64,000 nt of DNA from Flavobacterium sp. CECT 9288 (GTDB lineage: Bacteria > Bacteroidota > Bacteroidia > Flavobacteriales > Flavobacteriaceae): NCBI RefSeq assembly GCF_918731615.1, contig NZ_OU957226.1, positions 1,612,001-1,676,000 of the forward strand. Direction: 5' to 3'. Every line of letters begins with the position of its first letter. Position 1 is the first letter of the stretch. Of the stretch, positions 1 to 64,000 are shown piece by piece. A program made the translations under genes and the position numbers. The notes under the pieces were generated by a model. It was not told the origin of the DNA and made no database searches. It saw only the letters and a program-made list of their open reading frames with translations.

Positions 1-496
1 GCATTTCTGATTGTTGATCAGAATAAAAAACATTATCAGAAATTAACTTACCTATTAAATTTTCTTTGTCTTTTGGATTTCTAGTGTTAACAGCAAAACT
101 TTCTAGTAAAAAATTTAATACCTCTGGATTATTGGCTACAAAAGGTCTAAATGAAACAATTGGGATGGCATATACAATAGCTTCCTCTCTAGATTTAGCC
201 GTCATCATATAGTTATTTTTAGCAAAAAATGGTCTTAGACCAAAAATGTCTCCAGGAGCACACTTATTTAACAAAGTCTCTTCAGAATCTGAAATAACAG
301 ATAAATTAATTACGCCCGAAGCTACTACATAAAAACTATCATGAAGCAAATCATTTATTTGAAATAAAGTTTGATTTTTTTCTAAAACAACAACTTTTAT
401 ATCACTCGCTATTTTCGAAAGTTCTTCAAATCCTAAAAAATTAAAAGGTGGATATTCACTTAAAAAGTCAGCAATTTGCTCAGCAATTGAATTCAT
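1..496 (-). CDS. Cyclic-nucleotide-binding (CAP_ED) domain protein, probable DUF294 nucleotidyltransferase-like, N-terminal part
   Basis: This reading frame begins at an ATG at 494-496 on the minus strand and runs off the left edge, leaving 165 N-terminal residues. It opens with a PPFNFLGFEEL-type segment and continues as a cyclic-nucleotide-binding beta-barrel, with a phosphate-binding-cassette-like stretch (CAPGDIFGLRPFF, about residues 89-101). After about residue 150 it leads into a linker. In flavobacteria this arrangement is usual for proteins with CAP_ED, CBS and DUF294 nucleotidyltransferase domains, but only the first domain is visible here, so the full architecture is inferred. It is divergent from the DUF2911 gene. 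Confidence 0.7.
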   Translation of the reverse strand, partial: MNSIAEQIADFLSEYPPFNFLGFEELSKIASDIKVVVLEKNQTLFQINDLLHDSFYVVASGVINLSVISDSEETLLNKCAPGDIFGLRPFFAKNNYMMTAKSREEAIVYAIPIVSFRPFVANNPEVLNFLLESFAVNTRNPKDKENLIGKLISDNVFYSDQQSEM

Positions 497-666
497 AATG
501 TTTATTTTTCTATTGTAAAAATAGCAAATATTAGATAGATACAATAGCTTTGTAAATGGTTTACCATTAAATTATACATTCCTTAATTTTTTCATAAAAT
601 AAGTCTTTGTTTGTATGTTTATGGCACACTTTTTTTAATTTTATATTGAACTAATAAATAAAAATT

Positions 667-1173
667 ATGAAATCAATTATCAAGACTGGTTTGGCAATGG
701 TTGCATTACTAGTAGTAAATGTAATGGGAGCTCAAAGTAAGCCTACAAGTAGTAAAGAGACAATCACGGGTAAGATTAAAGATGCCACAATAACTGTTGA
801 CTACGGAAGTCCATCTATGAATGGTAGAAAAATTTGGGGCGAATTAGTGCCATTTGACAAAATTTGGCGTGCTGGTGCAAATGATGCAACCACATTTGAA
901 ACAGATAAAGATATAACTGTGCAAGGTTCTAAACTGCCAGCTGGAAAGTATTCCTTTTTTATTATTCCAAATGAAAAAGAATGTACAATCATTTTTAATA
1001 AAGTAGCCAAACAATGGGGTGCTTATAAATACAAACAAGAAGATGATCAGTTGCGAGTTGTGGTAAAAACGCAAGTTGTAAGACCTATTACCGAAAAACT
1101 AACTTATCAAATTAACGAAAATATTTTAAGTTTGAAATGGGATCATTGGTATATTCCAATACAAATTAAATAA
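667..1173 (+). CDS. DUF2911 family secreted protein
   Basis: A 168-residue protein with an N-terminal signal peptide (hydrophobic run about residues 8-21, ending GAQS). The mature part matches the DUF2911 pattern: DYGSPSMNGRKIWGELVPF near residues 45-63, then WRAGAN, LPAGKYSFF and a C-terminal WDHWYIPI. It probably acts in the periplasm or at the surface; no activity is established that I know of. It is a single gene followed by a clear terminator. Family assignment is strong; function is unknown. Confidence 0.85.
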   Translation: MKSIIKTGLAMVALLVVNVMGAQSKPTSSKETITGKIKDATITVDYGSPSMNGRKIWGELVPFDKIWRAGANDATTFETDKDITVQGSKLPAGKYSFFIIPNEKECTIIFNKVAKQWGAYKYKQEDDQLRVVVKTQVVRPITEKLTYQINENILSLKWDHWYIPIQIK

Positions 1174-1208
1174 ATCAATAGATTAATTGAATAGGTAGAA
1201 TTATTCAA

Positions 1209-1238
1209 AAAACACTGCTAAATGCAGTGTTTTTTTTA
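1209..1238 (+). terminator. Intrinsic terminator after the DUF2911 gene
   Basis: AACACTGC at 1211-1218 pairs perfectly with GCAGTGTT at 1224-1231 around a 5-base loop, followed by a run of T to 1237. It lies 37 bases after the DUF2911 stop codon. Confidence 0.85.
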
Positions 1239-1310
1239 TTTCAATAAATTCTATTTTACATAATATAAATTATAGTTCATAATACATATATCTAAAAAAA
1301 AAGCCAATCA

Positions 1311-1733
1311 CTAAATATCATCTTTTAGATTAGACAATATTAAATGAGTTGTTGGTTCACCGTAAACTAATAATCGATCAATATATTTTTGTAAATGCAA
1401 TTGATTATTTAGAATTACTTTCATAAAAATATTATGAGTACCTGTAATTCGGTGAATTTCAAAAATCTCAGGAAATTGATCTAAATTTTCACAAAAAACA
1501 GTCAATTTACCACTGTACAATTTAAACATAATGAAAACCTCAAGTCCGAATCCTAGTTTTGTATAGTCTAATCTTACTCGATATCCTTTGATAACTTCTA
1601 AGTCTTCTAGTTTTTGAATGCGTTCTCTAACTGCAGATGGCGAAAGTTCTACTTGCTTGCCAATTTCTACAAATGAATATCGGGCATTTTGTTTTAGACA
1701 TTCAATAATTTTTAAATCTAATGTATCAACCAT
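1311..1733 (-). CDS. Lrp/AsnC family transcriptional regulator
   Basis: A 140-residue protein from the chosen start MVDTLDLKIIECL. An upstream in-frame Met at 1754 was not used because a TAnnTTTG promoter element (1752-1759, minus strand) overlaps it. The N-terminal winged HTH (about residues 5-55: DLKIIECLKQNARYSF, then LSPSAVRERIQKLE) precedes an Lrp ligand-binding domain (about 65-140). Such proteins usually sense amino acids or related small molecules. It is divergent from a TSUP permease, which is therefore a likely but unproven target. Confidence 0.88.
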   Translation of the reverse strand: MVDTLDLKIIECLKQNARYSFVEIGKQVELSPSAVRERIQKLEDLEVIKGYRVRLDYTKLGFGLEVFIMFKLYSGKLTVFCENLDQFPEIFEIHRITGTHNIFMKVILNNQLHLQKYIDRLLVYGEPTTHLILSNLKDDI

Positions 1734-1826
1734 AAAAAAGTTTTTAAAATACAAATTTACAATTTAAAAATGTGTTTTTTAACTTTTTTACCATTGAAAC
1801 CATTTCCCACGAAGTTGTTCTTCATT

Positions 1827-1834
1827 TAATTTTG
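1827..1834 (+). promoter_or_regulatory. -7 promoter element of the TSUP permease gene
   Basis: TAATTTTG fits the Bacteroidota TAnnTTTG consensus and ends only four bases before the ATG at 1839. The message would then be leaderless, or translation would start at Met4 or Met5. No good TTG -33 element was found at the usual distance. Confidence 0.5.
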
Positions 1835-1838
1835 CAAA

Positions 1839-2558
1839 ATGGATACGATGATGATTTTACTTTCACTAGGAATTTTTACAGGTTTTTTTGTTCAAACAAT
1901 TACTGGATTTGCTGGCGCTCTAATTGCATTACCTTTTTTATTATTTGCCATGCCATTGCCAGACGCTGTTGGATATTTATCTATTTTTTACATGATTTCT
2001 ACTCCTATTAATGTTTATAAAGAGTGGCACAACATAAATTTAGATTTATTAAAAAAATTAGCTGTTTCCTCTTTTTTTGGTTTGCTTGTAGGCATTATTG
2101 TTTTAGCCTACGGACAACCGATAATATTAAAAAAAGCTTTAGGAATTTTCATTATTTTGTTTGTCTTAAATAGTTTGCGTAGTGCTAAAGAAATCAAATT
2201 TTTTTCTAAAATGAAGTTTCTATTTGGTTTTTTAGGAGGTTTTTTTTCAGGACTTTTCTCAACTGGTGGGCCATTATACTTGATCATTGTTAAAAATGAA
2301 ACTTCGGATGTGAAGATTATGAGAGCAACCATGTTTGGGGTTCTTGGTTTAATTACGTTATTTAGAATTCCTGTTCTTGCTTTTGAAGGAATATTAACGT
2401 GGCAACAACTGTACAACTCTCTTTATGTGTTGCCTTTTTTCATTTTGGCTTTAGTATTGGGAAAAAAGGTATATCTTTTTTTGAATGATACTATATTAAA
2501 AAAAATCATGCTTTCGCTCTTATTTGTATCTGGATTTGTTTTGCTTTTAAAAAAATAA
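1839..2558 (+). CDS. TSUP family (TauE/SafE-like) membrane permease
   Basis: A 239-residue integral membrane protein with about eight hydrophobic segments. It carries the two internally related TauE/SafE motifs: GFFVQTITGFAGALIALP near residues 15-32 and GFLGGFFSGLFSTGGPLYL near 130-148. Members export or import small sulfur- or carbon-containing anions; the substrate cannot be read here. It is divergent from an Lrp/AsnC regulator, a pairing that suggests control by an amino acid or related metabolite. The start could be Met1, Met4 or Met5 given the close promoter element. Confidence 0.85.
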   Translation: MDTMMILLSLGIFTGFFVQTITGFAGALIALPFLLFAMPLPDAVGYLSIFYMISTPINVYKEWHNINLDLLKKLAVSSFFGLLVGIIVLAYGQPIILKKALGIFIILFVLNSLRSAKEIKFFSKMKFLFGFLGGFFSGLFSTGGPLYLIIVKNETSDVKIMRATMFGVLGLITLFRIPVLAFEGILTWQQLYNSLYVLPFFILALVLGKKVYLFLNDTILKKIMLSLLFVSGFVLLLKK

Positions 2559-2586
2559 ACAACCGTAGCATCCCATTTATATTGGC

Positions 2587-2594
2587 TACTTTTG
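2587..2594 (+). promoter_or_regulatory. -7 promoter element of the Bcr/CflA pump gene
   Basis: TACTTTTG matches the TAnnTTTG consensus and ends 13 bases before the ATG at 2608, so the leader would be very short. No clear -33 TTG was seen. Confidence 0.55.
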
Positions 2595-2607
2595 CAAAAA
2601 ATAAAAT

Positions 2608-3831
2608 ATGAAGGTACAAAATGTAATGTCTCGTTCACAATACATCAAATTAATACTTATTCTAGGATCTCTAACAGCCCTTGGTCCATTTTCAATTGAC
2701 ATGTACCTACCCGGATTTGCGGGTATAGCAAAAGATTTAAATACCACTGTGGCCAATGTTTCCTTGACATTATCCAGTTATTTTATAGGCATATCAGCAG
2801 GTCAACTATTATATGGGCCATTATTAGACCGTTTTGGTCGAAAAAAACCTTTATTCATAGGAATGTTGGTTTATATTTTAGCTTCGTTAGGCTGCGTATT
2901 TGTTACTGATATTGACACTTTTATTGGACTACGATTTATACAAGCCATAGGTAGTTGTGGCGCAACAGTAGCATCTGTATCAATGGTTAGGGATTTATTT
3001 CCTGTGAAAGATATTCCTAAAGTATTTTCAATGTTAATGCTGGTAGTTGGGCTTTCGCCAATGCTAGCGCCTACTATAGGCGGTTATATCACTGAAGATT
3101 TTGGCTGGCATACCGTTTTTTTTATTTTGATGTGTATGGGGATTTTAATTTTAATTGCTGCATTGCTTGGCTTACCCAATACTTTTGTGCCTGACACTAC
3201 TATTTCCTTAAAACCTAAACCTATTGTTACTGGATTTATCTCAATACTTAAAGTATCACAATTTTATACCTATGCGTTTGCAGGAGCAATTGCTTTCTCT
3301 GGGTTGTTTACTTATGTGGCTGCCTCTCCTATTATTTTTATGGACATTTATAAGGTAGATGCGAAAACGTATGGTTGGATATTTGCTTTTATGTCTTTGA
3401 GCTTTATTAGCGCAAGCCAATTGAATTCCTTGTTACTGAGAAGATTTAGAAGTGATCAAATGATAATAGGTGCTTTGGTAGTGCAATCAATAATCTCTAT
3501 TGTATTTTTATTTCTTGCTCTCAAGGGTTTATTAGGTTTGTATGAAACCATAGCTATGCTTTTTATTTTCTTGGCTTGTTTAGGAATTTCTAATCCAAAT
3601 ACTGCGGGACTGACTCTTGCTCCTTTTGAAAAAAATGCTGGAAGTGCCTCTGCATTAATGGGCGCTATTCAGTTAGGTTTGGGTGCGATGGCATCGTTTG
3701 CGGTAGGTTTATTTGTAAAGAATTCAATTTTACCTATGGTTTTTATCTTAACCACTTCTACGATAATTGCACTAATAATCTTGATTTTAGGCAAAAAAAG
3801 AATAAAAAAAACTAGTACACCCTCTGTTTAA
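2608..3831 (+). CDS. Bcr/CflA family multidrug efflux MFS transporter
   Basis: A 407-residue, 12-segment major facilitator. The N-terminal signature GPFSIDMYLPGF in TM1 and the loop 2-3 motif GPLLDRFGRKKPL (about residues 73-85) are those of the DHA1 Bcr/CflA drug:proton antiporters. Transmembrane segment 5 carries the antiporter motif around LSPMLAPTIGG. Length and ends are complete. It is monocistronic, with its own TAnnTTTG element. Substrates cannot be predicted from sequence. The 3' end of the gene contains the hairpin that terminates the convergent helicase gene. Confidence 0.9.
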   Translation: MKVQNVMSRSQYIKLILILGSLTALGPFSIDMYLPGFAGIAKDLNTTVANVSLTLSSYFIGISAGQLLYGPLLDRFGRKKPLFIGMLVYILASLGCVFVTDIDTFIGLRFIQAIGSCGATVASVSMVRDLFPVKDIPKVFSMLMLVVGLSPMLAPTIGGYITEDFGWHTVFFILMCMGILILIAALLGLPNTFVPDTTISLKPKPIVTGFISILKVSQFYTYAFAGAIAFSGLFTYVAASPIIFMDIYKVDAKTYGWIFAFMSLSFISASQLNSLLLRRFRSDQMIIGALVVQSIISIVFLFLALKGLLGLYETIAMLFIFLACLGISNPNTAGLTLAPFEKNAGSASALMGAIQLGLGAMASFAVGLFVKNSILPMVFILTTSTIIALIILILGKKRIKKTSTPSV

Positions 3832-3848
3832 ATTGAGGGAGTACTAGT
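3804..3848 (-). terminator. Terminator between convergent MFS pump and DEAD-box helicase genes
   Basis: ACTAGTACACCCTC (3811-3824) and GAGGGAGTACTAGT (3835-3848) form a stem with one mismatch. Read on the minus strand it is followed by a T run (complement of 3804-3810), so it terminates the helicase gene. The left arm lies inside the last codons of the MFS gene on the other strand. Confidence 0.8.
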
Positions 3849-3870
3849 TGTATGTCTTTTTGCAGAAAAA

Positions 3871-5214
3871 CTATTTTTTTTGTTTTTTGATAGGTTTTTC
3901 TAATTTTTGTAGTGCTTCATTTTTAGTTTGTTGCACTTGATTTGCTATTAGTTTTTCAATTAACTCGTCCTTAGTTAAATGATGGAAAACCGTTTTTATT
4001 TTTTCTTTTAATTCAGCTGCAACCTCATGATTGGGTTTGGTTTTGAAAATTTGTTTTGCCCACAACAAAGTATTGTTCTCTTCAATACTTGCTTTGTTAG
4101 GTTTAGCAAAAGGTAAAAATTTGATGCCCAATTCTTTTTCAAAATCAGCAATTTCAACTACTTCTTCTTGTTGTAACACAGTTAAGGCAAGCCCCTTTGC
4201 TCCTGCTCTTGCTGTTCTACCGCTTCGATGTACATATGCTTCGTATACATCTGGTAAGTGATAATTTACAACATATGAAATTTCTTTAACATCTATTCCT
4301 CTAGCTGCAAGATCTGTTGCTACTAGAATATTAATGTGTCCTTCACGAAACTGCTCCATGATTCGATCCCGTATACCTTGAGACAAACTGCCGTGTAAGG
4401 CGCCAGATGAAAATCTATTTATCGCTAAATTTTTGGCCAATTTGTTTACGGCTGCTTTTGTTTTACAAAAAATGATTCCGCGTTGACCCTCTTTTGTAGT
4501 AAGAAAATGCATTAAAACATCTAGTTTTTCAATAGGATCTACTACAATGTATTGATGATCTATCCCTTGATTACCTATTGTTTCCATGTTAGCGCTTACA
4601 TGCACAACATTCTTATTCAAATAGTTTTGAATCAATTGCTTAATTGTACCCGGCATAGTTGCCGAAAACAAAAATGTTTTATGTGAACTAGGCAATTGAG
4701 CCACAATTTCATCTAAACTTTCTTTTAGAATCGTGACCATTTCATCAGCTTCATCAAGGACAAGGAATCTTGTCTCATTGAGATTTATGGCATTGCGTTG
4801 TATCAAATCAATTAGTCGTCCTGGTGTTGCTACAACAATATGTGTAGGCAAAGTAAGTCTTTCTATTTGAGGTTTTATAGGTATTCCTCCACAAGTTGCA
4901 GCTATAGAAACTTGAGGTAGATATTTTGCAAAATCTTCTAAATTTTTAAAGATTTGGTGTCCCAATTCTCTAGTTGGCACTAAAATTACGGCTTGAATGG
5001 CAGGTATGCTGGTATCTATTAATTGTAAAATAGGAAGTCCAAACGCAGCTGTTTTTCCAGTACCGGTTTTTGCAATACCCACTAAGTCCTGCTTGTTAGT
5101 GAGTAACAATGGAATGGTTTGTACTTGAATTTCAGTAGGAATAACAATTTTCAATTCGGTTATTGCTTTAAGTATCGGTGTTGCTAATCCTAAATCTGAG
5201 AATTGTTTTTGCAT
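3871..5214 (-). CDS. DEAD-box ATP-dependent RNA helicase
   Basis: A 447-residue protein from the start MQKQFSDLGL. A 34-residue upstream extension is rejected because it reads through the dispersed repeat at 5266. The Q-motif region is followed by Walker A (AKTGTGKTAAFG), PTRELG, DEAD (LVLDEADEM), SAT (LFSATMP), and the C-terminal helicase motif HRSGRTARAG. The tail is short and Lys-rich (LEKPIKKQKK). Such proteins remodel RNA in ribosome assembly or mRNA decay in the cytoplasm. Paralogues are numerous in flavobacteria, so no specific gene name is given. Confidence 0.93.
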   Translation of the reverse strand: MQKQFSDLGLATPILKAITELKIVIPTEIQVQTIPLLLTNKQDLVGIAKTGTGKTAAFGLPILQLIDTSIPAIQAVILVPTRELGHQIFKNLEDFAKYLPQVSIAATCGGIPIKPQIERLTLPTHIVVATPGRLIDLIQRNAINLNETRFLVLDEADEMVTILKESLDEIVAQLPSSHKTFLFSATMPGTIKQLIQNYLNKNVVHVSANMETIGNQGIDHQYIVVDPIEKLDVLMHFLTTKEGQRGIIFCKTKAAVNKLAKNLAINRFSSGALHGSLSQGIRDRIMEQFREGHINILVATDLAARGIDVKEISYVVNYHLPDVYEAYVHRSGRTARAGAKGLALTVLQQEEVVEIADFEKELGIKFLPFAKPNKASIEENNTLLWAKQIFKTKPNHEVAAELKEKIKTVFHHLTKDELIEKLIANQVQQTKNEALQKLEKPIKKQKK

Positions 5215-5265
5215 TTGTATTTGGATTTTGTATTTTAAAATAATAGTTCTTTTGTAACGTAATTT

Positions 5266-5345
5266 TAGCCCTGATGGGAACGGCATCCTTTTATGGTCTC
5301 TTTTTTGAGACCACAAAAGATACAGTGTACAGCAGGATTAGCTCC
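5266..5345 (+). repeat. Dispersed intergenic repeat, copy 1
   Basis: This segment starts TTTTAGCCCTGAT and ends near AGCAGGATTAGCTCC, with a perfect GGTCTC-TTTTTT-GAGACC hairpin in the middle (about 5294-5311). It aligns along nearly its full length with the element at 45842-45917 read in reverse. Shared blocks are TTTTAGCCCTGAT, AACGG, ATCCTTTT, AAAAGAT, CAGTG and AGCAGGA-TAGCT. It lies between two helicase genes that point the same way. Confidence 0.7.
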
Positions 5346-5356
5346 TAATAAAGAAA

Positions 5357-6901
5357 TTAATCTTCATCAGGTTCATTCATAATTTTTTCTCGGTATTTTT
5401 TACCTGTTAATAGAACCAATTTAAGTTTATAATCATCTACAAGCCATTCTCTATAGTTTTTACTGCACTGACTCAAACATTTTGCATAGCGCTTGATGCG
5501 GCACTCAATATCATCATCTAATAATTTACCTAAAGCTTTTGCTTCTTGCAAGGTTTCGGAATTGTCAACGCACATAGACGCATGTTGATCTAATGATTTA
5601 TCTAAAACTTCCTTTGAACGCAAGTTTTGTTTTATAATTAGTTTATGTTCTTCCTCTACATCAAAAGTTACGACTTCGGTTTTACTGAATTTGGCTCGCA
5701 CATCTAGAGGCATCGTGTATTTAAAATACATTTCGATTTCAGTGTCGTCTCTTAAATTTTCTAGATAAAACTCAGGAGATTTAAAGATGTGTTGCCAGTT
5801 TACAGGTTCACTCCACAGTCCAAAACGGGCTGCATTATTACCTAAATCAATTACATTAAAACTGTCCTTGCCAGGTAATTTTCTAGATCCACGGCCTATC
5901 ATTTGATAGTATAAAGTAAGGGATTTAGTAGCTCTATTTAAAATAATAGTTTCAACAGTAGGCTCATCAAAACCGGTTGTAAGAATCCCTACTGAGGTTA
6001 AAATAGCGTCTGGAGTATGCTTAAACCAATATAAAATGTCTTTTCGTTCCTCATTACTACTGGTATTATCAAGATGTCTTATAGCGTAACCAGCTTCTCT
6101 AAAGGTTTCATATACATAAAGTGATGTATTGATACCATTATTGAAAATTAAGGTTTTTTTGCCCAATGATTTTTCGGTGTAGGCATGTAATAATTTTTCT
6201 TGCATAGCCATATTGGTATACAAATCATCAGAAGATTTTACGGTGTAATCTCCATTAATACCTACTTTAAGAGAAGTTAAGCCTACATCATAACTATAGG
6301 TAATTGCTTTTGCAAGAAAACCTTTTTCTATTAATGAGTTAATGGTATCACCTACTATTAATTCATCATAGCTTTCATGCATGGGCAATTTTATGTTAGA
6401 GCTCAATGGCGTAGCAGTTACTCCTAGTATAAAAGCATTCTTGAAAGAACTTAATAATTTTCTGAAAGAGTTGTAGTGCGCCTCATCAATAATTACTAAA
6501 CCTACATTGTCAAGGTGTAATTTATCATCATTGATACGGTTTTTTAAAGTCTCTACCATGGCAACAAAACAGGAATAATCATTTTGATCTGGCAGTTCTT
6601 TTACTTTACTATTGATTATTTTATTTTTTACATCAAAACCTTTAAGCATTTTTGAAGTTTGCTTACACAACTCAATTCTATGTGTTAGCACAACCACTTT
6701 TTTATCGTGTTGAGATAAGTAACGACGCACAATCTCTGAAAAAACTACTGTTTTACCACCACCTGTAGGTAATTGATATAATAAATGGTGTTGTGGTGGT
6801 GCATTATCTATACGCTCAAAAATGGCATCAATATCGCCTTGTTGGTATGCGTAGAGTTGTTTTTTGTCTTCTATTTCTATTTCTAAGGTGTTTTGGGACA
6901 T
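5357..6901 (-). CDS. Superfamily II DEAD/DEAH-box helicase
   Basis: A 514-residue helicase of the type III restriction (Res)/UvrB-like class. Walker A is LPTGGGKTVVFSE (about residues 44-56), motif II is IIDEAHYNSF, motif III is GVTATP, and motif VI is QMIGRGSRKLPGKD. The C-terminal 120 residues are a family-specific tail. Its own promoter fits the consensus well (TTG, 23 bases, TATTTTTG at 6922-6929). No methylase or specificity gene is next to it, so it is more likely a stand-alone DNA or RNA helicase than part of a restriction system. The cellular role is unknown. Confidence 0.85.
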   Translation of the reverse strand: MSQNTLEIEIEDKKQLYAYQQGDIDAIFERIDNAPPQHHLLYQLPTGGGKTVVFSEIVRRYLSQHDKKVVVLTHRIELCKQTSKMLKGFDVKNKIINSKVKELPDQNDYSCFVAMVETLKNRINDDKLHLDNVGLVIIDEAHYNSFRKLLSSFKNAFILGVTATPLSSNIKLPMHESYDELIVGDTINSLIEKGFLAKAITYSYDVGLTSLKVGINGDYTVKSSDDLYTNMAMQEKLLHAYTEKSLGKKTLIFNNGINTSLYVYETFREAGYAIRHLDNTSSNEERKDILYWFKHTPDAILTSVGILTTGFDEPTVETIILNRATKSLTLYYQMIGRGSRKLPGKDSFNVIDLGNNAARFGLWSEPVNWQHIFKSPEFYLENLRDDTEIEMYFKYTMPLDVRAKFSKTEVVTFDVEEEHKLIIKQNLRSKEVLDKSLDQHASMCVDNSETLQEAKALGKLLDDDIECRIKRYAKCLSQCSKNYREWLVDDYKLKLVLLTGKKYREKIMNEPDED

Positions 6902-6921
6902 TGCTAATTATTGGATTTTTG

Positions 6922-6955
6922 CAAAAATACACCTAAAAAACAGTTTAATTGTCAA
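6922..6955 (-). promoter_or_regulatory. Promoter of the SF2 helicase gene
   Basis: On the minus strand TTG (6953-6955, within TTGACA), a 23-base spacer and TATTTTTG (6922-6929) match both Bacteroidota promoter elements. The ATG is 20 bases downstream of the -7 box. Confidence 0.65.
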
Positions 6956-7008
6956 TTTTATTTAAAAAAAACCGCATCTGATTAATTAATTTAAATTAAG
7001 GAAACTTT

Positions 7009-7536
7009 TTAATACTCTAATCGATCCATAATAGCATCAAATTCAGGAGTATTATGCCATTTTTGATCTAATACGTTGTTGTGAATAGCGTTGAGTCTGG
7101 ATTTAAAATCAGTTAAAATAGCATTTGCAATGAGATAAATTACAGCTTGCTCAAAGGAATTGAACATACTTTTGAAAAATAAATCTTGTTTTATGATGTT
7201 CTCTGAAGCAAATGTTTGAGCAATTTCAATGTTATACAACATGAGATCAGCTATGACAAATGGGTCAACACCTAAGGCTGTAAAGTGCTTGATGTATTTT
7301 TGAGCCACAGAACGTCTCATTTTGGGTCGGCTACGCCTACCTGATTTTTTTACTGGAAAATATTCGTACGCTATTTTTAATTTAGCTTCTTTTAATAAAG
7401 TCTCTTCTTTTGGATTAAAAACGAAATCATAATAGACTTTTACGGGACTAAATTTCTCATACAACTCTATAATTTGTTCTTCAAGTTGCTCTTTAGTCAA
7501 TTGTGCCACATATTTTTTTAAATCTCGCTTGCTCAT
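7009..7536 (-). CDS. DUF6155-like conserved protein
   Basis: A 175-residue soluble protein from the ATG at 7534-7536; an in-frame TTG two codons earlier is a weaker start. It begins MSKRDLKKYVAQLTKEQL and has a basic patch KKSGRRSRPKMRRS near residues 87-100, followed by predicted helices. From memory this matches the family called DUF6155, widespread in Bacteroidota with no known function. It is divergent from DUF3817, with a TACTTTTG promoter element at 7555-7562. Confidence 0.65.
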   Translation of the reverse strand: MSKRDLKKYVAQLTKEQLEEQIIELYEKFSPVKVYYDFVFNPKEETLLKEAKLKIAYEYFPVKKSGRRSRPKMRRSVAQKYIKHFTALGVDPFVIADLMLYNIEIAQTFASENIIKQDLFFKSMFNSFEQAVIYLIANAILTDFKSRLNAIHNNVLDQKWHNTPEFDAIMDRLEY

Positions 7537-7554
7537 TATCAAAGTTTAGAGAAA

Positions 7555-7562
7555 CAAAAGTA
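7555..7562 (-). promoter_or_regulatory. -7 promoter element of the DUF6155-like gene
   Basis: TACTTTTG on the minus strand, 18 bases before the ATG at 7536. It sits back to back with the plus-strand element at 7606-7613. Confidence 0.55.
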
Positions 7563-7605
7563 ATTTAGTTTTATGATTTAAGCATCTAAAATCAATGTTT
7601 ATACT

Positions 7606-7613
7606 TAATTTTG
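7606..7613 (+). promoter_or_regulatory. -7 promoter element of the DUF3817-MscS gene pair
   Basis: TAATTTTG matches TAnnTTTG and lies 21 bases before the ATG at 7635. Confidence 0.55.
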
Positions 7614-7634
7614 TGTTCAAAATAAAAAATACAA

Positions 7635-7913
7635 ATGCTTAAAATTTTTAAAATCACAGCTATAGTTGAAGGAATTTCAGCTTTATTATTGTTTTTCTTT
7701 GCTATGCCAATGAAATATATTTTCAACGATCCTATTTATGTGAAACATATTGGTATGGCTCATGGTGTATTATTTACTGCTTATATAGTTTTAGCTACTA
7801 TTTTAAAATTTACTGAAAAGTGGGGTTTTAAAAAATATTTTATCATTTGTATTGCTTCGATACCTCCATTTGGAACATTTTACATAGAGCGAAAATACCT
7901 GAAAAATGTTTAA
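7635..7913 (+). CDS. DUF3817 family small membrane protein
   Basis: A 92-residue protein with three hydrophobic segments. The pattern FKITAIVEGISALLLFF, then HIGMAHGVLF (a conserved His pair) and a C-terminal FYIERKYL is that of DUF3817. Function is unknown. Its last 8 bases overlap the start of the MscS-family gene, so the two are translationally coupled. Confidence 0.85.
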   Translation: MLKIFKITAIVEGISALLLFFFAMPMKYIFNDPIYVKHIGMAHGVLFTAYIVLATILKFTEKWGFKKYFIICIASIPPFGTFYIERKYLKNV

Positions 7914-9159
7914 ATACATCGAGAAAATTTTCACTTTTATATATCCCATTTTACGCAAAATAGGTATGGGTAGTGGCGTAGCTTCGTATTTAAGTTTACT
8001 GCTAAATATAATTGTCTTATGTGTACTTTCGTATGTTATTTATATTGTTTTCAGACTTGTACTAGTAACCATTCTAGCTATAGTTGCTCAGAAATCTAAA
8101 ACCAAGTTTGACGATTTATTGGTATCAAATAAAACCGCAAAATACATTGCGCATTTGATACCGCTTTTATTTATTTACAAATCGGTACCCGTAATTTTAG
8201 ATCGATTTGAATATTGGGAAGGGATTTTTGCAAAAATAGTTGGTATCTATATTATTGTACTCGTATTATGGATTATCAGAACTATTTTTAATGCGTTACG
8301 AGATTATTTAAAACTAAAACCTCGATACAGTGACAAGCCGATAGATAGTTTTATTCAAGTAATCATGATTATGCTTTGGGTTGTGGGTAGCACGTTGATT
8401 GTTTCTAAATTATTTGATATTGACAAAAAAGAACTTTTAACCATATTAGGAGCCGTGTCTGCGGTGATTATTTTGATTTTTAGAGACACAATCTTGGGTT
8501 TTGTATCGAGTGTGCAAGTTTCTATAAATGATATGGTTCGAATTGGGGATTGGATTACGATGGATAAATTTGGCGCAGACGGAGATGTAATTGAAATCAA
8601 TTTAGCAACTGTTAAGGTTCGAAATTTTGACAATACTACCACTACAATTCCTACCTATAGTCTAAGTTCAGATTCTTTTCAAAACTGGCGCGGAATGCTC
8701 AACTCAGATGGACGAAGAATAAAAAGACACATCTTAATTAAAACAAGTAGCATTCGCTTTCTTGAAGAAGCTGAGCTGGTAGAGTTAAAAAAAATACACC
8801 TGATAAGCGATTATATTGACGAACGAAAAAATGAAATTGACTCTTTTAACTTAAAAAATAAAATTGACAAATCACTTGCAATAAACGGTCGAAATTTGAC
8901 TAATTTAGGTCTTTTTAGAAAATACATCACAGAATATTTATTCAATTATCCTGGACTCAACAAAGATATGCTCATGCTTTGTAGACAATTGCAATCAACA
9001 GAGCATGGAGTTCCTCTTGAGGTTTATGCATTTTCTTATGACAAACGTTTTGAAAATTATGAATTTATCATGTCTGATATTTTTGATCACATCATCGCTG
9101 CTGTTGGATACTTTGACTTAGAAATATTCGAATCTAAAATTGAATTGAACAATCAATAA
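7906..9159 (+). CDS. MscS-family mechanosensitive ion channel
   Basis: A 417-residue protein with about five N-terminal membrane segments (residues 1-200) followed by the MscS beta domain. FRDTILGFVSSVQVSINDMVRIGDWI is the usual pore-helix/beta-domain junction, and TTTIPTYSLSSDSFQNWRG lies in the following sheet. The size and long C-terminal domain resemble the YbdG/miniconductance type. Such channels release solutes on hypo-osmotic shock at the inner membrane. It is coupled by overlap to the DUF3817 gene. Confidence 0.9.
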   Translation: MFKYIEKIFTFIYPILRKIGMGSGVASYLSLLLNIIVLCVLSYVIYIVFRLVLVTILAIVAQKSKTKFDDLLVSNKTAKYIAHLIPLLFIYKSVPVILDRFEYWEGIFAKIVGIYIIVLVLWIIRTIFNALRDYLKLKPRYSDKPIDSFIQVIMIMLWVVGSTLIVSKLFDIDKKELLTILGAVSAVIILIFRDTILGFVSSVQVSINDMVRIGDWITMDKFGADGDVIEINLATVKVRNFDNTTTTIPTYSLSSDSFQNWRGMLNSDGRRIKRHILIKTSSIRFLEEAELVELKKIHLISDYIDERKNEIDSFNLKNKIDKSLAINGRNLTNLGLFRKYITEYLFNYPGLNKDMLMLCRQLQSTEHGVPLEVYAFSYDKRFENYEFIMSDIFDHIIAAVGYFDLEIFESKIELNNQ

Positions 9160-9165
9160 AATTGT

Positions 9166-9549
9166 TTACAACCTGTCTTTTACGTACTCAATAACTGATT
9201 TTCCGTGGGGTTTAGGTTTTCCATGCTCATCAACATTAACCATTGTGGTTTGATCAATAGAAATAATGGTTTCTCGAGTCATCATATTACGAGCTTCACA
9301 TTTTAAAGTAATTGATGTGGTTCCAAACTTGATAACATCTATGCCTATCTCAATTATATCGCCTTGTTTTGCTGAACTCCTAAAATTTATTTCAGACATA
9401 TATTTGGTTACAATTCTTGGATTTTCTAGCTGCACAATAGTGTATAAAGCTAATTCTTCATCAATCCAAGCAAGCAGTTTCCCGCCAAACAAAGTACCAT
9501 TGGGATTTAAATCTTCGGGTTTAACCCATTTTCTGGTATGAAATCTCAT
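9166..9549 (-). CDS. Acyl-CoA thioesterase, hotdog fold (YciA/BACH-like)
   Basis: A 127-residue single hotdog domain. PNGTLFGGKLLAWIDEELAL (about residues 16-35) carries the catalytic Asn/Asp region and central helix, and INFRSSAKQGDIIEIG the following strand typical of hexameric acyl-CoA thioesterases. It hydrolyses acyl-CoA to free acid and CoA in the cytoplasm; chain-length preference cannot be read. It converges on the MscS gene with a 6-base gap. Confidence 0.85.
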   Translation of the reverse strand: MRFHTRKWVKPEDLNPNGTLFGGKLLAWIDEELALYTIVQLENPRIVTKYMSEINFRSSAKQGDIIEIGIDVIKFGTTSITLKCEARNMMTRETIISIDQTTMVNVDEHGKPKPHGKSVIEYVKDRL

Positions 9550-9617
9550 TTTTATAATTTTATAGGTAAAAATAATACTTTTTTACTTTTATATTTTTTA
9601 ATTTTAAAGAAAAAATA

Positions 9618-10010
9618 ATGAATACAAGAGATCAATTTATAGCTGAATTTAGAGGAAAAACATTAGGCATTATAACTAGTCAATCCACAACCGAAGAATC
9701 CTTTCAGAATGAGGTTTTGAGACCTATTTTAAAACTTCAAAACGAAATGATTTGTAAAGTTTTTCTACATCACCTAAAAAAGAATAAAATAGATTTTAAT
9801 AGTTTCTCATTAGACAAGAAATTAAAAACTATTGATAATGCAGTTCAAAAAGATATTAAATTTAGAAATTCACTTAAAGGAATAGTTATTGGATTGTTTA
9901 CAATTTCTGAATATGAAAATTACATTACTAATACATCCAACATTAACAAACGCATGATGAGTATGCTCATAGAGCGATTAAAAAGTCAAATTCAGTTATT
10001 AAACATATAA
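9618..10010 (+). CDS. Conserved hypothetical protein of Flavobacteriaceae
   Basis: A 130-residue, predicted all-helical soluble protein with no signal peptide or membrane segment. I recognise similar proteins (MNTRDQFIAEFRGKTLGIIT at the N-terminus, NKRMMSMLIERLKSQ at the C-terminus) as common in flavobacteria, sometimes labelled glyoxalase without visible glyoxalase motifs. I see no metal-binding or catalytic pattern. Function unknown. Confidence 0.65.
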   Translation: MNTRDQFIAEFRGKTLGIITSQSTTEESFQNEVLRPILKLQNEMICKVFLHHLKKNKIDFNSFSLDKKLKTIDNAVQKDIKFRNSLKGIVIGLFTISEYENYITNTSNINKRMMSMLIERLKSQIQLLNI

Positions 10011-10152
10011 TAATTAGGATTTTTTTGTTAAGTATTTTTACAATCAAAAATTTAATTCTTCAGATTTTGTAGTTTATAGCGTAAAAAAAGTTTTACTGTA
10101 GTTTTATTTTTTAAAAGTTTAATTATTTTTTTTTGGATCTAAATTTTTCATC

Positions 10153-10192
10153 AAAAAAAAAAAAAAAAAAGAGGCTGTCATGAACAGCCTCT
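10153..10192 (-). terminator. Terminator of the amylase gene, with an 18-A homopolymer
   Basis: AGAGGCTGT (10170-10178) pairs with ACAGCCTCT (10184-10192). On the minus strand it is followed by the complement of 18 consecutive A bases at 10153-10170, giving a very strong T tract. Confidence 0.85.
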
Positions 10193-10210
10193 AATAATCT
10201 AAAAGATACT

Positions 10211-12589
10211 TTAATTTTTTATAATTTTCTGTTTTAATTCTAGTCCATTTTCAAAGCGAATATGAATTATATATATCCCATTATTCAAATAATTCATATC
10301 AATAGCATTGTTGTTTGATTTTCCATATTTCACTTGTATGCCATTCATATCTTGAATTTTATAATTTAAAACTGGAGAACTTGAGTTAATATATAAAAGA
10401 CTACTTACAGGATTTGGATATACTGAAATGATTGTATCTTCTGTTTTAAGTTCTTTATTTAGTGTAACTTTTGCTGTACTAGTGCCCCAAGAGTAAGAGA
10501 ATCCATTTATTTTATTTAATAAATCTGGTGTTTGATTAGCAGTCCCACTTGAGCCATTGTTAAAAATCAAATTGATTGATGTAGGTCCTGTTATAGTATA
10601 TTTATAAAAACCATTTACATCGGCTACCATAACAACACCTGGCCATGTTGTATTGGCTACACTTCCAGCAGGAATAGCATTCCAATAATGAATTTTTGGT
10701 ATTGTTGTCCAGTTTGTTGGAGGTTTAAAATAAACTGTCATAGTTGTTTGAGTAGGACAACGATTTGCTGGTTCACCAGCTAACCAAGCATTATCATAAT
10801 ACTTAATTCCGGCAGTAGTAGCAAGATCAGCAGTTTTTAATGTTCCATCGTTAAATATTAAGTTTGTGGCGCTTACAGTAGATGGGAAAGTAAATTTGTA
10901 CCAATCACCACAATCTTTTGTCATTGCAACTCCAGGCCAGGCTACTGTTGGTGCTGTACCTGTTGGGGACCAGTAGTATACTTTTACAGCTGAATTCCAA
11001 TTTGCTGGTTTTTTAAAATATACAGTAAATGTTGGTAGTGTACCAAAAGTGTATGTTTCTGTTTTGATTGTAGAGTTTACACCTACAGTATTTCTCACAA
11101 AAGCATTTAGAGTTTTAGTGCTATTTATGGAAAGTGTAACTGTACCAACTGCGGATGGCGATGCAATGGTTGGTGTTGTACCATCTAGAGTATAATAAAT
11201 TGTAGATGTAGAAGTATTAGCTGTTAAAGTAGTGTTAACCGTTGTTCCGGTTGTAAAAAACCCTCCTACTTGACTTACTGTAAGGCTTGGTACATCAACA
11301 ACACTTGCCTTGTCCCAAATTGCAAAACCTGTTCCAGATAATTTTAATGTCCAGCCAGTTCCAGAAGGAGACCAATTATCTGATCCTAATTTCATTGCCA
11401 CTTTATTGTCAATAATAGCTGCATATAGATTATTTGAAGCTGCTACTATATTTAAGGTAGAGGTGTTAGATAGTAAATTGTCTTTTCTAATTTTAACCAT
11501 AGCGTCAATTTGAGATTTGATTCCCCAATTAAAATAATGAGGCCACCAAACCATAGGAGTTCCAGGATGAGTTAAAATATAGGCATAACCATTTAATACT
11601 TTTGATCCAGGAAAAATCCATAAATCTTGACCATAAGGCACAGGTCCCGTATCATGATTATCAAGCATGGTTACTGCTTTATCTGGCCAAACTCCAATTA
11701 AACCAGAAGCTTTGCCAGAACCATCTTTTAAATAACTTAAATTATTATCATTAAAAGCATTTTGGAGTGCACTTTTGGTTGCAAAATCAAAAGCAGTTGA
11801 AGAAGCTGTATTAGTTCCACCCTTTGTGTAATCTAACCATTTTACAATTCTATTTCGGTCACCTTCTAACAATTCCCCTACAGAAAAATAAGGCGAGGTA
11901 GCATCGTTATATTCTTTAATATATTTTCCATCAAATCCATGAACAAAATCATATCGCCAACCATCAAAACCTATCTGATTTTTCAACCAAAGCATCCAAG
12001 TTTTGATACCATTTCTAACTTCAACATTAGAATGATCTAAGTCTCTACCTGCAGAAAACAAACCTGAAGTCCCTTGAGATTTTAAACCTGCTTGAACAGG
12101 ATCATAATCTGGATTTCCAGTTCCTTTTTGTCCAGAAGGACTAATATTTGAATTATTGCAAATAGACCAAGTTTGTGTTGGAGTATTCCATGATGGTGTC
12201 GAAAAATCATACCACCCAGTAGTTCCTCCACGATGATTGACTACAATGTCTGCAATAACCTTTATATTTTTTGAATGAAGATCAGTTATTAATGATGTTA
12301 ATTGTGCTTGGGTACCATGAGCATTATTCAAGTCATACCAAACTGTTGGTATATAACCCATTCCTCCAGTTGATTTACTTGGTGGAGGTAACCAAATAGC
12401 ATCAAATCCACCAGTTTGCAATGCTGTTGAATTACTTTTTATCACATCGTACCATTTGGTTGTTGAAACATCAGTGGTCCAATGAAAACCTTGCATCATT
12501 ACTTCTCTCCCAGTGGCAGTTGTTTGCGAATAAACAATGGGGTGCAATAATAGTAAAAAGAGCAACAATAAATATTTTTTTGCTTTCAT
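10211..12589 (-). CDS. Secreted alpha-amylase (GH13) with two starch-binding modules and a T9SS sorting domain
   Basis: A 792-residue exported protein. A signal peptide (1-22) precedes a GH13 barrel with DIVVNH (114-119), nucleophile D214 in GWRYDF, acid/base E239 in SVGEL and D313 in NHD. A chitobiase-C-terminal-like segment (about 435-520, YYTLDGTTP) follows, then two CBM26-like starch-binding modules (about 523-605 and 617-700, each with the pattern VYFK-P-NW--YYW/YW---WPGV-M). The C-terminal type IX sorting domain (about 715-792) starts at YPNPVSSLLYI and ends in KQKIIKN. It should be secreted across the outer membrane and degrade starch to oligosaccharides. No SusC/SusD partners are adjacent. 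Confidence 0.92.
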   Translation of the reverse strand: MKAKKYLLLLFLLLLHPIVYSQTTATGREVMMQGFHWTTDVSTTKWYDVIKSNSTALQTGGFDAIWLPPPSKSTGGMGYIPTVWYDLNNAHGTQAQLTSLITDLHSKNIKVIADIVVNHRGGTTGWYDFSTPSWNTPTQTWSICNNSNISPSGQKGTGNPDYDPVQAGLKSQGTSGLFSAGRDLDHSNVEVRNGIKTWMLWLKNQIGFDGWRYDFVHGFDGKYIKEYNDATSPYFSVGELLEGDRNRIVKWLDYTKGGTNTASSTAFDFATKSALQNAFNDNNLSYLKDGSGKASGLIGVWPDKAVTMLDNHDTGPVPYGQDLWIFPGSKVLNGYAYILTHPGTPMVWWPHYFNWGIKSQIDAMVKIRKDNLLSNTSTLNIVAASNNLYAAIIDNKVAMKLGSDNWSPSGTGWTLKLSGTGFAIWDKASVVDVPSLTVSQVGGFFTTGTTVNTTLTANTSTSTIYYTLDGTTPTIASPSAVGTVTLSINSTKTLNAFVRNTVGVNSTIKTETYTFGTLPTFTVYFKKPANWNSAVKVYYWSPTGTAPTVAWPGVAMTKDCGDWYKFTFPSTVSATNLIFNDGTLKTADLATTAGIKYYDNAWLAGEPANRCPTQTTMTVYFKPPTNWTTIPKIHYWNAIPAGSVANTTWPGVVMVADVNGFYKYTITGPTSINLIFNNGSSGTANQTPDLLNKINGFSYSWGTSTAKVTLNKELKTEDTIISVYPNPVSSLLYINSSSPVLNYKIQDMNGIQVKYGKSNNNAIDMNYLNNGIYIIHIRFENGLELKQKIIKN

Positions 12590-12944
12590 AAGTTTATTTT
12601 TAGTTAATATTTTATGAAATTAATATTTTATTTATATAATTTTCGCTATTATTCTTATTTATATTTTGCTTTTTTAAAGTTATTAGCACTCTATCGTTGT
12701 AGTAGAGTTGAATGTTAATAAATTATCACGAAATCGATTAAGTATCTGATTGTTAATAAACTAAAAATACACTAATTTGATTTGATTTTGAATATTATAA
12801 CTTAAATGATTTAATCAAAGACTATAATCCTAACACAATAATTTTAAACAAAAAAAGCTCAAACTTTTATTATGCTTGAGCTTTTTTAAACCGACAATTT
12901 TAAAATGAGTTTCTATTATTTTAAATATTTAAATTAAAAAATTC
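12590..12944. other. 355-base intergenic region between amylase and M1 peptidase genes
   Basis: The region is very AT-rich and holds the amylase leader and the M1 peptidase terminator at 12851-12887. A small inverted repeat ACTCTA/TAGAGT lies at 12688-12708, and an AATCGATT palindrome lies near 12732. I found no TAnnTTTG element for the amylase gene and no small gene. Confidence 0.5.
12851..12887 (-). terminator. Terminator of the M1 peptidase gene
   Basis: AAAAAAGCTCAA (12851-12862) pairs perfectly with TTGAGCTTTTTT (12876-12887). The A/T flanks make it usable in both directions; it lies 58 bases past the M1 peptidase stop. Confidence 0.75.
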
Positions 12945-14600
12945 TTATTTTTCAATCTTTTTGTTCAAAACATAGAAATTAGGATCCAATACAATAGTTT
13001 CAATTTTTTTAGAGTTGATAAATTCAGACCATTCTGATTTTGGATTCAAGTTAACTTCCGCACCATTTAGAATGACTTTTACAGGCATATTAAAACCGGC
13101 AACTATATTTGTCCAACGGTATTTTAAAGTGTTGTTATCCAAATAATATTCAAGTGAAGGTATTCTAGTATCTCTTAAATACTGATTAAAAACAATGGAC
13201 AAATCAATTCCTGTTTGCTTGCATAAATAATCTTCAATTTGCTTGGTTGTCACCGTTTGGTGATAAAAAGTACTATTCAAACCTCTTAGTATTCCTCTCC
13301 ATTTTTCATCGTTATTCACTAATTGACGTATAGTATGCAACATGTTTGCTCCTTTAGGATACATATCCCCTGAACCTTCATTGTTTACATCGTATTTACC
13401 AATTATAGGTTTATCATTTTCAATAATATTTCTAAGACCTCTAACATAAGTATATCCAGCTTCCTTGCCATAGTAATATTCTAAAAATAAACTTTCAGAA
13501 TAGTTTGTGAAACTTTCATGAATCCACATGTCAGCAATATCTTTGTAAGTTATGTTATTTGCAAACCACTCGTGCCCAGATTCATGAATAATTATAAAAT
13601 CAAACTTTAATCCCCAGCCAGTACCACTTAAATCCCTTCCACGGTAGCCATTTTGATACCCGTTTCCATAAGTCACACTGCTTTGATGCTCCATTCCTAA
13701 ATAGGGAGTTTCAACTAATTTATAACTATCTTCATAAAATGGATAAGGTCCAAACCAGTGTTCAAAGGCTTTAAGCATTTTAGGGACATCTTGAAAATGC
13801 TTTTTTGCTTTTTCTAAGTTTTCTCGTAACACATAATACGTACAATCTAATTCACCCTTTTCACCTTTGTACTTCTCTGAAAAAGTAACGTAATCACCTA
13901 TATTAATATTGACTCCGTAATTATTAATTGGATTTTTAACCTCCCAATTATACGTTTTTGTACCATCATTATTCTGTTTTACCCTAGTTAATCTTCCATT
14001 TGACACAGAAACAAGTTTGCTTGGTGCAGTAACACTAATAGTCATTTCATCCACTTCATCATACATGTGATCTTTGTTTGGCCACCAAACACTAGCTCCC
14101 AATCCTTGGCATGATGAAGCGATAAAAGGATTACCATTTTTATCTTTTTTCCAAGTAATTCCTCCATCCCAAGGCGGGTTTACTGCTACTTTAGGTTTAC
14201 CATTATAAAAAATAGTAAGCTCTTTTAAGGCCCCTATTACTTGTTTTTCCAGTAACTGAATGTAAAAAACATTGCCTTCTCTTGTGAAGTTTAAACTCTT
14301 TTTATCTTGTAGTACCTTTGTAATTTGCATTGGATTTTGCAAATCAATCTGCATGACTTGATTCTCTTTCAATATTTTATAAACAACTGTATTAGATCCC
14401 GTTAAAGTACTATCTCGCGGATTTACTTTAACATCTAAACGGTATTTTTTCAAATCCCACCAAGCTCTTTCTGGTGTAATACTTCCTCTTAGGGTATCTT
14501 GTTTCGTAAATTTTAATTGTTTCTGATTCAATAATCCTTGTGCTTTTATTGAATTACAAAGTAAAATGGATAATAAAGCAGAACCGATATATTTTTTCAT
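12945..14600 (-). CDS. M1 family zinc metallopeptidase, exported
   Basis: A 551-residue protein from the start MKKYIGSALL, which gives a clean signal peptide; a longer reading frame to 14639 adds 13 residues across the promoter. The zinc site is HESGH at 339-343 with the third ligand E362 (HExxH-18-E). The N-terminal beta domain (about 40-240) and the substrate motif GMEHQS (the M1 GxMEN position, altered in this subgroup) are present. It should cleave N-terminal residues from peptides in the periplasm. A TATTTTTG promoter element is at 14618-14625. Confidence 0.9.
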   Translation of the reverse strand: MKKYIGSALLSILLCNSIKAQGLLNQKQLKFTKQDTLRGSITPERAWWDLKKYRLDVKVNPRDSTLTGSNTVVYKILKENQVMQIDLQNPMQITKVLQDKKSLNFTREGNVFYIQLLEKQVIGALKELTIFYNGKPKVAVNPPWDGGITWKKDKNGNPFIASSCQGLGASVWWPNKDHMYDEVDEMTISVTAPSKLVSVSNGRLTRVKQNNDGTKTYNWEVKNPINNYGVNINIGDYVTFSEKYKGEKGELDCTYYVLRENLEKAKKHFQDVPKMLKAFEHWFGPYPFYEDSYKLVETPYLGMEHQSSVTYGNGYQNGYRGRDLSGTGWGLKFDFIIIHESGHEWFANNITYKDIADMWIHESFTNYSESLFLEYYYGKEAGYTYVRGLRNIIENDKPIIGKYDVNNEGSGDMYPKGANMLHTIRQLVNNDEKWRGILRGLNSTFYHQTVTTKQIEDYLCKQTGIDLSIVFNQYLRDTRIPSLEYYLDNNTLKYRWTNIVAGFNMPVKVILNGAEVNLNPKSEWSEFINSKKIETIVLDPNFYVLNKKIEK

Positions 14601-14617
14601 AGTGTTATATTTTAAAA

Positions 14618-14625
14618 CAAAAATA
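14618..14625 (-). promoter_or_regulatory. -7 promoter element of the M1 peptidase gene
   Basis: TATTTTTG on the minus strand, 17 bases before the ATG at 14600. It supports the shorter start because the longer reading frame would begin upstream of transcription. Confidence 0.55.
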
Positions 14626-14655
14626 GACTTTAGAATCAAAAAAAACAGCTATTTC

Positions 14656-15702
14656 TTAATTTCTCGGAAAAGACAAAGAATAATCTTGTAATATTTTATT
14701 TTCTTTTCCACGAATTTCCATTAGGACTTTCTGATTTTTAAAATCAAATTTTAACAAACCAAAATTAATCTCTTTAACAACTTCACCTTGCACATAAGGA
14801 TTTTCTTCACCAGAGAATGCAGTATAGGTGTGAGTTAAGCCGCTTGAAGTAAAATCAACAAGAGGATAAGACAAACCCGTTACATTTTTTAAGGAAAATG
14901 TCGAAATGTGCCTATCACCAGATATTATAAAGGCTCCTTTTGCTTTTGAGGAAACTAGTAATTGTTCCAGTTTTTCGACCTCATGCGGGAAATTGCCCCA
15001 AGTTTCAAAGCCATGCTTATTGGATAAAAATTGAAAACTACTCACTATCACATGGAATTGCGCATCTGAATTATATAGCTCTTTTGATAACCATTCCCAC
15101 TGCGCTTGTCCAAGAATAGTTCCTTCGCCAAACTTATTAGGCATAAAACGCTTTTTTGAATTAGGATCTTTGGTTAACGTTGTTCGGAAATAACGGGTGT
15201 CTAATATGATAATTTTAATTTTATTCCCATCAACTTCAATTGTTTTTGAGCTAAAAACTCCCTCTCTACTGCGTTCTGGAGCATCTTTTGGAGTATCTAA
15301 AAAATCTAAAAACAATTGCTGACTTTCTTTTTTGTGTGGATATTCTTCTCCTGCATCATTAGCGCCATAGTCATGATCATCCCAAGTTCCAAGAATAATT
15401 TTGCCATCAATGAATTTTAGATATTCTGGATCTTGTTTCTGAATAGTATAATTGTTTTTAAGAAACTGCATGTCTTCTGTATCCGAATACACATTATCAC
15501 CACCCCAAATCCAAACTGAAGGATTGTTTTTATTTATCTCAGGCCAGAGTTCATTTTTAATTTTTTGATTGTCACAGGAACCAAAAGCAATAGTAAAGCT
15601 AGTGTTTTCATTATTTTTTAATGGTTGACTTGCTGTTGAAGGAATTTGTGCTTTACAACTTAAGAATCCTAAAAAACTAAAAATGCAAACAAATTTTTTC
15701 AT
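14656..15702 (-). CDS. PhoD-like alkaline phosphatase family lipoprotein
   Basis: A 348-residue protein with a lipoprotein signal (FLSC, Cys16). Metallophosphatase motifs are present: FGSCDNQ, WGGDNVYSDT, TWDDHDYGANDAG, then DTRYFR and SGDRHIST. This is the PhoD/phospholipase-D-like alkaline phosphatase group that uses metal ions to cleave phosphodiesters or monoesters. It is probably anchored in the periplasm. It stands upstream of the M1 peptidase gene in the same direction, though that gene has its own promoter element. Confidence 0.87.
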   Translation of the reverse strand: MKKFVCIFSFLGFLSCKAQIPSTASQPLKNNENTSFTIAFGSCDNQKIKNELWPEINKNNPSVWIWGGDNVYSDTEDMQFLKNNYTIQKQDPEYLKFIDGKIILGTWDDHDYGANDAGEEYPHKKESQQLFLDFLDTPKDAPERSREGVFSSKTIEVDGNKIKIIILDTRYFRTTLTKDPNSKKRFMPNKFGEGTILGQAQWEWLSKELYNSDAQFHVIVSSFQFLSNKHGFETWGNFPHEVEKLEQLLVSSKAKGAFIISGDRHISTFSLKNVTGLSYPLVDFTSSGLTHTYTAFSGEENPYVQGEVVKEINFGLLKFDFKNQKVLMEIRGKENKILQDYSLSFPRN

Positions 15703-15877
15703 AAAAGGGGATTCAAACGGTTAGCGCAATACTATTAATGCGCACGAAGATATAAAAACAATTTTGACAGAAACTTAAAAGCAATGTTGCCTAAATGTTA
15801 TTTAACAAAATTGTTAAAAAGGATAAACATATCGCTTTTCTATTACTTGCAATAGGTTACAAAATCTAAACTGCTTC

Positions 15878-15916
15878 AAAAAAATAACCCAATAAATCAA
15901 ATTTTCTATTGGGTTA
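15878..15916 (-). terminator. Terminator of the histidine operon
   Basis: TAACCCAATA (15885-15894) and TATTGGGTTA (15907-15916) form a perfect 10-base stem. On the minus strand it is followed by seven T, 21 bases after the hisIE stop codon. Confidence 0.85.
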
Positions 15917-15936
15917 CAATTTATTTCTTCGTCAGA

Positions 15937-16536
15937 CTATTTTTGGCGACTTTTTAGCACTTCAACAACATCATTCAATTTGAATCCTTTCGCTTGAAGT
16001 AAAATCAAATAATGAAATAATAAGTCGGCACTTTCACTTAAGAACAAATCATCATTATCATCTTTGGCTTCAATTACAACTTCTATTGCTTCTTCACCTA
16101 CTTTTTGTGCAATTTTGTTGATTCCTAATTGAAATAATGAAGCAACATAACTCTTTTCAGAGTCAGCTTTTTCTCTACGAGTTTCGATAGTTTGCTCTAA
16201 TTGTGAAATAAACCCATAATCAGCTTTATTATCTGTTTGCCAGCAAGTATCAGCACCTGTATGACATGTTGGGCCAACTGGTTTTGCTTGAATCAATAAT
16301 GTATCGCCATCGCAGTCATTTTTTATATCAACCAAGTTTAAAAAGTTGCCACTCTCCTCGCCTTTTGTCCAAAGTCTTTGCTTAGAGCGGCTAAAAAAAG
16401 TTACTTTTTGCGTTTCGATAGTTTTACGATATGCTTCTTCGTTCATGTAACCCAACATCAAAACGGCTTTCGTGTCACTGTCTTGTATAATAGCCGGAAT
16501 TAATTCGTCTGTATTTTTTGAGAAATCTATGTTCAT
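15937..16536 (-). CDS. hisIE: Phosphoribosyl-AMP cyclohydrolase / phosphoribosyl-ATP pyrophosphatase
   Basis: A 199-residue bifunctional enzyme for histidine steps 2 and 3. The N-terminal cyclohydrolase (about 1-105) has LMLGYMNEEA, FFSRSKQRLW, the DCDGDT metal site and CHTGADTCW. The C-terminal pyrophosphatase (about 110-199) has SYVASLF, KVGEEAIEVVIEA and the ESADLLFHYL helix. It is last in the his operon, followed by a strong terminator. The 83-base gap before it contains AAAGATT-type short direct repeats. Confidence 0.96.
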   Translation of the reverse strand: MNIDFSKNTDELIPAIIQDSDTKAVLMLGYMNEEAYRKTIETQKVTFFSRSKQRLWTKGEESGNFLNLVDIKNDCDGDTLLIQAKPVGPTCHTGADTCWQTDNKADYGFISQLEQTIETRREKADSEKSYVASLFQLGINKIAQKVGEEAIEVVIEAKDDNDDLFLSESADLLFHYLILLQAKGFKLNDVVEVLKSRQK

Positions 16537-16619
16537 TTTTTTAATTTAAAGATTGAAAGATTAAAAACTGAAAGATTATCTAGTACGATTCTCTTTTCTC
16601 TTTATTCTAGTATCTGTTT

Positions 16620-17375
16620 CTATATCCTAACTTCGATATTATTATTTTTAAGAGCCTCTTTTAATGTTTTGATTTCAATTTCTTTAAAATGAAATACACT
16701 TGCTGCTAAGGCTGCATCGGCTTTTCCATCGATGAATGAATCTACAAAATGCTGAATATTTCCTGCACCACCCGATGCAATAATTGGAATATTAACTAGT
16801 TCCGAAAGTTTGGCCAAAGCCTCATTAGCAAAGCCGTTTTTAGTTCCGTCATTATCCATCGAGGTGAACAATATTTCACCTGCGCCACGTTGCTCAACTT
16901 CTTTTGCCCAATCAAATAAATTCAATTCAGTAGGTACTTTTCCACCAACTAAATGCACAATCCACTGGCCGTCAATTTGCTTAGCATCAATTGCAACCAC
17001 AACACATTGGCTTCCAAATTTTTGTGCCAAATCATTGATTAACTGCGGATTTTTTACCGCTGATGAATTGATCGAAACCTTATCAGCTCCATTTTGCAAT
17101 AAAACATCAACGTCCTTGACAGAGGAAATTCCGCCACCAACTGTAAATGGAATATTAATAGTTGCAGCTACTTTCCGAACCAAATCAATTAATGTTTTTC
17201 TTCTTTCTTCCGTTGCCGAAATGTCTAGAAAAACCAATTCATCAGCTCCTTCATCCGAATAGATTTTGGCCAATTCAACCGGATCGCCGGCATCACGTAA
17301 GTCTACAAAATTGACACCTTTTACGGTTCTTCCGTTTTTTATGTCAAGACAAGGGATTATTCTTTTTGTTAACAT
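16620..17375 (-). CDS. hisF: Imidazole glycerol phosphate synthase cyclase subunit HisF
   Basis: A 251-residue TIM barrel starting [15 protein letters not shown]. Catalytic Asp residues lie in [10 protein letters not shown] and [10 protein letters not shown], and phosphate-binding loops VGGGI and ASGGAG are intact. It makes imidazole glycerol phosphate and AICAR using ammonia from HisH. It lies downstream of hisA, separated by a dispersed repeat. Confidence 0.97.
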
Positions 17376-17390
17376 TTTTTATAATTGTTA

Positions 17391-17471
17391 CACAGAGATT
17401 CGCAAAGGTTTCGCAGAGATACACAAAAATCTTGGTGAATCTTTGCGTCTTCTTTGTGCTTCTTCGCGAAA
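17391..17471. repeat. Dispersed imperfect palindrome between hisA and hisF
   Basis: CACAGAGATTCGCAAAGG at the left is partly complementary to the CTTTGCGTCTTCTTTGTG block at the right, so the element folds into a long imperfect hairpin. I recognise this CACAGAG/CGCAAAG sequence style as a repeat scattered in flavobacterial intergenic regions. Only one copy is in this window. Confidence 0.6.
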
Positions 17472-17483
17472 TAATCTATTTGT

Positions 17484-18203
17484 TTAATATATGTATTGCT
17501 CTAACTGTTTCAATGAGATTCGTCCTTCGTAAATAGCTTTACCTATGATCGTTCCTTCGCAACCTAATTCCGCTAATTTAGGTAACTCGTCAAAAGTAGA
17601 AATTCCACCAGAAGCAATCAATTTTATGCCATTGGCTTCCGCCAAAATCTTCGCATACAAATCAAAACTTGGTCCTTCAAGCATACCGTCTTTAGCTATA
17701 TCAGTACAAATTACGTATTGAATTCCTTTGTTTTGATAGTCTTGAATAAAGGGAATCAAATCTTCATTTGAATCTTCTAACCAGCCTGAAACAGCTACTT
17801 TTTCATTGTTGGCATCTGCTCCCAAAATAATTTTATCCGCACCATACTCTGCAATCCATTTTCCGAATAATTCTCTATTTTTTACCGCAATACTGCCACC
17901 AGTAATTTGATTCGCACCACTTTCAAATGCAATTTTCAAATCGGAATCTGCTTTCAAACCACCTCCAAAATCAATTTTTAAATTGGTTTGTGTTGCAATT
18001 TGTTCTAATATTTTATAATTCACGATCTGACTTGATTTTGCTCCGTCTAAATCTACCAAATGTAAATATTCAATTCCGTGCGCTTCAAATTCTTTAGCAA
18101 CTTCAAGGGGGTTTTCGTTGTAAATAATTTTGGTATTGTAATCTCCTTTGGACAAACGGACACATTTCCCGTCGATGATGTCTATTGCTGGTATTATTCT
18201 CAT
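17484..18203 (-). CDS. hisA: ProFAR isomerase HisA
   Basis: A 239-residue TIM barrel from the ATG at 18203 ([17 protein letters not shown]). A longer frame begins at a TTG and adds 12 residues, so it was rejected. Catalytic Asp residues are in PAIDIIDG and CTDIAKDGM, with phosphate loops FGGGL and ASGGIS. It isomerises ProFAR to PRFAR. The hisH stop is 47 bases upstream. Confidence 0.97.
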
Positions 18204-18250
18204 TATAATTAGTCTTAAAGTTTGAAAGTCGAAAGTCAAAAAGACTCAAC

Positions 18251-18832
18251 TTAAAGTTTTAAAAAATTCCCTAAAATTTGTTCGCCTACATCACCGCTTT
18301 TCTCGGGGTGAAATTGAGTTCCGTAAAAATTATTTTTCTTCAATGCTGAGGCATATTCTACTTCATAATTTGTGGTAGCAATGGCATCGGGGCAATTTGG
18401 AGCATAAAAACTATGTACCAAATACATGTATTCCTTTTCAGCAATTCCTTTGAACAAATCTGATTTCAAATTATAAATTTGATTCCACCCCATTTGTGGA
18501 ACTTTTACTTTTGAAGTAAATTTGACCACGTCTACATCAAAAATTTCCAAACCAGCAGTGTTTCCTTCTTCGGATTTGTTACACATCAATTGCATACCCA
18601 AACAAATCCCTAAAACAGGTTGTTTTAAAGTAGGAATTAATACATCAAGACCACTATCGATAAGCATTTTCATTGCAGAACTTGCCTCACCAACACCGGG
18701 AAAAATCACTTTATCCGCCGCTTTTATTTCCTTCCAATCGTTACTAAGCACTGCTGTAAAACCCAAGCGCTCGATGGCAAACATAATGCTTTGAATATTC
18801 CCGGCTCCGTAGTTTATAATTACTATTTTCAT
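18251..18832 (-). CDS. hisH: Imidazole glycerol phosphate synthase glutaminase subunit HisH
   Basis: A 193-residue class I glutamine amidotransferase. The nucleophile Cys is in LGICLGMQLM (about residues 74-83) and the catalytic His and Glu are in FHPEKSGDVG near the C-terminus. It supplies ammonia to HisF. It lies downstream of hisB. Confidence 0.97.
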   Translation of the reverse strand: MKIVIINYGAGNIQSIMFAIERLGFTAVLSNDWKEIKAADKVIFPGVGEASSAMKMLIDSGLDVLIPTLKQPVLGICLGMQLMCNKSEEGNTAGLEIFDVDVVKFTSKVKVPQMGWNQIYNLKSDLFKGIAEKEYMYLVHSFYAPNCPDAIATTNYEVEYASALKKNNFYGTQFHPEKSGDVGEQILGNFLKL

Positions 18833-18841
18833 TTGACTTTT

Positions 18842-18906
18842 GTTTCAAGTTTCAAGTTTAACGTTTAAAGTTGCTCGAATCAACCTGAATCTTTAAACTT
18901 GAAACA
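18842..18906. repeat. Inverted repeat between hisB and hisH
   Basis: GTTTCAAGTTT (18842-18852) is complementary to AAACTTGAAAC (18896-18906). The interior also contains repeated CAAGTTT/GTTTAA units. It could form a hairpin in the operon transcript; there is no T tract suitable for termination. Origin unknown, probably a degenerate dispersed repeat. Confidence 0.5.
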
Positions 18907-18909
18907 TTT

Positions 18910-20046
18910 TTAAAGCATACCTTTTGTACTTGGTAAAATCATTTTCTCGGTATCACGTTTCACAGCTACTTTTATTGCTTTTGCAAAAGCTTTAAAGATC
19001 GCTTCAATCTTGTGGTGCTCGTTCGTACCTTCAGCCTTGATGTTGATATTGGCTTTGGCACCATCAGAAAACGATTTAAAAAAGTGAAAGAACATTTCGG
19101 TTGGCATTTTACCTACCATTTCTCGTTTGAATTCGGTTTCCCAAACCAACCAATTTCTACCACCAAAATCGATTGCCACTTGAGCTAAACAGTCGTCCAT
19201 TGGCAAGCAAAAACCATAACGTTCTATACCCAATTTATTACCCAATGCCTTTGCAAAAACTTCTCCAAGCGCAATAGCAGTATCTTCAATCGTGTGGTGT
19301 TCATCAACTTCTAGATCACCTTTTACAAGGATTTCCAGGTCCATTTGACCATGACGTGCAATTTGGTCCAGCATGTGATCAAAAAACGCAATTCCGGTTT
19401 CAATTTTACTCTTCCCAGTTCCATCAAGGTTCAAATTGATATAAATATCAGTTTCATTCGTCTTTCTTGAAATGGTTGCTGAACGTTCTTCTAATTTTAA
19501 AAACTCATAAATCGTTTTCCAATCTGTAGTTTGTAGTGCTATAACCGAATCTAATTCTTCTCTTTTTGAAGCTATTTCGTCACTTCCTAAGGCTTCATCT
19601 GTGTTGATGAAAATCCCTTTTGCACCCAAGTTTTTTGCTAATTCCACATCTGTAATGCGGTCTCCAATTACGAATGAGTTTACCAAATCATAGTTAGAAC
19701 TATCAATGTATTTAGTTAGTAAACCCGTTGCTGGCTTGCGTGTAGGAGCATTTTCATGTGGGAATGTTTTATCAATTAAAACTTCACTAAAAACAACGCC
19801 TTCATTTTCAAAAGCTTTCATAACCAAATTATGCACCGGCCAAAAATTCTCTTCGGGATGAGAAGCCGTTCCTAAACCATCTTGATTGGTAACCATAACC
19901 AATTCAAAATCCAATTCTTTTGCAATTTTTCCCAAATATTGAAAGGTATTTGGGTAAAATTCTAATTTCTCAAAACTATCCAACTGGTAGTCATGCGGTT
20001 CCAAAACCATCGTTCCATCACGATCTATAAAAAGCACTTTTTTCAT
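18910..20046 (-). CDS. hisB: Bifunctional histidinol-phosphatase / imidazoleglycerol-phosphate dehydratase
   Basis: A 378-residue fusion. The N-terminal HAD phosphatase (about 1-165) has the DRDGTM nucleophile motif, VTNQDG and [10 protein letters not shown]. The C-terminal dehydratase (about 185-378) has [15 protein letters not shown] and the second metal motif [12 protein letters not shown]. It carries out two histidine steps (dehydration and final-phosphate removal). The 190 bases before it contain the repeat at 20118-20220. Confidence 0.97.
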
Positions 20047-20117
20047 GGTATCCTACTAATAAACGCATTGGCATGTGCGGTTGCGTTCTGTTATTTTAAT
20101 TTAATATTTCAAGTTTT

Positions 20118-20220
20118 GGGCGTGACCCTCCAAAAAAAGTCGGGTCGGGCTATTCGTTCCCGCTTTTGTACTGCCCAGCTTCGCGGCCCTACAAAGAGCT
20201 CCACTGCTATCCCTCACGCG
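20118..20220. repeat. Dispersed GC-rich intergenic repeat between hisC and hisB
   Basis: A 103-base element much richer in GC than its surroundings, bounded by GCGTGA (20120-20125) and TCACGC (20214-20219) as inverted ends. An inner pair CCCGCTTTTGT/ACAAAG-like sequence and a GCTTCGCGGC hairpin suggest a branched fold. I recognise blocks such as GGGTCGGGCTATTCGTTCCCGC and CCACTGCTATCCCT in part as a repeat family common in Flavobacterium intergenic DNA; no second copy is in this window. Confidence 0.6.
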
Positions 20221-20236
20221 GAAACAAAGTTCCTAA

Positions 20237-21281
20237 CTAGTTTCCAATAGCTTTCAAAGCTACTATTAATTTTTTATTTTCTTCTTCAGTTCCTACTGTC
20301 AAACGCAATGTATTTTCACAAAGTGCTTGTGTGGTTCTGTTTCGAATTACAATTCCTTTTGCAATCAATTCAGCGTATCTTTTATCGGCATCATCCACTT
20401 TAACCAAAACAAAATTTGCTTCTGTAGGATGAATTTTTTCCACATAACTCACTTCTGACAAAGCTTCAATTAAAAGTTCTCTTTGTGATATAATTGACTC
20501 AATTTCAGCAGAAATAGCTTGCTGATCTTCAAGTCTTGCTACCGCTCTATTTTGCGACAATTCGTTTACATTATAAGGAGGTTTAATTCGGTTTAATATA
20601 GTAGTAACCGCGCTAGAAGCATAACAAATTCCTAAACGGATACCCGCCAATCCATAAGCTTTAGAGAGCGTTTGAGTGATAATCAAATTAGGATATTCAT
20701 CCAATTCATTGATCCAACTTTCTTTTTTAGAAAAGTCAATATACGCTTCATCAATAACAACGAGTCCTTTGAAATTTTGCAACAAATAGGCTACTTTTTC
20801 ATCCGAAAAGGAGTTTCCTGTTGGGTTATTTGGCGAACATAAAAAGATCATTTTGGTATTAACATCAACCGCTTCCATGATTTTTTCAATCTCAGGCTGA
20901 AAATCCTCCAAAAGTAAAACTTCTCTATTCTCAATTGCATTCAAATTAGATAAAACGCCGTACATGCCATACGTTGGAGGCAAAGTAATCACGTTATCAG
21001 TATTCGGTTCACAAAATGCTCTGAAAAGTAAATCTAAAATTTCATCGCTTCCATTTCCTAATACAATCTGATTCGTTTGTACACGACGTTGTTTTGCTAA
21101 AAGGCGTTTTACACGCATTTGTTGCGGATCTGGATATCTATTTACTCCATTTTCAAACGGATTTTCATTGGCATCCAAAAATATCATTTCGGCTGTATCA
21201 AAGTCTTCAAACTCATCGCGAGCAGATGAATACGGTTTCATGTTTTTTACATTCTCCCGAACTAAATTAGTAATATCGAAC

Positions 21282-21292
<11 letters not shown>
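20237..21292 (-). CDS. hisC: Histidinol-phosphate aminotransferase
   Basis: A 351-residue fold-type I PLP enzyme from the ATG at 21292. A TTG two codons earlier was not chosen. The PLP lysine is in TQTLSKAYGLAGIRLG, the Asp/Tyr pair in VVIDEAYIDF, and the phosphate motif NPTGN is intact. It transaminates imidazole acetol phosphate. Its start overlaps the end of hisD by 11 bases, showing translational coupling. Confidence 0.97.
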
Positions 21293-22574
<1,282 letters not shown>

Positions 22575-22653
22575 TTTTAATTTTATTCAAAATTTAAAAA
22601 ATAGAATTATTAAGTTCTTAAACTCATAATTCATAACTTATAATTCAAAATTG

Positions 22654-23511
22654 TTACAGTACCATTTTTTCAATTGGGCATACCAAAATTCCTTCGGCTC
22701 CAGCCTCTTTCAACTGATCGATAACATCCCAAAAAGTATCTTTGTCAATTACCGAGTGTACACTGCTCCAACCTTCTTGTGCCAATGGTAAAACGGTTAA
22801 GCTGCGTAATACTGGAAGAATTTTACCAACTGCCTCAATTTTATCATTAGGAACGTTCATCAAAATATATTTTGATTTTCTAGCTCTTAAAACCGACTCG
22901 ATTCTGAATTTCAAGGTGTCGATAATTTTTTGAGATTCTGGGCTTACTTTTGGCGAAACAGCCAACACCGCTTCACTTTTAAAAATAACTTCAACCTCTT
23001 TTAAATTATTTTTAAACAAGGTACTTCCGCTAGATACGATATCTACAATAGCATCAGCAAGACCAATATTTGGTGCAATTTCAACAGAACCTGAAATTTG
23101 GTGAATGTCAACCGTAACACCTTTTGAATTAAAGAAATCCAGTACTGTTTTAGGATAAGATGTAGCAATGCGCATTCCGTCAAGATCTTTTACAGATGTA
23201 TATTGAAAAGATTTTGGGACAGCAACAGATACTTTGCATTTTGAAAACCCTAATTTTTGAATAACTTCAATATTTCCGCCTTTTTCAACCAATAAATTAT
23301 CCCCAACAATAGCAATATCTACTACGCCATCCATTAAATATTGTGGAATATCTGAATTTCTTAAGTATAGAACTTCAAGAGGAAAGTTAGATGCTTCGGC
23401 TTTTAATTGGTCGATTCCGTTATCAATTGAGATACCAGCATCTTTTAGAATTTGAATGCTGTCTTCGTTTAAACGACCTGATTTTTGAATTGCAATTTTT
23501 AATGTACTCAT
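22654..23511 (-). CDS. hisG: ATP phosphoribosyltransferase HisG (long form)
   Basis: A 285-residue protein. Residues 1-210 form the catalytic part (KSGRLNEDS, DIAIVGDNLL, EIAPNIGLADAIVDIVSSGSTL, the PRPP-binding loop). The remaining 75 residues are the ACT-like regulatory domain of the long form, which is feedback-inhibited by histidine without HisZ. It is the first enzyme gene of the operon, preceded by the leader peptide and attenuator. Confidence 0.97.
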   Translation of the reverse strand: MSTLKIAIQKSGRLNEDSIQILKDAGISIDNGIDQLKAEASNFPLEVLYLRNSDIPQYLMDGVVDIAIVGDNLLVEKGGNIEVIQKLGFSKCKVSVAVPKSFQYTSVKDLDGMRIATSYPKTVLDFFNSKGVTVDIHQISGSVEIAPNIGLADAIVDIVSSGSTLFKNNLKEVEVIFKSEAVLAVSPKVSPESQKIIDTLKFRIESVLRARKSKYILMNVPNDKIEAVGKILPVLRSLTVLPLAQEGWSSVHSVIDKDTFWDVIDQLKEAGAEGILVCPIEKMVL

Positions 23512-23564
23512 TTTTTTGTTTTTTGTTTTTTTAGAATGATAATGTTTGAGTACAATGTGAGGTA

Positions 23565-23600
23565 ATAAAAAACCCGTTTGATGTACTCAAACGGGTTTTT
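23565..23600 (-). terminator. Attenuator terminator of the his operon
   Basis: AAAAACCCGTTTGA (23568-23581) and TCAAACGGGTTTTT (23587-23600) form a perfect 14-base stem with a 5-base loop. On the minus strand the right arm ends in a run of T. It lies 26 bases after the leader peptide stop and 53 bases before hisG, as expected for transcription attenuation. Confidence 0.88.
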
Positions 23601-23626
23601 AAATATGATGATTTACATGCATACCA

Positions 23627-23686
23627 TTAACACATCGCTTGAGAGCAATAATGAAAATGATGATGATGTAATTGTATTGTAAACAT
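23627..23686 (-). CDS. hisL: his operon leader peptide, 19 residues with five His codons
   Basis: The minus strand encodes MFTIQLHHHHFHYCSQAMC followed by TAA. Four consecutive His codons and a fifth two codons later are the mark of a histidine leader peptide. It begins about 20 bases downstream of a full-consensus promoter and ends 26 bases before the attenuator hairpin. When charged tRNA-His is scarce, stalling in the HHHHFH region should prevent the terminator from forming. Translation has not been shown; the arrangement is the evidence. Confidence 0.88.
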   Translation of the reverse strand: MFTIQLHHHHFHYCSQAMC

Positions 23687-23704
23687 GTGTTTTATTTTTC
23701 TTTG

Positions 23705-23736
23705 CAAAGATAGATTCTTTTTTCTTTAAAAAGCAA
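23705..23736 (-). promoter_or_regulatory. Promoter of the histidine operon
   Basis: On the minus strand TTG (23734-23736), a 21-base spacer and TATCTTTG (23705-23712) match the Bacteroidota consensus at both elements. The leader peptide ATG follows 18 bases after the -7 box. Confidence 0.75.
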
Positions 23737-23779
23737 TTAATACTTTAACTAAATATTACTTTTTTGTTAGAATATTTTT

Positions 23780-24283
23780 TTATTCCTTTTCCTCCTCTTT
23801 TGAAGGGCTGATTTTTTCTGTATTACCCTGCACTGTCGCACTATTTGTTCTGATTTCAGTATGACGAACTTCTCCTCCTGTTGTACCCGTTTGTTGTGCA
23901 AAAAATACAGCGATGATTGCAACAACTGTCGCGATATAAGAAACTAGATTTGCTTTTGGCTTGTTTTTGAAATTAGAATAAAGGCCAAAAAGAGATGTAA
24001 CCGCTAGCGCATATAAAACAATTGCAAGTTTTTCAGCCATTTCCTCATGTTCATGAATAATTGCTTTTCCTATTCCTGGGAAATCTTCCACTATTTCTTC
24101 TGCTCCTTCACCGGTAGACATGCTAAAAAAGCCAAAAACAGCTGCAACGACAAATAATACATAGGCAGTATTTTGTACCGATTTATTCTTGAGTACTATT
24201 CCAGCGATTAAAATCCCAAGTCCAAGAATTGTTCCAATAATAGGAAAATGGTTTACAACTAGGTGTAAGTGTGCATCATTCAT
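23780..24283 (-). CDS. DUF2231-like four-helix membrane protein
   Basis: A 167-residue protein with four hydrophobic segments (about 12-32, 38-56, 85-102, 110-128). Conserved His and Gly positions (LHLVVNHFPIIG at the start, HEHEEMAEKLA before helix 3, TGTTGGEVRHTEI after helix 4) resemble the DUF2231 group. The C-terminus is charged (EKISPSKEEEKE). It is last in the metal-efflux cluster, 52 bases after the VIT1-family gene. The His-rich outer face could bind metal or heme; function is unknown. Confidence 0.65.
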   Translation of the reverse strand: MNDAHLHLVVNHFPIIGTILGLGILIAGIVLKNKSVQNTAYVLFVVAAVFGFFSMSTGEGAEEIVEDFPGIGKAIIHEHEEMAEKLAIVLYALAVTSLFGLYSNFKNKPKANLVSYIATVVAIIAVFFAQQTGTTGGEVRHTEIRTNSATVQGNTEKISPSKEEEKE

Positions 24284-24335
24284 AATTTTATAGTTTAAGT
24301 TAGTATTTATTAGTGATATTTAATTTTTAAGAGTT

Positions 24336-25454
24336 TTATCCTGCTAAGGAAACGCCAATTAACGAACCAATTCCGTAAGTAACTGCTGCAGCTAACAAAC
24401 CGAAAGCCACTTGTCTGAATCCCGAGAATAAAATGCTTTTTCCTGTCAATAAAGTGATGGCTGCTCCTATGCCAAAAAGCCCTACCACACTGCTTCCGAC
24501 ACTCAATAAAAGAGCATTTTTTCCGTCTAAAAACATAAAAGGATATAATGGAATAATCGCTCCAATTGCAAAGAGCACAAACGATGCTATAGCTGCTTCC
24601 CAGGCTGATCCTCCTAATTCTTCTTTGTCAATTCCTAATTCCTCAATAATAATGGCATCAATCGCTGTTTGCGGATTTTCAAAAGCTTTGTCAGCTAATT
24701 TTTGTGCTTCGACCACATTCATTCCTTTGGCTTGATACAATAAAACCAATTCTTTTTTTTCTTCTTCAGGAGAAGCTTCTAATTCTTCGGTTTCCAAATC
24801 AATTTGGCGCTGGTTTAATTCTCTGGAACTTTGTACCGAAAGCCATTCGCCTAATGCCATTGATATAGCGCCTGCCAGAAGTCCTGCAATTCCGGTTAAC
24901 AATATTGTATCATTAGAAACGGCTGCTCCAGCAACTCCCATGACCAAACTCATATTAGAAACCAATCCATCATTAGATCCTAAAACGGCGGCACGCAAAG
25001 CATTTCCGCCTACGGATTTATGCCTACTCTCAAATTTAGACAACAACCCTCCAGAAACATTTAGAGCAGCATTATTATTTACAGCCTCAATAATATTTAG
25101 GTGATTGTGCTCAAAACCAGTTGGTTTTTCACCCGTTTTAATTTTGTTTCGAACCGAATTTTCGGCAAACTGTTTTTCTATTGAAGACAAGGAACTAATT
25201 ATGGAACTGTATCCAAAAATTTTACCCAACTTCAGTTGAAATTTTGCTCTACCAGATGGCAAAGGCATGTTGAAATTCGGTTCTATGGTACGAACTTTAT
25301 CTAACATGTGTTTGGCGTGTCCCTTCTCGATTTCGCCTAAGCTTAGTAAAACTCTCGAAAGATTTTCATCAGACTGAATGGCGGCAATACTATCGTACAA
25401 AAAGGCCGTATCAACCTCTGTTTGCAACTGATCTTTAAGTTTATTCAAGTCCAT
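24336..25454 (-). CDS. Membrane-bound ferritin-like protein with VIT1/CCC1 transporter domain (MbfA-like)
   Basis: A 372-residue fusion. Residues 1-140 form a ferritin/rubrerythrin-like helical domain (EVDTAFLYDSIA, LGEIEKGHAKHM supply Glu/His ligands). From about residue 150 a VIT1 domain follows: LRAAVLGSNDGLVSNMSLVMGVAGA, then GLLAGAISMALGEWLSVQSSRE, and three more C-terminal helices. MbfA-type proteins export or sequester iron (or manganese) across the inner membrane. It sits 14 bases after the RND adaptor gene, so it is probably co-transcribed with metal efflux. Confidence 0.88.
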   Translation of the reverse strand: MDLNKLKDQLQTEVDTAFLYDSIAAIQSDENLSRVLLSLGEIEKGHAKHMLDKVRTIEPNFNMPLPSGRAKFQLKLGKIFGYSSIISSLSSIEKQFAENSVRNKIKTGEKPTGFEHNHLNIIEAVNNNAALNVSGGLLSKFESRHKSVGGNALRAAVLGSNDGLVSNMSLVMGVAGAAVSNDTILLTGIAGLLAGAISMALGEWLSVQSSRELNQRQIDLETEELEASPEEEKKELVLLYQAKGMNVVEAQKLADKAFENPQTAIDAIIIEELGIDKEELGGSAWEAAIASFVLFAIGAIIPLYPFMFLDGKNALLLSVGSSVVGLFGIGAAITLLTGKSILFSGFRQVAFGLLAAAVTYGIGSLIGVSLAG

Positions 25455-25468
25455 TATTTCATTTTTTA

Positions 25469-26584
25469 TTAATTAACCAAATCAAAAACTCCTTTTGTTA
25501 ATAGTCTTGAAGAAGCAGATATTGTTGTGTTTGGCAGTATTTCGACAAACTTTTCAGACTTCGAACCAACAGTAACACTTACTTTCTGGAACGAATATCC
25601 ATTTTTTTCATTCTTGACTAAAAGTACAAAATTTTTATTGTTTTCTGTCACCAATGCTTCAGCAGGAATCGCTAAACCTTCTTTAGAATCGATAATTATT
25701 TCAGATTCTACAAACATTCCTGTCAAAAGCTTTTGTTTTATGGCATCGTCTAAATGTCCATGAATATTAATCGTCCTGTCGTTTCCTTCAATTGATTTTC
25801 CTACTAAATGTACTTCGGCATTAAACACTTCTTTTGATGCTTCGGGAACTTTAAATTGTATTTTTTGTCCAATTTTCACATTCAAAATATCTTTTTCAAA
25901 AACGGCTAATTCTAAATGCAAGTGATCCGTATCAACAATTTCTAAAATCACATCCGAAGGCGCTACATACATACCTACATTGGCATTCATAATCACAATA
26001 TCACCTGTTATTGGAGAAAAAATGGTGATTGTTGAAGTCAAAATTCCTCTCTCCACATTTCTAGGATTAATATTCAAAAGCAACAATTTGGCTCTTAAAC
26101 TTTGATGCATAGCTTTGGCTCTTTTATAGTCGCTTTCGGCTTTTAAGTAGTTTTTTTGCGAAGTAATTTTTTCATCGTACAAGGTTTTTTGGCGGTCGTA
26201 TTCTGATTTCAAGAAATTCAATTGCTCCGCTACTTCCATATACTCTTTTTGAATATCCAGAAATTCGGTGTTTTGCAAAGTCAATAAAGCTTGACCTTTT
26301 GTGACTCTATTTCCAACCAAAAGCGTTGTCGATTTTACGTAACCACCCATAAAAGTGTTCACTTTAGCTCGGTTTTGTGGCGGTACATCAATATTTCCGG
26401 ATGCTTTTACGGTAACATCAAAATCCTGTTCTGTTGGACTCCCAATCTCCATTCCCGAGGTTTTGAATTGAGTTTCAGATACTGTAATTAAACCGTTATC
26501 TTTTGGTTCTGATTCTTCTGTTTTCGCTTCTTTGCAAGAAAATAAAAAAAGAGATAAAGTAATTATATAGAGTGCGTTTTTCAT
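25469..26584 (-). CDS. RND efflux periplasmic adaptor (CzcB/CusB-like) lipoprotein
   Basis: A 371-residue adaptor with a lipobox (LFLFSC, Cys17). It has a lipoyl half-motif (SGNIDVPPQNRAKV), a long coiled-coil hairpin (about 120-180), a second lipoyl half (IFSPITGDIVIMNANVGMYV), and beta-barrel and membrane-proximal domains. It joins the inner-membrane RND pump to the outer-membrane channel. It starts 10 bases after the pump gene stops, and no separate outer-membrane factor gene follows because that domain is fused to the pump. Confidence 0.92.
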   Translation of the reverse strand: MKNALYIITLSLFLFSCKEAKTEESEPKDNGLITVSETQFKTSGMEIGSPTEQDFDVTVKASGNIDVPPQNRAKVNTFMGGYVKSTTLLVGNRVTKGQALLTLQNTEFLDIQKEYMEVAEQLNFLKSEYDRQKTLYDEKITSQKNYLKAESDYKRAKAMHQSLRAKLLLLNINPRNVERGILTSTITIFSPITGDIVIMNANVGMYVAPSDVILEIVDTDHLHLELAVFEKDILNVKIGQKIQFKVPEASKEVFNAEVHLVGKSIEGNDRTINIHGHLDDAIKQKLLTGMFVESEIIIDSKEGLAIPAEALVTENNKNFVLLVKNEKNGYSFQKVSVTVGSKSEKFVEILPNTTISASSRLLTKGVFDLVN

Positions 26585-26594
26585 TGGTAAAATA

Positions 26595-29500
26595 TTAAAA
26601 ATTGAGGTATTGTAAATCTAATTGGGTTTGGTTGAATTGCAAAATAGTATCTAAATAATCCACTTGAATAGTTGTGGCATTTTCTAGACTTTGGATGTAT
26701 TGAAAGAAATCAATTTCACCATGTTTGTAGCTGTTATTTCCAACTTTTATAATCTCATCCGATAATTTTTTTCCGTATTGATTGTAGTAGTTTATTGCTT
26801 CTTGATGCTTTGCTAATTCATTCTTTTTTTGAGTGATGTACTTCTCTATTTTTGTGGCTTCATTTTGCTTTTGTTGTTCCCAACTTTGCAATTCAAGCTT
26901 TGCTACTTTACTTTTTGCTACTTGTCCTGAGAATAAAATGGGTACCGCAACCCCAACTTGAAAACCATACAACGACTGCGATAATCCATTATTTCTACCT
27001 TGAAAATAATCTAGGTTAATATCCGGAAGCCAATGTTGTTTTTGCAACATAATTTGGCTTTTGTAATTAGATGTAATACTTTCTAAATAAGCAACATATA
27101 TCGCTTTACTTGTTTCATCAATAGAAGATTCTAAGGGTATAATTTTATTGCTTTTTACCACAATTGTTTCATCGTTTTGAAGTAAGGATTGTAACAGTTC
27201 GTATTGTGCTTTTTTGTCATTCTCAATTTGTGAAAGCTTGGTTCTTATTTGCCTAAACTTGGCTTGAGCCGTAATTTTTTCCAGATAATTTGTTTCTCCT
27301 AATTCAAAACGCCTATCGCTGGCTTTGGAGAAATTTTGATACAAACTATCCAAATACTGATAGAGTTTTTCTTGATGTTGCAAATAAACAATGTGCTGAT
27401 ACGATTTGGCTACAGCCAAAGAAAGTTTGTTTTTCTGAATTTCAAAATTTGCTTTTTCCTTTTCATATTCAGATGAAAATACTTTTTTCTGCGCCCCATA
27501 AACCGTTGGGAAAGCAAAACGTTGTTGCACGCCAAAAACACGCAAGGGCAGTTCATTCAATGCCAAATTATTTTGATCGTAACTGTAATAAATATTGGTT
27601 TTATCAAAAGTATTCGCCGATTTGATATTAGCTTTAGTCTTATCCACTTGCAATTGAGCCGCTTTAATTCCTTTATTGTTTTGCATTGCTTTCGACAATA
27701 AATTATCTAATTCTGGATTAGTATTTTGCGAGAAAGCAAATGATGTACTCAACAGTAACAAAATGATAAAAGTAGTAGTTTGATTCTTTTTGAACTTTGC
27801 TTTTTTGAAAGACTGACCTTCAAAAACTTTGTATAAAATAGGCAATACAATCATGGTTAAAATAGTTGCCGTAAACAATCCACCAATAACAACCGTTGCC
27901 AAAGGTCGCTGTACTTCGGCTCCAGCCGAAGATGAAATTGCCATTGGTAAAAATCCTAGTGCGGCAGCAGCTGCAGTCAATAATACCGGACGCAATCTAT
28001 CTGTAGTTCCCTTCAAAATTAATTCATCCATGTCTTTCATTCCTTGATGTTTAAGTTCTTTAAAATGTTCGATTAGGACAATTCCGTTTAAAACTGCAAT
28101 TCCGAAAAGTGCAATGAAACCAACCCCTGCTGAAATACTAAACGGCAAATCACGCAGCCATAAAAACAAAACACCACCAACTGCTGACAACGGAATTGCT
28201 GAATAGACCATTAACGCCTCTTTCACGGATCCAAATGCAAAATACAAAAGGATAAAAATCAAAAATAAAGCGATAGGAACTGCTATCATCAATCGGGCTT
28301 TGGCACTTTGTAAATTCTCAAATTGCCCGCCGTATTTTACGTAATAACCTGCTGGTAATTTGATTTTGTTTTCAACAATTTGCTGAATATCGGTAACTAC
28401 ACTCTGTAAATCACGATTCCTAACGTTGATTCCCACTACAATTCTTCTATTGGTATTATCTCTAGAAATTTTCGCAGGACCTTCAGTATATTCGATCGAA
28501 GCCAACTCGCGCAAGGGAATTTGTTCGCCGTTTGGAGTTGGAACGTATAAATTACGTAAATCCTCAATATCTCGTCGGTTGGTTTGATCCAAACGCACAA
28601 CCATATCAAAACGTTTTTCGCCTTCAAAAACAGTTCCAACGGTTTTTCCGGCAAAGCCAAGGGCAATCATTTCGTTCAAATCAGCAACATTCAACCCATA
28701 ACGGGCAATTTTCGAACGATCATAAACTACGGACATTTGTGGTAAACCTTCCGTTTTTTCGATGATAATATCCGAAGCACCTTCTACTTTTGCAATTGAA
28801 TTTTTAATTTCCTCAGCCTTTTCAGCCAAAATAGTTAGGTCTTCGCCAAAAACTTTAACAGCAACATCAGAACGGGTGCCCGAAATTAATTCGTTGAAAC
28901 GCATTTCTATCGGCTGCGTAAATTCGATTTCCATATTTGGAATTTGATTTTCTAAAGCTTCTTTTATTTTATCTGCCAATTCATCTTTGGTAGCAGCCGA
29001 AGTCCATTCGGATTTTGGTTTTAATTTCACAATGACATCGCTTTCTTCCATAGACATCGGGTCAGTAGGCACTTCAGCAGCACCAATTCTACTCACAACT
29101 TGAGTGACCTCTGGGAAATTTTTAAGGATTATTTTTTCAATTTTTGTAGTAATTGCAATTGTCTTAGTCAATGATGTTCCTGTTTTTAAAACGGGCTGAA
29201 TTACAAAATCGCCTTCGTCAAGAGTAGGAATAAATTCTCCACCCATGGTTGCAAAAAGACCAGCAGCCAGCAGTAATAAACCAAGCGCGCCATATAAAAC
29301 CTTTTTGGTATTGGCTATAGCCCAAGTAATAATAGGAAAATACCAAGAATTCAATTTACGGATTAACCTGCTGGATAATGAATTTGGATTTTCTTCTTTT
29401 GGTTTCAAAAACAATGAAGAAACGACAGGAACGTAGGTAAAACAAAAAATCATAGCGCCTAACAAAGCAAAACTAAACGTCATTGCCATTGGTTTGAACA

Positions 29501-30929
29501 TTTTACCTTCGATTCCGGATAAGGATAAAATTGGAATAAAAACAATTAGAATAATCAATTGGCCAAAAATAGCCGAATTCATCATTTTAGAAGCGCTTTT
29601 ATAGGTGATTTGGTCAATCTCTAACTGGCGTTCTTCCTTACTAAGATTTCCTAAATGAGCTGATTTACTGGCTATTTGGAACGCAATAAATTCGACAATA
29701 ATCACAGCACCATCGATGATAATTCCAAAATCTATCGCACCCAAACTCATTAAATTGGCATCGATTCCAAATATATTCATGAACGAAATGGCAAACAACA
29801 AACATAATGGAATTACAGAGGCCACAACCAAGCCAGAACGCCAATTTCCTAGCAATAGTACCACAACAAAAATTACGATTAAGCATCCTAAAATCAAGTT
29901 TTCGGCAACGGTAAAAGTCGTTTTCCCTACTAACTCGCTTCGTTCTAAAAATCCGTTGATGTAAACTCCCTCAGGAAGTGATTTCTGAATTTCGGTAACT
30001 CTAGTCTTTACATCATCAATAACTTGTTTGGAGTTTCCGCCCTTTAGCATCATGACTTGACCCAAAACTTTTTCACCTTCGCCATTGCCAGTGATGGCAC
30101 CAAAACGATTGGCATGACCGTAACGAATTTGCGCAACATTCTTGATGTAAACCGGCAAACCATTTGTAGTTGTAACCACAATATTGCCGATATCTTCTAG
30201 TGAATTAACTTTACCTTCGCCTCTGATAAAATAACTTTGATTCACTTTTTCAATATAGGCACCGCCTGCAATACTATTGTTTTTTTCCAAAGCGGTGAAA
30301 ACATCAGCGGTAGTAATGTGCATCGCTTTTAAACTCGATGGACTAATTGCAATTTCATATTGTTTTAAAAATCCGCCCCATGTGTTAATTTCCACAACAC
30401 CTTTAATTCCAGATAACTGGCGTTTTACTACCCAATCCTGAATGGTGCGTAAATCTGTTACTGAATAATTATTCTTAAATTCTGGTTTAACTTCTAAAGT
30501 ATATTGATAGATTTCTCCTAGTCCTGTGGTAATTGGACCCATTTCTGGTGTACCAAAACCTTGCGGAATTTTCTCAGAAGCTGTTTTAATTTTCTCTGCG
30601 ATAAGTTGTCTTGGAAGATAGGTTCCTAAATTCTCATCAAAAACAATGGTGACTACAGACAAACCAAATTTAGAAATCGATCGAATTTCCTTTACGCCAG
30701 GCAAATTAGCCATTTCTATTTCAACCGGATAAGTAATAAATTGTTCAATATCTTGTGTAGAAAGATTACGAGAAGTTGTGATTACCTGAACTTGGTTATT
30801 GGTGACATCTGGAACTGCACCAATTGAAATTTGGAAAACAGAAAAGAGACCAAATCCAAAAATTCCGAGTGTGAATAGTAAAACAATGAGTTTGTTTTTT
30901 AAACTGAAAGCAATTATTTTTTCAAGCAT
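26595..30929 (-). CDS. CzcA-type heavy-metal RND pump fused to a TolC-like outer-membrane factor
   Basis: A 1444-residue protein. Residues 1 to about 1035 are an HME-RND pump: 12 membrane helices, the proton-relay motif DFGIIIDGAVIIVE in TM4, a DPMSMEESDV segment, and RFNELISGTRSDVAVKVFGED, closer to CzcA (Zn/Co/Cd) than CusA (Cu/Ag). After a basic linker a second hydrophobic, signal-peptide-like stretch (TTTFIILLLLSTSFAFSQ, near residue 1055) leads into about 390 residues of TolC-type OEP sequence with long coiled coils. The OEP part must reach the outer membrane, so cleavage after the internal signal is inferred. A promoter and direct repeats lie just upstream. Confidence 0.93.
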   Translation of the reverse strand: MLEKIIAFSLKNKLIVLLFTLGIFGFGLFSVFQISIGAVPDVTNNQVQVITTSRNLSTQDIEQFITYPVEIEMANLPGVKEIRSISKFGLSVVTIVFDENLGTYLPRQLIAEKIKTASEKIPQGFGTPEMGPITTGLGEIYQYTLEVKPEFKNNYSVTDLRTIQDWVVKRQLSGIKGVVEINTWGGFLKQYEIAISPSSLKAMHITTADVFTALEKNNSIAGGAYIEKVNQSYFIRGEGKVNSLEDIGNIVVTTTNGLPVYIKNVAQIRYGHANRFGAITGNGEGEKVLGQVMMLKGGNSKQVIDDVKTRVTEIQKSLPEGVYINGFLERSELVGKTTFTVAENLILGCLIVIFVVVLLLGNWRSGLVVASVIPLCLLFAISFMNIFGIDANLMSLGAIDFGIIIDGAVIIVEFIAFQIASKSAHLGNLSKEERQLEIDQITYKSASKMMNSAIFGQLIILIVFIPILSLSGIEGKMFKPMAMTFSFALLGAMIFCFTYVPVVSSLFLKPKEENPNSLSSRLIRKLNSWYFPIITWAIANTKKVLYGALGLLLLAAGLFATMGGEFIPTLDEGDFVIQPVLKTGTSLTKTIAITTKIEKIILKNFPEVTQVVSRIGAAEVPTDPMSMEESDVIVKLKPKSEWTSAATKDELADKIKEALENQIPNMEIEFTQPIEMRFNELISGTRSDVAVKVFGEDLTILAEKAEEIKNSIAKVEGASDIIIEKTEGLPQMSVVYDRSKIARYGLNVADLNEMIALGFAGKTVGTVFEGEKRFDMVVRLDQTNRRDIEDLRNLYVPTPNGEQIPLRELASIEYTEGPAKISRDNTNRRIVVGINVRNRDLQSVVTDIQQIVENKIKLPAGYYVKYGGQFENLQSAKARLMIAVPIALFLIFILLYFAFGSVKEALMVYSAIPLSAVGGVLFLWLRDLPFSISAGVGFIALFGIAVLNGIVLIEHFKELKHQGMKDMDELILKGTTDRLRPVLLTAAAAALGFLPMAISSSAGAEVQRPLATVVIGGLFTATILTMIVLPILYKVFEGQSFKKAKFKKNQTTTFIILLLLSTSFAFSQNTNPELDNLLSKAMQNNKGIKAAQLQVDKTKANIKSANTFDKTNIYYSYDQNNLALNELPLRVFGVQQRFAFPTVYGAQKKVFSSEYEKEKANFEIQKNKLSLAVAKSYQHIVYLQHQEKLYQYLDSLYQNFSKASDRRFELGETNYLEKITAQAKFRQIRTKLSQIENDKKAQYELLQSLLQNDETIVVKSNKIIPLESSIDETSKAIYVAYLESITSNYKSQIMLQKQHWLPDINLDYFQGRNNGLSQSLYGFQVGVAVPILFSGQVAKSKVAKLELQSWEQQKQNEATKIEKYITQKKNELAKHQEAINYYNQYGKKLSDEIIKVGNNSYKHGEIDFFQYIQSLENATTIQVDYLDTILQFNQTQLDLQYLNF

Positions 30930-30949
30930 TTTAATCTTTTTTTATACCT

Positions 30950-30995
30950 CAAAAGTAAGGTTTAAAGATAGGTATTTCCTTAAGAACTACTTAAG
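30950..30995 (-). promoter_or_regulatory. Internal promoter and probable response-regulator operator of the RND pump gene
   Basis: On the minus strand TACTTTTG (30950-30957) lies 20 bases before the pump ATG. Twenty-one bases upstream of it is CTTAAGTAGTTCTTAAG (30979-30995), two CTTAAG copies 11 bases apart, the spacing typical of OmpR-class response-regulator sites. The site overlaps the last codons of the kinase gene. Regulation by the adjacent regulator is inferred. Confidence 0.55.
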
Positions 30996-32381
30996 GTGTG
31001 CTTCAAATAATCTTAAAATTATCGTAGTTCCTTTGTTTTCTTGACTGCTAATTGCAATATCAATGTTCAGTAAAGTACATAGTCTTTTTACAATAGAAAG
31101 TCCTAAACCGGTGCCTTTAATTTCGGGATGACTACTGGATTGAGATCTGTAAAATTGATTAAAAATTTTATCTACATCTTCGGCAGGAATTCCTATCCCA
31201 GTATCACTAATTTGGCATTCAATTATAGAGTCAACTTCTTTCAAAACTACTGTCAAGTTTCCGTTTTGATTCGAATATTTTAAAGCGTTCGATATTAAAT
31301 TATTAATTACAATCGAAAATAAATACCCATCTGTTTCTGTGTAATATTCTGCCGAAAAATTGGTAATAACATTGATTTTCTTGCTTTGAATAATTGCTGA
31401 AAATCGAGAAATAGTGTCTAAAAACAAGGCGTTTAAATATACTTTTTCTGTTTTTAATGTCTGTTTTTGATTTTCAAAACGAGCTAATAATAACAATTGA
31501 TCTACTAAGTTATTCAAGCGGTTTACTTCGTTGACACAAAAGTTTATTTTTTCGGTATATTCAGCGTGTTCTCTCGGTTTTCTGATCAAAACTTCGAGTG
31601 TTCCTTTGATAACTGTTAGTGGAGTTCTGAGTTCATGCGATGCATCAGAAGTGAATTGTTTTTCTCGTTCTACAGCAGTTTCAATGCGGTCCAACAAATT
31701 ATTTATTGTTTGCGATAAAACATATAATTCATCTTTTTGAAAAGGCAATACAATTCGCGAAGTCAAATTGTCTTTTGTAATATCGTTTGAAGTAGTAATG
31801 ATGGAACTAATTGGCTTTATAAAGCGACCAGCAATAAAACGAGCCAGAAAAAAAAGTACTAATAAAATTAGAGGATAAGTAATAATCAATACTTTGGAGA
31901 TATTATCAAGAACCATCGTAGCATCTTCAAGCGACATAGCAACGATTAAATATCCAATAATTTTAGATTTATTGTAAATGGGAACTTGCATCTGCCTGAT
32001 GGCGCTATTGGCTAGAACATCATCATAAAGTACATTTGAAACATGCTTAGGATCAAAAGACAAAGTCATATTTTTAAGATTTGGTGACTTTTCAATTAAT
32101 TTTCCATCTTGATCAATAAATTGAATAAAAACAGGATTCACATCAAGTGTGTTGTGTTCGCGTTCCTTCCATTCCTCTTTATGAGTCAAATGAAATGAAT
32201 TGCCAACGACTTCGATTTCGGTTAAATGCTTGTCTGCCTCGCTTTTAATATCAGTGTTGACATGATTGTAGACACTAAATTTTACGATTGAATAGATAAT
32301 ACAAAACACCACAAAAATCAATAAAGCAGTGGTGACAATATAATTGAAAGCAATTCTATTTTTAAATGAAAGTTGTTGCAT
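30987..32381 (-). CDS. Sensor histidine kinase of a metal-type two-component system
   Basis: A 464-residue membrane kinase. Two membrane helices (about 11-33 and 170-192) frame a 135-residue periplasmic sensor rich in His/Glu (THKEEWKEREHNT). A HAMP linker precedes HisKA (SDASHELRTPLTVIKG, phospho-His near residue 248), and HATPase motifs follow (NLISNALKYSN, DTGIGIP, GTGLGLSIV). The layout is that of CusS/CzcS. It lies 6 bases after the response regulator gene and directly precedes the RND pump gene, so metal sensing is the likely job. Confidence 0.9.
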   Translation of the reverse strand: MQQLSFKNRIAFNYIVTTALLIFVVFCIIYSIVKFSVYNHVNTDIKSEADKHLTEIEVVGNSFHLTHKEEWKEREHNTLDVNPVFIQFIDQDGKLIEKSPNLKNMTLSFDPKHVSNVLYDDVLANSAIRQMQVPIYNKSKIIGYLIVAMSLEDATMVLDNISKVLIITYPLILLVLFFLARFIAGRFIKPISSIITTSNDITKDNLTSRIVLPFQKDELYVLSQTINNLLDRIETAVEREKQFTSDASHELRTPLTVIKGTLEVLIRKPREHAEYTEKINFCVNEVNRLNNLVDQLLLLARFENQKQTLKTEKVYLNALFLDTISRFSAIIQSKKINVITNFSAEYYTETDGYLFSIVINNLISNALKYSNQNGNLTVVLKEVDSIIECQISDTGIGIPAEDVDKIFNQFYRSQSSSHPEIKGTGLGLSIVKRLCTLLNIDIAISSQENKGTTIILRLFEAHLK

Positions 32382-32387
32382 TTTTAT

Positions 32388-33050
32388 TTAATCATTAGCG
32401 ATATAGCCTACTCCACGAATAGTTTTTATATTGTCTTGTTCTAATTTTAAATTCAGTTTTTTACGAATTGCATTCATAAAAACATCAATAACACCAGTGT
32501 CATATTCAAAATGAATGTCCCAAACATCTTCAATAATTTGTGTTCTGGTACAAACTTTACCTTTATTTTTAATTAAATATGTCAAAAGCTCAAATTCCCG
32601 TTGTGTAAAGGCAACTTCCGCATTGTTTACTAAAACCCTATGCTGCGCTAAGTCAATTGTTATGCTTCCTAAAGTGAGTTTTGTAATCTCACCTTGATTC
32701 CTAAAATGGATCTTGATTCGTTCTAATAATTCATCAAAACTAAAAGGTTTTTTGATATAATCATTGGCTCCTGCTTTCAACCCCTCAATAGTTTCTTGAA
32801 CCGTATCTTTAGCAGTTAAAAAAATAATGGGTGTAGTATTATTTTTTAACCGAATGGCTTTGCACAACTCTAAACCTGTCATTTTGGGCAACATCCAATC
32901 TAATAAAATGAGGTCAAAATTTTCCTTTTGGATTTTCTCAAATGCAAGACTCCCATCAGCAGCGCTGCTCACGGTATAGCCTTCTTCTTCTAATCCTTGT
33001 TTCAAAAACTGAATAATCCCAGCCTCATCCTCTACAATTAATAAGTGCAT
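32388..33050 (-). CDS. OmpR-family response regulator
   Basis: A 220-residue regulator. The receiver domain has acidic residues at the start (VEDEAG), the phospho-acceptor Asp in LILLDWMLPKM (about residue 51) and a conserved Lys in YIKKPFSF. The C-terminal winged helix (FTQREFELLTYL, IEDVWDI, VDVFMNAIRKKL) binds DNA, usually at tandem sites 11 bases apart. It is paired with the kinase and lies 25 bases after the DUF3570 gene. Likely target sites are at 30979-30995 and 36206-36250. Confidence 0.92.
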   Translation of the reverse strand: MHLLIVEDEAGIIQFLKQGLEEEGYTVSSAADGSLAFEKIQKENFDLILLDWMLPKMTGLELCKAIRLKNNTTPIIFLTAKDTVQETIEGLKAGANDYIKKPFSFDELLERIKIHFRNQGEITKLTLGSITIDLAQHRVLVNNAEVAFTQREFELLTYLIKNKGKVCTRTQIIEDVWDIHFEYDTGVIDVFMNAIRKKLNLKLEQDNIKTIRGVGYIAND

Positions 33051-33075
33051 GTTTCTTTTTTTGTAAAATTAAGCT

Positions 33076-34452
33076 TTATTGCATTATAAATTTAAATGCA
33101 ACGGTTGCAATATCGGCTGTAAGATTATCACTTCGTTTGTAATGATTGAATCTAAAATCAATATTTTTCAATCCAAATTTCCAAACTTTTGCAACTGTGA
33201 AAATATCGGTATAATTCACTCCAAAACCATATTGATTGGCATCAAAAGTAGCTAAATCAGCGTCTGACGTATAAAATTTTTCAGTTGACAAATGGGTTTC
33301 GTAAGGCGCATAATATTTAGACTGTGTTTGTGTATAATACCTATACATTGGAAAAACCGTAAACTTATCCGTCAGTTTTACCGGAACTTCAATACTCGCG
33401 GTATGCGATTGTATGTCCCAATTATCTGAATAATAGCGGTAATAGGTTCGCAAAGCAACACGTTCATTTACATAATAATTCAATCGTGCTCCAATTGGAA
33501 GTTTAAAACGATTATCAGGCAATCGCTCAATATCATCGGCTAATTGATACGTTCCTTTATTGTTTTCATTGGTATAATTAGCAATAAATTGCGGCTGCCC
33601 TACATAAAAGTTTGCTTTATCAGCAAAATACATTCTGTGATACGGTGAGGATAAAAGTCCTTGTTGTTGCAACACATCAAAGAAAAATGAAACTTGTAAT
33701 TTCTTGGTTAAAACCTGTGAAAATCCAAATGAAGCCGAAAATGAATTCCTATTAACTGCAGTAACTGGCTTAAAAGCACTCGGTAAATAAGCTGTCGAAG
33801 CTTGTCCGTTTTGATCCCAAATAGTTCTACCATTGAAAATACCTTGACTTAAAAAATTATTTCCATTACCATCAAAATCTGATAATTCTTTTGGGTAAAT
33901 AGGTCTCCATTGGTCCAAATAGGCATTCACTTTTACGCTAAGCTCTGTGTTTTTTTCATTGAACAAACGTGCTACTCCACCACCTACTCCAACGGAAGTG
34001 TAATCATACTCATTAGAAAAAGATACATCTCCGTTCCAAATAAGATCTCGTGAATCACTACTATGGCTGTAATTAGCTACGATAGATGTAAGCTGATCGC
34101 TCTGTGATGCACCTGAAGAGGCTTGCCAAGGCGTACCGTTGGTCGTATCGTACGGATTGATATTACTTGAGGAAGCTGACGAGTAAGCCGAAATACCCAA
34201 ATCAATAGTTAAAACATCATCATCATTTAATGGCATTGCCACTACAATATTTGAAGCTACATCAGTAAGTTTTTCAGAACCAAGCCCACCTGAAACAGCC
34301 GATCTTGAACCATCTTGCGTATAGTAACTTGCCAAAAAATCAACTTCGGTAGTTTCTAATACGCGCTTTTTAAATGCAGGTTCCTTGGCTGTATCTTGTG
34401 CAAATGCAGTTGCTGTACCAATAAGCAAGAGTGCTATAATTTTTATCTTCAT
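33076..34452 (-). CDS. DUF3570 predicted outer-membrane beta-barrel protein
   Basis: A 458-residue protein from MKIKIIALLL, giving a signal peptide ending AFAQ; a non-canonical extension to 34479 was dropped. The rest is alternating aromatic/polar strands (VDFLASYYTQDGSRSA, YYVNERVALRTYYRYYSDNW), a final strand TVAFKFIMQ, and no cytoplasmic features, all consistent with an outer-membrane barrel. I recognise it as DUF3570. It follows the DUF4266 gene by 39 bases; these families recur together with ApbE and thioredoxin genes. No biochemical role is known to me. Confidence 0.82.
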   Translation of the reverse strand: MKIKIIALLLIGTATAFAQDTAKEPAFKKRVLETTEVDFLASYYTQDGSRSAVSGGLGSEKLTDVASNIVVAMPLNDDDVLTIDLGISAYSSASSSNINPYDTTNGTPWQASSGASQSDQLTSIVANYSHSSDSRDLIWNGDVSFSNEYDYTSVGVGGGVARLFNEKNTELSVKVNAYLDQWRPIYPKELSDFDGNGNNFLSQGIFNGRTIWDQNGQASTAYLPSAFKPVTAVNRNSFSASFGFSQVLTKKLQVSFFFDVLQQQGLLSSPYHRMYFADKANFYVGQPQFIANYTNENNKGTYQLADDIERLPDNRFKLPIGARLNYYVNERVALRTYYRYYSDNWDIQSHTASIEVPVKLTDKFTVFPMYRYYTQTQSKYYAPYETHLSTEKFYTSDADLATFDANQYGFGVNYTDIFTVAKVWKFGLKNIDFRFNHYKRSDNLTADIATVAFKFIMQ

Positions 34453-34491
34453 TTTTAATTGAATTGCTATTAAAGTCAAATATTTGCAAGG

Positions 34492-34704
34492 TTAGTTGCA
34501 ACCACAGCCACCACCTGATTTACCACCATTCGCTCCAGCTGAAGCTTCACGATATACTTGAAAAGAAGTTTCATAACGTTCTGCCGTTCTTGCTGATAGC
34601 TTCATATCAGGATCGTTAATTTTTTCTTTTTCATATTCCTTTACGGAGCTACAAGATTGCAAAACAAACAATCCTACTAGTATTAATCCTAATTTCTTTA
34701 TCAT
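34492..34704 (-). CDS. DUF4266 small lipoprotein with a C-terminal GGGCGCN motif
   Basis: A 70-residue protein with a lipobox (VLQSC, Cys18). After lipidation only about 52 residues remain: a charged helix (KEYEKEKINDPDMKL) and a glycine-rich tail with two Cys (SGGGCGCN). The two C-terminal Cys could bind metal or exchange disulfides with the neighbouring thioredoxin. The gene is 11 bases downstream of apbE and upstream of DUF3570, the usual order for this family. Function unknown. Confidence 0.82.
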   Translation of the reverse strand: MIKKLGLILVGLFVLQSCSSVKEYEKEKINDPDMKLSARTAERYETSFQVYREASAGANGGKSGGGCGCN

Positions 34705-34715
34705 CGCACTACTAT

Positions 34716-35702
34716 TTAATTGATTGCATTTTTGGTATCTATTCCTTTTGAGGAATGAACTTTACCCGTATCATCTACAATGATGCACTCTACTCCTTTT
34801 ATTTGATTGACTAAATCCAAACCAACGTCTACTCCAAGCACAAAAATTCCTGTAGCTAAGGCATCTGCAATTTCTGTTTGCTTTGCAAATACAGACACAC
34901 TTACAATTCCCGTGGCAGGATAACCAGTTCTTGGATCAATGATGTGTGAGTATCTTTTGCCATTAAAAACAACAAATTTCTCGTAGTTTCCTGAAGTCTC
35001 CACCGCACTATCGGTTAGTGGAAAAGTGGCGAAAATTTTATTTCTATTTACGGGATTTACAATTCCTACTGTCCATGGTTTCCCGTCAGGTTGCTTTCCC
35101 CACGCATTTATATCACCTGAAACATTTATGATTCCTGACAAACATCCTTTAGAAAATAATAAACTCTTTATTTTGTCGGCTATGTACCCTTGTCCTATTC
35201 CTCCTAATCCTAACTTCATTCCTTCTAATTTCAGAAAAATGGTCTGCTCTTTAGGATCTAATATGATGTTTTGATAGCCAATTTTTTCTACTGATTTTTT
35301 AATGGCTTCTTCAGTAGGCATTACTTTCATTGTCCCGTCAAACTTCCAGATTTTATCCATCGAAGCATACGAAATATCAAAAGCTCCATTGGTTAACTTC
35401 GAAATTTTTATAGCTCTTTCGACCAATTCAAAAACTTCTTTGTCCACTTTAACTGGCTTAATACCCGCATTTTTATTGACTTGAGAAATTTGAGTGGTGG
35501 GAATCCAATCTGAGATTAAGTTCTCTATTCGTTTTGATTCGGCTATAGCCAAATCTATATAAACGTTGGCGGAAATTGTATCTTTTGCAACGGCAGTAAC
35601 CTCAAATGGGCTCCCTAACATAAACAACTTGCGTTTGTGAATGATTTGTGACTGTGCCGAAAGACTACAAATAACTGCTATTAAAAAGGCTATCTTTTTC
35701 AT
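34716..35702 (-). CDS. apbE: FAD:protein FMN transferase ApbE
   Basis: A 328-residue exported enzyme with a signal peptide (1-18, ending SAQSQ). ApbE motifs are intact: DISYASMDKIWKFDG, LGGIGQGYIADKI, INVSGDINAWGKQPDG, ETSGNYEKF, YSHIIDPRTGYPA and the metal-site ADALATGIFVLG. It transfers FMN from FAD to Ser/Thr of extracytosolic proteins. Its ATG overlaps the thioredoxin TGA (ATGA). The flavin acceptor is not obvious among its neighbours: none shows a complete D-x-x-S/T-G-A-S/T site. Confidence 0.93.
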   Translation of the reverse strand: MKKIAFLIAVICSLSAQSQIIHKRKLFMLGSPFEVTAVAKDTISANVYIDLAIAESKRIENLISDWIPTTQISQVNKNAGIKPVKVDKEVFELVERAIKISKLTNGAFDISYASMDKIWKFDGTMKVMPTEEAIKKSVEKIGYQNIILDPKEQTIFLKLEGMKLGLGGIGQGYIADKIKSLLFSKGCLSGIINVSGDINAWGKQPDGKPWTVGIVNPVNRNKIFATFPLTDSAVETSGNYEKFVVFNGKRYSHIIDPRTGYPATGIVSVSVFAKQTEIADALATGIFVLGVDVGLDLVNQIKGVECIIVDDTGKVHSSKGIDTKNAIN

Positions 35703-36136
35703 TTTTGTTCGAAAGAATGAATCAATTGAATATACTCTTGTGGACTCACGTTTTTATAACCACTAATTCCTAATATTGAACCTGCAGGATTTAACAACAG
35801 TACCAGCGGAAAATTTCCTGCTTTGTTGTATTGCTCAGCTAACTTTTTATTGCTTTCGGTTAATTCTGCTGGCAATAAATTGGCTTTTTTCTTTGGAAAA
35901 TCCGCTTTGTAAATCACCCATTTTTGAGCAGATTCACTTTTAAACTCTTCCGATTGCCAAATGGTTTTGTCTAATTTTATACAAGGAGCACACCAATCCG
36001 ATCCTGAGAAAACTAAAAGTATGTTTTTGTTCTCGGCAGCAGCTTGAGCTTTTGCTTCGGTAAAAGATGTTTTCCAGCTTTGTGAAAAACCTATTGTTCC
36101 TATCATGAGGAATAAAAAAATAATGGATTTCTTCAT
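35699..36136 (-). CDS. Secreted thioredoxin-fold protein
   Basis: A 145-residue protein with a signal peptide (1-18, ending GFSQS). The thioredoxin active site is SDWCAPCIKLD (Cys pair near residues 47 and 50), and the cis-Pro segment is GNFPLVLLLNP. It should reduce or oxidise thiols in the periplasm. It is the first gene of the ten-gene metal/redox cluster, overlapping apbE by 4 bases. A likely partner is the Cys-containing tail of the DUF4266 lipoprotein, which is inference. Confidence 0.9.
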   Translation of the reverse strand: MKKSIIFLFLMIGTIGFSQSWKTSFTEAKAQAAAENKNILLVFSGSDWCAPCIKLDKTIWQSEEFKSESAQKWVIYKADFPKKKANLLPAELTESNKKLAEQYNKAGNFPLVLLLNPAGSILGISGYKNVSPQEYIQLIHSFEQK

Positions 36137-36205
36137 TTGACCTTGAATTAAAATTCTCTGTAAAATTATTCATTTTATTGATTGCTGATTTCCACAATGG
36201 CCTTT

Positions 36206-36250
36206 CTTAAGTTAATATTAATTTAGCGAGCAACATTAAGCAAATCTTAA
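36206..36250. promoter_or_regulatory. Tandem TTAA-type repeats between the thioredoxin and LTA-synthase-like genes
   Basis: On the minus strand TTAAGATTTGCTTAATG (36234-36250) and TTAATATTAACTTAAG (within 36206-36221) each contain TTAA motifs 11 bases apart, like the CTTAAG pair upstream of the RND pump gene. They may be response-regulator sites for the thioredoxin operon or the divergent gene. The region is AT-rich, so chance is not excluded, and no full TAnnTTTG box was found here. Confidence 0.35.
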
Positions 36251-36295
36251 AATATCAATGTTTTAACTACCGTTACATTTTCCGAAAAAAGAATT

Positions 36296-38395
36296 ATGAA
36301 GTTTTTTAAGTTAACGGCGCCATTTAATTATTTACTGATGTTCTACCTGACAATTAGTTTGGTAATTCGGCTCGCACTTTATTTTCATCCGATAACACAG
36401 TCTTCATTTACTGCTACTGAAACTTTCTCGATTTATATTTTAGGATTTCTTTCGGACGTTTTGGTTTTTATTGTGATTAGCTCATTCTTGTGGCTTTATT
36501 TAATATTCATTTCAAACGCCAAATATCATTCTCCTTACGGATATATAATCCTAGGACTTTTTGTAGCAATGCTTTGCTACATAACTTTTGGCAATACTAT
36601 TTTGAATGAATATGGTAGCGCGTTACCAAAAATTGCAATTGGTTTTCTTTCTATAAAAACAATCCTTTTTGGACTTTTACTTTTTTTACCGAAATATCGT
36701 AATACAATTCGGTTTTGGTTGTTCTCTTTTGTTATTTTACTATATGTTCTGTTGATTTTACAAAATGGTATCAGTGAATATTTCTTTTGGAATGAATTTG
36801 GTGTTCGCTACAATTTTATTGCAGTCAATTATTTAATTTATACTAATGAAGTAATAGGAAACATCATGGAATCTTATCCCGTAATTCCATTGTTCTCGGC
36901 TTTGTTTACATTAGCGGGATTCATTACGTACTTCATTGTCCAAAAATCAAAAAGCTATATAGAAAACATTCCCACTTTTATACAAAAAATTAAAATATCA
37001 GGAATCTATCTCTTCCTTTTTGGTGTCGCATTGCTTGCTTTGCCTTATTTATCGATTAAAGAAAATTCGAGAAATGTATTTGCGAATGAGCTACAAGCTA
37101 ATGGTATTTATAAATTTTATTTTGCTTTCGTACACAGCGAATTGGATTACTTAAAATTTTATAAAACGATACCAACTCAAGAAGCATTTTCTCAGCTAAA
37201 GCAACAAATTCCAAATATTACAGACAATAGCTCTTTACGAGACATTCAAAATGTAGCTGCTGAACAACATAAAAATGTTGTTTTAATCACGATTGAAAGT
37301 TACAGTGCTGAATTTATGAAAATGTATGGTAACGAAAATGGTATTACTCCCTTTTTAGATAGTTTGGCGACAAAAAGTTTGGTTTTCACCAATCTTTATG
37401 CGGCTGGAAATAGAACCGTGAGAGGCCTTGAAGCCGTAACCTTATGCTTTCCTCCTACTGCAGGCGAAAGTGTTGTGAAGCGCGAAGACAATAAAAATAA
37501 ATTTTCAACAGGGAGCATTTTCAAGCAAAAGGGATATGCAGTTAAATTCATGTATGGAGGTGATGCTTTTTTTGATAAAATGGAGGATTTTTTCACAGGC
37601 AATGGCTATGACATTGTAGATAAAAAAACATTTGAACCTAAAGAAATCACTTTTGCCAATATTTGGGGTGTTTGTGACGAAGATATGTATCACAAGGCTA
37701 TTAAAATAATGAATCAAGAAGCAAAAACAGGTCAACCTTTTTTCAATCACATCATGACTGTTAGCAATCACAGACCATTTACGTACCCGAATGGAAAGAT
37801 AGACATTCCTGGAGATGCTAAATCACGTGATGGTGGCGTGAAGTATACGGATTATGCTATGTGCAAATTTTTTGAAATGGCACAAAAACAGCCTTGGTTT
37901 GCAAACACTGTTTTTGTAATTCTAGCTGATCATTGTGCTTCAAGTGCAGGAAAAACAGAATTACCGGTTGATAAATACCGTATTCCTGCTATGATTTACA
38001 GTCCTGGTTATATTGAACCAGCTCAATACACTAACCTAATGTCACAAATAGACGTTATGCCTACGGTATTTGGACTTCTAAATTTTGATTACCAAAGTAA
38101 ATTTTATGGACAAGACGTACTAAAAGCAGACTATAAACCAAGAGCTTTGATTGCTACGTATCAAGATTTAGGATTAATTAAAGATAACGTTCTAACCATT
38201 ATTTCACCAAAACAGAGGGTTAAACAATTTGAGTTGCATTTAAAAACAGACCAAAAAGTGGATCCAATTTTTCAAATTTATTACGATCAAGTTCCCTTAA
38301 AAAACGAGAGAACCGATCTTGTTAAAGAAACCATTTCCTATTACCAATCGGCATCTGATATCCTAAAGAATAAAAAATATCAAAAAATAAATTAA
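36296..38395 (+). CDS. LTA synthase family protein (membrane alkaline-phosphatase-superfamily sulfatase)
   Basis: A 699-residue protein. Five N-terminal membrane helices (to about residue 265) precede an extracytoplasmic sulfatase-fold domain (about 325-640). The domain has VLITIESYSAEF, the nucleophile Thr in AAGNRTVRGLEA, FNHIMTVSNHRPF and the metal site LADHCASSAG. Relatives transfer phosphoglycerol or phosphoethanolamine to envelope glycans; the acceptor in a Gram-negative is unknown. It is divergent from the metal/redox cluster and followed by a strong terminator next to the IS element. Confidence 0.9.
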   Translation: MKFFKLTAPFNYLLMFYLTISLVIRLALYFHPITQSSFTATETFSIYILGFLSDVLVFIVISSFLWLYLIFISNAKYHSPYGYIILGLFVAMLCYITFGNTILNEYGSALPKIAIGFLSIKTILFGLLLFLPKYRNTIRFWLFSFVILLYVLLILQNGISEYFFWNEFGVRYNFIAVNYLIYTNEVIGNIMESYPVIPLFSALFTLAGFITYFIVQKSKSYIENIPTFIQKIKISGIYLFLFGVALLALPYLSIKENSRNVFANELQANGIYKFYFAFVHSELDYLKFYKTIPTQEAFSQLKQQIPNITDNSSLRDIQNVAAEQHKNVVLITIESYSAEFMKMYGNENGITPFLDSLATKSLVFTNLYAAGNRTVRGLEAVTLCFPPTAGESVVKREDNKNKFSTGSIFKQKGYAVKFMYGGDAFFDKMEDFFTGNGYDIVDKKTFEPKEITFANIWGVCDEDMYHKAIKIMNQEAKTGQPFFNHIMTVSNHRPFTYPNGKIDIPGDAKSRDGGVKYTDYAMCKFFEMAQKQPWFANTVFVILADHCASSAGKTELPVDKYRIPAMIYSPGYIEPAQYTNLMSQIDVMPTVFGLLNFDYQSKFYGQDVLKADYKPRALIATYQDLGLIKDNVLTIISPKQRVKQFELHLKTDQKVDPIFQIYYDQVPLKNERTDLVKETISYYQSASDILKNKKYQKIN

Positions 38396-38402
38396 CAAAA
38401 AA

Positions 38403-38437
38403 AAGCGGGTGAAACATAAGTATCACCCGCTTCATTT
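38403..38437 (+). terminator. Terminator of the LTA-synthase-like gene
   Basis: AAGCGGGTGA (38403-38412) and TCACCCGCTT (38423-38432) form a perfect stem followed by a T-rich stretch. It ends just before the left end of the IS element at 38445. Confidence 0.85.
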
Positions 38438-38444
38438 TTAAATT

Positions 38445-38469
38445 TGTCCCGTCCTGAAATAGCGATACA
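38445..38469 (+). repeat. Left terminal inverted repeat of the IS3 element
   Basis: It begins TGTCCCGTCCTGAAA and ends GATACA. It matches the right end at 21 of 25 positions. Confidence 0.9.
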
Positions 38470-38483
38470 CAAAAACAATCGTT

Positions 38484-38912
38484 ATGGAAGAATACACGAA
38501 TTATGTAAAGCGCACCCAGCGAGATAACAGCATGTCCTTAAAACTTCAAATCGTTAGAGAAGTTGAGCAAGGTAGTTCATCAATTACCCAAATTAGAAAA
38601 CAATATGGCATTCAAAGCCATGCTACAGTTCTGGGCTGGTTACGAAAATTTGGTAACTTTGATTGGGAAAACCAACCCCCTTTGAATATGGCAAAGTCAC
38701 CCGAACAAAAAATTATGGAACTTGAAGTCCAAGTCAAGCTATTAGAAAAACAAAAGGCTCTTTTAGAACGACAAGCTTACGTTGCAGATAAAAAAGCAAT
38801 CTTGTTTGACATGATGATTGATTTAGCTGAGAAAGAATATCATATAGATATCCGAAAAAACTCTGCACCCGAACAATCGCCCGCTTTAGAGCAAAAGAAC
38901 AAAAAACAGTAG
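38484..38912 (+). CDS. IS3-family transposase OrfA (HTH protein)
   Basis: A 142-residue protein. The HTH (about residues 15-60: KLQIVREVEQGSSSITQIRKQYG, HATVLGWLRKFG) binds the IS ends and is followed by a leucine-zipper-like coiled coil (MELEVQVKLLEKQKALLE). The slippery heptamer at 38855-38861 falls 17 codons before its stop, so a fraction of ribosomes should shift to frame -1 and make the OrfAB transposase. Confidence 0.9.
   Translation: MEEYTNYVKRTQRDNSMSLKLQIVREVEQGSSSITQIRKQYGIQSHATVLGWLRKFGNFDWENQPPLNMAKSPEQKIMELEVQVKLLEKQKALLERQAYVADKKAILFDMMIDLAEKEYHIDIRKNSAPEQSPALEQKNKKQ
38855..38861 (+). other. Programmed -1 frameshift site of the IS3 element
   Basis: The heptamer A-AAA-AAC is in the OrfA frame (Arg-Lys-Asn), and the -1 frame is open from 38831 onward with no stop until 39778. 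Slipping here joins OrfA to OrfB as ...RKK-LCTRT.... This is the standard IS3 arrangement; the shift itself is inferred. Confidence 0.75.
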
Positions 38913-38926
38913 CGTTTACCTGTTAT

Positions 38927-39778
38927 TTGTTCGGGATAGACAGACAGGTTTATTATCGAAAGACTAGAAGAATAGCATCCAAACAAAACAAAGCCAAAGA
39001 AGTGATTTTGATGGTGAATAATATCAGGAAGACAATGCCTAGAATAGGTACTCGAAAACTATATTATCTTTTGTTTGATAAACTTCAATTAATGAAAATT
39101 GGAAGAGATAAGTTCTTTGATATACTCAGAGCCAATCATTTATTGATACATCCTAAACGAAGTTATCATGTAACGACTAACTCACATCATCGATTTAATA
39201 AACATCAAAATCGAATTCTAGATTTAGAAATTAACAGACCAGAGCAAGTTTGGGTCTCTGATATAACCTATATAGGAAAAAGAGATAATCCTTGCTATTT
39301 AAGCTTAGTCACAGATGCTTATTCTAAAAAGATTATGGGATATTATGTTGCCGATAACATGAACACAGAAAGCAGTTTGAAGGCTTTTAAAATGGCTCTT
39401 AAACACAGAAACAACAAAAACTTACCATTGATACATCATTCAGACAGAGGGATTCAATATTGTGCTAATGACTACCAAATGCAACTTAATAAAAATAAAA
39501 TTCTATGCAGTATGACACAAAACTCTGACCCTTATGAAAATGCAGTGGCAGAAAGGATCAATGGTATTTTAAAACAGGAATTTAGGATTGACAAATACAA
39601 TCAAAAAGCAGAAATCATGCAAAAAATTGTAAAAGAAGCTATTGATATCTATAATGAAATCAGACCTCATTATTCTAATTACATGCTTACTCCAAATCAG
39701 ATGCATCACCAAAACAAAATTAAAATGAGAACCTATAAAACAAAAAACAGTAGCAAACCAGAGCTTGCTACTGTCTAA
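38927..39778 (+). CDS. IS3-family transposase OrfB (DDE integrase)
   Basis: A 283-residue catalytic part counted from a TTG; the frame is open from 38831, so it is probably made as an OrfAB fusion. An HTH_21 segment (RKTMPRIGTRKLYYLL) precedes the rve domain with the DDE triad: Asp in VWVSDITYIG, Asp in HHSDRGIQYC and Glu in NAVAERINGILKQEF. The C-terminus (EIRPHYSNYMLTPNQMH) is typical. It appears intact. Confidence 0.92.
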   Translation: MFGIDRQVYYRKTRRIASKQNKAKEVILMVNNIRKTMPRIGTRKLYYLLFDKLQLMKIGRDKFFDILRANHLLIHPKRSYHVTTNSHHRFNKHQNRILDLEINRPEQVWVSDITYIGKRDNPCYLSLVTDAYSKKIMGYYVADNMNTESSLKAFKMALKHRNNKNLPLIHHSDRGIQYCANDYQMQLNKNKILCSMTQNSDPYENAVAERINGILKQEFRIDKYNQKAEIMQKIVKEAIDIYNEIRPHYSNYMLTPNQMHHQNKIKMRTYKTKNSSKPELATV

Positions 39779-39805
39779 AATTGTACTTTTATTTTTTATT
39801 AATCC

Positions 39806-39830
39806 TGTATCACTTTTTCAGGACTAGACA
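39806..39830 (-). repeat. Right terminal inverted repeat of the IS3 element
   Basis: Read on the minus strand it begins TGTCTAGTCCTGAAA and ends GATACA. The next three bases (ATT) repeat the three bases left of the element. Confidence 0.9.
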
Positions 39831-39841
39831 ATTAATACAGC

Positions 39842-40840
39842 TTATTCTTTATCGCTTGTTAAACCAAAAAGATTCCCTTTCAAGTACGTTTTTATGTCTT
39901 TTTTTAGCAATTTGCTATTTCTTTTAGTCAATTCTGGAGTATCTAGACCACTCAAATCAGGTTTTCCTGCATTTACCCAAGCCGTATACCAAAAACTAGC
40001 TGTAACAGTTATAGCTTTTCGCATTTGCTTTTCAACCATTCCGTTCATATCAGCATGCAATTGTTTTGCATATTCATCAGAATACATAGTACCTCCGTAT
40101 TTATTTTTTACAATTTCACCAACTGCATCAGTAACAAAAATTTTGTTTTCAGCCGTAGCAGTTCTTAATTTTTTATCAATGGCTAATAACGGCTCTACTA
40201 AACTGTGTGTATCAAAAATCAGATCCCAAGTAGATTTTTCTACATTTTCTAAATACACGCCTTGAGGAACATTGAATTTATAATCCTTAGCAAACAACTC
40301 TGGCAAACGACTTTCCCACAAAGAATGAATTCCTTTTTGGTTTGTATTTTGCCCGTCATGATTATCAGATGTATGCAAAGGCATGTGACCATCTGCTATG
40401 TAATGCCCTAAATCACCTGCAATAAAAAGAATTTCGTTTTTTCTCTTTTCTTTGAATGCCTTTGTTAATTTTACCATTAAATCTTGAATGTGCCAAGGTA
40501 AGATTCCATTTTTGGTTAAAAACTTTTCGTCATATTTTGCTTTAGCTTCTTCCATTGTTTTAGGAAAAGAAGCTGCATCACCAAAGTTTTCCATATCAAA
40601 ATAATGACGTGGTGGTTCCATTTTATCATTCAAAACATTACGTCTTAAATCTGGAACTGTTGATTCCTGAGTAATAAAATCAATATGATTGTAAAAGAAA
40701 GTCTGCAGTGGTTTAGGCAATGCCATTACAGCTGCTCGGTTGATACGTTCATGACCAATTACGCCCCATGAAATTAAAAAAAACGCAACTCCAACTGACG
40801 ATAATGCAATAAATGTAGATTTAAATTTAAAATTTTTCAT
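39842..40840 (-). CDS. S1/P1-nuclease / zinc-dependent phospholipase C family protein
   Basis: A 332-residue exported protein with a hydrophobic N-terminus (7-25). Zinc ligands typical of the S1/P1 and phospholipase C fold are visible: the Trp and His of WGVIGHERINR, HYIADGHMPLH, and NHDGQNTNQKGIHSLWE. It could cleave single-stranded nucleic acids or phospholipids in the periplasm; sequence does not decide which. A TACATTTG promoter element lies at 40864-40871. The IS3 element begins 11 bases after the stop codon. Confidence 0.85.
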   Translation of the reverse strand: MKNFKFKSTFIALSSVGVAFFLISWGVIGHERINRAAVMALPKPLQTFFYNHIDFITQESTVPDLRRNVLNDKMEPPRHYFDMENFGDAASFPKTMEEAKAKYDEKFLTKNGILPWHIQDLMVKLTKAFKEKRKNEILFIAGDLGHYIADGHMPLHTSDNHDGQNTNQKGIHSLWESRLPELFAKDYKFNVPQGVYLENVEKSTWDLIFDTHSLVEPLLAIDKKLRTATAENKIFVTDAVGEIVKNKYGGTMYSDEYAKQLHADMNGMVEKQMRKAITVTASFWYTAWVNAGKPDLSGLDTPELTKRNSKLLKKDIKTYLKGNLFGLTSDKE

Positions 40841-40978
40841 TAAATGTTATTTTTTTAGAAAAGCAAATGTATTTCATTAATTTGTGATAATAAAGAAAAA
40901 CATTTTGAGATTATGTTAAATCATTTCTAAAAAAATTTGACTAAAATATAATGATTAGCTAGATGCTTATTTTTAAAT

Positions 40979-41953
40979 TCAAAACAAGACAATCCATATA
41001 AAAGTAAAACTCGCAATACAAACCCAAAGTGTTATTCCTTGAACAAGTGGTCTAAATCCAACTGATTTTAAAACCTTTCTATTTAAACCTGCTCCAATCA
41101 AAAATAAGGTAATCGTGAGTCCTATTTTAGAAATGGAAACCAATTGCGGTGCAAAAATCTGCACTTGTGGCAAATATGTATTGGCAACTAGCGCCAAAAT
41201 AAAGAATCCGATAAAATATGGAATTTTCACTTTACCCGATTTGTTTTTAAAAATAAAAGCCGTGAATAAGGCAACTGGAATAATCCACAATGCCCGTGCT
41301 AATTTTACGGTTGTCGCAATTTGTAACGCCTCTGGTCCATATTTACTAGCTGCTCCAATAACGGAGCTAGTATCATGTATAGCGATTGCACACCACATTC
41401 CAAAATCACTTTGAGACACATTAAAATAATGACCTATAGCTGGAAATAAAAATAAAGCAACCGAATTTAATATGAATATCACTCCTAAAGCTACTGAGGT
41501 TTGTTTTTCGTCAGATTTGATTACTGGTGCAATTGCTGCTATAGCACTTCCACCACAAATTGCTGTTCCACAAGAAATTAAATGAGTTGTTTTACTTTCA
41601 ACTTTAAACCATTTACCTAACAATGTTCCTAAAATTAATGTGCTTACAATTGAAATAATAGTAAATAAAAAACCTTCTTTTCCTGCGGTAACTGCACTAT
41701 GAAAATTCATCCCAAATCCTAAACCGACAACTGAAAATTGCAGTAAATAATTAGTAGCTTTTTGATTCCATGCTAAAAAAGGATGCCCAAATACATTAGC
41801 CACAATCAATCCTAATCCTAAAGCAATTGGAGGCGAAACAAAAACGGTGGTACAAATTAAAAGCATCCCAACAAAAAAAAGTTGTTGTATAAGTTTACTT
41901 TCGCTAAAAAATAAATAGGATTGTTTATGAATATCTTTATGAGGAATTTCCAA
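40979..41953 (-). CDS. YeiH family (UPF0324) putative sulfate/sulfite exporter
   Basis: A 324-residue membrane protein with about ten helices. PPIALGLGLIVANVFGHPFL, QFSVVGLGFGMNF, SCGTAICGGSAIAAIAPVI and IHDTSSVIGAASKYG are YeiH-family motifs. No ATG is available upstream: the frame opens after a TAA, so the start is a TTG at 41951-41953. An inverted repeat TGTAAAGT/ACTTTACA sits directly before it. The LysR gene is 75 bases upstream in the same direction, as in YeiE-YeiH pairs. Confidence 0.88.
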   Translation of the reverse strand: MEIPHKDIHKQSYLFFSESKLIQQLFFVGMLLICTTVFVSPPIALGLGLIVANVFGHPFLAWNQKATNYLLQFSVVGLGFGMNFHSAVTAGKEGFLFTIISIVSTLILGTLLGKWFKVESKTTHLISCGTAICGGSAIAAIAPVIKSDEKQTSVALGVIFILNSVALFLFPAIGHYFNVSQSDFGMWCAIAIHDTSSVIGAASKYGPEALQIATTVKLARALWIIPVALFTAFIFKNKSGKVKIPYFIGFFILALVANTYLPQVQIFAPQLVSISKIGLTITLFLIGAGLNRKVLKSVGFRPLVQGITLWVCIASFTFIWIVLF

Positions 41954-41981
41954 TGTAAAGTTGTTGAATTAGTACTTTACA
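41954..41981. promoter_or_regulatory. Inverted repeat upstream of the YeiH gene
   Basis: TGTAAAGT (41954-41961) and ACTTTACA (41974-41981) are perfect inverted copies 12 bases apart, immediately upstream of the YeiH TTG start. It could be a regulator operator (LysR type) or an mRNA hairpin hiding the start. No T tract follows, so termination is unlikely. Confidence 0.45.
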
Positions 41982-42028
41982 AAGGTGCGTACATTAATCT
42001 AAAAGCACCAATTGTAAATTATAATCTA

Positions 42029-42925
42029 CTATAACTTTAAATTATAATGATTCGAAATATTTTGAATAAACAATTCAGACAAAGAATCTGTTTTTCCTTG
42101 TAATGTAATGATATAAAAATAACGTTCTATTACTAAGTCTTTAATGTCTAGAATAGCCAATTCATTGTTTTGAAGCTCTTTTTGCACCGCATGAATTGAC
42201 ATAAAAGCAACACAGTCAGAGTTCAATAAATACGATTTAATACTTTCAGTACTTCCCAATTGCATTTCTACTTGCAAATCAGAGCCTTTAATTTCAAAAG
42301 GTTTTAAAGCATGCTCAATTACTTCAAGTGTTCCTGAACCTTGTTCACGTATTAAAAATTGCATTTTTTTGAGGTCAGTTAGCTCAATCTCATCTTGTTG
42401 CACCAGCGGATTGGAGCTATTACAAACTAAAACCAATTCATCTTTTAAAAATGGTATGTATTTTATTAATTTATTTTTAGACTGCCCTTCTACAATGCCC
42501 ATTTCAATTTCTTGCTGTACCAATGCATACTCAATTTGTTCCGTATTGCCGTTTAACAAACTTACTTTGACGTCCTGTAGTTTTAAATGAAATTTAGCTA
42601 ATAATGGCGGAATAATATATTGTGAAATTGTTGTACTCGCGCCCAATCGTAATAACCCTGAGCGCTGATTGATAAGCGTGCTCATGTCAAAATCGATCTC
42701 ACGATACATTTCAAAAATATTTTTGGCATGTTTTAATAATACAGTCCCGGCGTGCGTCAAAGCAATTTTAGAACCATTTCTATCAAACAATTTGATTCCG
42801 TATTCTTCTTCTAATTCTTGTATGTGCTTTGAAATGGCAGGTTGAGTGATAAACAATTCAGCTGCGGCTTTTGTAAAACTCAATCGATTGGCAACGGTAT
42901 AAAAAACTTTTAGTCTAAAATCCAT
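42029..42925 (-). CDS. LysR-family transcriptional regulator, probably of the YeiH gene
   Basis: A 298-residue LysR protein. The N-terminal HTH (VANRLSFTKAAAELFITQPAISKHIQELE in part, about residues 11-39) is followed by a two-lobe ligand domain (about 90-298). Context resembles YeiE, which controls YeiH in enterobacteria; the ligand is unknown (sulfur compounds are a guess). It begins 12 bases after the VWA-like gene stops. Confidence 0.88.
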   Translation of the reverse strand: MDFRLKVFYTVANRLSFTKAAAELFITQPAISKHIQELEEEYGIKLFDRNGSKIALTHAGTVLLKHAKNIFEMYREIDFDMSTLINQRSGLLRLGASTTISQYIIPPLLAKFHLKLQDVKVSLLNGNTEQIEYALVQQEIEMGIVEGQSKNKLIKYIPFLKDELVLVCNSSNPLVQQDEIELTDLKKMQFLIREQGSGTLEVIEHALKPFEIKGSDLQVEMQLGSTESIKSYLLNSDCVAFMSIHAVQKELQNNELAILDIKDLVIERYFYIITLQGKTDSLSELFIQNISNHYNLKL

Positions 42926-42937
42926 AATAAATCTGAA

Positions 42938-44965
42938 TTATAGTAAACCATTGTATTTACGTACAAACCATTCTGTAGCAAGTGAAATAGCAATAATTAT
43001 GAGTAACCAAATCCAGTCAATTAATGGTGTTTTAACACTATTGCTTTTTTGAATCGCTTTGTATTCTTGACTTTCGAGTAGGGTTTTTATTAATTGTTCT
43101 TCTTGATTTGCAAAAAATACTTTTCCGCTAGTATGAGTTGCTAATTGGCTTAGTTTTTCAACATCTGAATTTACAAATTGCTTTTCAATATCAAAATCTA
43201 AAATTTCAAAACTACCTGTATAAGATGTTTTAGAATTCAATTCTTGAACTACAAAATCATAAGATCCCGCCTTTAAACCATCAAGATTGACTTTGTAAGT
43301 ATTGTTCCCTTTAACTAAATCGTAATTTTTAGTTTGCTTATTGCCTTTATTTTTTAAAGAAATAGATAGTCGAGCTTTTTCATCAAATTCATAATTTTTA
43401 TTAAAAAACTGTGCCGTTATTTCAATAGGTTCTCCTGAGTTGTAAAAACGTTCATGCTCAACCACCAATGATTTTTTGGAATTGTTTGAAGCTAGAAACT
43501 GAATAATTTTATCAAGGAATACATCGTATTTTTCAAAAGATTTGTTAGTCACATGAGACTGTAAACGCCATTTCCAGCTATTCTCTCCCATTAAAAAAGC
43601 ATTTCTACCGGATTGACTTTCTGCAAAAACCAGTAAAGGCATCTGCGTATCAATTGCTCTAATTCTTGACGATAACAATACGGTAACGCCAGCATTTGTA
43701 GTTATAGTGCCAAATGGATTTTGAATAGGAGGCAGATTTTCAAAGCCAATATTTTCAGCAGCAAACAAATTAAATTGATTGTTAAAAACAGGTAAATAAT
43801 CCTCTTTTTGTCCACTCATTTTAAAATTAAGTGACGTTTGCTGATTGTTCAAAAAATTAAAATCAGTACTATTACCAGTAATAATAAAGCTGTTGATTTT
43901 CAATTTTGTATTGGCATCAAAAACTGATTTAAAATCTGAATTAGGTTGATACAAAATCAAAACCGAATATGGTGTTAAATCTTTAATATCGTTTGGTTTA
44001 ACAACTGTAACTTTACGCTGTACATTAGATTCTATTGCTCGTTTTAAAGCTCCTAAATCCGGATGATTTATTGCTGATACTATTGCAATATTTGTTTTTT
44101 GATCTATAACATCAACTGCAAAATTCTTTACATTATTAAAGGTGTTTTTTTCTTTTACCTTTGAAGTAATTGTCGCTTTATAAAGTTGAAGTCCGATTTT
44201 ATCTGCAGGTAAAAACAACGTTAGGGATTGTGTTCGTTTTGAAGGAGAAAAACGCATGCTTTGCTTATTCAAAATAGTTTTCCCTTGAGACAATGAAAAA
44301 TCAGCATCCATAGTTTTTGAACCTGAATACTGTAAAAACACCTCTACTGGAAATTTATTTTTATGAAAAGCATACTTATTAACATTCAACTGATTGATTT
44401 TAAAATCAAGATAAGTAGCAGTATCTCCTACTACAAGAGGAAATACCCTATTTGATGGATCAAAACTATAAACATAGTCGTTACCTGATGTTTGATTTCC
44501 ATCAGTAAGCAAAACCGTTGGGAAAACTGTATTTTTAAATATACTTTTTAGATTGTTCGCTACAAGATCAATATTGGTTTGACTGCCTTTAAAATCAATA
44601 CTTGACAAAGGACTAAAATCCTCAGAAAATTGAAAAACTTGAACGTCAAATTTATCATTCAAAGCCGTATTGTTCTGAATATTTTGGAGAATTGCTTTAG
44701 TTTTCTTTTCATTTTTAAGAAAAGCTATAGAACTTGAATTATCAACCACAACAGCAAGAGGCGTCTTTGTGATGATTAAATTATCCCGAGATATAATCGG
44801 ATTTAGCAATAATAAAAACAGACAAAAAATAGAGGTAAAACGAAAAAAAGCTAAAAACAAACTCAATTTTGACTTGTTTTTAGCTTTATATAAATATTGA
44901 AAATATGACAATACGCCCGCTATTAATAATGATAAAACTAATAGTAGCAAGGTAGATGTTGTCAT
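42938..44965 (-). CDS. VWA-like membrane protein of Bacteroidota
   Basis: A 675-residue protein with membrane helices at 5-22, 36-55 and near the C-terminus (about 648-667). Between them is a large extracytoplasmic part. It starts with a von Willebrand A-like domain (VVDNSSSIAFL as a partial DxSxS metal site, LLTDGNQTSGNDY) and continues with beta-sandwich sequence. Similar proteins are annotated only as hypothetical or BatA-like. No MoxR or other Bat genes are nearby. Function unknown. Confidence 0.65.
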   Translation of the reverse strand: MTTSTLLLLVLSLLIAGVLSYFQYLYKAKNKSKLSLFLAFFRFTSIFCLFLLLLNPIISRDNLIITKTPLAVVVDNSSSIAFLKNEKKTKAILQNIQNNTALNDKFDVQVFQFSEDFSPLSSIDFKGSQTNIDLVANNLKSIFKNTVFPTVLLTDGNQTSGNDYVYSFDPSNRVFPLVVGDTATYLDFKINQLNVNKYAFHKNKFPVEVFLQYSGSKTMDADFSLSQGKTILNKQSMRFSPSKRTQSLTLFLPADKIGLQLYKATITSKVKEKNTFNNVKNFAVDVIDQKTNIAIVSAINHPDLGALKRAIESNVQRKVTVVKPNDIKDLTPYSVLILYQPNSDFKSVFDANTKLKINSFIITGNSTDFNFLNNQQTSLNFKMSGQKEDYLPVFNNQFNLFAAENIGFENLPPIQNPFGTITTNAGVTVLLSSRIRAIDTQMPLLVFAESQSGRNAFLMGENSWKWRLQSHVTNKSFEKYDVFLDKIIQFLASNNSKKSLVVEHERFYNSGEPIEITAQFFNKNYEFDEKARLSISLKNKGNKQTKNYDLVKGNNTYKVNLDGLKAGSYDFVVQELNSKTSYTGSFEILDFDIEKQFVNSDVEKLSQLATHTSGKVFFANQEEQLIKTLLESQEYKAIQKSNSVKTPLIDWIWLLIIIAISLATEWFVRKYNGLL

Positions 44966-45059
44966 GTAGTGTTTATTAAAATATTTTAAATTTGAAAACT
45001 TAAATGTAATCTAGAATTCAATAGAAGTGTAGAATGAATTAAATACTCATTTCACAAAG

Positions 45060-45806
45060 CTAGGTAAGCATTCCTCCACACACATTCAGTACTTGCCCTG
45101 TAACATAAGCACTCATATCCGAAGCAAAGAAAAGACAAGCGTTAGCCACATCCTCTGTAGAGCCACCTCTTTTTAACGGAATTCCATCTCTCCAACCTTT
45201 TACAACATCTTCGTTTAACTTTGCAGTCATTTCGGTTTCAATAAATCCAGGCGCAATTACATTACAACGAATATTGCGAGATCCTAATTCCAGTGCTACA
45301 GACTTTGAAAAACCAATAACTCCAGCCTTAGATGCTGCATAGTTCGTTTGTCCTGCATTACCTTTTACCCCTACCACTGAACTCATATTAATAATTGAAC
45401 CAGCACGTTGCTTTAAAAAAGTACGTTGAATCGCTTTTGTCATATTAAAAACCGATTTCAAATTCACATCCATCACGTTGTCAAAATCTTCTTCGGACAT
45501 ACGCATCAATAAATTATCTTTTGTGATTCCAGCATTATTAATCAATACGTCAACCGTTCCAAAATCGGCCAAAACAGCATCCACAAATGTTTGCGCTTCA
45601 TTAAAATCTGCAGCGTTTGATTGATATCCTTTTGCTTTAATACCTAGAGCGTTTAACTCATTTTCTAAAGCCATCGCAGATTCTACTGATGAACTATATG
45701 TAAAAGCAACATTGGCTCCATGTTTAGCAAAAACCTCTGCAATCCCTTTTCCAATTCCGCGACTTGCGCCTGTGATAATGGCAACTTTTCCTTCTAGTAA
45801 TTTCAT
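45060..45806 (-). CDS. fabG: 3-oxoacyl-[acyl-carrier-protein] reductase FabG
   Basis: A 248-residue short-chain dehydrogenase from the ATG at 45806; a TTG two codons earlier is weaker. The NADPH motif is TGASRGIGKGIAE, followed by NNAGIT, the catalytic Ser in NMSSVVGVKGN, and Tyr/Lys in YAASKAG. It reduces 3-oxoacyl-ACP in fatty acid elongation. The C-terminal YVTGQVLNVCGGM is typical. A dispersed repeat lies upstream. Confidence 0.95.
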   Translation of the reverse strand: MKLLEGKVAIITGASRGIGKGIAEVFAKHGANVAFTYSSSVESAMALENELNALGIKAKGYQSNAADFNEAQTFVDAVLADFGTVDVLINNAGITKDNLLMRMSEEDFDNVMDVNLKSVFNMTKAIQRTFLKQRAGSIINMSSVVGVKGNAGQTNYAASKAGVIGFSKSVALELGSRNIRCNVIAPGFIETEMTAKLNEDVVKGWRDGIPLKRGGSTEDVANACLFFASDMSAYVTGQVLNVCGGMLT

Positions 45807-45841
45807 ATTCAAAAATTAGTTTATTTTTTATTTGAAGCTAT

Positions 45842-45917
45842 TCCTGCTATTCACTGCAATCTTTTAGGTCCGCTGTCGCTTACCCAAAAGGATTTCCGTT
45901 GCTATCAGGGCTAAAAA
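45842..45917 (-). repeat. Dispersed intergenic repeat, copy 2
   Basis: Read on the minus strand it runs from TTTTTAGCCCTGATAGCAAC through ATCCTTTT and AAAAGATTGCAGTG to AGCAGGAATAGC. It matches the copy at 5266-5345 along its length, differing mainly in the central hairpin. It lies between fabG and the NhaC-type gene. Confidence 0.7.
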
Positions 45918-45990
45918 CGACTTGCCAAATATATACTATTTCCTTTTTTAAAAAAAATTTAGCTTTGATTATGAACAATAATTTTTACAA

Positions 45991-47313
45991 TTAAACCTTC
46001 AAAAAACGATATGCTAGTTTATCCCAAAAAGCAGCATAAATGGCAATCAATGTAAATACTAGCAAAAACAAATGATACCACGCATTACTTAAAATATCTA
46101 TAAAATTTAATTTACCATTTGCATAGTTTAATATCAACAATATCTGAGCACCATATGGCAATATCCCTTGTATTACACACGAAAAAATATCTAATATAGT
46201 AGCCGATTTTTTAGCACTCAACCCGTATTCATCATTAATTTCCTTTGCAATGGGCCCGGTAATAACAATAGAAACCGTATTATTTGCAATAGCTAAATTT
46301 GCAAAACCTACTAATACTCCAATTCCTGTTTGTGCTGATTTTTTACTTTTAATTCTTTTCTTTATCTGATTCAAAACCCATGTAATACCACCAGCTGTGT
46401 CCACCATAGCTGCTAATCCACCTGTAAGCATAGAAAGTAAAAAGATATCTGTCATACTCGTAAATCCTTCATAAATTTTCTGAGTAAACTCCATTACTGT
46501 AAAAGAATCATTATAAAAACCAATAAAACCCGCAATTATGGTACCTAATAGTAAAGTGTAAAAAACGTTGACACCTACAACTGCTAAAATTATCACTAAA
46601 ACATAAGGCAAGATAGCCCATAATGAATAATCACTTTTTGCAATATCCACAGAAACAACATCTGAATTAAATCCCAAATAAAAGAAAATTAAAATAGTTA
46701 CAATTGCCGCCGGAAGCGCGATAAACAAATTAATCTTAAACTTATCTTTTAAATCACAACCTAGAGATTGAGTGGCAGCGATGGTAGTGTCTGATATCAT
46801 TGATAAATTATCTCCTAACATAGAACCGCCTAGTAAAGCACCTGCTATCAATGGCATAGAAGCACCACTTTTATCAGCAAGTGATATCGCAATAGGTCCT
46901 ATTGCAACTATAGCTCCAACAGATGTACCTGTAGCAGTTGATAAAAACGAGGCTATCAAGAAAATCCCCAATGGAAAGTACGCTACATCAATGGTATTAA
47001 TACCTAGGTTCACTACTGCATCAACTCCACCCATTGCCTTACTAACAACTGCAAAAGCGCCTGCAAATAAATAAATCAAACACATGGTTATAATTTTACT
47101 ATCACCACAACCAGCAATTAAAGTATCAACTTTATCTTCTGTACTGTTTTTAAACAAAATAAAAGCAGCAACAATGCCTACCAAAACAGCAACAGGAGAA
47201 GGAAAAGCATAAAAATCATTAAGCAAAATACCTGCTCCTAAAAAAGTAAAAATAAAAATAAATAGCGGAATCAATGCAAAAGGATTTCCAGATTCCTTAG
47301 TAAACTTTGTCAT
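45991..47313 (-). CDS. NhaC-family Na+/H+ antiporter-like transporter, candidate methionine transporter (MetT type)
   Basis: A 440-residue protein with about eleven membrane helices. It is of the NhaC/IT superfamily: STATGTSVGAIVAIGPIAISL, GALLGGSMLGDNLSMISDTT and IANNTVSIVITGPIAKEI are hallmark hairpin motifs. NhaC-like proteins under SAM-responsive leaders are predicted methionine transporters (MetT). The S-box-like element at 47397-47460 in its leader points this way, but transport specificity is inference; Na+/H+ exchange is the alternative. Confidence 0.88.
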   Translation of the reverse strand: MTKFTKESGNPFALIPLFIFIFTFLGAGILLNDFYAFPSPVAVLVGIVAAFILFKNSTEDKVDTLIAGCGDSKIITMCLIYLFAGAFAVVSKAMGGVDAVVNLGINTIDVAYFPLGIFLIASFLSTATGTSVGAIVAIGPIAISLADKSGASMPLIAGALLGGSMLGDNLSMISDTTIAATQSLGCDLKDKFKINLFIALPAAIVTILIFFYLGFNSDVVSVDIAKSDYSLWAILPYVLVIILAVVGVNVFYTLLLGTIIAGFIGFYNDSFTVMEFTQKIYEGFTSMTDIFLLSMLTGGLAAMVDTAGGITWVLNQIKKRIKSKKSAQTGIGVLVGFANLAIANNTVSIVITGPIAKEINDEYGLSAKKSATILDIFSCVIQGILPYGAQILLILNYANGKLNFIDILSNAWYHLFLLVFTLIAIYAAFWDKLAYRFLKV

Positions 47314-47396
47314 AAAAATAATTTTAAATTAAGTGTTATGACGAAAAACAAAGCTGGTATTGGGAATGTAAACAACATTTTTTCCAAAAGATTTGG

Positions 47397-47460
47397 CTTA
47401 TCGTTTTAGCACCTTGCTTGTTGTTGCAGGTTGCTATCCTATTGAAGGATTCGTGATAAC
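47397..47460 (-). promoter_or_regulatory. Candidate compact SAM-I-like riboswitch in the leader of the NhaC-family gene
   Basis: The minus-strand RNA starts GTTATC and closes with GATAAG (a P1-like helix, TTATC/GATAA). It then has a short hairpin ATCCT-TCAAT-AGGAT (P2 position) and a long hairpin with TAGCAACCTGC / GCAAGGTGCTAA, which is the S-box P3 signature GCAACC...GGTGC. The kink-turn module in P2 and the P4 helix of canonical SAM-I are absent, so ligand binding is uncertain. A -7 box at 47466-47473 places the RNA 5' end at this element. Confidence 0.5.
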
Positions 47461-47465
47461 GGGTG

Positions 47466-47473
47466 CAAAAGTA
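47466..47473 (-). promoter_or_regulatory. -7 promoter element of the NhaC-family gene
   Basis: TACTTTTG on the minus strand, six bases before the riboswitch-like element. A TTTG occurs 24 bases further upstream, a rather long spacer. Confidence 0.55.
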
Positions 47474-47689
47474 ATTAATATTTTATGATAAACTAAACAA
47501 ACACTTTAAAATTTAAAATATTATGCAATATTTAACAAACGGAACTTTATTTAAAATTAAAAATCTCATAAAATAAAGTGTTATCAAATTAAAAATTATC
47601 ATAAATTAAACTATTTTAGATAAACATAGTCTAATGAATATCAAAATAAATAATATAATTCATATAATATTAACATTAATTGAATAATT
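47474..47689. other. AT-rich upstream region of the di-heme peroxidase gene
   Basis: Together with 47314-47473 this makes a 376-base gap without genes. This part is extremely AT-rich, with repeated ATAAA/TTAAA stretches and several AAATTAAAAAT segments. I see no TAnnTTTG element for the plus-strand peroxidase gene and no small reading frame worth calling. Confidence 0.4.
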
Positions 47690-48871
47690 ATGAAAAAATT
47701 CATATTATTAATCGGCTTAATTTTAGTTCTAAGTTGTAGTAAAAATGATGACGCAAATGAATATGTGGCTATTGATCCCTATCCTAATATTACAACAACA
47801 TTTACCGGCAAAATAAATGTTAACAAACTAGATAATTATTCGAACCAAACGATTCCTAGCTATATCACTAAAGATAATACTGCAGGGAATGCCATTACAG
47901 ATAAAGGCGCTACTTTAGGACGGGTCTTATTCTACGATAAGAATTTATCGTCAAAAAATACCATCTCCTGCTCCTCTTGTCACATTCAAGCAAATGCTTT
48001 TGGAGATGTTGCAGTAGCTAGTACAGGAGTAAATGGAACAACTAGCAGACACTCCATGAGATTGATAAATACTAGATTTTCAAATGAAAATAAATTCTTT
48101 TGGGATGAGAGAGCTTCAACTTTAGAAAATCAAGTAACCCAACCTATTCAAGACCATATTGAAATGGGCTTTAGTGGTACACTAGGCGATGGCAACTTTA
48201 CTGCGTTAATTACTAAACTACAAAACATAGGGTATTATAAAGAATTGTTCAAGTTTGTATATGGATCAGAGGATATTACTGAAAACAAAATTCAACTTGC
48301 TTTATCACAATTTGTAAGAAGCATTCAATCATTCGATGCAGAATATGATGTGGGTCGCGCCCTTGTTGCAAATGACAATCAACAGTTTCCTAATTTCACA
48401 GCTCAAGAAAACCAAGGTAAAAATTTATTTTTAACACCACCTGTTTTTGACGCTACTGGAAATAGAACTGCTGGAGGAGTAGGTTGTGCGGGTTGCCATC
48501 AAGCTCCTGAATTTAGTATTGACCCAAACAGTAGAAATAATGGAATAATCGGGATACTAAATGGAAATGGAATTGACATCACAAATACTAAATCTCCATC
48601 ACTTAGAGACTTGGTAAAAGCAGATGGAAGTACCAATGGCGCTTTCATGCATACCGCAAATTTGAATACGCTTCAAAATGTAATTGGCCATTACGGCACA
48701 ATAAACCTAGCACCTGGAAATACAAATCTTGACGCTAGGTTAAGGCCAAATGGTTTTGGTCAAAAATTAAATTTAAATGCCTCAGAAGTAGACGCTTTAA
48801 TCGCCTTTCTAAAAACCTTAACTGGAACAAATGTCTATGTAGATACAAAATGGTCAACACCTTTTAAATAA
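47690..48871 (+). CDS. Di-heme cytochrome c peroxidase family lipoprotein (CCP/MauG-like)
   Basis: A 393-residue protein with a lipobox (LVLSC, Cys16). Two heme c sites are visible: CSSCH (Cys94, Cys97, His98) and CAGCH (Cys266, Cys269, His270). LGRVLFYDKNLSSKNTISC and FFWDERASTLENQ are characteristic of bacterial di-heme peroxidases. It should reduce hydrogen peroxide, or modify a partner as MauG does, in the periplasm. It stands alone with a strong terminator. Confidence 0.92.
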   Translation: MKKFILLIGLILVLSCSKNDDANEYVAIDPYPNITTTFTGKINVNKLDNYSNQTIPSYITKDNTAGNAITDKGATLGRVLFYDKNLSSKNTISCSSCHIQANAFGDVAVASTGVNGTTSRHSMRLINTRFSNENKFFWDERASTLENQVTQPIQDHIEMGFSGTLGDGNFTALITKLQNIGYYKELFKFVYGSEDITENKIQLALSQFVRSIQSFDAEYDVGRALVANDNQQFPNFTAQENQGKNLFLTPPVFDATGNRTAGGVGCAGCHQAPEFSIDPNSRNNGIIGILNGNGIDITNTKSPSLRDLVKADGSTNGAFMHTANLNTLQNVIGHYGTINLAPGNTNLDARLRPNGFGQKLNLNASEVDALIAFLKTLTGTNVYVDTKWSTPFK

Positions 48872-48874
48872 CAT

Positions 48875-48906
48875 AAAAGTCCCCAAATGTAGATTTGGGG
48901 ACTTTT
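48875..48906. terminator. Bidirectional terminator between convergent genes
   Basis: AAAAGTCCCCAAAT (48875-48888) and ATTTGGGGACTTTT (48893-48906) form a perfect 14-base stem with a GTAG loop. It serves the peroxidase gene and the converging gene at 48927. Confidence 0.9.
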
Positions 48907-48926
48907 AATTTTTAATCAAAATGAAC

Positions 48927-49349
48927 TTAAAAAGCTACATTCCATCTTGGTAATCTTCCATTTTCATCAAAGAAATTTTGTAAAATTACACCTTCAACTG
49001 CAGTTGGAATTCCTTTTGAGTCTGTATTAAAAGTTTCATACCAAACTACTTCAAGCGCGGTAATGTCTTCAATTTTCATTTGTGCTGGCCAAGAATATTT
49101 TCTTCCCGTTTTAGCAAATTGATGCCCCTCTACAATCTTGTCATAAAGTCCGCCATTTTTTGCTTTTAAAGCACCATTATTTTGAACAGTTCCTGTAGAA
49201 CCTACCATAATCAATTCTTTTGAATCACCTACGGCATACACTAAAAACACCCCTGATCCATCCGAAGCATTGCAAACTTCAGCAAGACTATCTTCAATTG
49301 TGAAAGAAAATTGATTGGTAACTTTGAATTTTTCTAATTCTTTGTACAT
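48927..49349 (-). CDS. Small conserved protein with a GIY-YIG-like pattern
   Basis: A 140-residue soluble protein. FLVYAVGDSKELIMVGSTG (about 35-53) resembles the GIY...YIG strand pair of GIY-YIG nucleases. GRKYSWP could supply the Arg and VEGVILQNFFDENGRLPRWN the Glu and the C-terminal NxxxP-like end. The motif is divergent, so nuclease activity is uncertain. It is monocistronic between terminators. Another possibility is a structural relative without activity. Confidence 0.5.
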   Translation of the reverse strand: MYKELEKFKVTNQFSFTIEDSLAEVCNASDGSGVFLVYAVGDSKELIMVGSTGTVQNNGALKAKNGGLYDKIVEGHQFAKTGRKYSWPAQMKIEDITALEVVWYETFNTDSKGIPTAVEGVILQNFFDENGRLPRWNVAF

Positions 49350-49493
49350 ATATATTATTTATTAGGAACTAGCCATGAACATCATTTTACGAGTAGTAAA
49401 ATAAACCATAACAAGTTCATTTGCATTTTATTGATTTTGCTGTAAAATCAGATTTTCAATAAAGTGCAAAGGTATTTTTTTAATTCTATTAAT

Positions 49494-49524
49494 CATAAAA
49501 AAGCCTCACAAATTGTGAGGCTTT
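49494..49524 (-). terminator. Terminator of the sucD gene
   Basis: AAGCCTCACAA (49501-49511) pairs with TTGTGAGGCTT (49513-49523), with T bases following on the minus strand. It lies 25 bases after the sucD stop. Confidence 0.8.
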
Positions 49525-49548
49525 ACTATTATTTAGAAAAAGCTTAGA

Positions 49549-50421
49549 TTAACCTAAAACTTCTTTTACTTTTTTACCAATTTCAGCAGGTGAATCCACA
49601 ACGTGAATACCACATTCTCTCATGATTTGTTTTTTAGCCTCGGCTGTATCGTCAGATCCACCAACAATTGCACCTGCATGCCCCATTGTACGTCCTGCTG
49701 GAGCAGTAACTCCTGCAATGAAACCTACAACTGGCTTACGGTTTCCATCCGCTTTGATCCATTTTGCAGCATCAGCTTCCAGTTGACCGCCAATTTCACC
49801 TATCATTACGATACATTCAGTCTCTGGATCATTCATTAACAATTCAACAGCTTCTTTTGTAGTAGTTCCAATGATTGGATCTCCACCAATACCGATTGCA
49901 GTAGTGATTCCTAAACCTTGTTTTACTACTTGATCAGCAGCCTCATACGTTAAAGTTCCTGATTTAGACACAATACCTACGGTTCCTTTTTTGAATACAA
50001 AACCTGGCATAATCCCTACTTTAGCTTCACCTGGAGTAATAATTCCAGGACAGTTAGGCCCTATCAATCTTGCATTTCTTTCTTTTACATAACTGTTTGC
50101 TTTTATCATATCAGCAACAGGAATTCCTTCGGTAATTGCAATGATTACTTTAATTCCAGCATCAGCAGCTTCCATAATAGCATCAGCAGCAAAAGCTGGT
50201 GGTACAAAAATGATAGTTGTATCAGCACCTGCTTGGTCAACAGCATCTTTTACAGTATTAAATACAGGTCTATCTAAGTGACTTGTTCCTCCTTTACCAG
50301 GAGTTACACCACCTACAACATTGGTACCATACTCGATCATTTGAGAAGCATGGAAAGTACCTTCACTTCCTGTAAAACCTTGAACAATTATTTTGGAATC
50401 TTTGTTAACTAAAACACTCAT
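49549..50421 (-). CDS. sucD: Succinate-CoA ligase (ADP-forming) subunit alpha
   Basis: A 290-residue TCA-cycle subunit. The CoA-binding Rossmann part is [16 protein letters not shown], then the [12 protein letters not shown] loop, [13 protein letters not shown], and the phospho-His in GHAGAIVGG (about residue 247). It pairs with SucC, which is not in this window, as is usual in this phylum. It has its own TACTTTTG promoter element at 50457-50464. The upstream neighbour on the same strand is an NTF2-like gene. Confidence 0.96.
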
Positions 50422-50456
50422 GATATATTTTTTATGTAGTTTTTAAAATGGTTATG

Positions 50457-50464
50457 CAAAAGTA
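50457..50464 (-). promoter_or_regulatory. -7 promoter element of sucD
   Basis: TACTTTTG on the minus strand, 35 bases before the ATG at 50421. No TTG was found at the expected distance; the heptamer repeat at 50471 lies where the -33 element would be. Confidence 0.5.
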
Positions 50465-50470
50465 TAAAAT

Positions 50471-50500
50471 AGTAATCAGTAATCAGTATTCAGCGTTCAG
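50471..50500. repeat. Four tandem AGTnnTC-type heptamers
   Basis: AGTAATC (50471-50477), AGTAATC, AGTATTC and AGCGTTC follow one another without gaps, ending in AG at 50499-50500. The array lies between the NTF2-like gene and sucD. Confidence 0.55.
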
Positions 50501-50515
50501 TTTTTTGACACTAAA

Positions 50516-50878
50516 TTATGATAATTGACTCATTTGATATCCGCGATATAATTTTTGATCTTTAATTTGCCAAATTACAATAAAATGAGCTAAAAGCATT
50601 TCTTCTCTTGGATTTTCAATTGTTTTAACAAAATGAGAATAACGCACTGATACCAAATCATTTTCGGCAATAATGTGACTAATTCTAACTTTTGATCGAA
50701 CATAAGCTTTACTTAATTCATCTGAAAGTAATAATAATGAAGCAAAATCATGTTCGACAAATCCTTTGCTACTATTCCACTCTAAAACTATTTCTGGATG
50801 CAAAAATTCTTTTAGAAGGGTACTATCAATTAAAGCATCTGATTTATAAAAATTTTGAACTATTTCTTTAGCAGACAT
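50516..50878 (-). CDS. NTF2-like (SnoaL) domain protein
   Basis: A 120-residue cone-shaped alpha/beta protein typical of SnoaL/NTF2-like folds: MSAKEIVQNFYKSDALID helix, FLHPEIVLEWNSSKGF, then four strands (SKVRISHIIAENDLVSVRYSHF in part). It may be an enzyme or binding protein; no catalytic residues are certain. It starts one base after the LpxD-like gene stops, so it is co-transcribed with the lipid A block. Confidence 0.78.
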   Translation of the reverse strand: MSAKEIVQNFYKSDALIDSTLLKEFLHPEIVLEWNSSKGFVEHDFASLLLLSDELSKAYVRSKVRISHIIAENDLVSVRYSHFVKTIENPREEMLLAHFIVIWQIKDQKLYRGYQMSQLS

Positions 50879-50879
50879 A

Positions 50880-51809
50880 TTACTTCAGTTTATTTAAAAT
50901 TTCTGGAATTTTTTTAATATTAGCCAATTGCTTCAACTTTTCCCTAGATTCTTCTATAGGTGTACCAAAATAGGATTTACCACCTTCAACAGATTTAGTA
51001 ACTCCAGTTTGTCCCATAATAACAGCTTTTGCCCCAATTGTGATTCCACTAGTTGTGCCTACTTGTCCCCACATGGTTACTTCATCCTCAACAATTACAC
51101 AACCTGCAATACCAGTTTGAGATGCAATTAAACATTTTTTACCAATAACGGTATCATGTCCAATATGAACTTGGTTGTCAATTTTTGTTCCTTCACCTAT
51201 GGTTGTATCTCCAGTCACTCCTTTATCAATGGTACAAAGAGCACCTATCCCAACATTGTCTTCAATAACAACTCTACCACCAGAAACCAATTGATCATAA
51301 CCCTCTGGACGTTTTTTATAATAAAAAGCATCAGCCCCTAAAACAGTACCAGCATGTATAATAACATTGTTACCTATTACAGTATGGTCATAAATAGACA
51401 CATTAGAATGGATTAAACAATTATTACCAATTTCCACATGATTTCCAATAAAAGTATTGGGTTGAATGACTGTTCCTTCACCAATTACAGCAGTGTTAGA
51501 AATAGCAACATTCGAAAATTGAAAAGGTTTAAAATGCCTTGTTAAAACATTAAAATCTCTAAAAGGATCATCAGACAATAACAATGCTTTACCCTCTGGA
51601 CAATCAACCTCTTTATTGATTAATATTATGGTTGCCGCAGATTGTAATGCTTTATCATAATATTTAGGATGGTCAACAAAAACGATATCGCCTGGTACTA
51701 CAACATGAATTTCATTCATGCCGTAAACAGGAAAATCAGCATCACCAATGTATTTACAATTGATGATGCTTGCTATTTCTTGTAAAGCATGTCTTTTTTT
51801 GAACTTCAT
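50880..51809 (-). CDS. LpxD paralogue: UDP-3-O-acylglucosamine N-acyltransferase-like protein
   Basis: A 309-residue protein. An N-terminal uridine-binding-like domain (1-100, VVPGDIVFVDHPKYYDKAL) precedes a left-handed hexapeptide-repeat helix (about 105-280). The acyltransferase His region is DNQVHIGHDTVIG, matching LpxD His. It is shorter than the lpxD at 54778 and differs in the N-terminal domain, so its substrate may differ. It lies downstream of efp in the lipid A block. Confidence 0.85.
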   Translation of the reverse strand: MKFKKRHALQEIASIINCKYIGDADFPVYGMNEIHVVVPGDIVFVDHPKYYDKALQSAATIILINKEVDCPEGKALLLSDDPFRDFNVLTRHFKPFQFSNVAISNTAVIGEGTVIQPNTFIGNHVEIGNNCLIHSNVSIYDHTVIGNNVIIHAGTVLGADAFYYKKRPEGYDQLVSGGRVVIEDNVGIGALCTIDKGVTGDTTIGEGTKIDNQVHIGHDTVIGKKCLIASQTGIAGCVIVEDEVTMWGQVGTTSGITIGAKAVIMGQTGVTKSVEGGKSYFGTPIEESREKLKQLANIKKIPEILNKLK

Positions 51810-51862
51810 TTACTATTTTTTATTAAAATCAAAATATCTTGAAAAATAGAACAAGTAAGAAC

Positions 51863-52429
51863 TTATTCTTTAACGCGCTCCATATATGAACCGCTTGCCG
51901 TATCTATTTTAATTTTATCACCTTCGTTGATAAATAAAGGTACATTAACACTTGCACCCGTTTCTACCGTAGCAGATTTAGTAGCATTGGTTGCTGTATT
52001 TCCTTTTATCCCTGGTTCAGCATACGTAACTTCAAGAATAACTGAAGCTGGCATATCAACAGATAAAGGTAGGTCAGTTTCGGTATTGATACTTACCATT
52101 ACATTTTCACCTTCTTTTAATAAATCAGGAGAGTCCAAAATATTCTTGTTTAATGTAATTTGTTCAAAAGTTTCTGTGTTCATAAAATGAAACTGATCTC
52201 CTTCTGGGTACAAAAATTGGAATTTGTGGTTTTCAACGCGAACTTCATCAATTTTGTGACCTGCCGAAAAAGTGTTATCTAATACTTTACCATTTGTTAA
52301 ACTTCTTAATTTTGTTCTCACAAATGCTGGCCCTTTTCCTGGCTTAACATGTAAAAATTCAATAATTTTATAAATATCATTGTTGTACTTGATACACAAT
52401 CCGTTTTTAATATCTGATGTAGATGCCAT
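51863..52429 (-). CDS. efp: Elongation factor P
   Basis: A 188-residue three-domain OB protein. The loop at residues 29-35 is VKPGKGP, carrying the Lys that is modified in many bacteria. It rescues ribosomes stalled at proline stretches. It sits between lpxA and the LpxD paralogue, an arrangement usual in Bacteroidota. No modification gene is adjacent. Confidence 0.95.
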   Translation of the reverse strand: MASTSDIKNGLCIKYNNDIYKIIEFLHVKPGKGPAFVRTKLRSLTNGKVLDNTFSAGHKIDEVRVENHKFQFLYPEGDQFHFMNTETFEQITLNKNILDSPDLLKEGENVMVSINTETDLPLSVDMPASVILEVTYAEPGIKGNTATNATKSATVETGASVNVPLFINEGDKIKIDTASGSYMERVKE

Positions 52430-52540
52430 TTGAATGTTTGTTTAATTTATCTATCCTAATTCTAAAATAAGAGAATATAGGAAATGAAAATGAGTTACTT
52501 AATTATTTTGTTTTTTTTGATTCTTATTTTGGAAATAGAA

Positions 52541-53326
52541 TTAATAGTTCCCAGAATATCCTTTCATAACACCTCGTGAAGAATTTCTAATAAAATCAAT
52601 TATTTCATCTCTTTCTGGAGTTGCTTCCATTTCGGCTTCAATAATTCCCAAAGCTTGAGTGACATTGTAATTTTTTTGATATAAAATTCTATAGATGTCT
52701 TGAATCTCTCTTATTTTATCAGAAGAAAATCCTCTTCTTCGTAAACCTACAGAGTTTATCCCTACGTATGACAAAGGTTCTTTAGCCGCTTTTGTATATG
52801 GTGGAACATCTTTTCTCAACAAAGATCCTCCTGAAATCATAGCATGATCACCTACACTTATAAATTGATGAACTGCTGACAATCCACCTATTATGGCATA
52901 ATTTCCAATGGTTACATGGCCACCAAGTAAAACACCATTAACAATAATGGCATTATTACCAACATGGCAATCATGAGCAATATGCGCCGTTGCCATAATA
53001 AGGCAATTATCACCTATTACAGTTTGACCAGAAGCAATAGTACCTCTATTGATAGTTACACATTCTCTAATGGTACAATTATCGCCTATAATTACTAGTG
53101 AATCCTCTCCGCCAAATTTTAAATCTTGAGGAACTGCTGAAATGACTGCTCCAGGGAATATATTACAATTTTTTCCAATTCTTGCACCTTCCATAATGGT
53201 AACATTTGAACCTATCCAAGTTCCATCTCCAATAACAACGTTATTGTGAATGGTTGTAAATGGTTCTATTACAACATTTTTGGCAATTTTAGCACCCGGA
53301 TGAACATAGGCTAGTGGTTGATTCAT
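52541..53326 (-). CDS. lpxA: Acyl-ACP:UDP-N-acetylglucosamine O-acyltransferase
   Basis: A 261-residue hexapeptide-repeat protein. The left-handed helix spans about residues 5-190, with the catalytic His in LIMATAHIAHDCHVG (about residue 123). The C-terminal helical part (SSDKIREIQDIYRILY) is typical. It transfers the first acyl chain in lipid A synthesis. It starts 70 bases after the lpxC-fabZ stop. Confidence 0.95.
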   Translation of the reverse strand: MNQPLAYVHPGAKIAKNVVIEPFTTIHNNVVIGDGTWIGSNVTIMEGARIGKNCNIFPGAVISAVPQDLKFGGEDSLVIIGDNCTIRECVTINRGTIASGQTVIGDNCLIMATAHIAHDCHVGNNAIIVNGVLLGGHVTIGNYAIIGGLSAVHQFISVGDHAMISGGSLLRKDVPPYTKAAKEPLSYVGINSVGLRRRGFSSDKIREIQDIYRILYQKNYNVTQALGIIEAEMEATPERDEIIDFIRNSSRGVMKGYSGNY

Positions 53327-53396
53327 CAGCTCTTTTTTATTAATTTTAAATTATTGCAATTGAAAGTTTAATGCTTTAAAACATATCAATCCAATT

Positions 53397-54794
53397 TTAC
53401 TGTTTTTTTGCAATCTGCGCCATAAGTTCTGCCTCGGCTACAAGCTTACCATTTGCGTAAGCATTTGCTTGCATGTGACATATTCCTCTACGGATAGGCG
53501 TGATCAAATCACATTTAAATATCAATGTATCACCAGGTAATACTTTATGTTTGAATTTCACATTATCAATTTTCATGAAATATGTCAAATAATTTTCAGG
53601 ATCTGGAACCGTACTTAAAACCAGTATTCCTCCTGTTTGAGCCATAGCTTCAACAATTAAAACACCTGGCATTACGGGAGCTTCTGGAAAATGTCCTACA
53701 AAGAAATTCTCGTTCATGGTCACATTTTTCATACCTACCACGTGACTTTCAGACATTTCAATGATTCTATCAATTAATAAAAATGGAGGTCTGTGAGGCA
53801 ACACCGCCATAATTTTATGAATGTCCATCAAAGGTTCTTGATTCAAATCATAAACAGGAACGTAATTTCTTTGTTCAATTTTTATGATTTTTGCCATCTT
53901 TTTTGCAAACTGTGTATTCACAAAATGACCGGGTTTATTTGCAATTACTTTTCCTTGAATGCGTGTACCTATCAAAGCTAAATCACCAACTACATCAAGT
54001 AATTTGTGTCTTGCAGCCTCATTAGGATAATGCAACGTTAGGTTATCTAGAATTCCATTTGGTTTAACCGAAATTTCATCTTTACCAAATGCAACCTTTA
54101 AATTTTCCATTGTAGATGCTGAAATTTCCTTATCAACATATACAATTGCGTTGTTTAAATCGCCACCTTTAATTAATCCATTTTCTAATAAGGACTCTAA
54201 TTCATGTAGAAAACTAAAAGTTCTAGAATCAGCAATTTCATTTTTAAAATCGGTAATACTTTTTAAGTTTGCGTTTTGAGTTCCTAATATTTTAGTTCCA
54301 AAATCAACCATGGTTGTAACGCAGTATTGATCACTTGGCATTACTAGAATTTCACTTCCAGAAGCTTCGTCAAGATAAGAGATTACCTCTTTTACAACAT
54401 ATACTTTGCGTTTTGCATTTTGCTCTTCAAAACCTGCATTTTCTAGCGCTTCAACAAAATATTTAGAAGAACCATCCATAATAGGAAGTTCAGAAGCATT
54501 TAATTCAATTATAATATTATCAAGATCACAACCTATTAATGCCGCCAAAACATGCTCTGGAGTTTGAATCTTTACACCAAGTTTTTCAAGATTAGTTCCT
54601 CTTTGTGTGTTTACCACATAATTAGCGTCAGCTTCTATCACTGGCTGCCCCTCTAGATCAACTCTCACAAAAGTAAAACCATTATTTACTGGAGCTGGTT
54701 TAAAAGTCATTTTAACTTCTTTTCCGGTATGTAAGCCCACTCCTGTAAGTGAAATTTCTGTTTTGATGGTTTTCTGTTTAACCATTGTTTCCAT
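53397..54794 (-). CDS. lpxC/fabZ: Bifunctional LpxC deacetylase / FabZ dehydratase fusion
   Basis: A 465-residue fusion. LpxC (about 1-305) has LTGVGLHTGKEVKMTF, the zinc His in TPEHVLAALIG, SELPIMDGSSK, and ARHKLLDVVGD. FabZ (about 318-465) has ILPHRPPFLLIDRI (catalytic His), GHFPEAPVMPGVLIVEAMAQTGG (Glu) in part. The enzymes act in lipid A and fatty acid synthesis at a shared acyl-ACP branch point. The start at 54794 overlaps the lpxD end by 17 bases; a second ATG at 54785 is possible. Confidence 0.96.
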   Translation of the reverse strand: METMVKQKTIKTEISLTGVGLHTGKEVKMTFKPAPVNNGFTFVRVDLEGQPVIEADANYVVNTQRGTNLEKLGVKIQTPEHVLAALIGCDLDNIIIELNASELPIMDGSSKYFVEALENAGFEEQNAKRKVYVVKEVISYLDEASGSEILVMPSDQYCVTTMVDFGTKILGTQNANLKSITDFKNEIADSRTFSFLHELESLLENGLIKGGDLNNAIVYVDKEISASTMENLKVAFGKDEISVKPNGILDNLTLHYPNEAARHKLLDVVGDLALIGTRIQGKVIANKPGHFVNTQFAKKMAKIIKIEQRNYVPVYDLNQEPLMDIHKIMAVLPHRPPFLLIDRIIEMSESHVVGMKNVTMNENFFVGHFPEAPVMPGVLIVEAMAQTGGILVLSTVPDPENYLTYFMKIDNVKFKHKVLPGDTLIFKCDLITPIRRGICHMQANAYANGKLVAEAELMAQIAKKQ

Positions 54795-55821
54795 TTTTTT
54801 GGTTTAAAATTTTCTTTTTTAATTCTTCTATTTCAGCTACAATTTTAGGTAAGTTTTTAAAATGCACATATGACTTACTAAAATCATTGTACCCAAAGGT
54901 AGGACTACCTTGTAAAACTTCATTGTCTTTTATGTTTCTCCCCACACCTGATTGGGCTTGAATACGAACATTGTTACCTATTGTTAAATGGCCAGATATG
55001 CCAACCTGACCTCCTATCATACAGTTTCGGCCGATTTTTGTAGAACCAGCTACACCAGTTTGAGCTGCAATAACCGTGTTCTCCCCTATCTCAACATTGT
55101 GAGCAATCTGAATTTGATTGTCTAACTTTACTCCTTTTCTAATTATAGTAGATCCCATGGTTGCTCTATCTACAGTAGTACAGGAACCTATATCAACATT
55201 ATCTTCAATAATTACATTACCTATTTGAGGTATTTTTGTGTACGTCCCGTCAGGATTTGGTGCGAAACCAAAACCATCAGATCCGATAATTGCTCCAGAG
55301 TGAATGGTACAATTTTTTCCAATAATTGTTTCCGAATACACTTTTGCACCAGCAAAAAGAATTGTATCATCTCCTAAAACTACGTTATCCCCTACAAAAC
55401 AATTTGGATAAATTTTCACATTATCACCAATTGAAACGTTTTCGCCAATATAACTAAAGCTTCCTAAATAAAAATTAGCTCCTAAAATTACATTTTTAGA
55501 AATAAAAGAAGGTTCTTCAACCCCTGCTTTATTGAGTTTTACTTGATTATAAAATTCTAATAATTTTGTAAACGAGGCATAAGCATCATCAACTTTAATC
55601 ATTGTTGTGTTTACCATATTATCGGGTGCAAAACTTTGATTAACAATCGTAACAGATGCTTTTGTAGTATAGATATGGTTGTTGTATTTAGGATTTGAAA
55701 GAAAAGTAAGTGAACCCTCAATTCCTTCTTCAATTTTTGATAATGTAGAAACTTCAGCCATAGGATTCCCTATTACTTCTCCCTCCAGAATCTCCGCTAT
55801 TTGTGCTGCTGTAAATTTCAT
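54778..55821 (-). CDS. lpxD: UDP-3-O-acylglucosamine N-acyltransferase
   Basis: A 347-residue LpxD of normal length. The N-terminal uridine-binding domain is 1-100 (FLSNPKYNNHIYTTKAS), hexapeptide repeats run to about 310, and the catalytic His is in NQIQIAHNVEIGE. A C-terminal helix ends in KKKILNQKNGNNG. It adds the second acyl chain. It is the first gene of the lipid A block; a -7 box lies only six bases upstream. Confidence 0.95.
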   Translation of the reverse strand: MKFTAAQIAEILEGEVIGNPMAEVSTLSKIEEGIEGSLTFLSNPKYNNHIYTTKASVTIVNQSFAPDNMVNTTMIKVDDAYASFTKLLEFYNQVKLNKAGVEEPSFISKNVILGANFYLGSFSYIGENVSIGDNVKIYPNCFVGDNVVLGDDTILFAGAKVYSETIIGKNCTIHSGAIIGSDGFGFAPNPDGTYTKIPQIGNVIIEDNVDIGSCTTVDRATMGSTIIRKGVKLDNQIQIAHNVEIGENTVIAAQTGVAGSTKIGRNCMIGGQVGISGHLTIGNNVRIQAQSGVGRNIKDNEVLQGSPTFGYNDFSKSYVHFKNLPKIVAEIEELKKKILNQKNGNNG

Positions 55822-55826
55822 TGCGA

Positions 55827-55834
55827 CAAAAATA
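55827..55834 (-). promoter_or_regulatory. -7 promoter element of lpxD
   Basis: TATTTTTG on the minus strand ends six bases before the lpxD ATG (55821), so the message would be nearly leaderless. Confidence 0.45.
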
Positions 55835-55861
55835 TAAAAAAATAGATTTTAAATGCTGTTT

Positions 55862-57091
55862 TTATAACAGTTGTTTTGGGAAACATAAATAATACTTGGT
55901 CACTAACTTTGATAAGGATTTCAAATTTAACTGATCAGATGACTCAATTACGTCTTCAATTGTGCTGTCTTTTTTAAGAATACGTATGGGCTCAGCCTCT
56001 TTACTGTATGCTTGATTCTTGATTTTTCCTTTAAAAATAAAATAATTGGTATCGGCAATAGAAATAGAATTTTGAGCAGCAAAACGTTCTTGCATAGGCT
56101 GTAAATCCTCAAGAGTTACTTTATCAGTTGTTAATTTAATTTTTAACAAATCTCTGTTAACAATCATTTTGCTTAGAGAAGACAGAATAAAATCATCGTT
56201 TTTTTGCCAACTTTTTAAGGCTCCTATAATATCAAAATCATCTAATTGCGCAAATAAATCTAATGTAGTTTCGTCAAATGTATCAATGGTAACTTTATTT
56301 TGCATAAAATACAAAAGTGGATCACTGCAAGGAAGTTCAATCCCTTTAAGAGTAAGTTCTTTTGCACGTTTCAAAATTTTCATTAATATCAACTCGGCTA
56401 CAAGACTTGTTTTGTGTAAATACGCTTGCCAATACATCAATCTTCTTGACATTAAGAATTTTTCTACCGAGTATATTCCTTTCTCTTCAATAACTAAATA
56501 ATCATCAACCACATTCATCATTTGGATTAAACGCTCTGAATTAACATTGCCCTCAGCAACACCAGAGTAAAAACTATCTCGTTTTAAATAATCCATTCGA
56601 TCCATGTCTAGCTGACTAGAGATCAATTGCAACATGAATTTTCGATTGTATTCTCCTTTAAAAACCTGGATTGCTAAACTGAGTTGCCCATTAAATTCAT
56701 TGTTTAATTTATTCATAAAAAGCAATGAAATGGCTTCATGATGCACATCCTCTACAATACTTTTTTCCATGGCATGGGAAAAAGGTCCATGTCCTATATC
56801 ATGTAATAAAATTGCAATATAGAGTGCATTTTCTTCTTCTGTAGAGATGGTAACATCTTTAAAACGCAATACATCGACCGCTTTCTGCATCAAGTGCATA
56901 CAACCTAAAGCATGGTGAAAACGAGTATGATTAGCACCTGGATAAACTAAATAGGACAATCCCATCTGAGAAATCCTTCGTAAACGCTGAAGATAAGGAT
57001 GCTGAATTAAGTCGTAAATTAAAGCATTTGGAATGGTAATGAAACCGTAAATGGGATCATTAAATATTTTGAGTTTATTGATTTGAGTCAC
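55862..57091 (-). CDS. HD-domain phosphohydrolase (dGTPase-like)
   Basis: A 409-residue protein from the GTG at 57089-57091 (VTQINKLKIFNDPIYGFI). The ATG at 57145 lies upstream of the -7 element, so it cannot be used from that promoter. HD motifs are HHALGCMHL, LLHDIGHGPFSHAME, and DQMDMDR-like residues near 200. Such proteins hydrolyse dNTPs or nucleotides; the substrate is unknown. It is upstream of lpxD on the same strand. Confidence 0.9.
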   Translation of the reverse strand: MTQINKLKIFNDPIYGFITIPNALIYDLIQHPYLQRLRRISQMGLSYLVYPGANHTRFHHALGCMHLMQKAVDVLRFKDVTISTEEENALYIAILLHDIGHGPFSHAMEKSIVEDVHHEAISLLFMNKLNNEFNGQLSLAIQVFKGEYNRKFMLQLISSQLDMDRMDYLKRDSFYSGVAEGNVNSERLIQMMNVVDDYLVIEEKGIYSVEKFLMSRRLMYWQAYLHKTSLVAELILMKILKRAKELTLKGIELPCSDPLLYFMQNKVTIDTFDETTLDLFAQLDDFDIIGALKSWQKNDDFILSSLSKMIVNRDLLKIKLTTDKVTLEDLQPMQERFAAQNSISIADTNYFIFKGKIKNQAYSKEAEPIRILKKDSTIEDVIESSDQLNLKSLSKLVTKYYLCFPKQLL

Positions 57092-57113
57092 TATGGGTGT
57101 ACATTTTAGATAG

Positions 57114-57145
57114 CAAATATAGGAAAATGGATTTTGGATTGTCAA
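57114..57145 (-). promoter_or_regulatory. Promoter of the HD-domain gene
   Basis: On the minus strand TTG (57143-57145, within TTGACA), a 21-base spacer and TATATTTG (57114-57121) match both consensus elements. It fixes the HD gene start at the GTG. Confidence 0.7.
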
Positions 57146-57230
57146 AATTATAAATATCCTTTCTATTGCAATTATTTTTAAAATAAAGATTTAAAACTCT
57201 TGAAAAATTTTTCAGGTCTAGCAAAAAAAG

Positions 57231-57270
57231 CTTTTAAAAACAACAAACCTTTATTTGCATAAAGGTTTGT
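57231..57270 (-). terminator. Terminator of the APC permease gene
   Basis: ACAAACCTTTAT (57243-57254) and ATAAAGGTTTGT (57259-57270) form a perfect 12-base stem with a 4-base loop. On the minus strand TGTTTTT follows. It lies 19 bases after the permease stop. Confidence 0.8.
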
Positions 57271-57289
57271 CAAGATATTTAAAAAAGTT

Positions 57290-59212
57290 TTAAATGTTAA
57301 GTTTACTGTTTTTTTGGCTAAAGCCAAAATAAATCACCAGCCCAATAAGCAACCAAACTCCAAAATAAATCCAGTTCCATACACTTAATTCAGCCATCAT
57401 ATACAAACAACATATTAGTCCAAGTAAAGGAATTAGGGATAAATTTTCTTTGTAAGACCAAACTGTAAGTCCTAAAAGTGTGATGATAAAAATCCACATT
57501 GGAATTTTGTGCTTGAACAAGCTAAAACCACTTTCATATTTAATAGCATCATCAACAGGAAGTCCCGAAATAATTTTTGCATACGCCGCATCATCATCTT
57601 GATACTGACTTAACAACTGTTCTAAATCAGGTGTTTCTGTTGTACCATTTTTTGGATCAACTGTAACTAAGTATTGGTACACTTTTTGAGTTTCTTCTTT
57701 ATTTAGAGCAGTAATAATTGCTGACGAACTGTTAGCCTGAGTTTCATTCGTAATAAAATCCATTGTTGCTTTCTTGTTATATCCAAATGCTGCAGCAATT
57801 CCTATAAGTAATAAAACAGGCATTATAAATTTTGAATTCACATAAGGTGTTTTAAACTTACCACGAGGAATATCTTTTTTATTTTGCAAAACCAAGACAC
57901 CCGCACACACTAGCACAAAAGCAAACAAAGTCCCAATACTGCATAAATCAGTCACCAATGTTAAGTTTAAAAACAGAGCAGGAATAGCAACAACAAAACC
58001 AGTAACGATGGTAGCGTACGAAGGAGTTTGATATTTAGGATGCACTTTAGAAAAACGTTTTGGCAATAATCCATCACGACTCATACTCATCCAAATACGA
58101 GGTTGTCCCATTTGAAAAACCAATAAAACACTTGCCATTGCTACTACTGCACTTACCGCAATAATACCAGACATCCATTTTAAATCTAGTTTTTCAAATA
58201 CAAAAGCAAGCGGATCACCTACATTAAGTAAATCATAACTCACCATACCTGTAAGCACAAGTGCAATAGCAATGTACAACATCGTACATATAATAATAGC
58301 CCACATCATACCTCGAGGTAAATCACGTTGTGGATCTTTGCACTCCTCTGCAGTTGTAGATATTGCATCAAAACCAATGTAAGCAAAAAATACGGCTGAA
58401 ACTCCTTTTAAAACACCCGAAACTCCATTTGGAGCAAACGGATCCCAATTTGCAGTATCAACATAAAAAACACCCACGGCTATTACTAAAAGAACGATGC
58501 ATAATTTTATAACTACCATGATATTACTCGCATTACGCGACTCTTTCATACCGCGGTAAATTAAGGCAGTAATCAATACAATAATAAGTAAAGCAGGTAA
58601 ATCAGCTACGAAATGAAAAGAACCAATTACTGGAGAGGTATTCCAAGCAGTATAAGCATCTTGTAATGCAGGACTTAAATCTGCATAGCTTTTTCCAGCT
58701 TGCATGAGCGCTGTGGCTTCGTCAAATCCACGTGACGCCGATAGGAAATCCATTTGGATCCATTGGGGTAAATGAATACCCCCACTAGAGAGTAAACTGG
58801 TAAAATAATCACTCCAAGATATGGCTACTGTAATATTCCCGACGGAATACTCCATGATCAACGCCCAACCTATTATCCAAGCTATAATTTCACCAAAAGC
58901 AACATAAGAATACGTATAGGCACTTCCAGAAACAGGAACCATTGAGGCAAATTCAGCGTAAGCAAAAGCAGCAAAACTACAAGCGACAGCGGTAAATAGA
59001 AACAAAAAAATCACCGCAGGTCCACCATCAGCACTTGCTTTTCCAATAGTACTAAAAATACCAGCCCCTACAATTGCAGCAATTCCAAAAGCAGTTAAAT
59101 CTCTAGCTGTTAAATGTTTTCCTAATGCGTTGTGACCATCTGCATTGTTTTTTTCAACTTGATTCAAAATATCTTGAACAGTTTTTTTTCTAAACAAACC
59201 CTTTAATGCCAT
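57290..59212 (-). CDS. APC-family amino acid permease
   Basis: A 640-residue protein from MALKGLFRKKTV; an upstream ATG at 59287 falls inside the -7 element. About 14 hydrophobic segments follow. TM1 has FGIAAIVGAGIFSTIG, TM3 WIIGWALIMEYSVG, and FFAYIGFDAISTTAEE is the TM6 substrate motif. A 100-residue hydrophilic insert (about 500-590, NKEETQKVYQYLVTVDPKNG) before the last helices is unusual. It is a cationic-type permease; the substrate cannot be read. Confidence 0.9.
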   Translation of the reverse strand: MALKGLFRKKTVQDILNQVEKNNADGHNALGKHLTARDLTAFGIAAIVGAGIFSTIGKASADGGPAVIFLFLFTAVACSFAAFAYAEFASMVPVSGSAYTYSYVAFGEIIAWIIGWALIMEYSVGNITVAISWSDYFTSLLSSGGIHLPQWIQMDFLSASRGFDEATALMQAGKSYADLSPALQDAYTAWNTSPVIGSFHFVADLPALLIIVLITALIYRGMKESRNASNIMVVIKLCIVLLVIAVGVFYVDTANWDPFAPNGVSGVLKGVSAVFFAYIGFDAISTTAEECKDPQRDLPRGMMWAIIICTMLYIAIALVLTGMVSYDLLNVGDPLAFVFEKLDLKWMSGIIAVSAVVAMASVLLVFQMGQPRIWMSMSRDGLLPKRFSKVHPKYQTPSYATIVTGFVVAIPALFLNLTLVTDLCSIGTLFAFVLVCAGVLVLQNKKDIPRGKFKTPYVNSKFIMPVLLLIGIAAAFGYNKKATMDFITNETQANSSSAIITALNKEETQKVYQYLVTVDPKNGTTETPDLEQLLSQYQDDDAAYAKIISGLPVDDAIKYESGFSLFKHKIPMWIFIITLLGLTVWSYKENLSLIPLLGLICCLYMMAELSVWNWIYFGVWLLIGLVIYFGFSQKNSKLNI

Positions 59213-59284
59213 GTTGACTATTTTAATTGATACTATTCGTGCAAAACTTCTATGCAAAATGTTCCTAAAAGTTAGTTGCGGTTT

Positions 59285-59292
59285 CAAAAGTA
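59285..59292 (-). promoter_or_regulatory. -7 promoter element of the APC permease gene
   Basis: TACTTTTG on the minus strand, 72 bases before the chosen ATG. The spacing leaves a leader of about 70 bases. Confidence 0.5.
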
Positions 59293-59452
59293 TAAAACTA
59301 ATTGAATTAATACGGTTTTATACACTTATTTTTTAAATATTTTTTGATTTAAATGACTTGAATTATGAAAATAAAAGTCAAATAAATTATTTAATATTCT
59401 TTAAAAAATTAAATTCACTTAATTTTAACTTATTTGATGTTATTTTAATAAT

Positions 59453-62368
59453 TTAGATTAAGAAACTTTTCAGAATTGTAATAGGATGTTCTGCTTTTTT
59501 CCCTGTTCCGTCAAAAATTTGATGTCTACAGCTTGTACCTGCTGCAACTAGAACTATTTCAGGATCAGCAGTTCTAATTTTTGGAAATAAAGTATCCTCT
59601 CCCATTTTCATGCTCACTTCATAATGCTCTTTTTCGTAACCAAAAGAACCTGCCATACCACAACAACCCGAATTGAAAATAGTAACCGTACTATTTTCAG
59701 GTAGATTTAACATGGCAAATGTAGCTTGTGTAGAACTCAATGCTTTTTGATGACAATGCCCATGTATTTTTATGGTTTGTTTTTTATTTGAAAAATGAGC
59801 TTTTGTAATTTTACCTTTTGTGATCTCATTTTTAAAGAATTCCTCGATAGTGTAAACATTTTCAGCCAACTCTTTCGCTTTTACTTTATCATCTGCTAGG
59901 CGAAGGTATTCATCCCTAAACGTCAAAATTGCTGATGGTTCGATACCAATTAACGGTGCATCTTCAGAAACATATTCTGAAAAAACAGAAACATTATAAT
60001 TAGAAATTGCTTTGGCCTGTTCCAAAAAACCCTTTGATATAAACGCACGTCCGCTTTCTTCATGATCCAAAAGAATTACTTGATACCCTAATTTTGTTAA
60101 TACTTGATAAGAGTCTATTCCAACTGAAACATCATAATAATTTGTAAACTCATCACAAAACAAGAATACTTTTCCGTTTTCAAAAACACGAGTAATTTCG
60201 TTTTCACTATTTTTCTCATACCACTTTCTAAAAGTTTGTTTAGCTAATAATGGTACTTCTCTTTTGGGTGCAATTCCCATGCTTTTTTTTACAAATGGCA
60301 AATTAACCATGTAATTAGTAAGTCTGGGAAAAAGACTTCCCAAACCATTCAGTTTAGCATTGTAAGCAAAAACTTTATTTCTCCAAGAATAGCCATTCGT
60401 TTCTTGATATTGATATAAAAATTCCGATTTCAATGCAGAAACATCTACATTACTTGGACACTCGCTTGCACATGCTTTACAACTTACACATAAATCAAAA
60501 ACCTCATATAATTCCTTGTGATTGAACTTATTATCTTGATCCGAATGTGTTAAAAATTCACGCAATGCATTAGCTCTTGCACGGGTAGTATCTTTCTCAT
60601 TTCTAGTTGCTCTATAACTAGGACACATGGTTCCTCCTGCCGAAGGTAACTTTCTACAATCACCAGAGCCATTGCATTTTTCGGTAGCTCTAAGAACACC
60701 CATACTGTCCGAAAAATCTTGAATCGTTTTGATTTCTGGTTCTAATCTTCCAGCTTCAAATCGTAAATTTTCATCCATTTTGAAAGCATTCACAATTTTA
60801 CCCTCATTCATAATACAATGAGGATCAAAAGCAAATTTGATTCTTTTAAGCAATTCGTAATTTTTTTGCCCAATCATAAATGGCAAAAACTCACCTCTCA
60901 CAATCCCATCACCATGTTCTCCGCTGAGTGAACCACGATATTTTTTGACTAAAATTGCAACTTCTGTAGCAATATTTCTGAATTGGTGAACGCCTTCCTT
61001 GCTCTTTAAATTCAATACTGGCCTAAGATGCAATTCACCAGCACCTGCATGAGCATAGTAAATAGCACTTTGACCGTGACGTTCCATCATGGTTGAGAAA
61101 TCAGCAATGTATTGCGGTAAATCACTTAATTCAACCGCTGTATCTTCAATAGAATCAGCAGCTTTGTCATCACCCACAATGCTTCCCAAAAGACCTAAAC
61201 CTGCCTTTCTTAACTCATTAATCTTATCAATATCAGCACCATAAATTTTAGGTAAGGCATAGCCAAAATTGTTTTTTTCTAAATCCGCTATTAATAGATC
61301 TGCTTGATTTTCTGCATCTTCCATACTTTTATAGGAGGCTACTTCAAGCATAATTACCGCTTTGGGTTCACCCTGAATAAAAAACCTATTTTTAGCCTGT
61401 TCCCTATTGTGTTTTGTGCAATCAAGTATGGTGTCATCCATCATTTCACAAGTGTACAAATGATGCTTCATAGCAGTAACAACGGCCTCAAGACTTTCTT
61501 GGATAGAATGAAAATGAGCCACAACCATAACATTATTGGTAGGCGGAAGTACATCAACTTTTAATGTAATTTCAGTAATAAAAGCTAGGGTTCCTTCGCT
61601 TCCACAAATGAGTTTGGCTACATTTATAGTTTTTTGGTTTCCACCAAAAAGTTCTGACTGCAACAGCAAATCCACTGCATAGCCTGTATTTCTTCTATGT
61701 ATTTCAGGTTTTGGAAATTCTTTGACAATTTCTTTTTGGTTTTCAATATTTGAAAGTTCCTCATATAAAGAGCTGTAAATAGCACTTTCAAGCGTATTTC
61801 CTTTTGTTTTTTCGATAAATGCATCAGAAGTAATTTCGTTAAAAACAACTTTCGAGCCATCACTTAAAATAGCATGAATCTCCTGAACCTTGTCTCTTGT
61901 GACTCCATAGCGTATGGATGTCGTGCCAGAGGAATTGTTACCTACCATTCCGCCCATCATGCAGCGATTTGAGGTAGACGTATTGGGTCCAAAAAACAAA
62001 CCGTATTCCTTTAAAAACAAATTAAGTTCATCCCGAATCACTCCTGGCTGCACCGTTACAGTTTTATTTGTAGCATCAAAGGAAATTATTTTTGTAAAAT
62101 ATTTAGATACATCAACAATGATTCCGTTTCCTACCGTTTGCCCAGCTAGTGATGTACCAGCTGTTCTGGGCGTTATTGAAATTTTATTTTGAGCCGCAAA
62201 ATGTAATATTTTGATGATGTCATTCTCAGTTTTGGGTATAGCTACAAGAAGCGGTTTAATACGATAAGCAGATGCATCTGTGGCATACAAGGTTTTATGT
62301 AATTCATCTTGTAAAAGAGTTCCCTCAAATGATTGGGATAATTGTTCCAATTGAAGCGATATTGACAT
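59453..62368 (-). CDS. FAD-linked oxidase / Fe-S oxidoreductase fusion (D-lactate or 2-hydroxyacid dehydrogenase-like)
   Basis: A 971-residue YdiJ-type protein. Residues 1-500 form a flavin oxidase: TPRTAGTSLAGQTVGNGIIVD (FAD loop, in part), MMGGMVGNNSSGTTSIRYG, and GSLSGEHGDGIVRGEFLP. A 4Fe-4S segment near 625 has CVSCKACASECPSN, with a second Cys set upstream (KCNGSGDCRKL). A CCG-type C-terminal domain (about 710-971) has HGHCHQKA and FNSGCCGMAGSFG. It should oxidise a 2-hydroxyacid (lactate, 2-hydroxyglutarate) and pass electrons to the chain. It has its own full-consensus promoter. Confidence 0.9.
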   Translation of the reverse strand: MSISLQLEQLSQSFEGTLLQDELHKTLYATDASAYRIKPLLVAIPKTENDIIKILHFAAQNKISITPRTAGTSLAGQTVGNGIIVDVSKYFTKIISFDATNKTVTVQPGVIRDELNLFLKEYGLFFGPNTSTSNRCMMGGMVGNNSSGTTSIRYGVTRDKVQEIHAILSDGSKVVFNEITSDAFIEKTKGNTLESAIYSSLYEELSNIENQKEIVKEFPKPEIHRRNTGYAVDLLLQSELFGGNQKTINVAKLICGSEGTLAFITEITLKVDVLPPTNNVMVVAHFHSIQESLEAVVTAMKHHLYTCEMMDDTILDCTKHNREQAKNRFFIQGEPKAVIMLEVASYKSMEDAENQADLLIADLEKNNFGYALPKIYGADIDKINELRKAGLGLLGSIVGDDKAADSIEDTAVELSDLPQYIADFSTMMERHGQSAIYYAHAGAGELHLRPVLNLKSKEGVHQFRNIATEVAILVKKYRGSLSGEHGDGIVRGEFLPFMIGQKNYELLKRIKFAFDPHCIMNEGKIVNAFKMDENLRFEAGRLEPEIKTIQDFSDSMGVLRATEKCNGSGDCRKLPSAGGTMCPSYRATRNEKDTTRARANALREFLTHSDQDNKFNHKELYEVFDLCVSCKACASECPSNVDVSALKSEFLYQYQETNGYSWRNKVFAYNAKLNGLGSLFPRLTNYMVNLPFVKKSMGIAPKREVPLLAKQTFRKWYEKNSENEITRVFENGKVFLFCDEFTNYYDVSVGIDSYQVLTKLGYQVILLDHEESGRAFISKGFLEQAKAISNYNVSVFSEYVSEDAPLIGIEPSAILTFRDEYLRLADDKVKAKELAENVYTIEEFFKNEITKGKITKAHFSNKKQTIKIHGHCHQKALSSTQATFAMLNLPENSTVTIFNSGCCGMAGSFGYEKEHYEVSMKMGEDTLFPKIRTADPEIVLVAAGTSCRHQIFDGTGKKAEHPITILKSFLI

Positions 62369-62394
62369 CTATAAGTCCTAAATTTGTTAATTTA

Positions 62395-62427
62395 CAAATA
62401 TAAAAATATCACTTGGTTTTAAACCAA
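62395..62427 (-). promoter_or_regulatory. Promoter of the FAD/Fe-S oxidoreductase gene
   Basis: On the minus strand TTG (62425-62427), a 22-base spacer and TATATTTG (62395-62402) match both elements; the ATG follows 26 bases later. Confidence 0.65.
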
Positions 62428-62537
62428 AAAATAAAGAAGATAAAAGAACAATTTAGAATCTTAATTTGAAAGATGAAGAATGAAACTCTAGTTTTGGTCT
62501 ACAAATTGCACTGATGTTTTAGTGAATATTTCAAAAT

Positions 62538-62571
62538 TTGGCGTTCTATTTCACTAAAAAAACTATTTTTG
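62538..62571 (+). promoter_or_regulatory. Promoter of the GHL10 glycosidase gene
   Basis: TTG (62538-62540), a 23-base spacer and TATTTTTG (62564-62571) match both elements, 23 bases before the ATG at 62595. Confidence 0.65.
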
Positions 62572-62594
62572 GAAATTAAAACGATTTGACTTTA

Positions 62595-64000
62595 ATGAAG
62601 ACTCATAAAAACTCCATATTTCTCACAATTCTTTTACTCCTTTTTTTTACAAACGGTATAGCACAGTCACCAAATCTTCATCCTAAAAATGAGTTTAGAG
62701 CTGTATGGATAGCAACTGTTGTAAATATTGACTGGCCTAAAAAAGGTACCGATAGTGTAAGCAAACAAAAAGCAGATTATTTAGAACTACTTGATACATA
62801 TAAAAAACTAAATTACAATGCTGTCATTGTGCAAATAAGAAGTGTGGGCGATGCATTTTATCCAACACAACTTGCGCCATGGTCACGTTTTTTAACAGGA
62901 AAAGAGGGAAAAGCTCCAGATCCTTACTACGATGCACTTCAATGGATGATTACAGAAGCTCACACTAGAGGTTTTGAATTTCATGCGTGGTTAAATCCGT
63001 ACAGAGCAACTATGGATTACAACACCCAAATTTTAAGTTCTGAGCACGATTATTTCAAACACCCTGAATGGATGATAAAATATGGTGGTAAAATCTATTA
63101 TAATCCTGCTTTGCCAGAAGTACAAGCACATTTATTGAATGTGGTAAATGAAGTAGTAACAAATTACGATATTGATGCCATTCATTTTGATGATTATTTT
63201 TACCCGTATCGCATTCCGGGAGAAGAATTTAATGATAGTGCATCTTTTAAGTTATACGGAGACGGAATGAAACTTGAAGATTGGAGACGCTCTAACGTGA
63301 ACACTTTTGTAAAAGATGCAGCTGTTGCTATCAAGAAAAATAAGCCTTGGGTTCAATTTGGCATAAGTCCCTTTGGAGTATGGCGAAACAAATCAGTTGA
63401 TCCAAAAGGTTCTGATACCGAAGCAGGTCAAACCAATTATGATGATTTATTTGCCGATCCACTGGCTTGGATGGATCAAAAATGGATTGATTATATTATT
63501 CCGCAGTTGTATTGGAGTATTGATCATCCTAAAGCATCGTATGCAAAACTCCTACGCTGGTGGTCTGAAAATTCTAATAACACAGCCATTTACATAGGAA
63601 ATAGCAGTTATAAAGTTAACGCAGATTCTGATAAAAAATGGAATAACCCCAATGAATTACCCAATCAAATTGACCTAACCAGAACCTATAAAAACGTGCA
63701 AGGAAATGCTTTTTTTAGTGCCAAGTCATTTGTAAATAAAAATCAAAGTGTTACAAATCTTCTAGTACAAAACCAATATAAATACCCAGCCTTACCTACC
63801 GTGGTTCCAGCAGCTATTAAAAAAAATGAAGTTGTACCAGTAGTTCAAGCGGCTTTTAGCAATGAAATAGCATCGGGATTTCAAATTGTATATCCCACGG
63901 GCTCAAAAATGCGCTATGCAGTAATTTACGGCTCTTCAGCCAATGCTAAAATCGATGTTAATGACGCAAGTCATATCATTGATAAAGTAGCTTTAATTGA
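62595..64000 (+). CDS. GHL10-family glycoside hydrolase, 3'-truncated by the window end
   Basis: An open frame from ATG 62595 to the window edge (468 codons, no stop). A signal peptide (about 1-24, ending IAQS) is followed by a GHL10 (DUF187) TIM barrel: FRAVWIATVVNIDWP, VQIRSVGDAFYPTQLAPWS, FHAWLNPYRA, DAIHFDDYFYPY (likely catalytic Asp pair) and IIPQLYWSIDHP. A downstream beta domain begins near residue 410. Relatives are peptidoglycan- or glycan-active envelope glycosidases. The 3' end is not seen, so any sorting domain is unknown. Confidence 0.88.
   Translation, partial: MKTHKNSIFLTILLLLFFTNGIAQSPNLHPKNEFRAVWIATVVNIDWPKKGTDSVSKQKADYLELLDTYKKLNYNAVIVQIRSVGDAFYPTQLAPWSRFLTGKEGKAPDPYYDALQWMITEAHTRGFEFHAWLNPYRATMDYNTQILSSEHDYFKHPEWMIKYGGKIYYNPALPEVQAHLLNVVNEVVTNYDIDAIHFDDYFYPYRIPGEEFNDSASFKLYGDGMKLEDWRRSNVNTFVKDAAVAIKKNKPWVQFGISPFGVWRNKSVDPKGSDTEAGQTNYDDLFADPLAWMDQKWIDYIIPQLYWSIDHPKASYAKLLRWWSENSNNTAIYIGNSSYKVNADSDKKWNNPNELPNQIDLTRTYKNVQGNAFFSAKSFVNKNQSVTNLLVQNQYKYPALPTVVPAAIKKNEVVPVVQAAFSNEIASGFQIVYPTGSKMRYAVIYGSSANAKIDVNDASHIIDKVALI

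Follow-up and report, generated by a model that had tools for sequence, protein, structure and literature searches.

A flavinylation module beside a metal-type RND efflux pump in Flavobacterium: a candidate envelope metal-stress regulon

We observed that ten genes of Flavobacterium sp. CECT 9288 bring together a flavinylation redox module, a two-component system and a metal-type RND efflux pump, and that the same kind of operator-like box precedes both halves of this cluster. The genes lie in a window of 64,000 nucleotides, the whole stretch of DNA that was analysed. With moderate confidence we read the cluster as a single regulon for metal stress in the envelope, in which one arm serves efflux and the other electron transfer at the outer membrane. 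The thioredoxin/ApbE/DUF4266/DUF3570 half is the flavinylation module already published by Meheust et al. 2021 (PMC8238504). What goes beyond it is the connection with a two-component system, an RND pump and a common operator-like box; this connection is absent from the excerpted passages of that paper, and the terms CusA and efflux are absent from its main text. A literature search, judged by titles and the beginnings of abstracts, gave no work on a linkage of the module to RND pumps, and DUF3570 is not named among the models in the excerpts of PMC11334425.

The ten genes of the cluster

The cluster consists of ten ORFs (from the ORF list and Pfam) on the minus strand, running from 36136 down to 23780, and all features given below are on that strand. 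Their order is thioredoxin, ApbE, DUF4266, DUF3570, response regulator, kinase, RND-OEP fusion, adaptor, VIT1 and DUF2231-like. Ten same-strand genes in this order with one ATGA overlap had been claimed in an earlier note on this DNA, and coordinates and Pfam bore this out; the 4-bp overlap (ATGA) is that of thioredoxin and ApbE. The gaps after ApbE are, in gene order, 11, 39, 25, 6, 57, 10, 14 and 52 bp, if DUF3570 starts at the ATG at 34452 (the ORF list has a TTG at 34479). Most of them fit the note's figure of about 50 bases or less, and the largest, the 57 bp between kinase and pump, is slightly larger.

The four redox genes are contiguous, and every one scored above its Pfam cut-off. The secreted thioredoxin-like protein (PF13899; 35699..36136; Thioredoxin_7, 49.9 bits) has the active site W48-C49-A50-P51-C52 (WCAPC, 35981-35995), which is kept in at least 90% of 76 sequences. 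ApbE, an FAD:protein FMN transferase (34716..35702; 279 bits), has an N-terminus that by eye resembles a Sec signal, and its solved relatives are mostly named FMN transferases. DUF4266 (PF14086; 34492..34704; 71 bits) is a small putative lipoprotein with an LQSC lipobox, judged by eye, and a C-terminal GGGCGCN; the sequence places its CxC (C67-G-C69) at 34498-34506, and C18, C67 and C69 are conserved in at least 90% of 74 sequences. DsbD is not within the cluster; the genome has a single DsbD_TM match, at 2.034 Mb, about 0.39 Mb away. In the excerpts of PMC8238504, DsbD was present in 285 flavinylation clusters and missing from 316 others, so the module does not depend on a linked DsbD gene.

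DUF3570 (PF12094; 33076..34452; 123 bits) is a predicted flavin carrier and a predicted outer-membrane beta-barrel. Its model has 16 strands of at least 7 residues (pLDDT 87.6) and matches the PgaA, OmpG and CymA barrels across nearly the whole mature chain; the predicted barrel was read from these strands and matches. The two FMN motifs, S91-S92-A93-S94 and S113-G114-A115-S116, lie in the modelled loop between strands 3 and 4 (34102..34179) and the residue immediately before it, residue 91. SGAS at 113-116 is an exact [S/T]GA[S/T], and SSAS at 91-94 is a variant; [ST]SAS occupies the first-motif position in 157 of 163 DUF3570 sequences, and S94 and S116 were invariant (n=78). Both attachment serines are predicted to lie on the extracellular side, in a loop modelled with low confidence (pLDDT below 50 for residues 112-116). 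An outer-membrane location with periplasmic termini is assumed here from the matched barrels. Covalent FMN has been reported for a Chlorobium luteolum homologue (excerpts of PMC8238504), and the DUF3570 of this cluster would likewise carry FMN.

The second half begins with an OmpR-family response regulator (32388..33050; Response_reg and Trans_reg_C) and a sensor histidine kinase (30987..32381; HisKA and HATPase_c). Their best NCBIfam matches were cztR_silR_copR (TIGR01387, 202.7 bits, below the cut-off of 279.2) and cztS_silS_copS (TIGR01386, 220.5 bits, below the cut-off of 292.55), respectively. The pump (26595..30929) is a CzcA/CusA-family RND protein fused to an OEP channel domain in a single chain of 1444 aa (ACR_tran 912 bits, OEP 73 bits), and it scored above the TIGR00914 cut-off (1185.7 against 701.45 bits). 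In this class, ORFs of about 1,440-1,500 aa occur commonly among the candidates scored, at most two per genome. The charged TM4 motif of HME-RND pumps is D..D..E, and this pump carries, by its sequence, this divalent-type motif (DFG..D..E at 29691-29732; D400, D406, E413). All 33 of 33 module-associated pumps have it, as do 39-40 of 40 others. The Cu/Ag site of CusA is formed by Met573, Met623 and Met672; in an alignment read by eye, the pump has Q578, E629 and E680 at these positions. The periplasmic adaptor follows (25469..26584; HlyD_D23, 113 bits).

The VIT1 transporter (24336..25454; 228 bits) has an N-terminal putative ferritin-like domain. This part had no Pfam match, and its best profile match was a weak one to encapsulated ferritin (E 0.026); an E13/E43xxH46 pattern was invariant in it (n=16 sequences). 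The last gene encodes a DUF2231-like four-helix membrane protein (23780..24283; 20.3 bits, below the cut-off of 26.4), modelled as a four-helix bundle (pLDDT 80.8). The model had no Foldseek match at E <= 0.001, and VIA-align gave mostly generic helical bundles. H5, H7, H12, H79 and H141 are invariant; a heme or metal role for these histidines was considered, and no result supported it. Literature searches for DUF2231/NHFP returned off-topic matches only.

Operator-like boxes and transcription signals

The box is a direct repeat with an 11-bp period, of the CTTAAG-N5-CTTAAG type. Upstream of thioredoxin are box 1a (TTTAAGATTTGCTTAAT, 36235..36251) and a looser match, box 1b (ATTAATATTAACTTAAG, 36206..36222). 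Box 2 (CTTAAGTAGTTCTTAAG, 30979..30995) overlaps the last kinase codons and spans the kinase stop and the gap upstream of the pump, and it is in the same place in related loci. Among the loci having the regulator, 56 of 64 had the box upstream of thioredoxin; 44 of 51 kinase/pump gaps contained it, and 40 of 50 loci had it ahead of both halves. Where DUF2231 directly follows the kinase the box was found in 0/6 loci, and where VIT does, in 1/4. All eight of the perfect copies in seven genomes lay within this cluster, as judged by coordinates and identical sequence. Shuffle counts flatter the box, because the motif was derived from these same sequences.

Since the same kind of box stands before thioredoxin and at the kinase/pump junction, the halves appear to be tied together, not split, and the shared box suggests that one metal-type sensor governs both. 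The regulator would then bind this box.

We also scanned for transcription signals. There were no terminator-like sites at any minus-strand junction of the ten-gene cluster, and no excess in the terminator scan (8 against 9.5 in shuffles) or the sigma-70-type promoter scan (57 against 54.5). A Bacteroidota-type promoter pattern, TTG/TAnnTTTG, gave seven overlapping matches at four places against 1.4 expected; a single one was noncoding, before the his leader, and none was before thioredoxin. Rfam at the gathering threshold gave no match in 14000-42000. Promoters or transcript ends splitting the halves had been named as evidence against a joint system; no junction terminator was found, and the internal box at the kinase/pump junction matches in type the one before thioredoxin. 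With this internal regulatory-type box, the ten genes may form a single operon that has a further promoter at that junction.

Recurrence of the arrangement in other genomes

The arrangement recurs far above chance. The gene set occurs in 54 of 396 class genomes and 120 of 299 family genomes. Genes in the compared loci were called with a simple longest-ORF caller. We examined 67 related loci in stretches ending 10 kb beyond the module, a limit by which a pump, VIT or DUF2231 displaced by insertions is counted absent. All ten genes were present in 24 of them and RND in 50, and six had none of the regulator, kinase, RND, VIT or DUF2231 in the stretch. VIT is a variable component: any VIT was found in 42/67 and the ferritin type in only 27/67, and VIT without the ferritin-like part occurs at other loci. 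The conserved co-occurrence that the note wanted checked was seen for the redox module with RND, in other genomes in rearranged form, and only variably for VIT1.

For the distant set of 80 loci we took 40 from 51 places outside the window's family, leaving out the 11 with the lowest scores, and 40 from 124 places, for the most part those that scored best. Twelve of the 80 had an RND no more than 10 kb from DUF3570, against 0.9 expected (counted by eye, and treating loci as independent, though they are not); in 11 of the 12 the pump is upstream of the module, unlike the window. FMN_bind, our control, gave 0/79 (by eye, among the matches listed, which lack a small number of low-scoring RND places). 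This comparison used at most eight candidates per genome, and a restricted enrichment test was made because FMN_bind is absent from 27 of 76 genomes. Module-associated pumps fell into at least two separate clades in a quick tree with SH-aLRT support only; it has three long rows (L204, L102 and L205), and a check showed L204 to be in frame.

DUF3570 was also found on two Hymenobacter plasmids. One has RND, kinase and regulator near it on the opposite strand, and the other has none of the three annotated in the stretch examined.

Proposed mechanism, rival readings and known systems

In the regulon that we favour, the kinase would sense excess periplasmic metal, and the regulator would bind the CTTAAG-type repeats before thioredoxin and pump and raise both arms. 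Export of divalent metal would fall to the fused CzcA-type pump with its adaptor, and to VIT at loci that have it. Electrons would probably pass from DsbD, encoded elsewhere, to the thioredoxin WCAPC, the DUF4266 CxC and two FMN groups attached to DUF3570 by ApbE. The flavin loop would point to the lumen of the barrel or to the surface of the cell, so that DUF3570 could reduce an acceptor, a metal or something else, at the outer membrane or beyond it. We infer the electron order, the membrane topology and the identity of the acceptor. In a bolder form, which we think rather doubtful, DUF3570 would be a porin-like flavin conduit with two covalent FMN at its outer mouth, releasing electrons at the cell surface. 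Under metal-sensing two-component control it would shift an extracellular toxic metal to another redox state, and the pump, induced together with it, would at the same time expel this metal, so that outer-membrane electron transfer is coupled to efflux. The earlier note had proposed one metal-responsive envelope redox system. The same box before both halves and the rearranged co-occurrence of module and RND elsewhere speak for it; no result supports the flavoprotein as a metal reductase or as feeding efflux.

A flavin arm would be superfluous for a redox-inert metal such as Zn, which speaks against the favoured regulon. The pump motif, for a divalent and possibly redox-inert metal, favours thiol or protein repair, where a DsbD-thioredoxin-CxC chain guards or mends envelope proteins under metal stress, no metal is reduced, and the DUF3570 flavin is an electron sink or sensor. 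The conserved thioredoxin and CxC motifs fit such repair, and the Rieske-type gene cluster that shares the gene run in 19 of the 80 distant loci hints at a redox chain of broader use; however, both predicted FMN serines, in a loop predicted to be extracellular, are hard to fit with purely periplasmic repair, and the VIT and RND neighbours point to metals. We consider this reading somewhat unlikely. It is less probable still, and quite unlikely, that two modules without a common task are merely adjacent, the box of the metal module's regulator having been copied before thioredoxin. The redox arm does exist without the pump, since in 68 of the 80 distant loci the four-gene module lacks an RND within 10 kb. 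The Flavobacterium loci are related by descent and often sit at one chromosomal site; a hisG-like gene comes next in 35 of 80 loci. Against mere adjacency, the RND linkage recurs in a different order and with separate pump clades, the listed FMN_bind matches gave none, and the box precedes both halves in most loci.

Iron assimilation was suggested for 25 VIT1-bearing clusters in the excerpts of Meheust et al. 2021 (PMC8238504); a flavin arm reducing ferric iron for VIT1 uptake seems very improbable here. Six of the 80 distant loci, counted by eye, have VIT next to DUF3570, but its neighbour here is an efflux pump. VIT proteins are also held to move ferrous iron out of the cytosol. An mbfA mutant was called defective in iron export in the excerpts of PMC4902296.

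A flavinylated outer-membrane barrel would be a cytochrome-free electron route across the outer membrane. An operator shared with a metal pump would supply a testable inducer, phenotype and regulator, and a common, unexplained Bacteroidota gene set would become open to experiment.

Compared with the DsbD systems, as excerpted from Meheust et al. 2021 (PMC8238504), the cluster has the same four genes, two FMN motifs in DUF3570 and the C-terminal CxC of DUF4266, and DsbD is unlinked, as in the clusters without DsbD there; the RND pump, two-component system, shared box and predicted DUF3570 barrel are different. It resembles CzcA/CusA operons with CzcRS/CusRS-type regulation in its TIGR00914 pump, adaptor, OmpR-family regulator, kinase and divalent-type TM4 motif. 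It differs from them in the pump-channel fusion, in a regulator and kinase under the curated family cut-offs, and in a box that also precedes a flavin redox arm. MbfA and Er-VIT1 are iron exporters, and the VIT1 protein shares their VIT1 domain and has an N-terminal putative ferritin-like domain, although the sequence supports this part weakly. Porin-cytochrome outer-membrane conduits are of the Mtr type, and here too a barrel with redox cofactors could move electrons through the outer membrane; however, DUF3570 would use covalent FMN, placed in a loop of the barrel, as its cofactor, and the ten genes include no cytochrome.

The ten-gene cluster and its related loci

The cluster lies on the minus strand of the window (G000:C1:1612001-1676000; source genome 3.70 Mb), from 36136 down to 23780. 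ORFs and profile scores bore out the gene order and identities described in an earlier note: thioredoxin, ApbE, DUF4266, DUF3570, response regulator, sensor histidine kinase, a fusion of RND pump and outer channel, adaptor, ferritin-type VIT and a tenth gene that is DUF2231-like only. The ATGA overlap reported there was located at thioredoxin/ApbE. The widest intergenic gap is 57 bp (kinase/RND), and a terminator scan found no terminator-like site at any minus-strand junction of the cluster. We consider it likely that the ten genes form one co-regulated unit. The window is Flavobacterium-like, its DUF3570 sharing 99% identity with the F. erciyesense and F. turcicum proteins. Close upstream, at 38484-39778 (plus strand), two ORFs resemble an IS3-family transposase pair by sequence look. 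Between the cluster and a hisG-like gene, at 23686-23560 (minus strand), there is a his-operon leader peptide, MFTIQLHHHHFHYCSQAMC, and after it a strong hairpin that resembles an attenuator (fold z -7.0); this region had no Rfam match at the gathering threshold.

Of 80 named, related DUF3570 loci, counting used the 67 in which 11 kb or more is available from the start of DUF3570 onward. Thioredoxin, ApbE and DUF4266 were each present in 65/67, the response regulator and kinase each in 58/67, RND and adaptor each in 50/67, and the DUF2231-like gene in 59/67. A ferritin-type VIT was found in 27/67 (any VIT, 42/67), and the complete set including it in 24/67; six of the 67 had none of the cluster's downstream genes within the stretch examined. 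The stretch from kinase to DUF2231 is variable, with pump or VIT sometimes absent, and the pump of three loci (L021, L055, L082) falls in another clade. After the kinase, 12 named loci carry a gene for a short protein that looks secreted, C20 (about 125-132 aa; L092:1441-1839, L038:13578-13955). Its middle is rich in histidine and acidic residues, and Pfam gave no match for two representatives; it also occurs in several distant loci, mostly before RND. In 9 loci a cation-diffusion-facilitator gene (PF01545) is inserted within the cluster, as between regulator and kinase at L039:12116-13000. Two loci (L051, L056) have two DUF3570 genes each. Flavobacterium-like clusters with 66-72% DUF3570 identity were also seen in MAGs titled Klebsiella pneumoniae, Rhizobium and Chryseobacterium (L027, L028, L032), names that look doubtful.

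A box shared by thioredoxin and pump

An operator-like direct repeat with an 11-bp period (the box) is kept upstream of thioredoxin in related loci while the flanking sequence drifts. In the window, box 1a (36235-36251) and box 1b (36206-36222) are at this place and box 2 (30979-30995) overlaps the last kinase codons, all on the minus strand. The thioredoxin-side box was found in 56/64 loci with the regulator (window counted), 2/11 related loci without it and 2/69 distant loci, with 70 sites vs 1.8 in shuffles. The same kind of box occurs in the kinase/pump gap in 32/39 named loci and between the kinase and a C20 gene ahead of the pump in 12/12; after the kinase it was seen in 0/6 where DUF2231 directly adjoins and in 1/4 where VIT comes next. 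Both places had it in 40/50 loci.

Since the motif was derived from these same loci, it is the spacer, regulator-lacking and whole-genome controls that carry weight, not the shuffles. With the spacer varied from 0 to 12, the period-11 form occurred in 38/64 and 39/52 regions, and every other spacer in at most 5. YTTAAKN5CTTAAK has seven distinct sites in the source genome, two of them inside the cluster. Across the source genome and six relatives (listed sizes totalling 24.6 Mb), the perfect CTTAAGN5CTTAAG has eight copies, all within this cluster; two genomes whose locus is without the regulator hold it once (off-locus by coordinates) and zero times. Direct repeats are described as binding sites of many OmpR-family regulators (PMC7380067), and the response regulator presumably binds the box.

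Pump, sensor and proposed redox chain

The pump is a CzcA/CusA-family RND (TIGR00914, 1186 bits). The best-scoring families for regulator and kinase are heavy-metal ones, yet the scores are under the family cut-offs. In the pump, the TM4 motif is of the divalent type and the CusA methionines are absent; as nearly all pumps compared share this TM4 motif, the metal cannot be read from its class. A further CzcA-type pump of the source genome, at 0.71 Mb, adjoins a gene that is Fur-like by sequence look, and the 14 kb examined there contain no strict box.

The thioredoxin active site is WCAPC, DUF4266 has a lipobox (by eye) and a C-terminal CxC, and the single DsbD of the source genome is away from the cluster. 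Electrons would pass in order along a thioredoxin/DUF4266/flavin chain, for which a Rieske-domain protein is a possible further carrier: a gene cluster matching Rieske (PF00355 in two scanned representatives; for example L156:13305-13748 and L022:7738-8181) is in the thioredoxin run of 19/80 distant loci and in 17 of these is the gene immediately preceding thioredoxin, with a counterpart in 9 named loci. A role of this arm as a surface metal reductase is possible, at a probability that we put as low, with thiol repair as its main rival.

Pump linkage in distant genomes and the published module

DUF3570 was found in 54/396 class and 120/299 family genomes, and 80 distant loci were sampled from the positive places. 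Most have the four-gene module (thioredoxin to DUF3570) without a pump. The earlier note had proposed conserved synteny as a check, and linkage recurs among these distant loci: RND lies within 10 kb of DUF3570 in 12/80, where pump number and genome size would lead one to expect 0.90, and VIT in 6/80 vs 0.27. In 8/80 the RND is within the same contiguous run; 11 of the 12 are upstream of the module on the same strand, the window RND being downstream instead. FMN_bind, another ApbE substrate family, served as control: 0/79 places in the same 76 genomes were within 10 kb of any RND among those listed (Fisher p 3e-4), and in the 49 genomes having FMN_bind the comparison was 6/49 vs 0/79 (p 0.003), both tests assuming an independence that the loci do not have. 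A quick tree was built from 73 RND proteins; on it, the pumps linked to DUF3570 require at least 7 label changes on well-supported branches and fill at least 2 separate clades, plus the long-branched L102; thus the link arose, was lost or was reshuffled more than once. On a Hymenobacter sp. DG25B plasmid (L219), the four-gene module lies about 3 kb from RND/adaptor/channel and kinase/regulator genes on the opposite strand; the annotation there gives its DUF3570 as two ORFs.

Meheust et al. 2021 (PMC8238504) described clusters in which ApbE and DUF3570 occur with DUF4266 and a PF13899 thioredoxin, whether or not DsbD is also present. They showed that a Chlorobium DUF3570 carries flavin at two sites, and took VIT1 in 25 such clusters as a hint of iron assimilation; 'efflux' and 'CusA' are absent from the main text of that paper. 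As the redox half was already published, the linkage to efflux pump and sensor was the point needing test. The redox half belongs to this known module, and the cluster is probably a conserved metal-type regulon that joins it to RND efflux.
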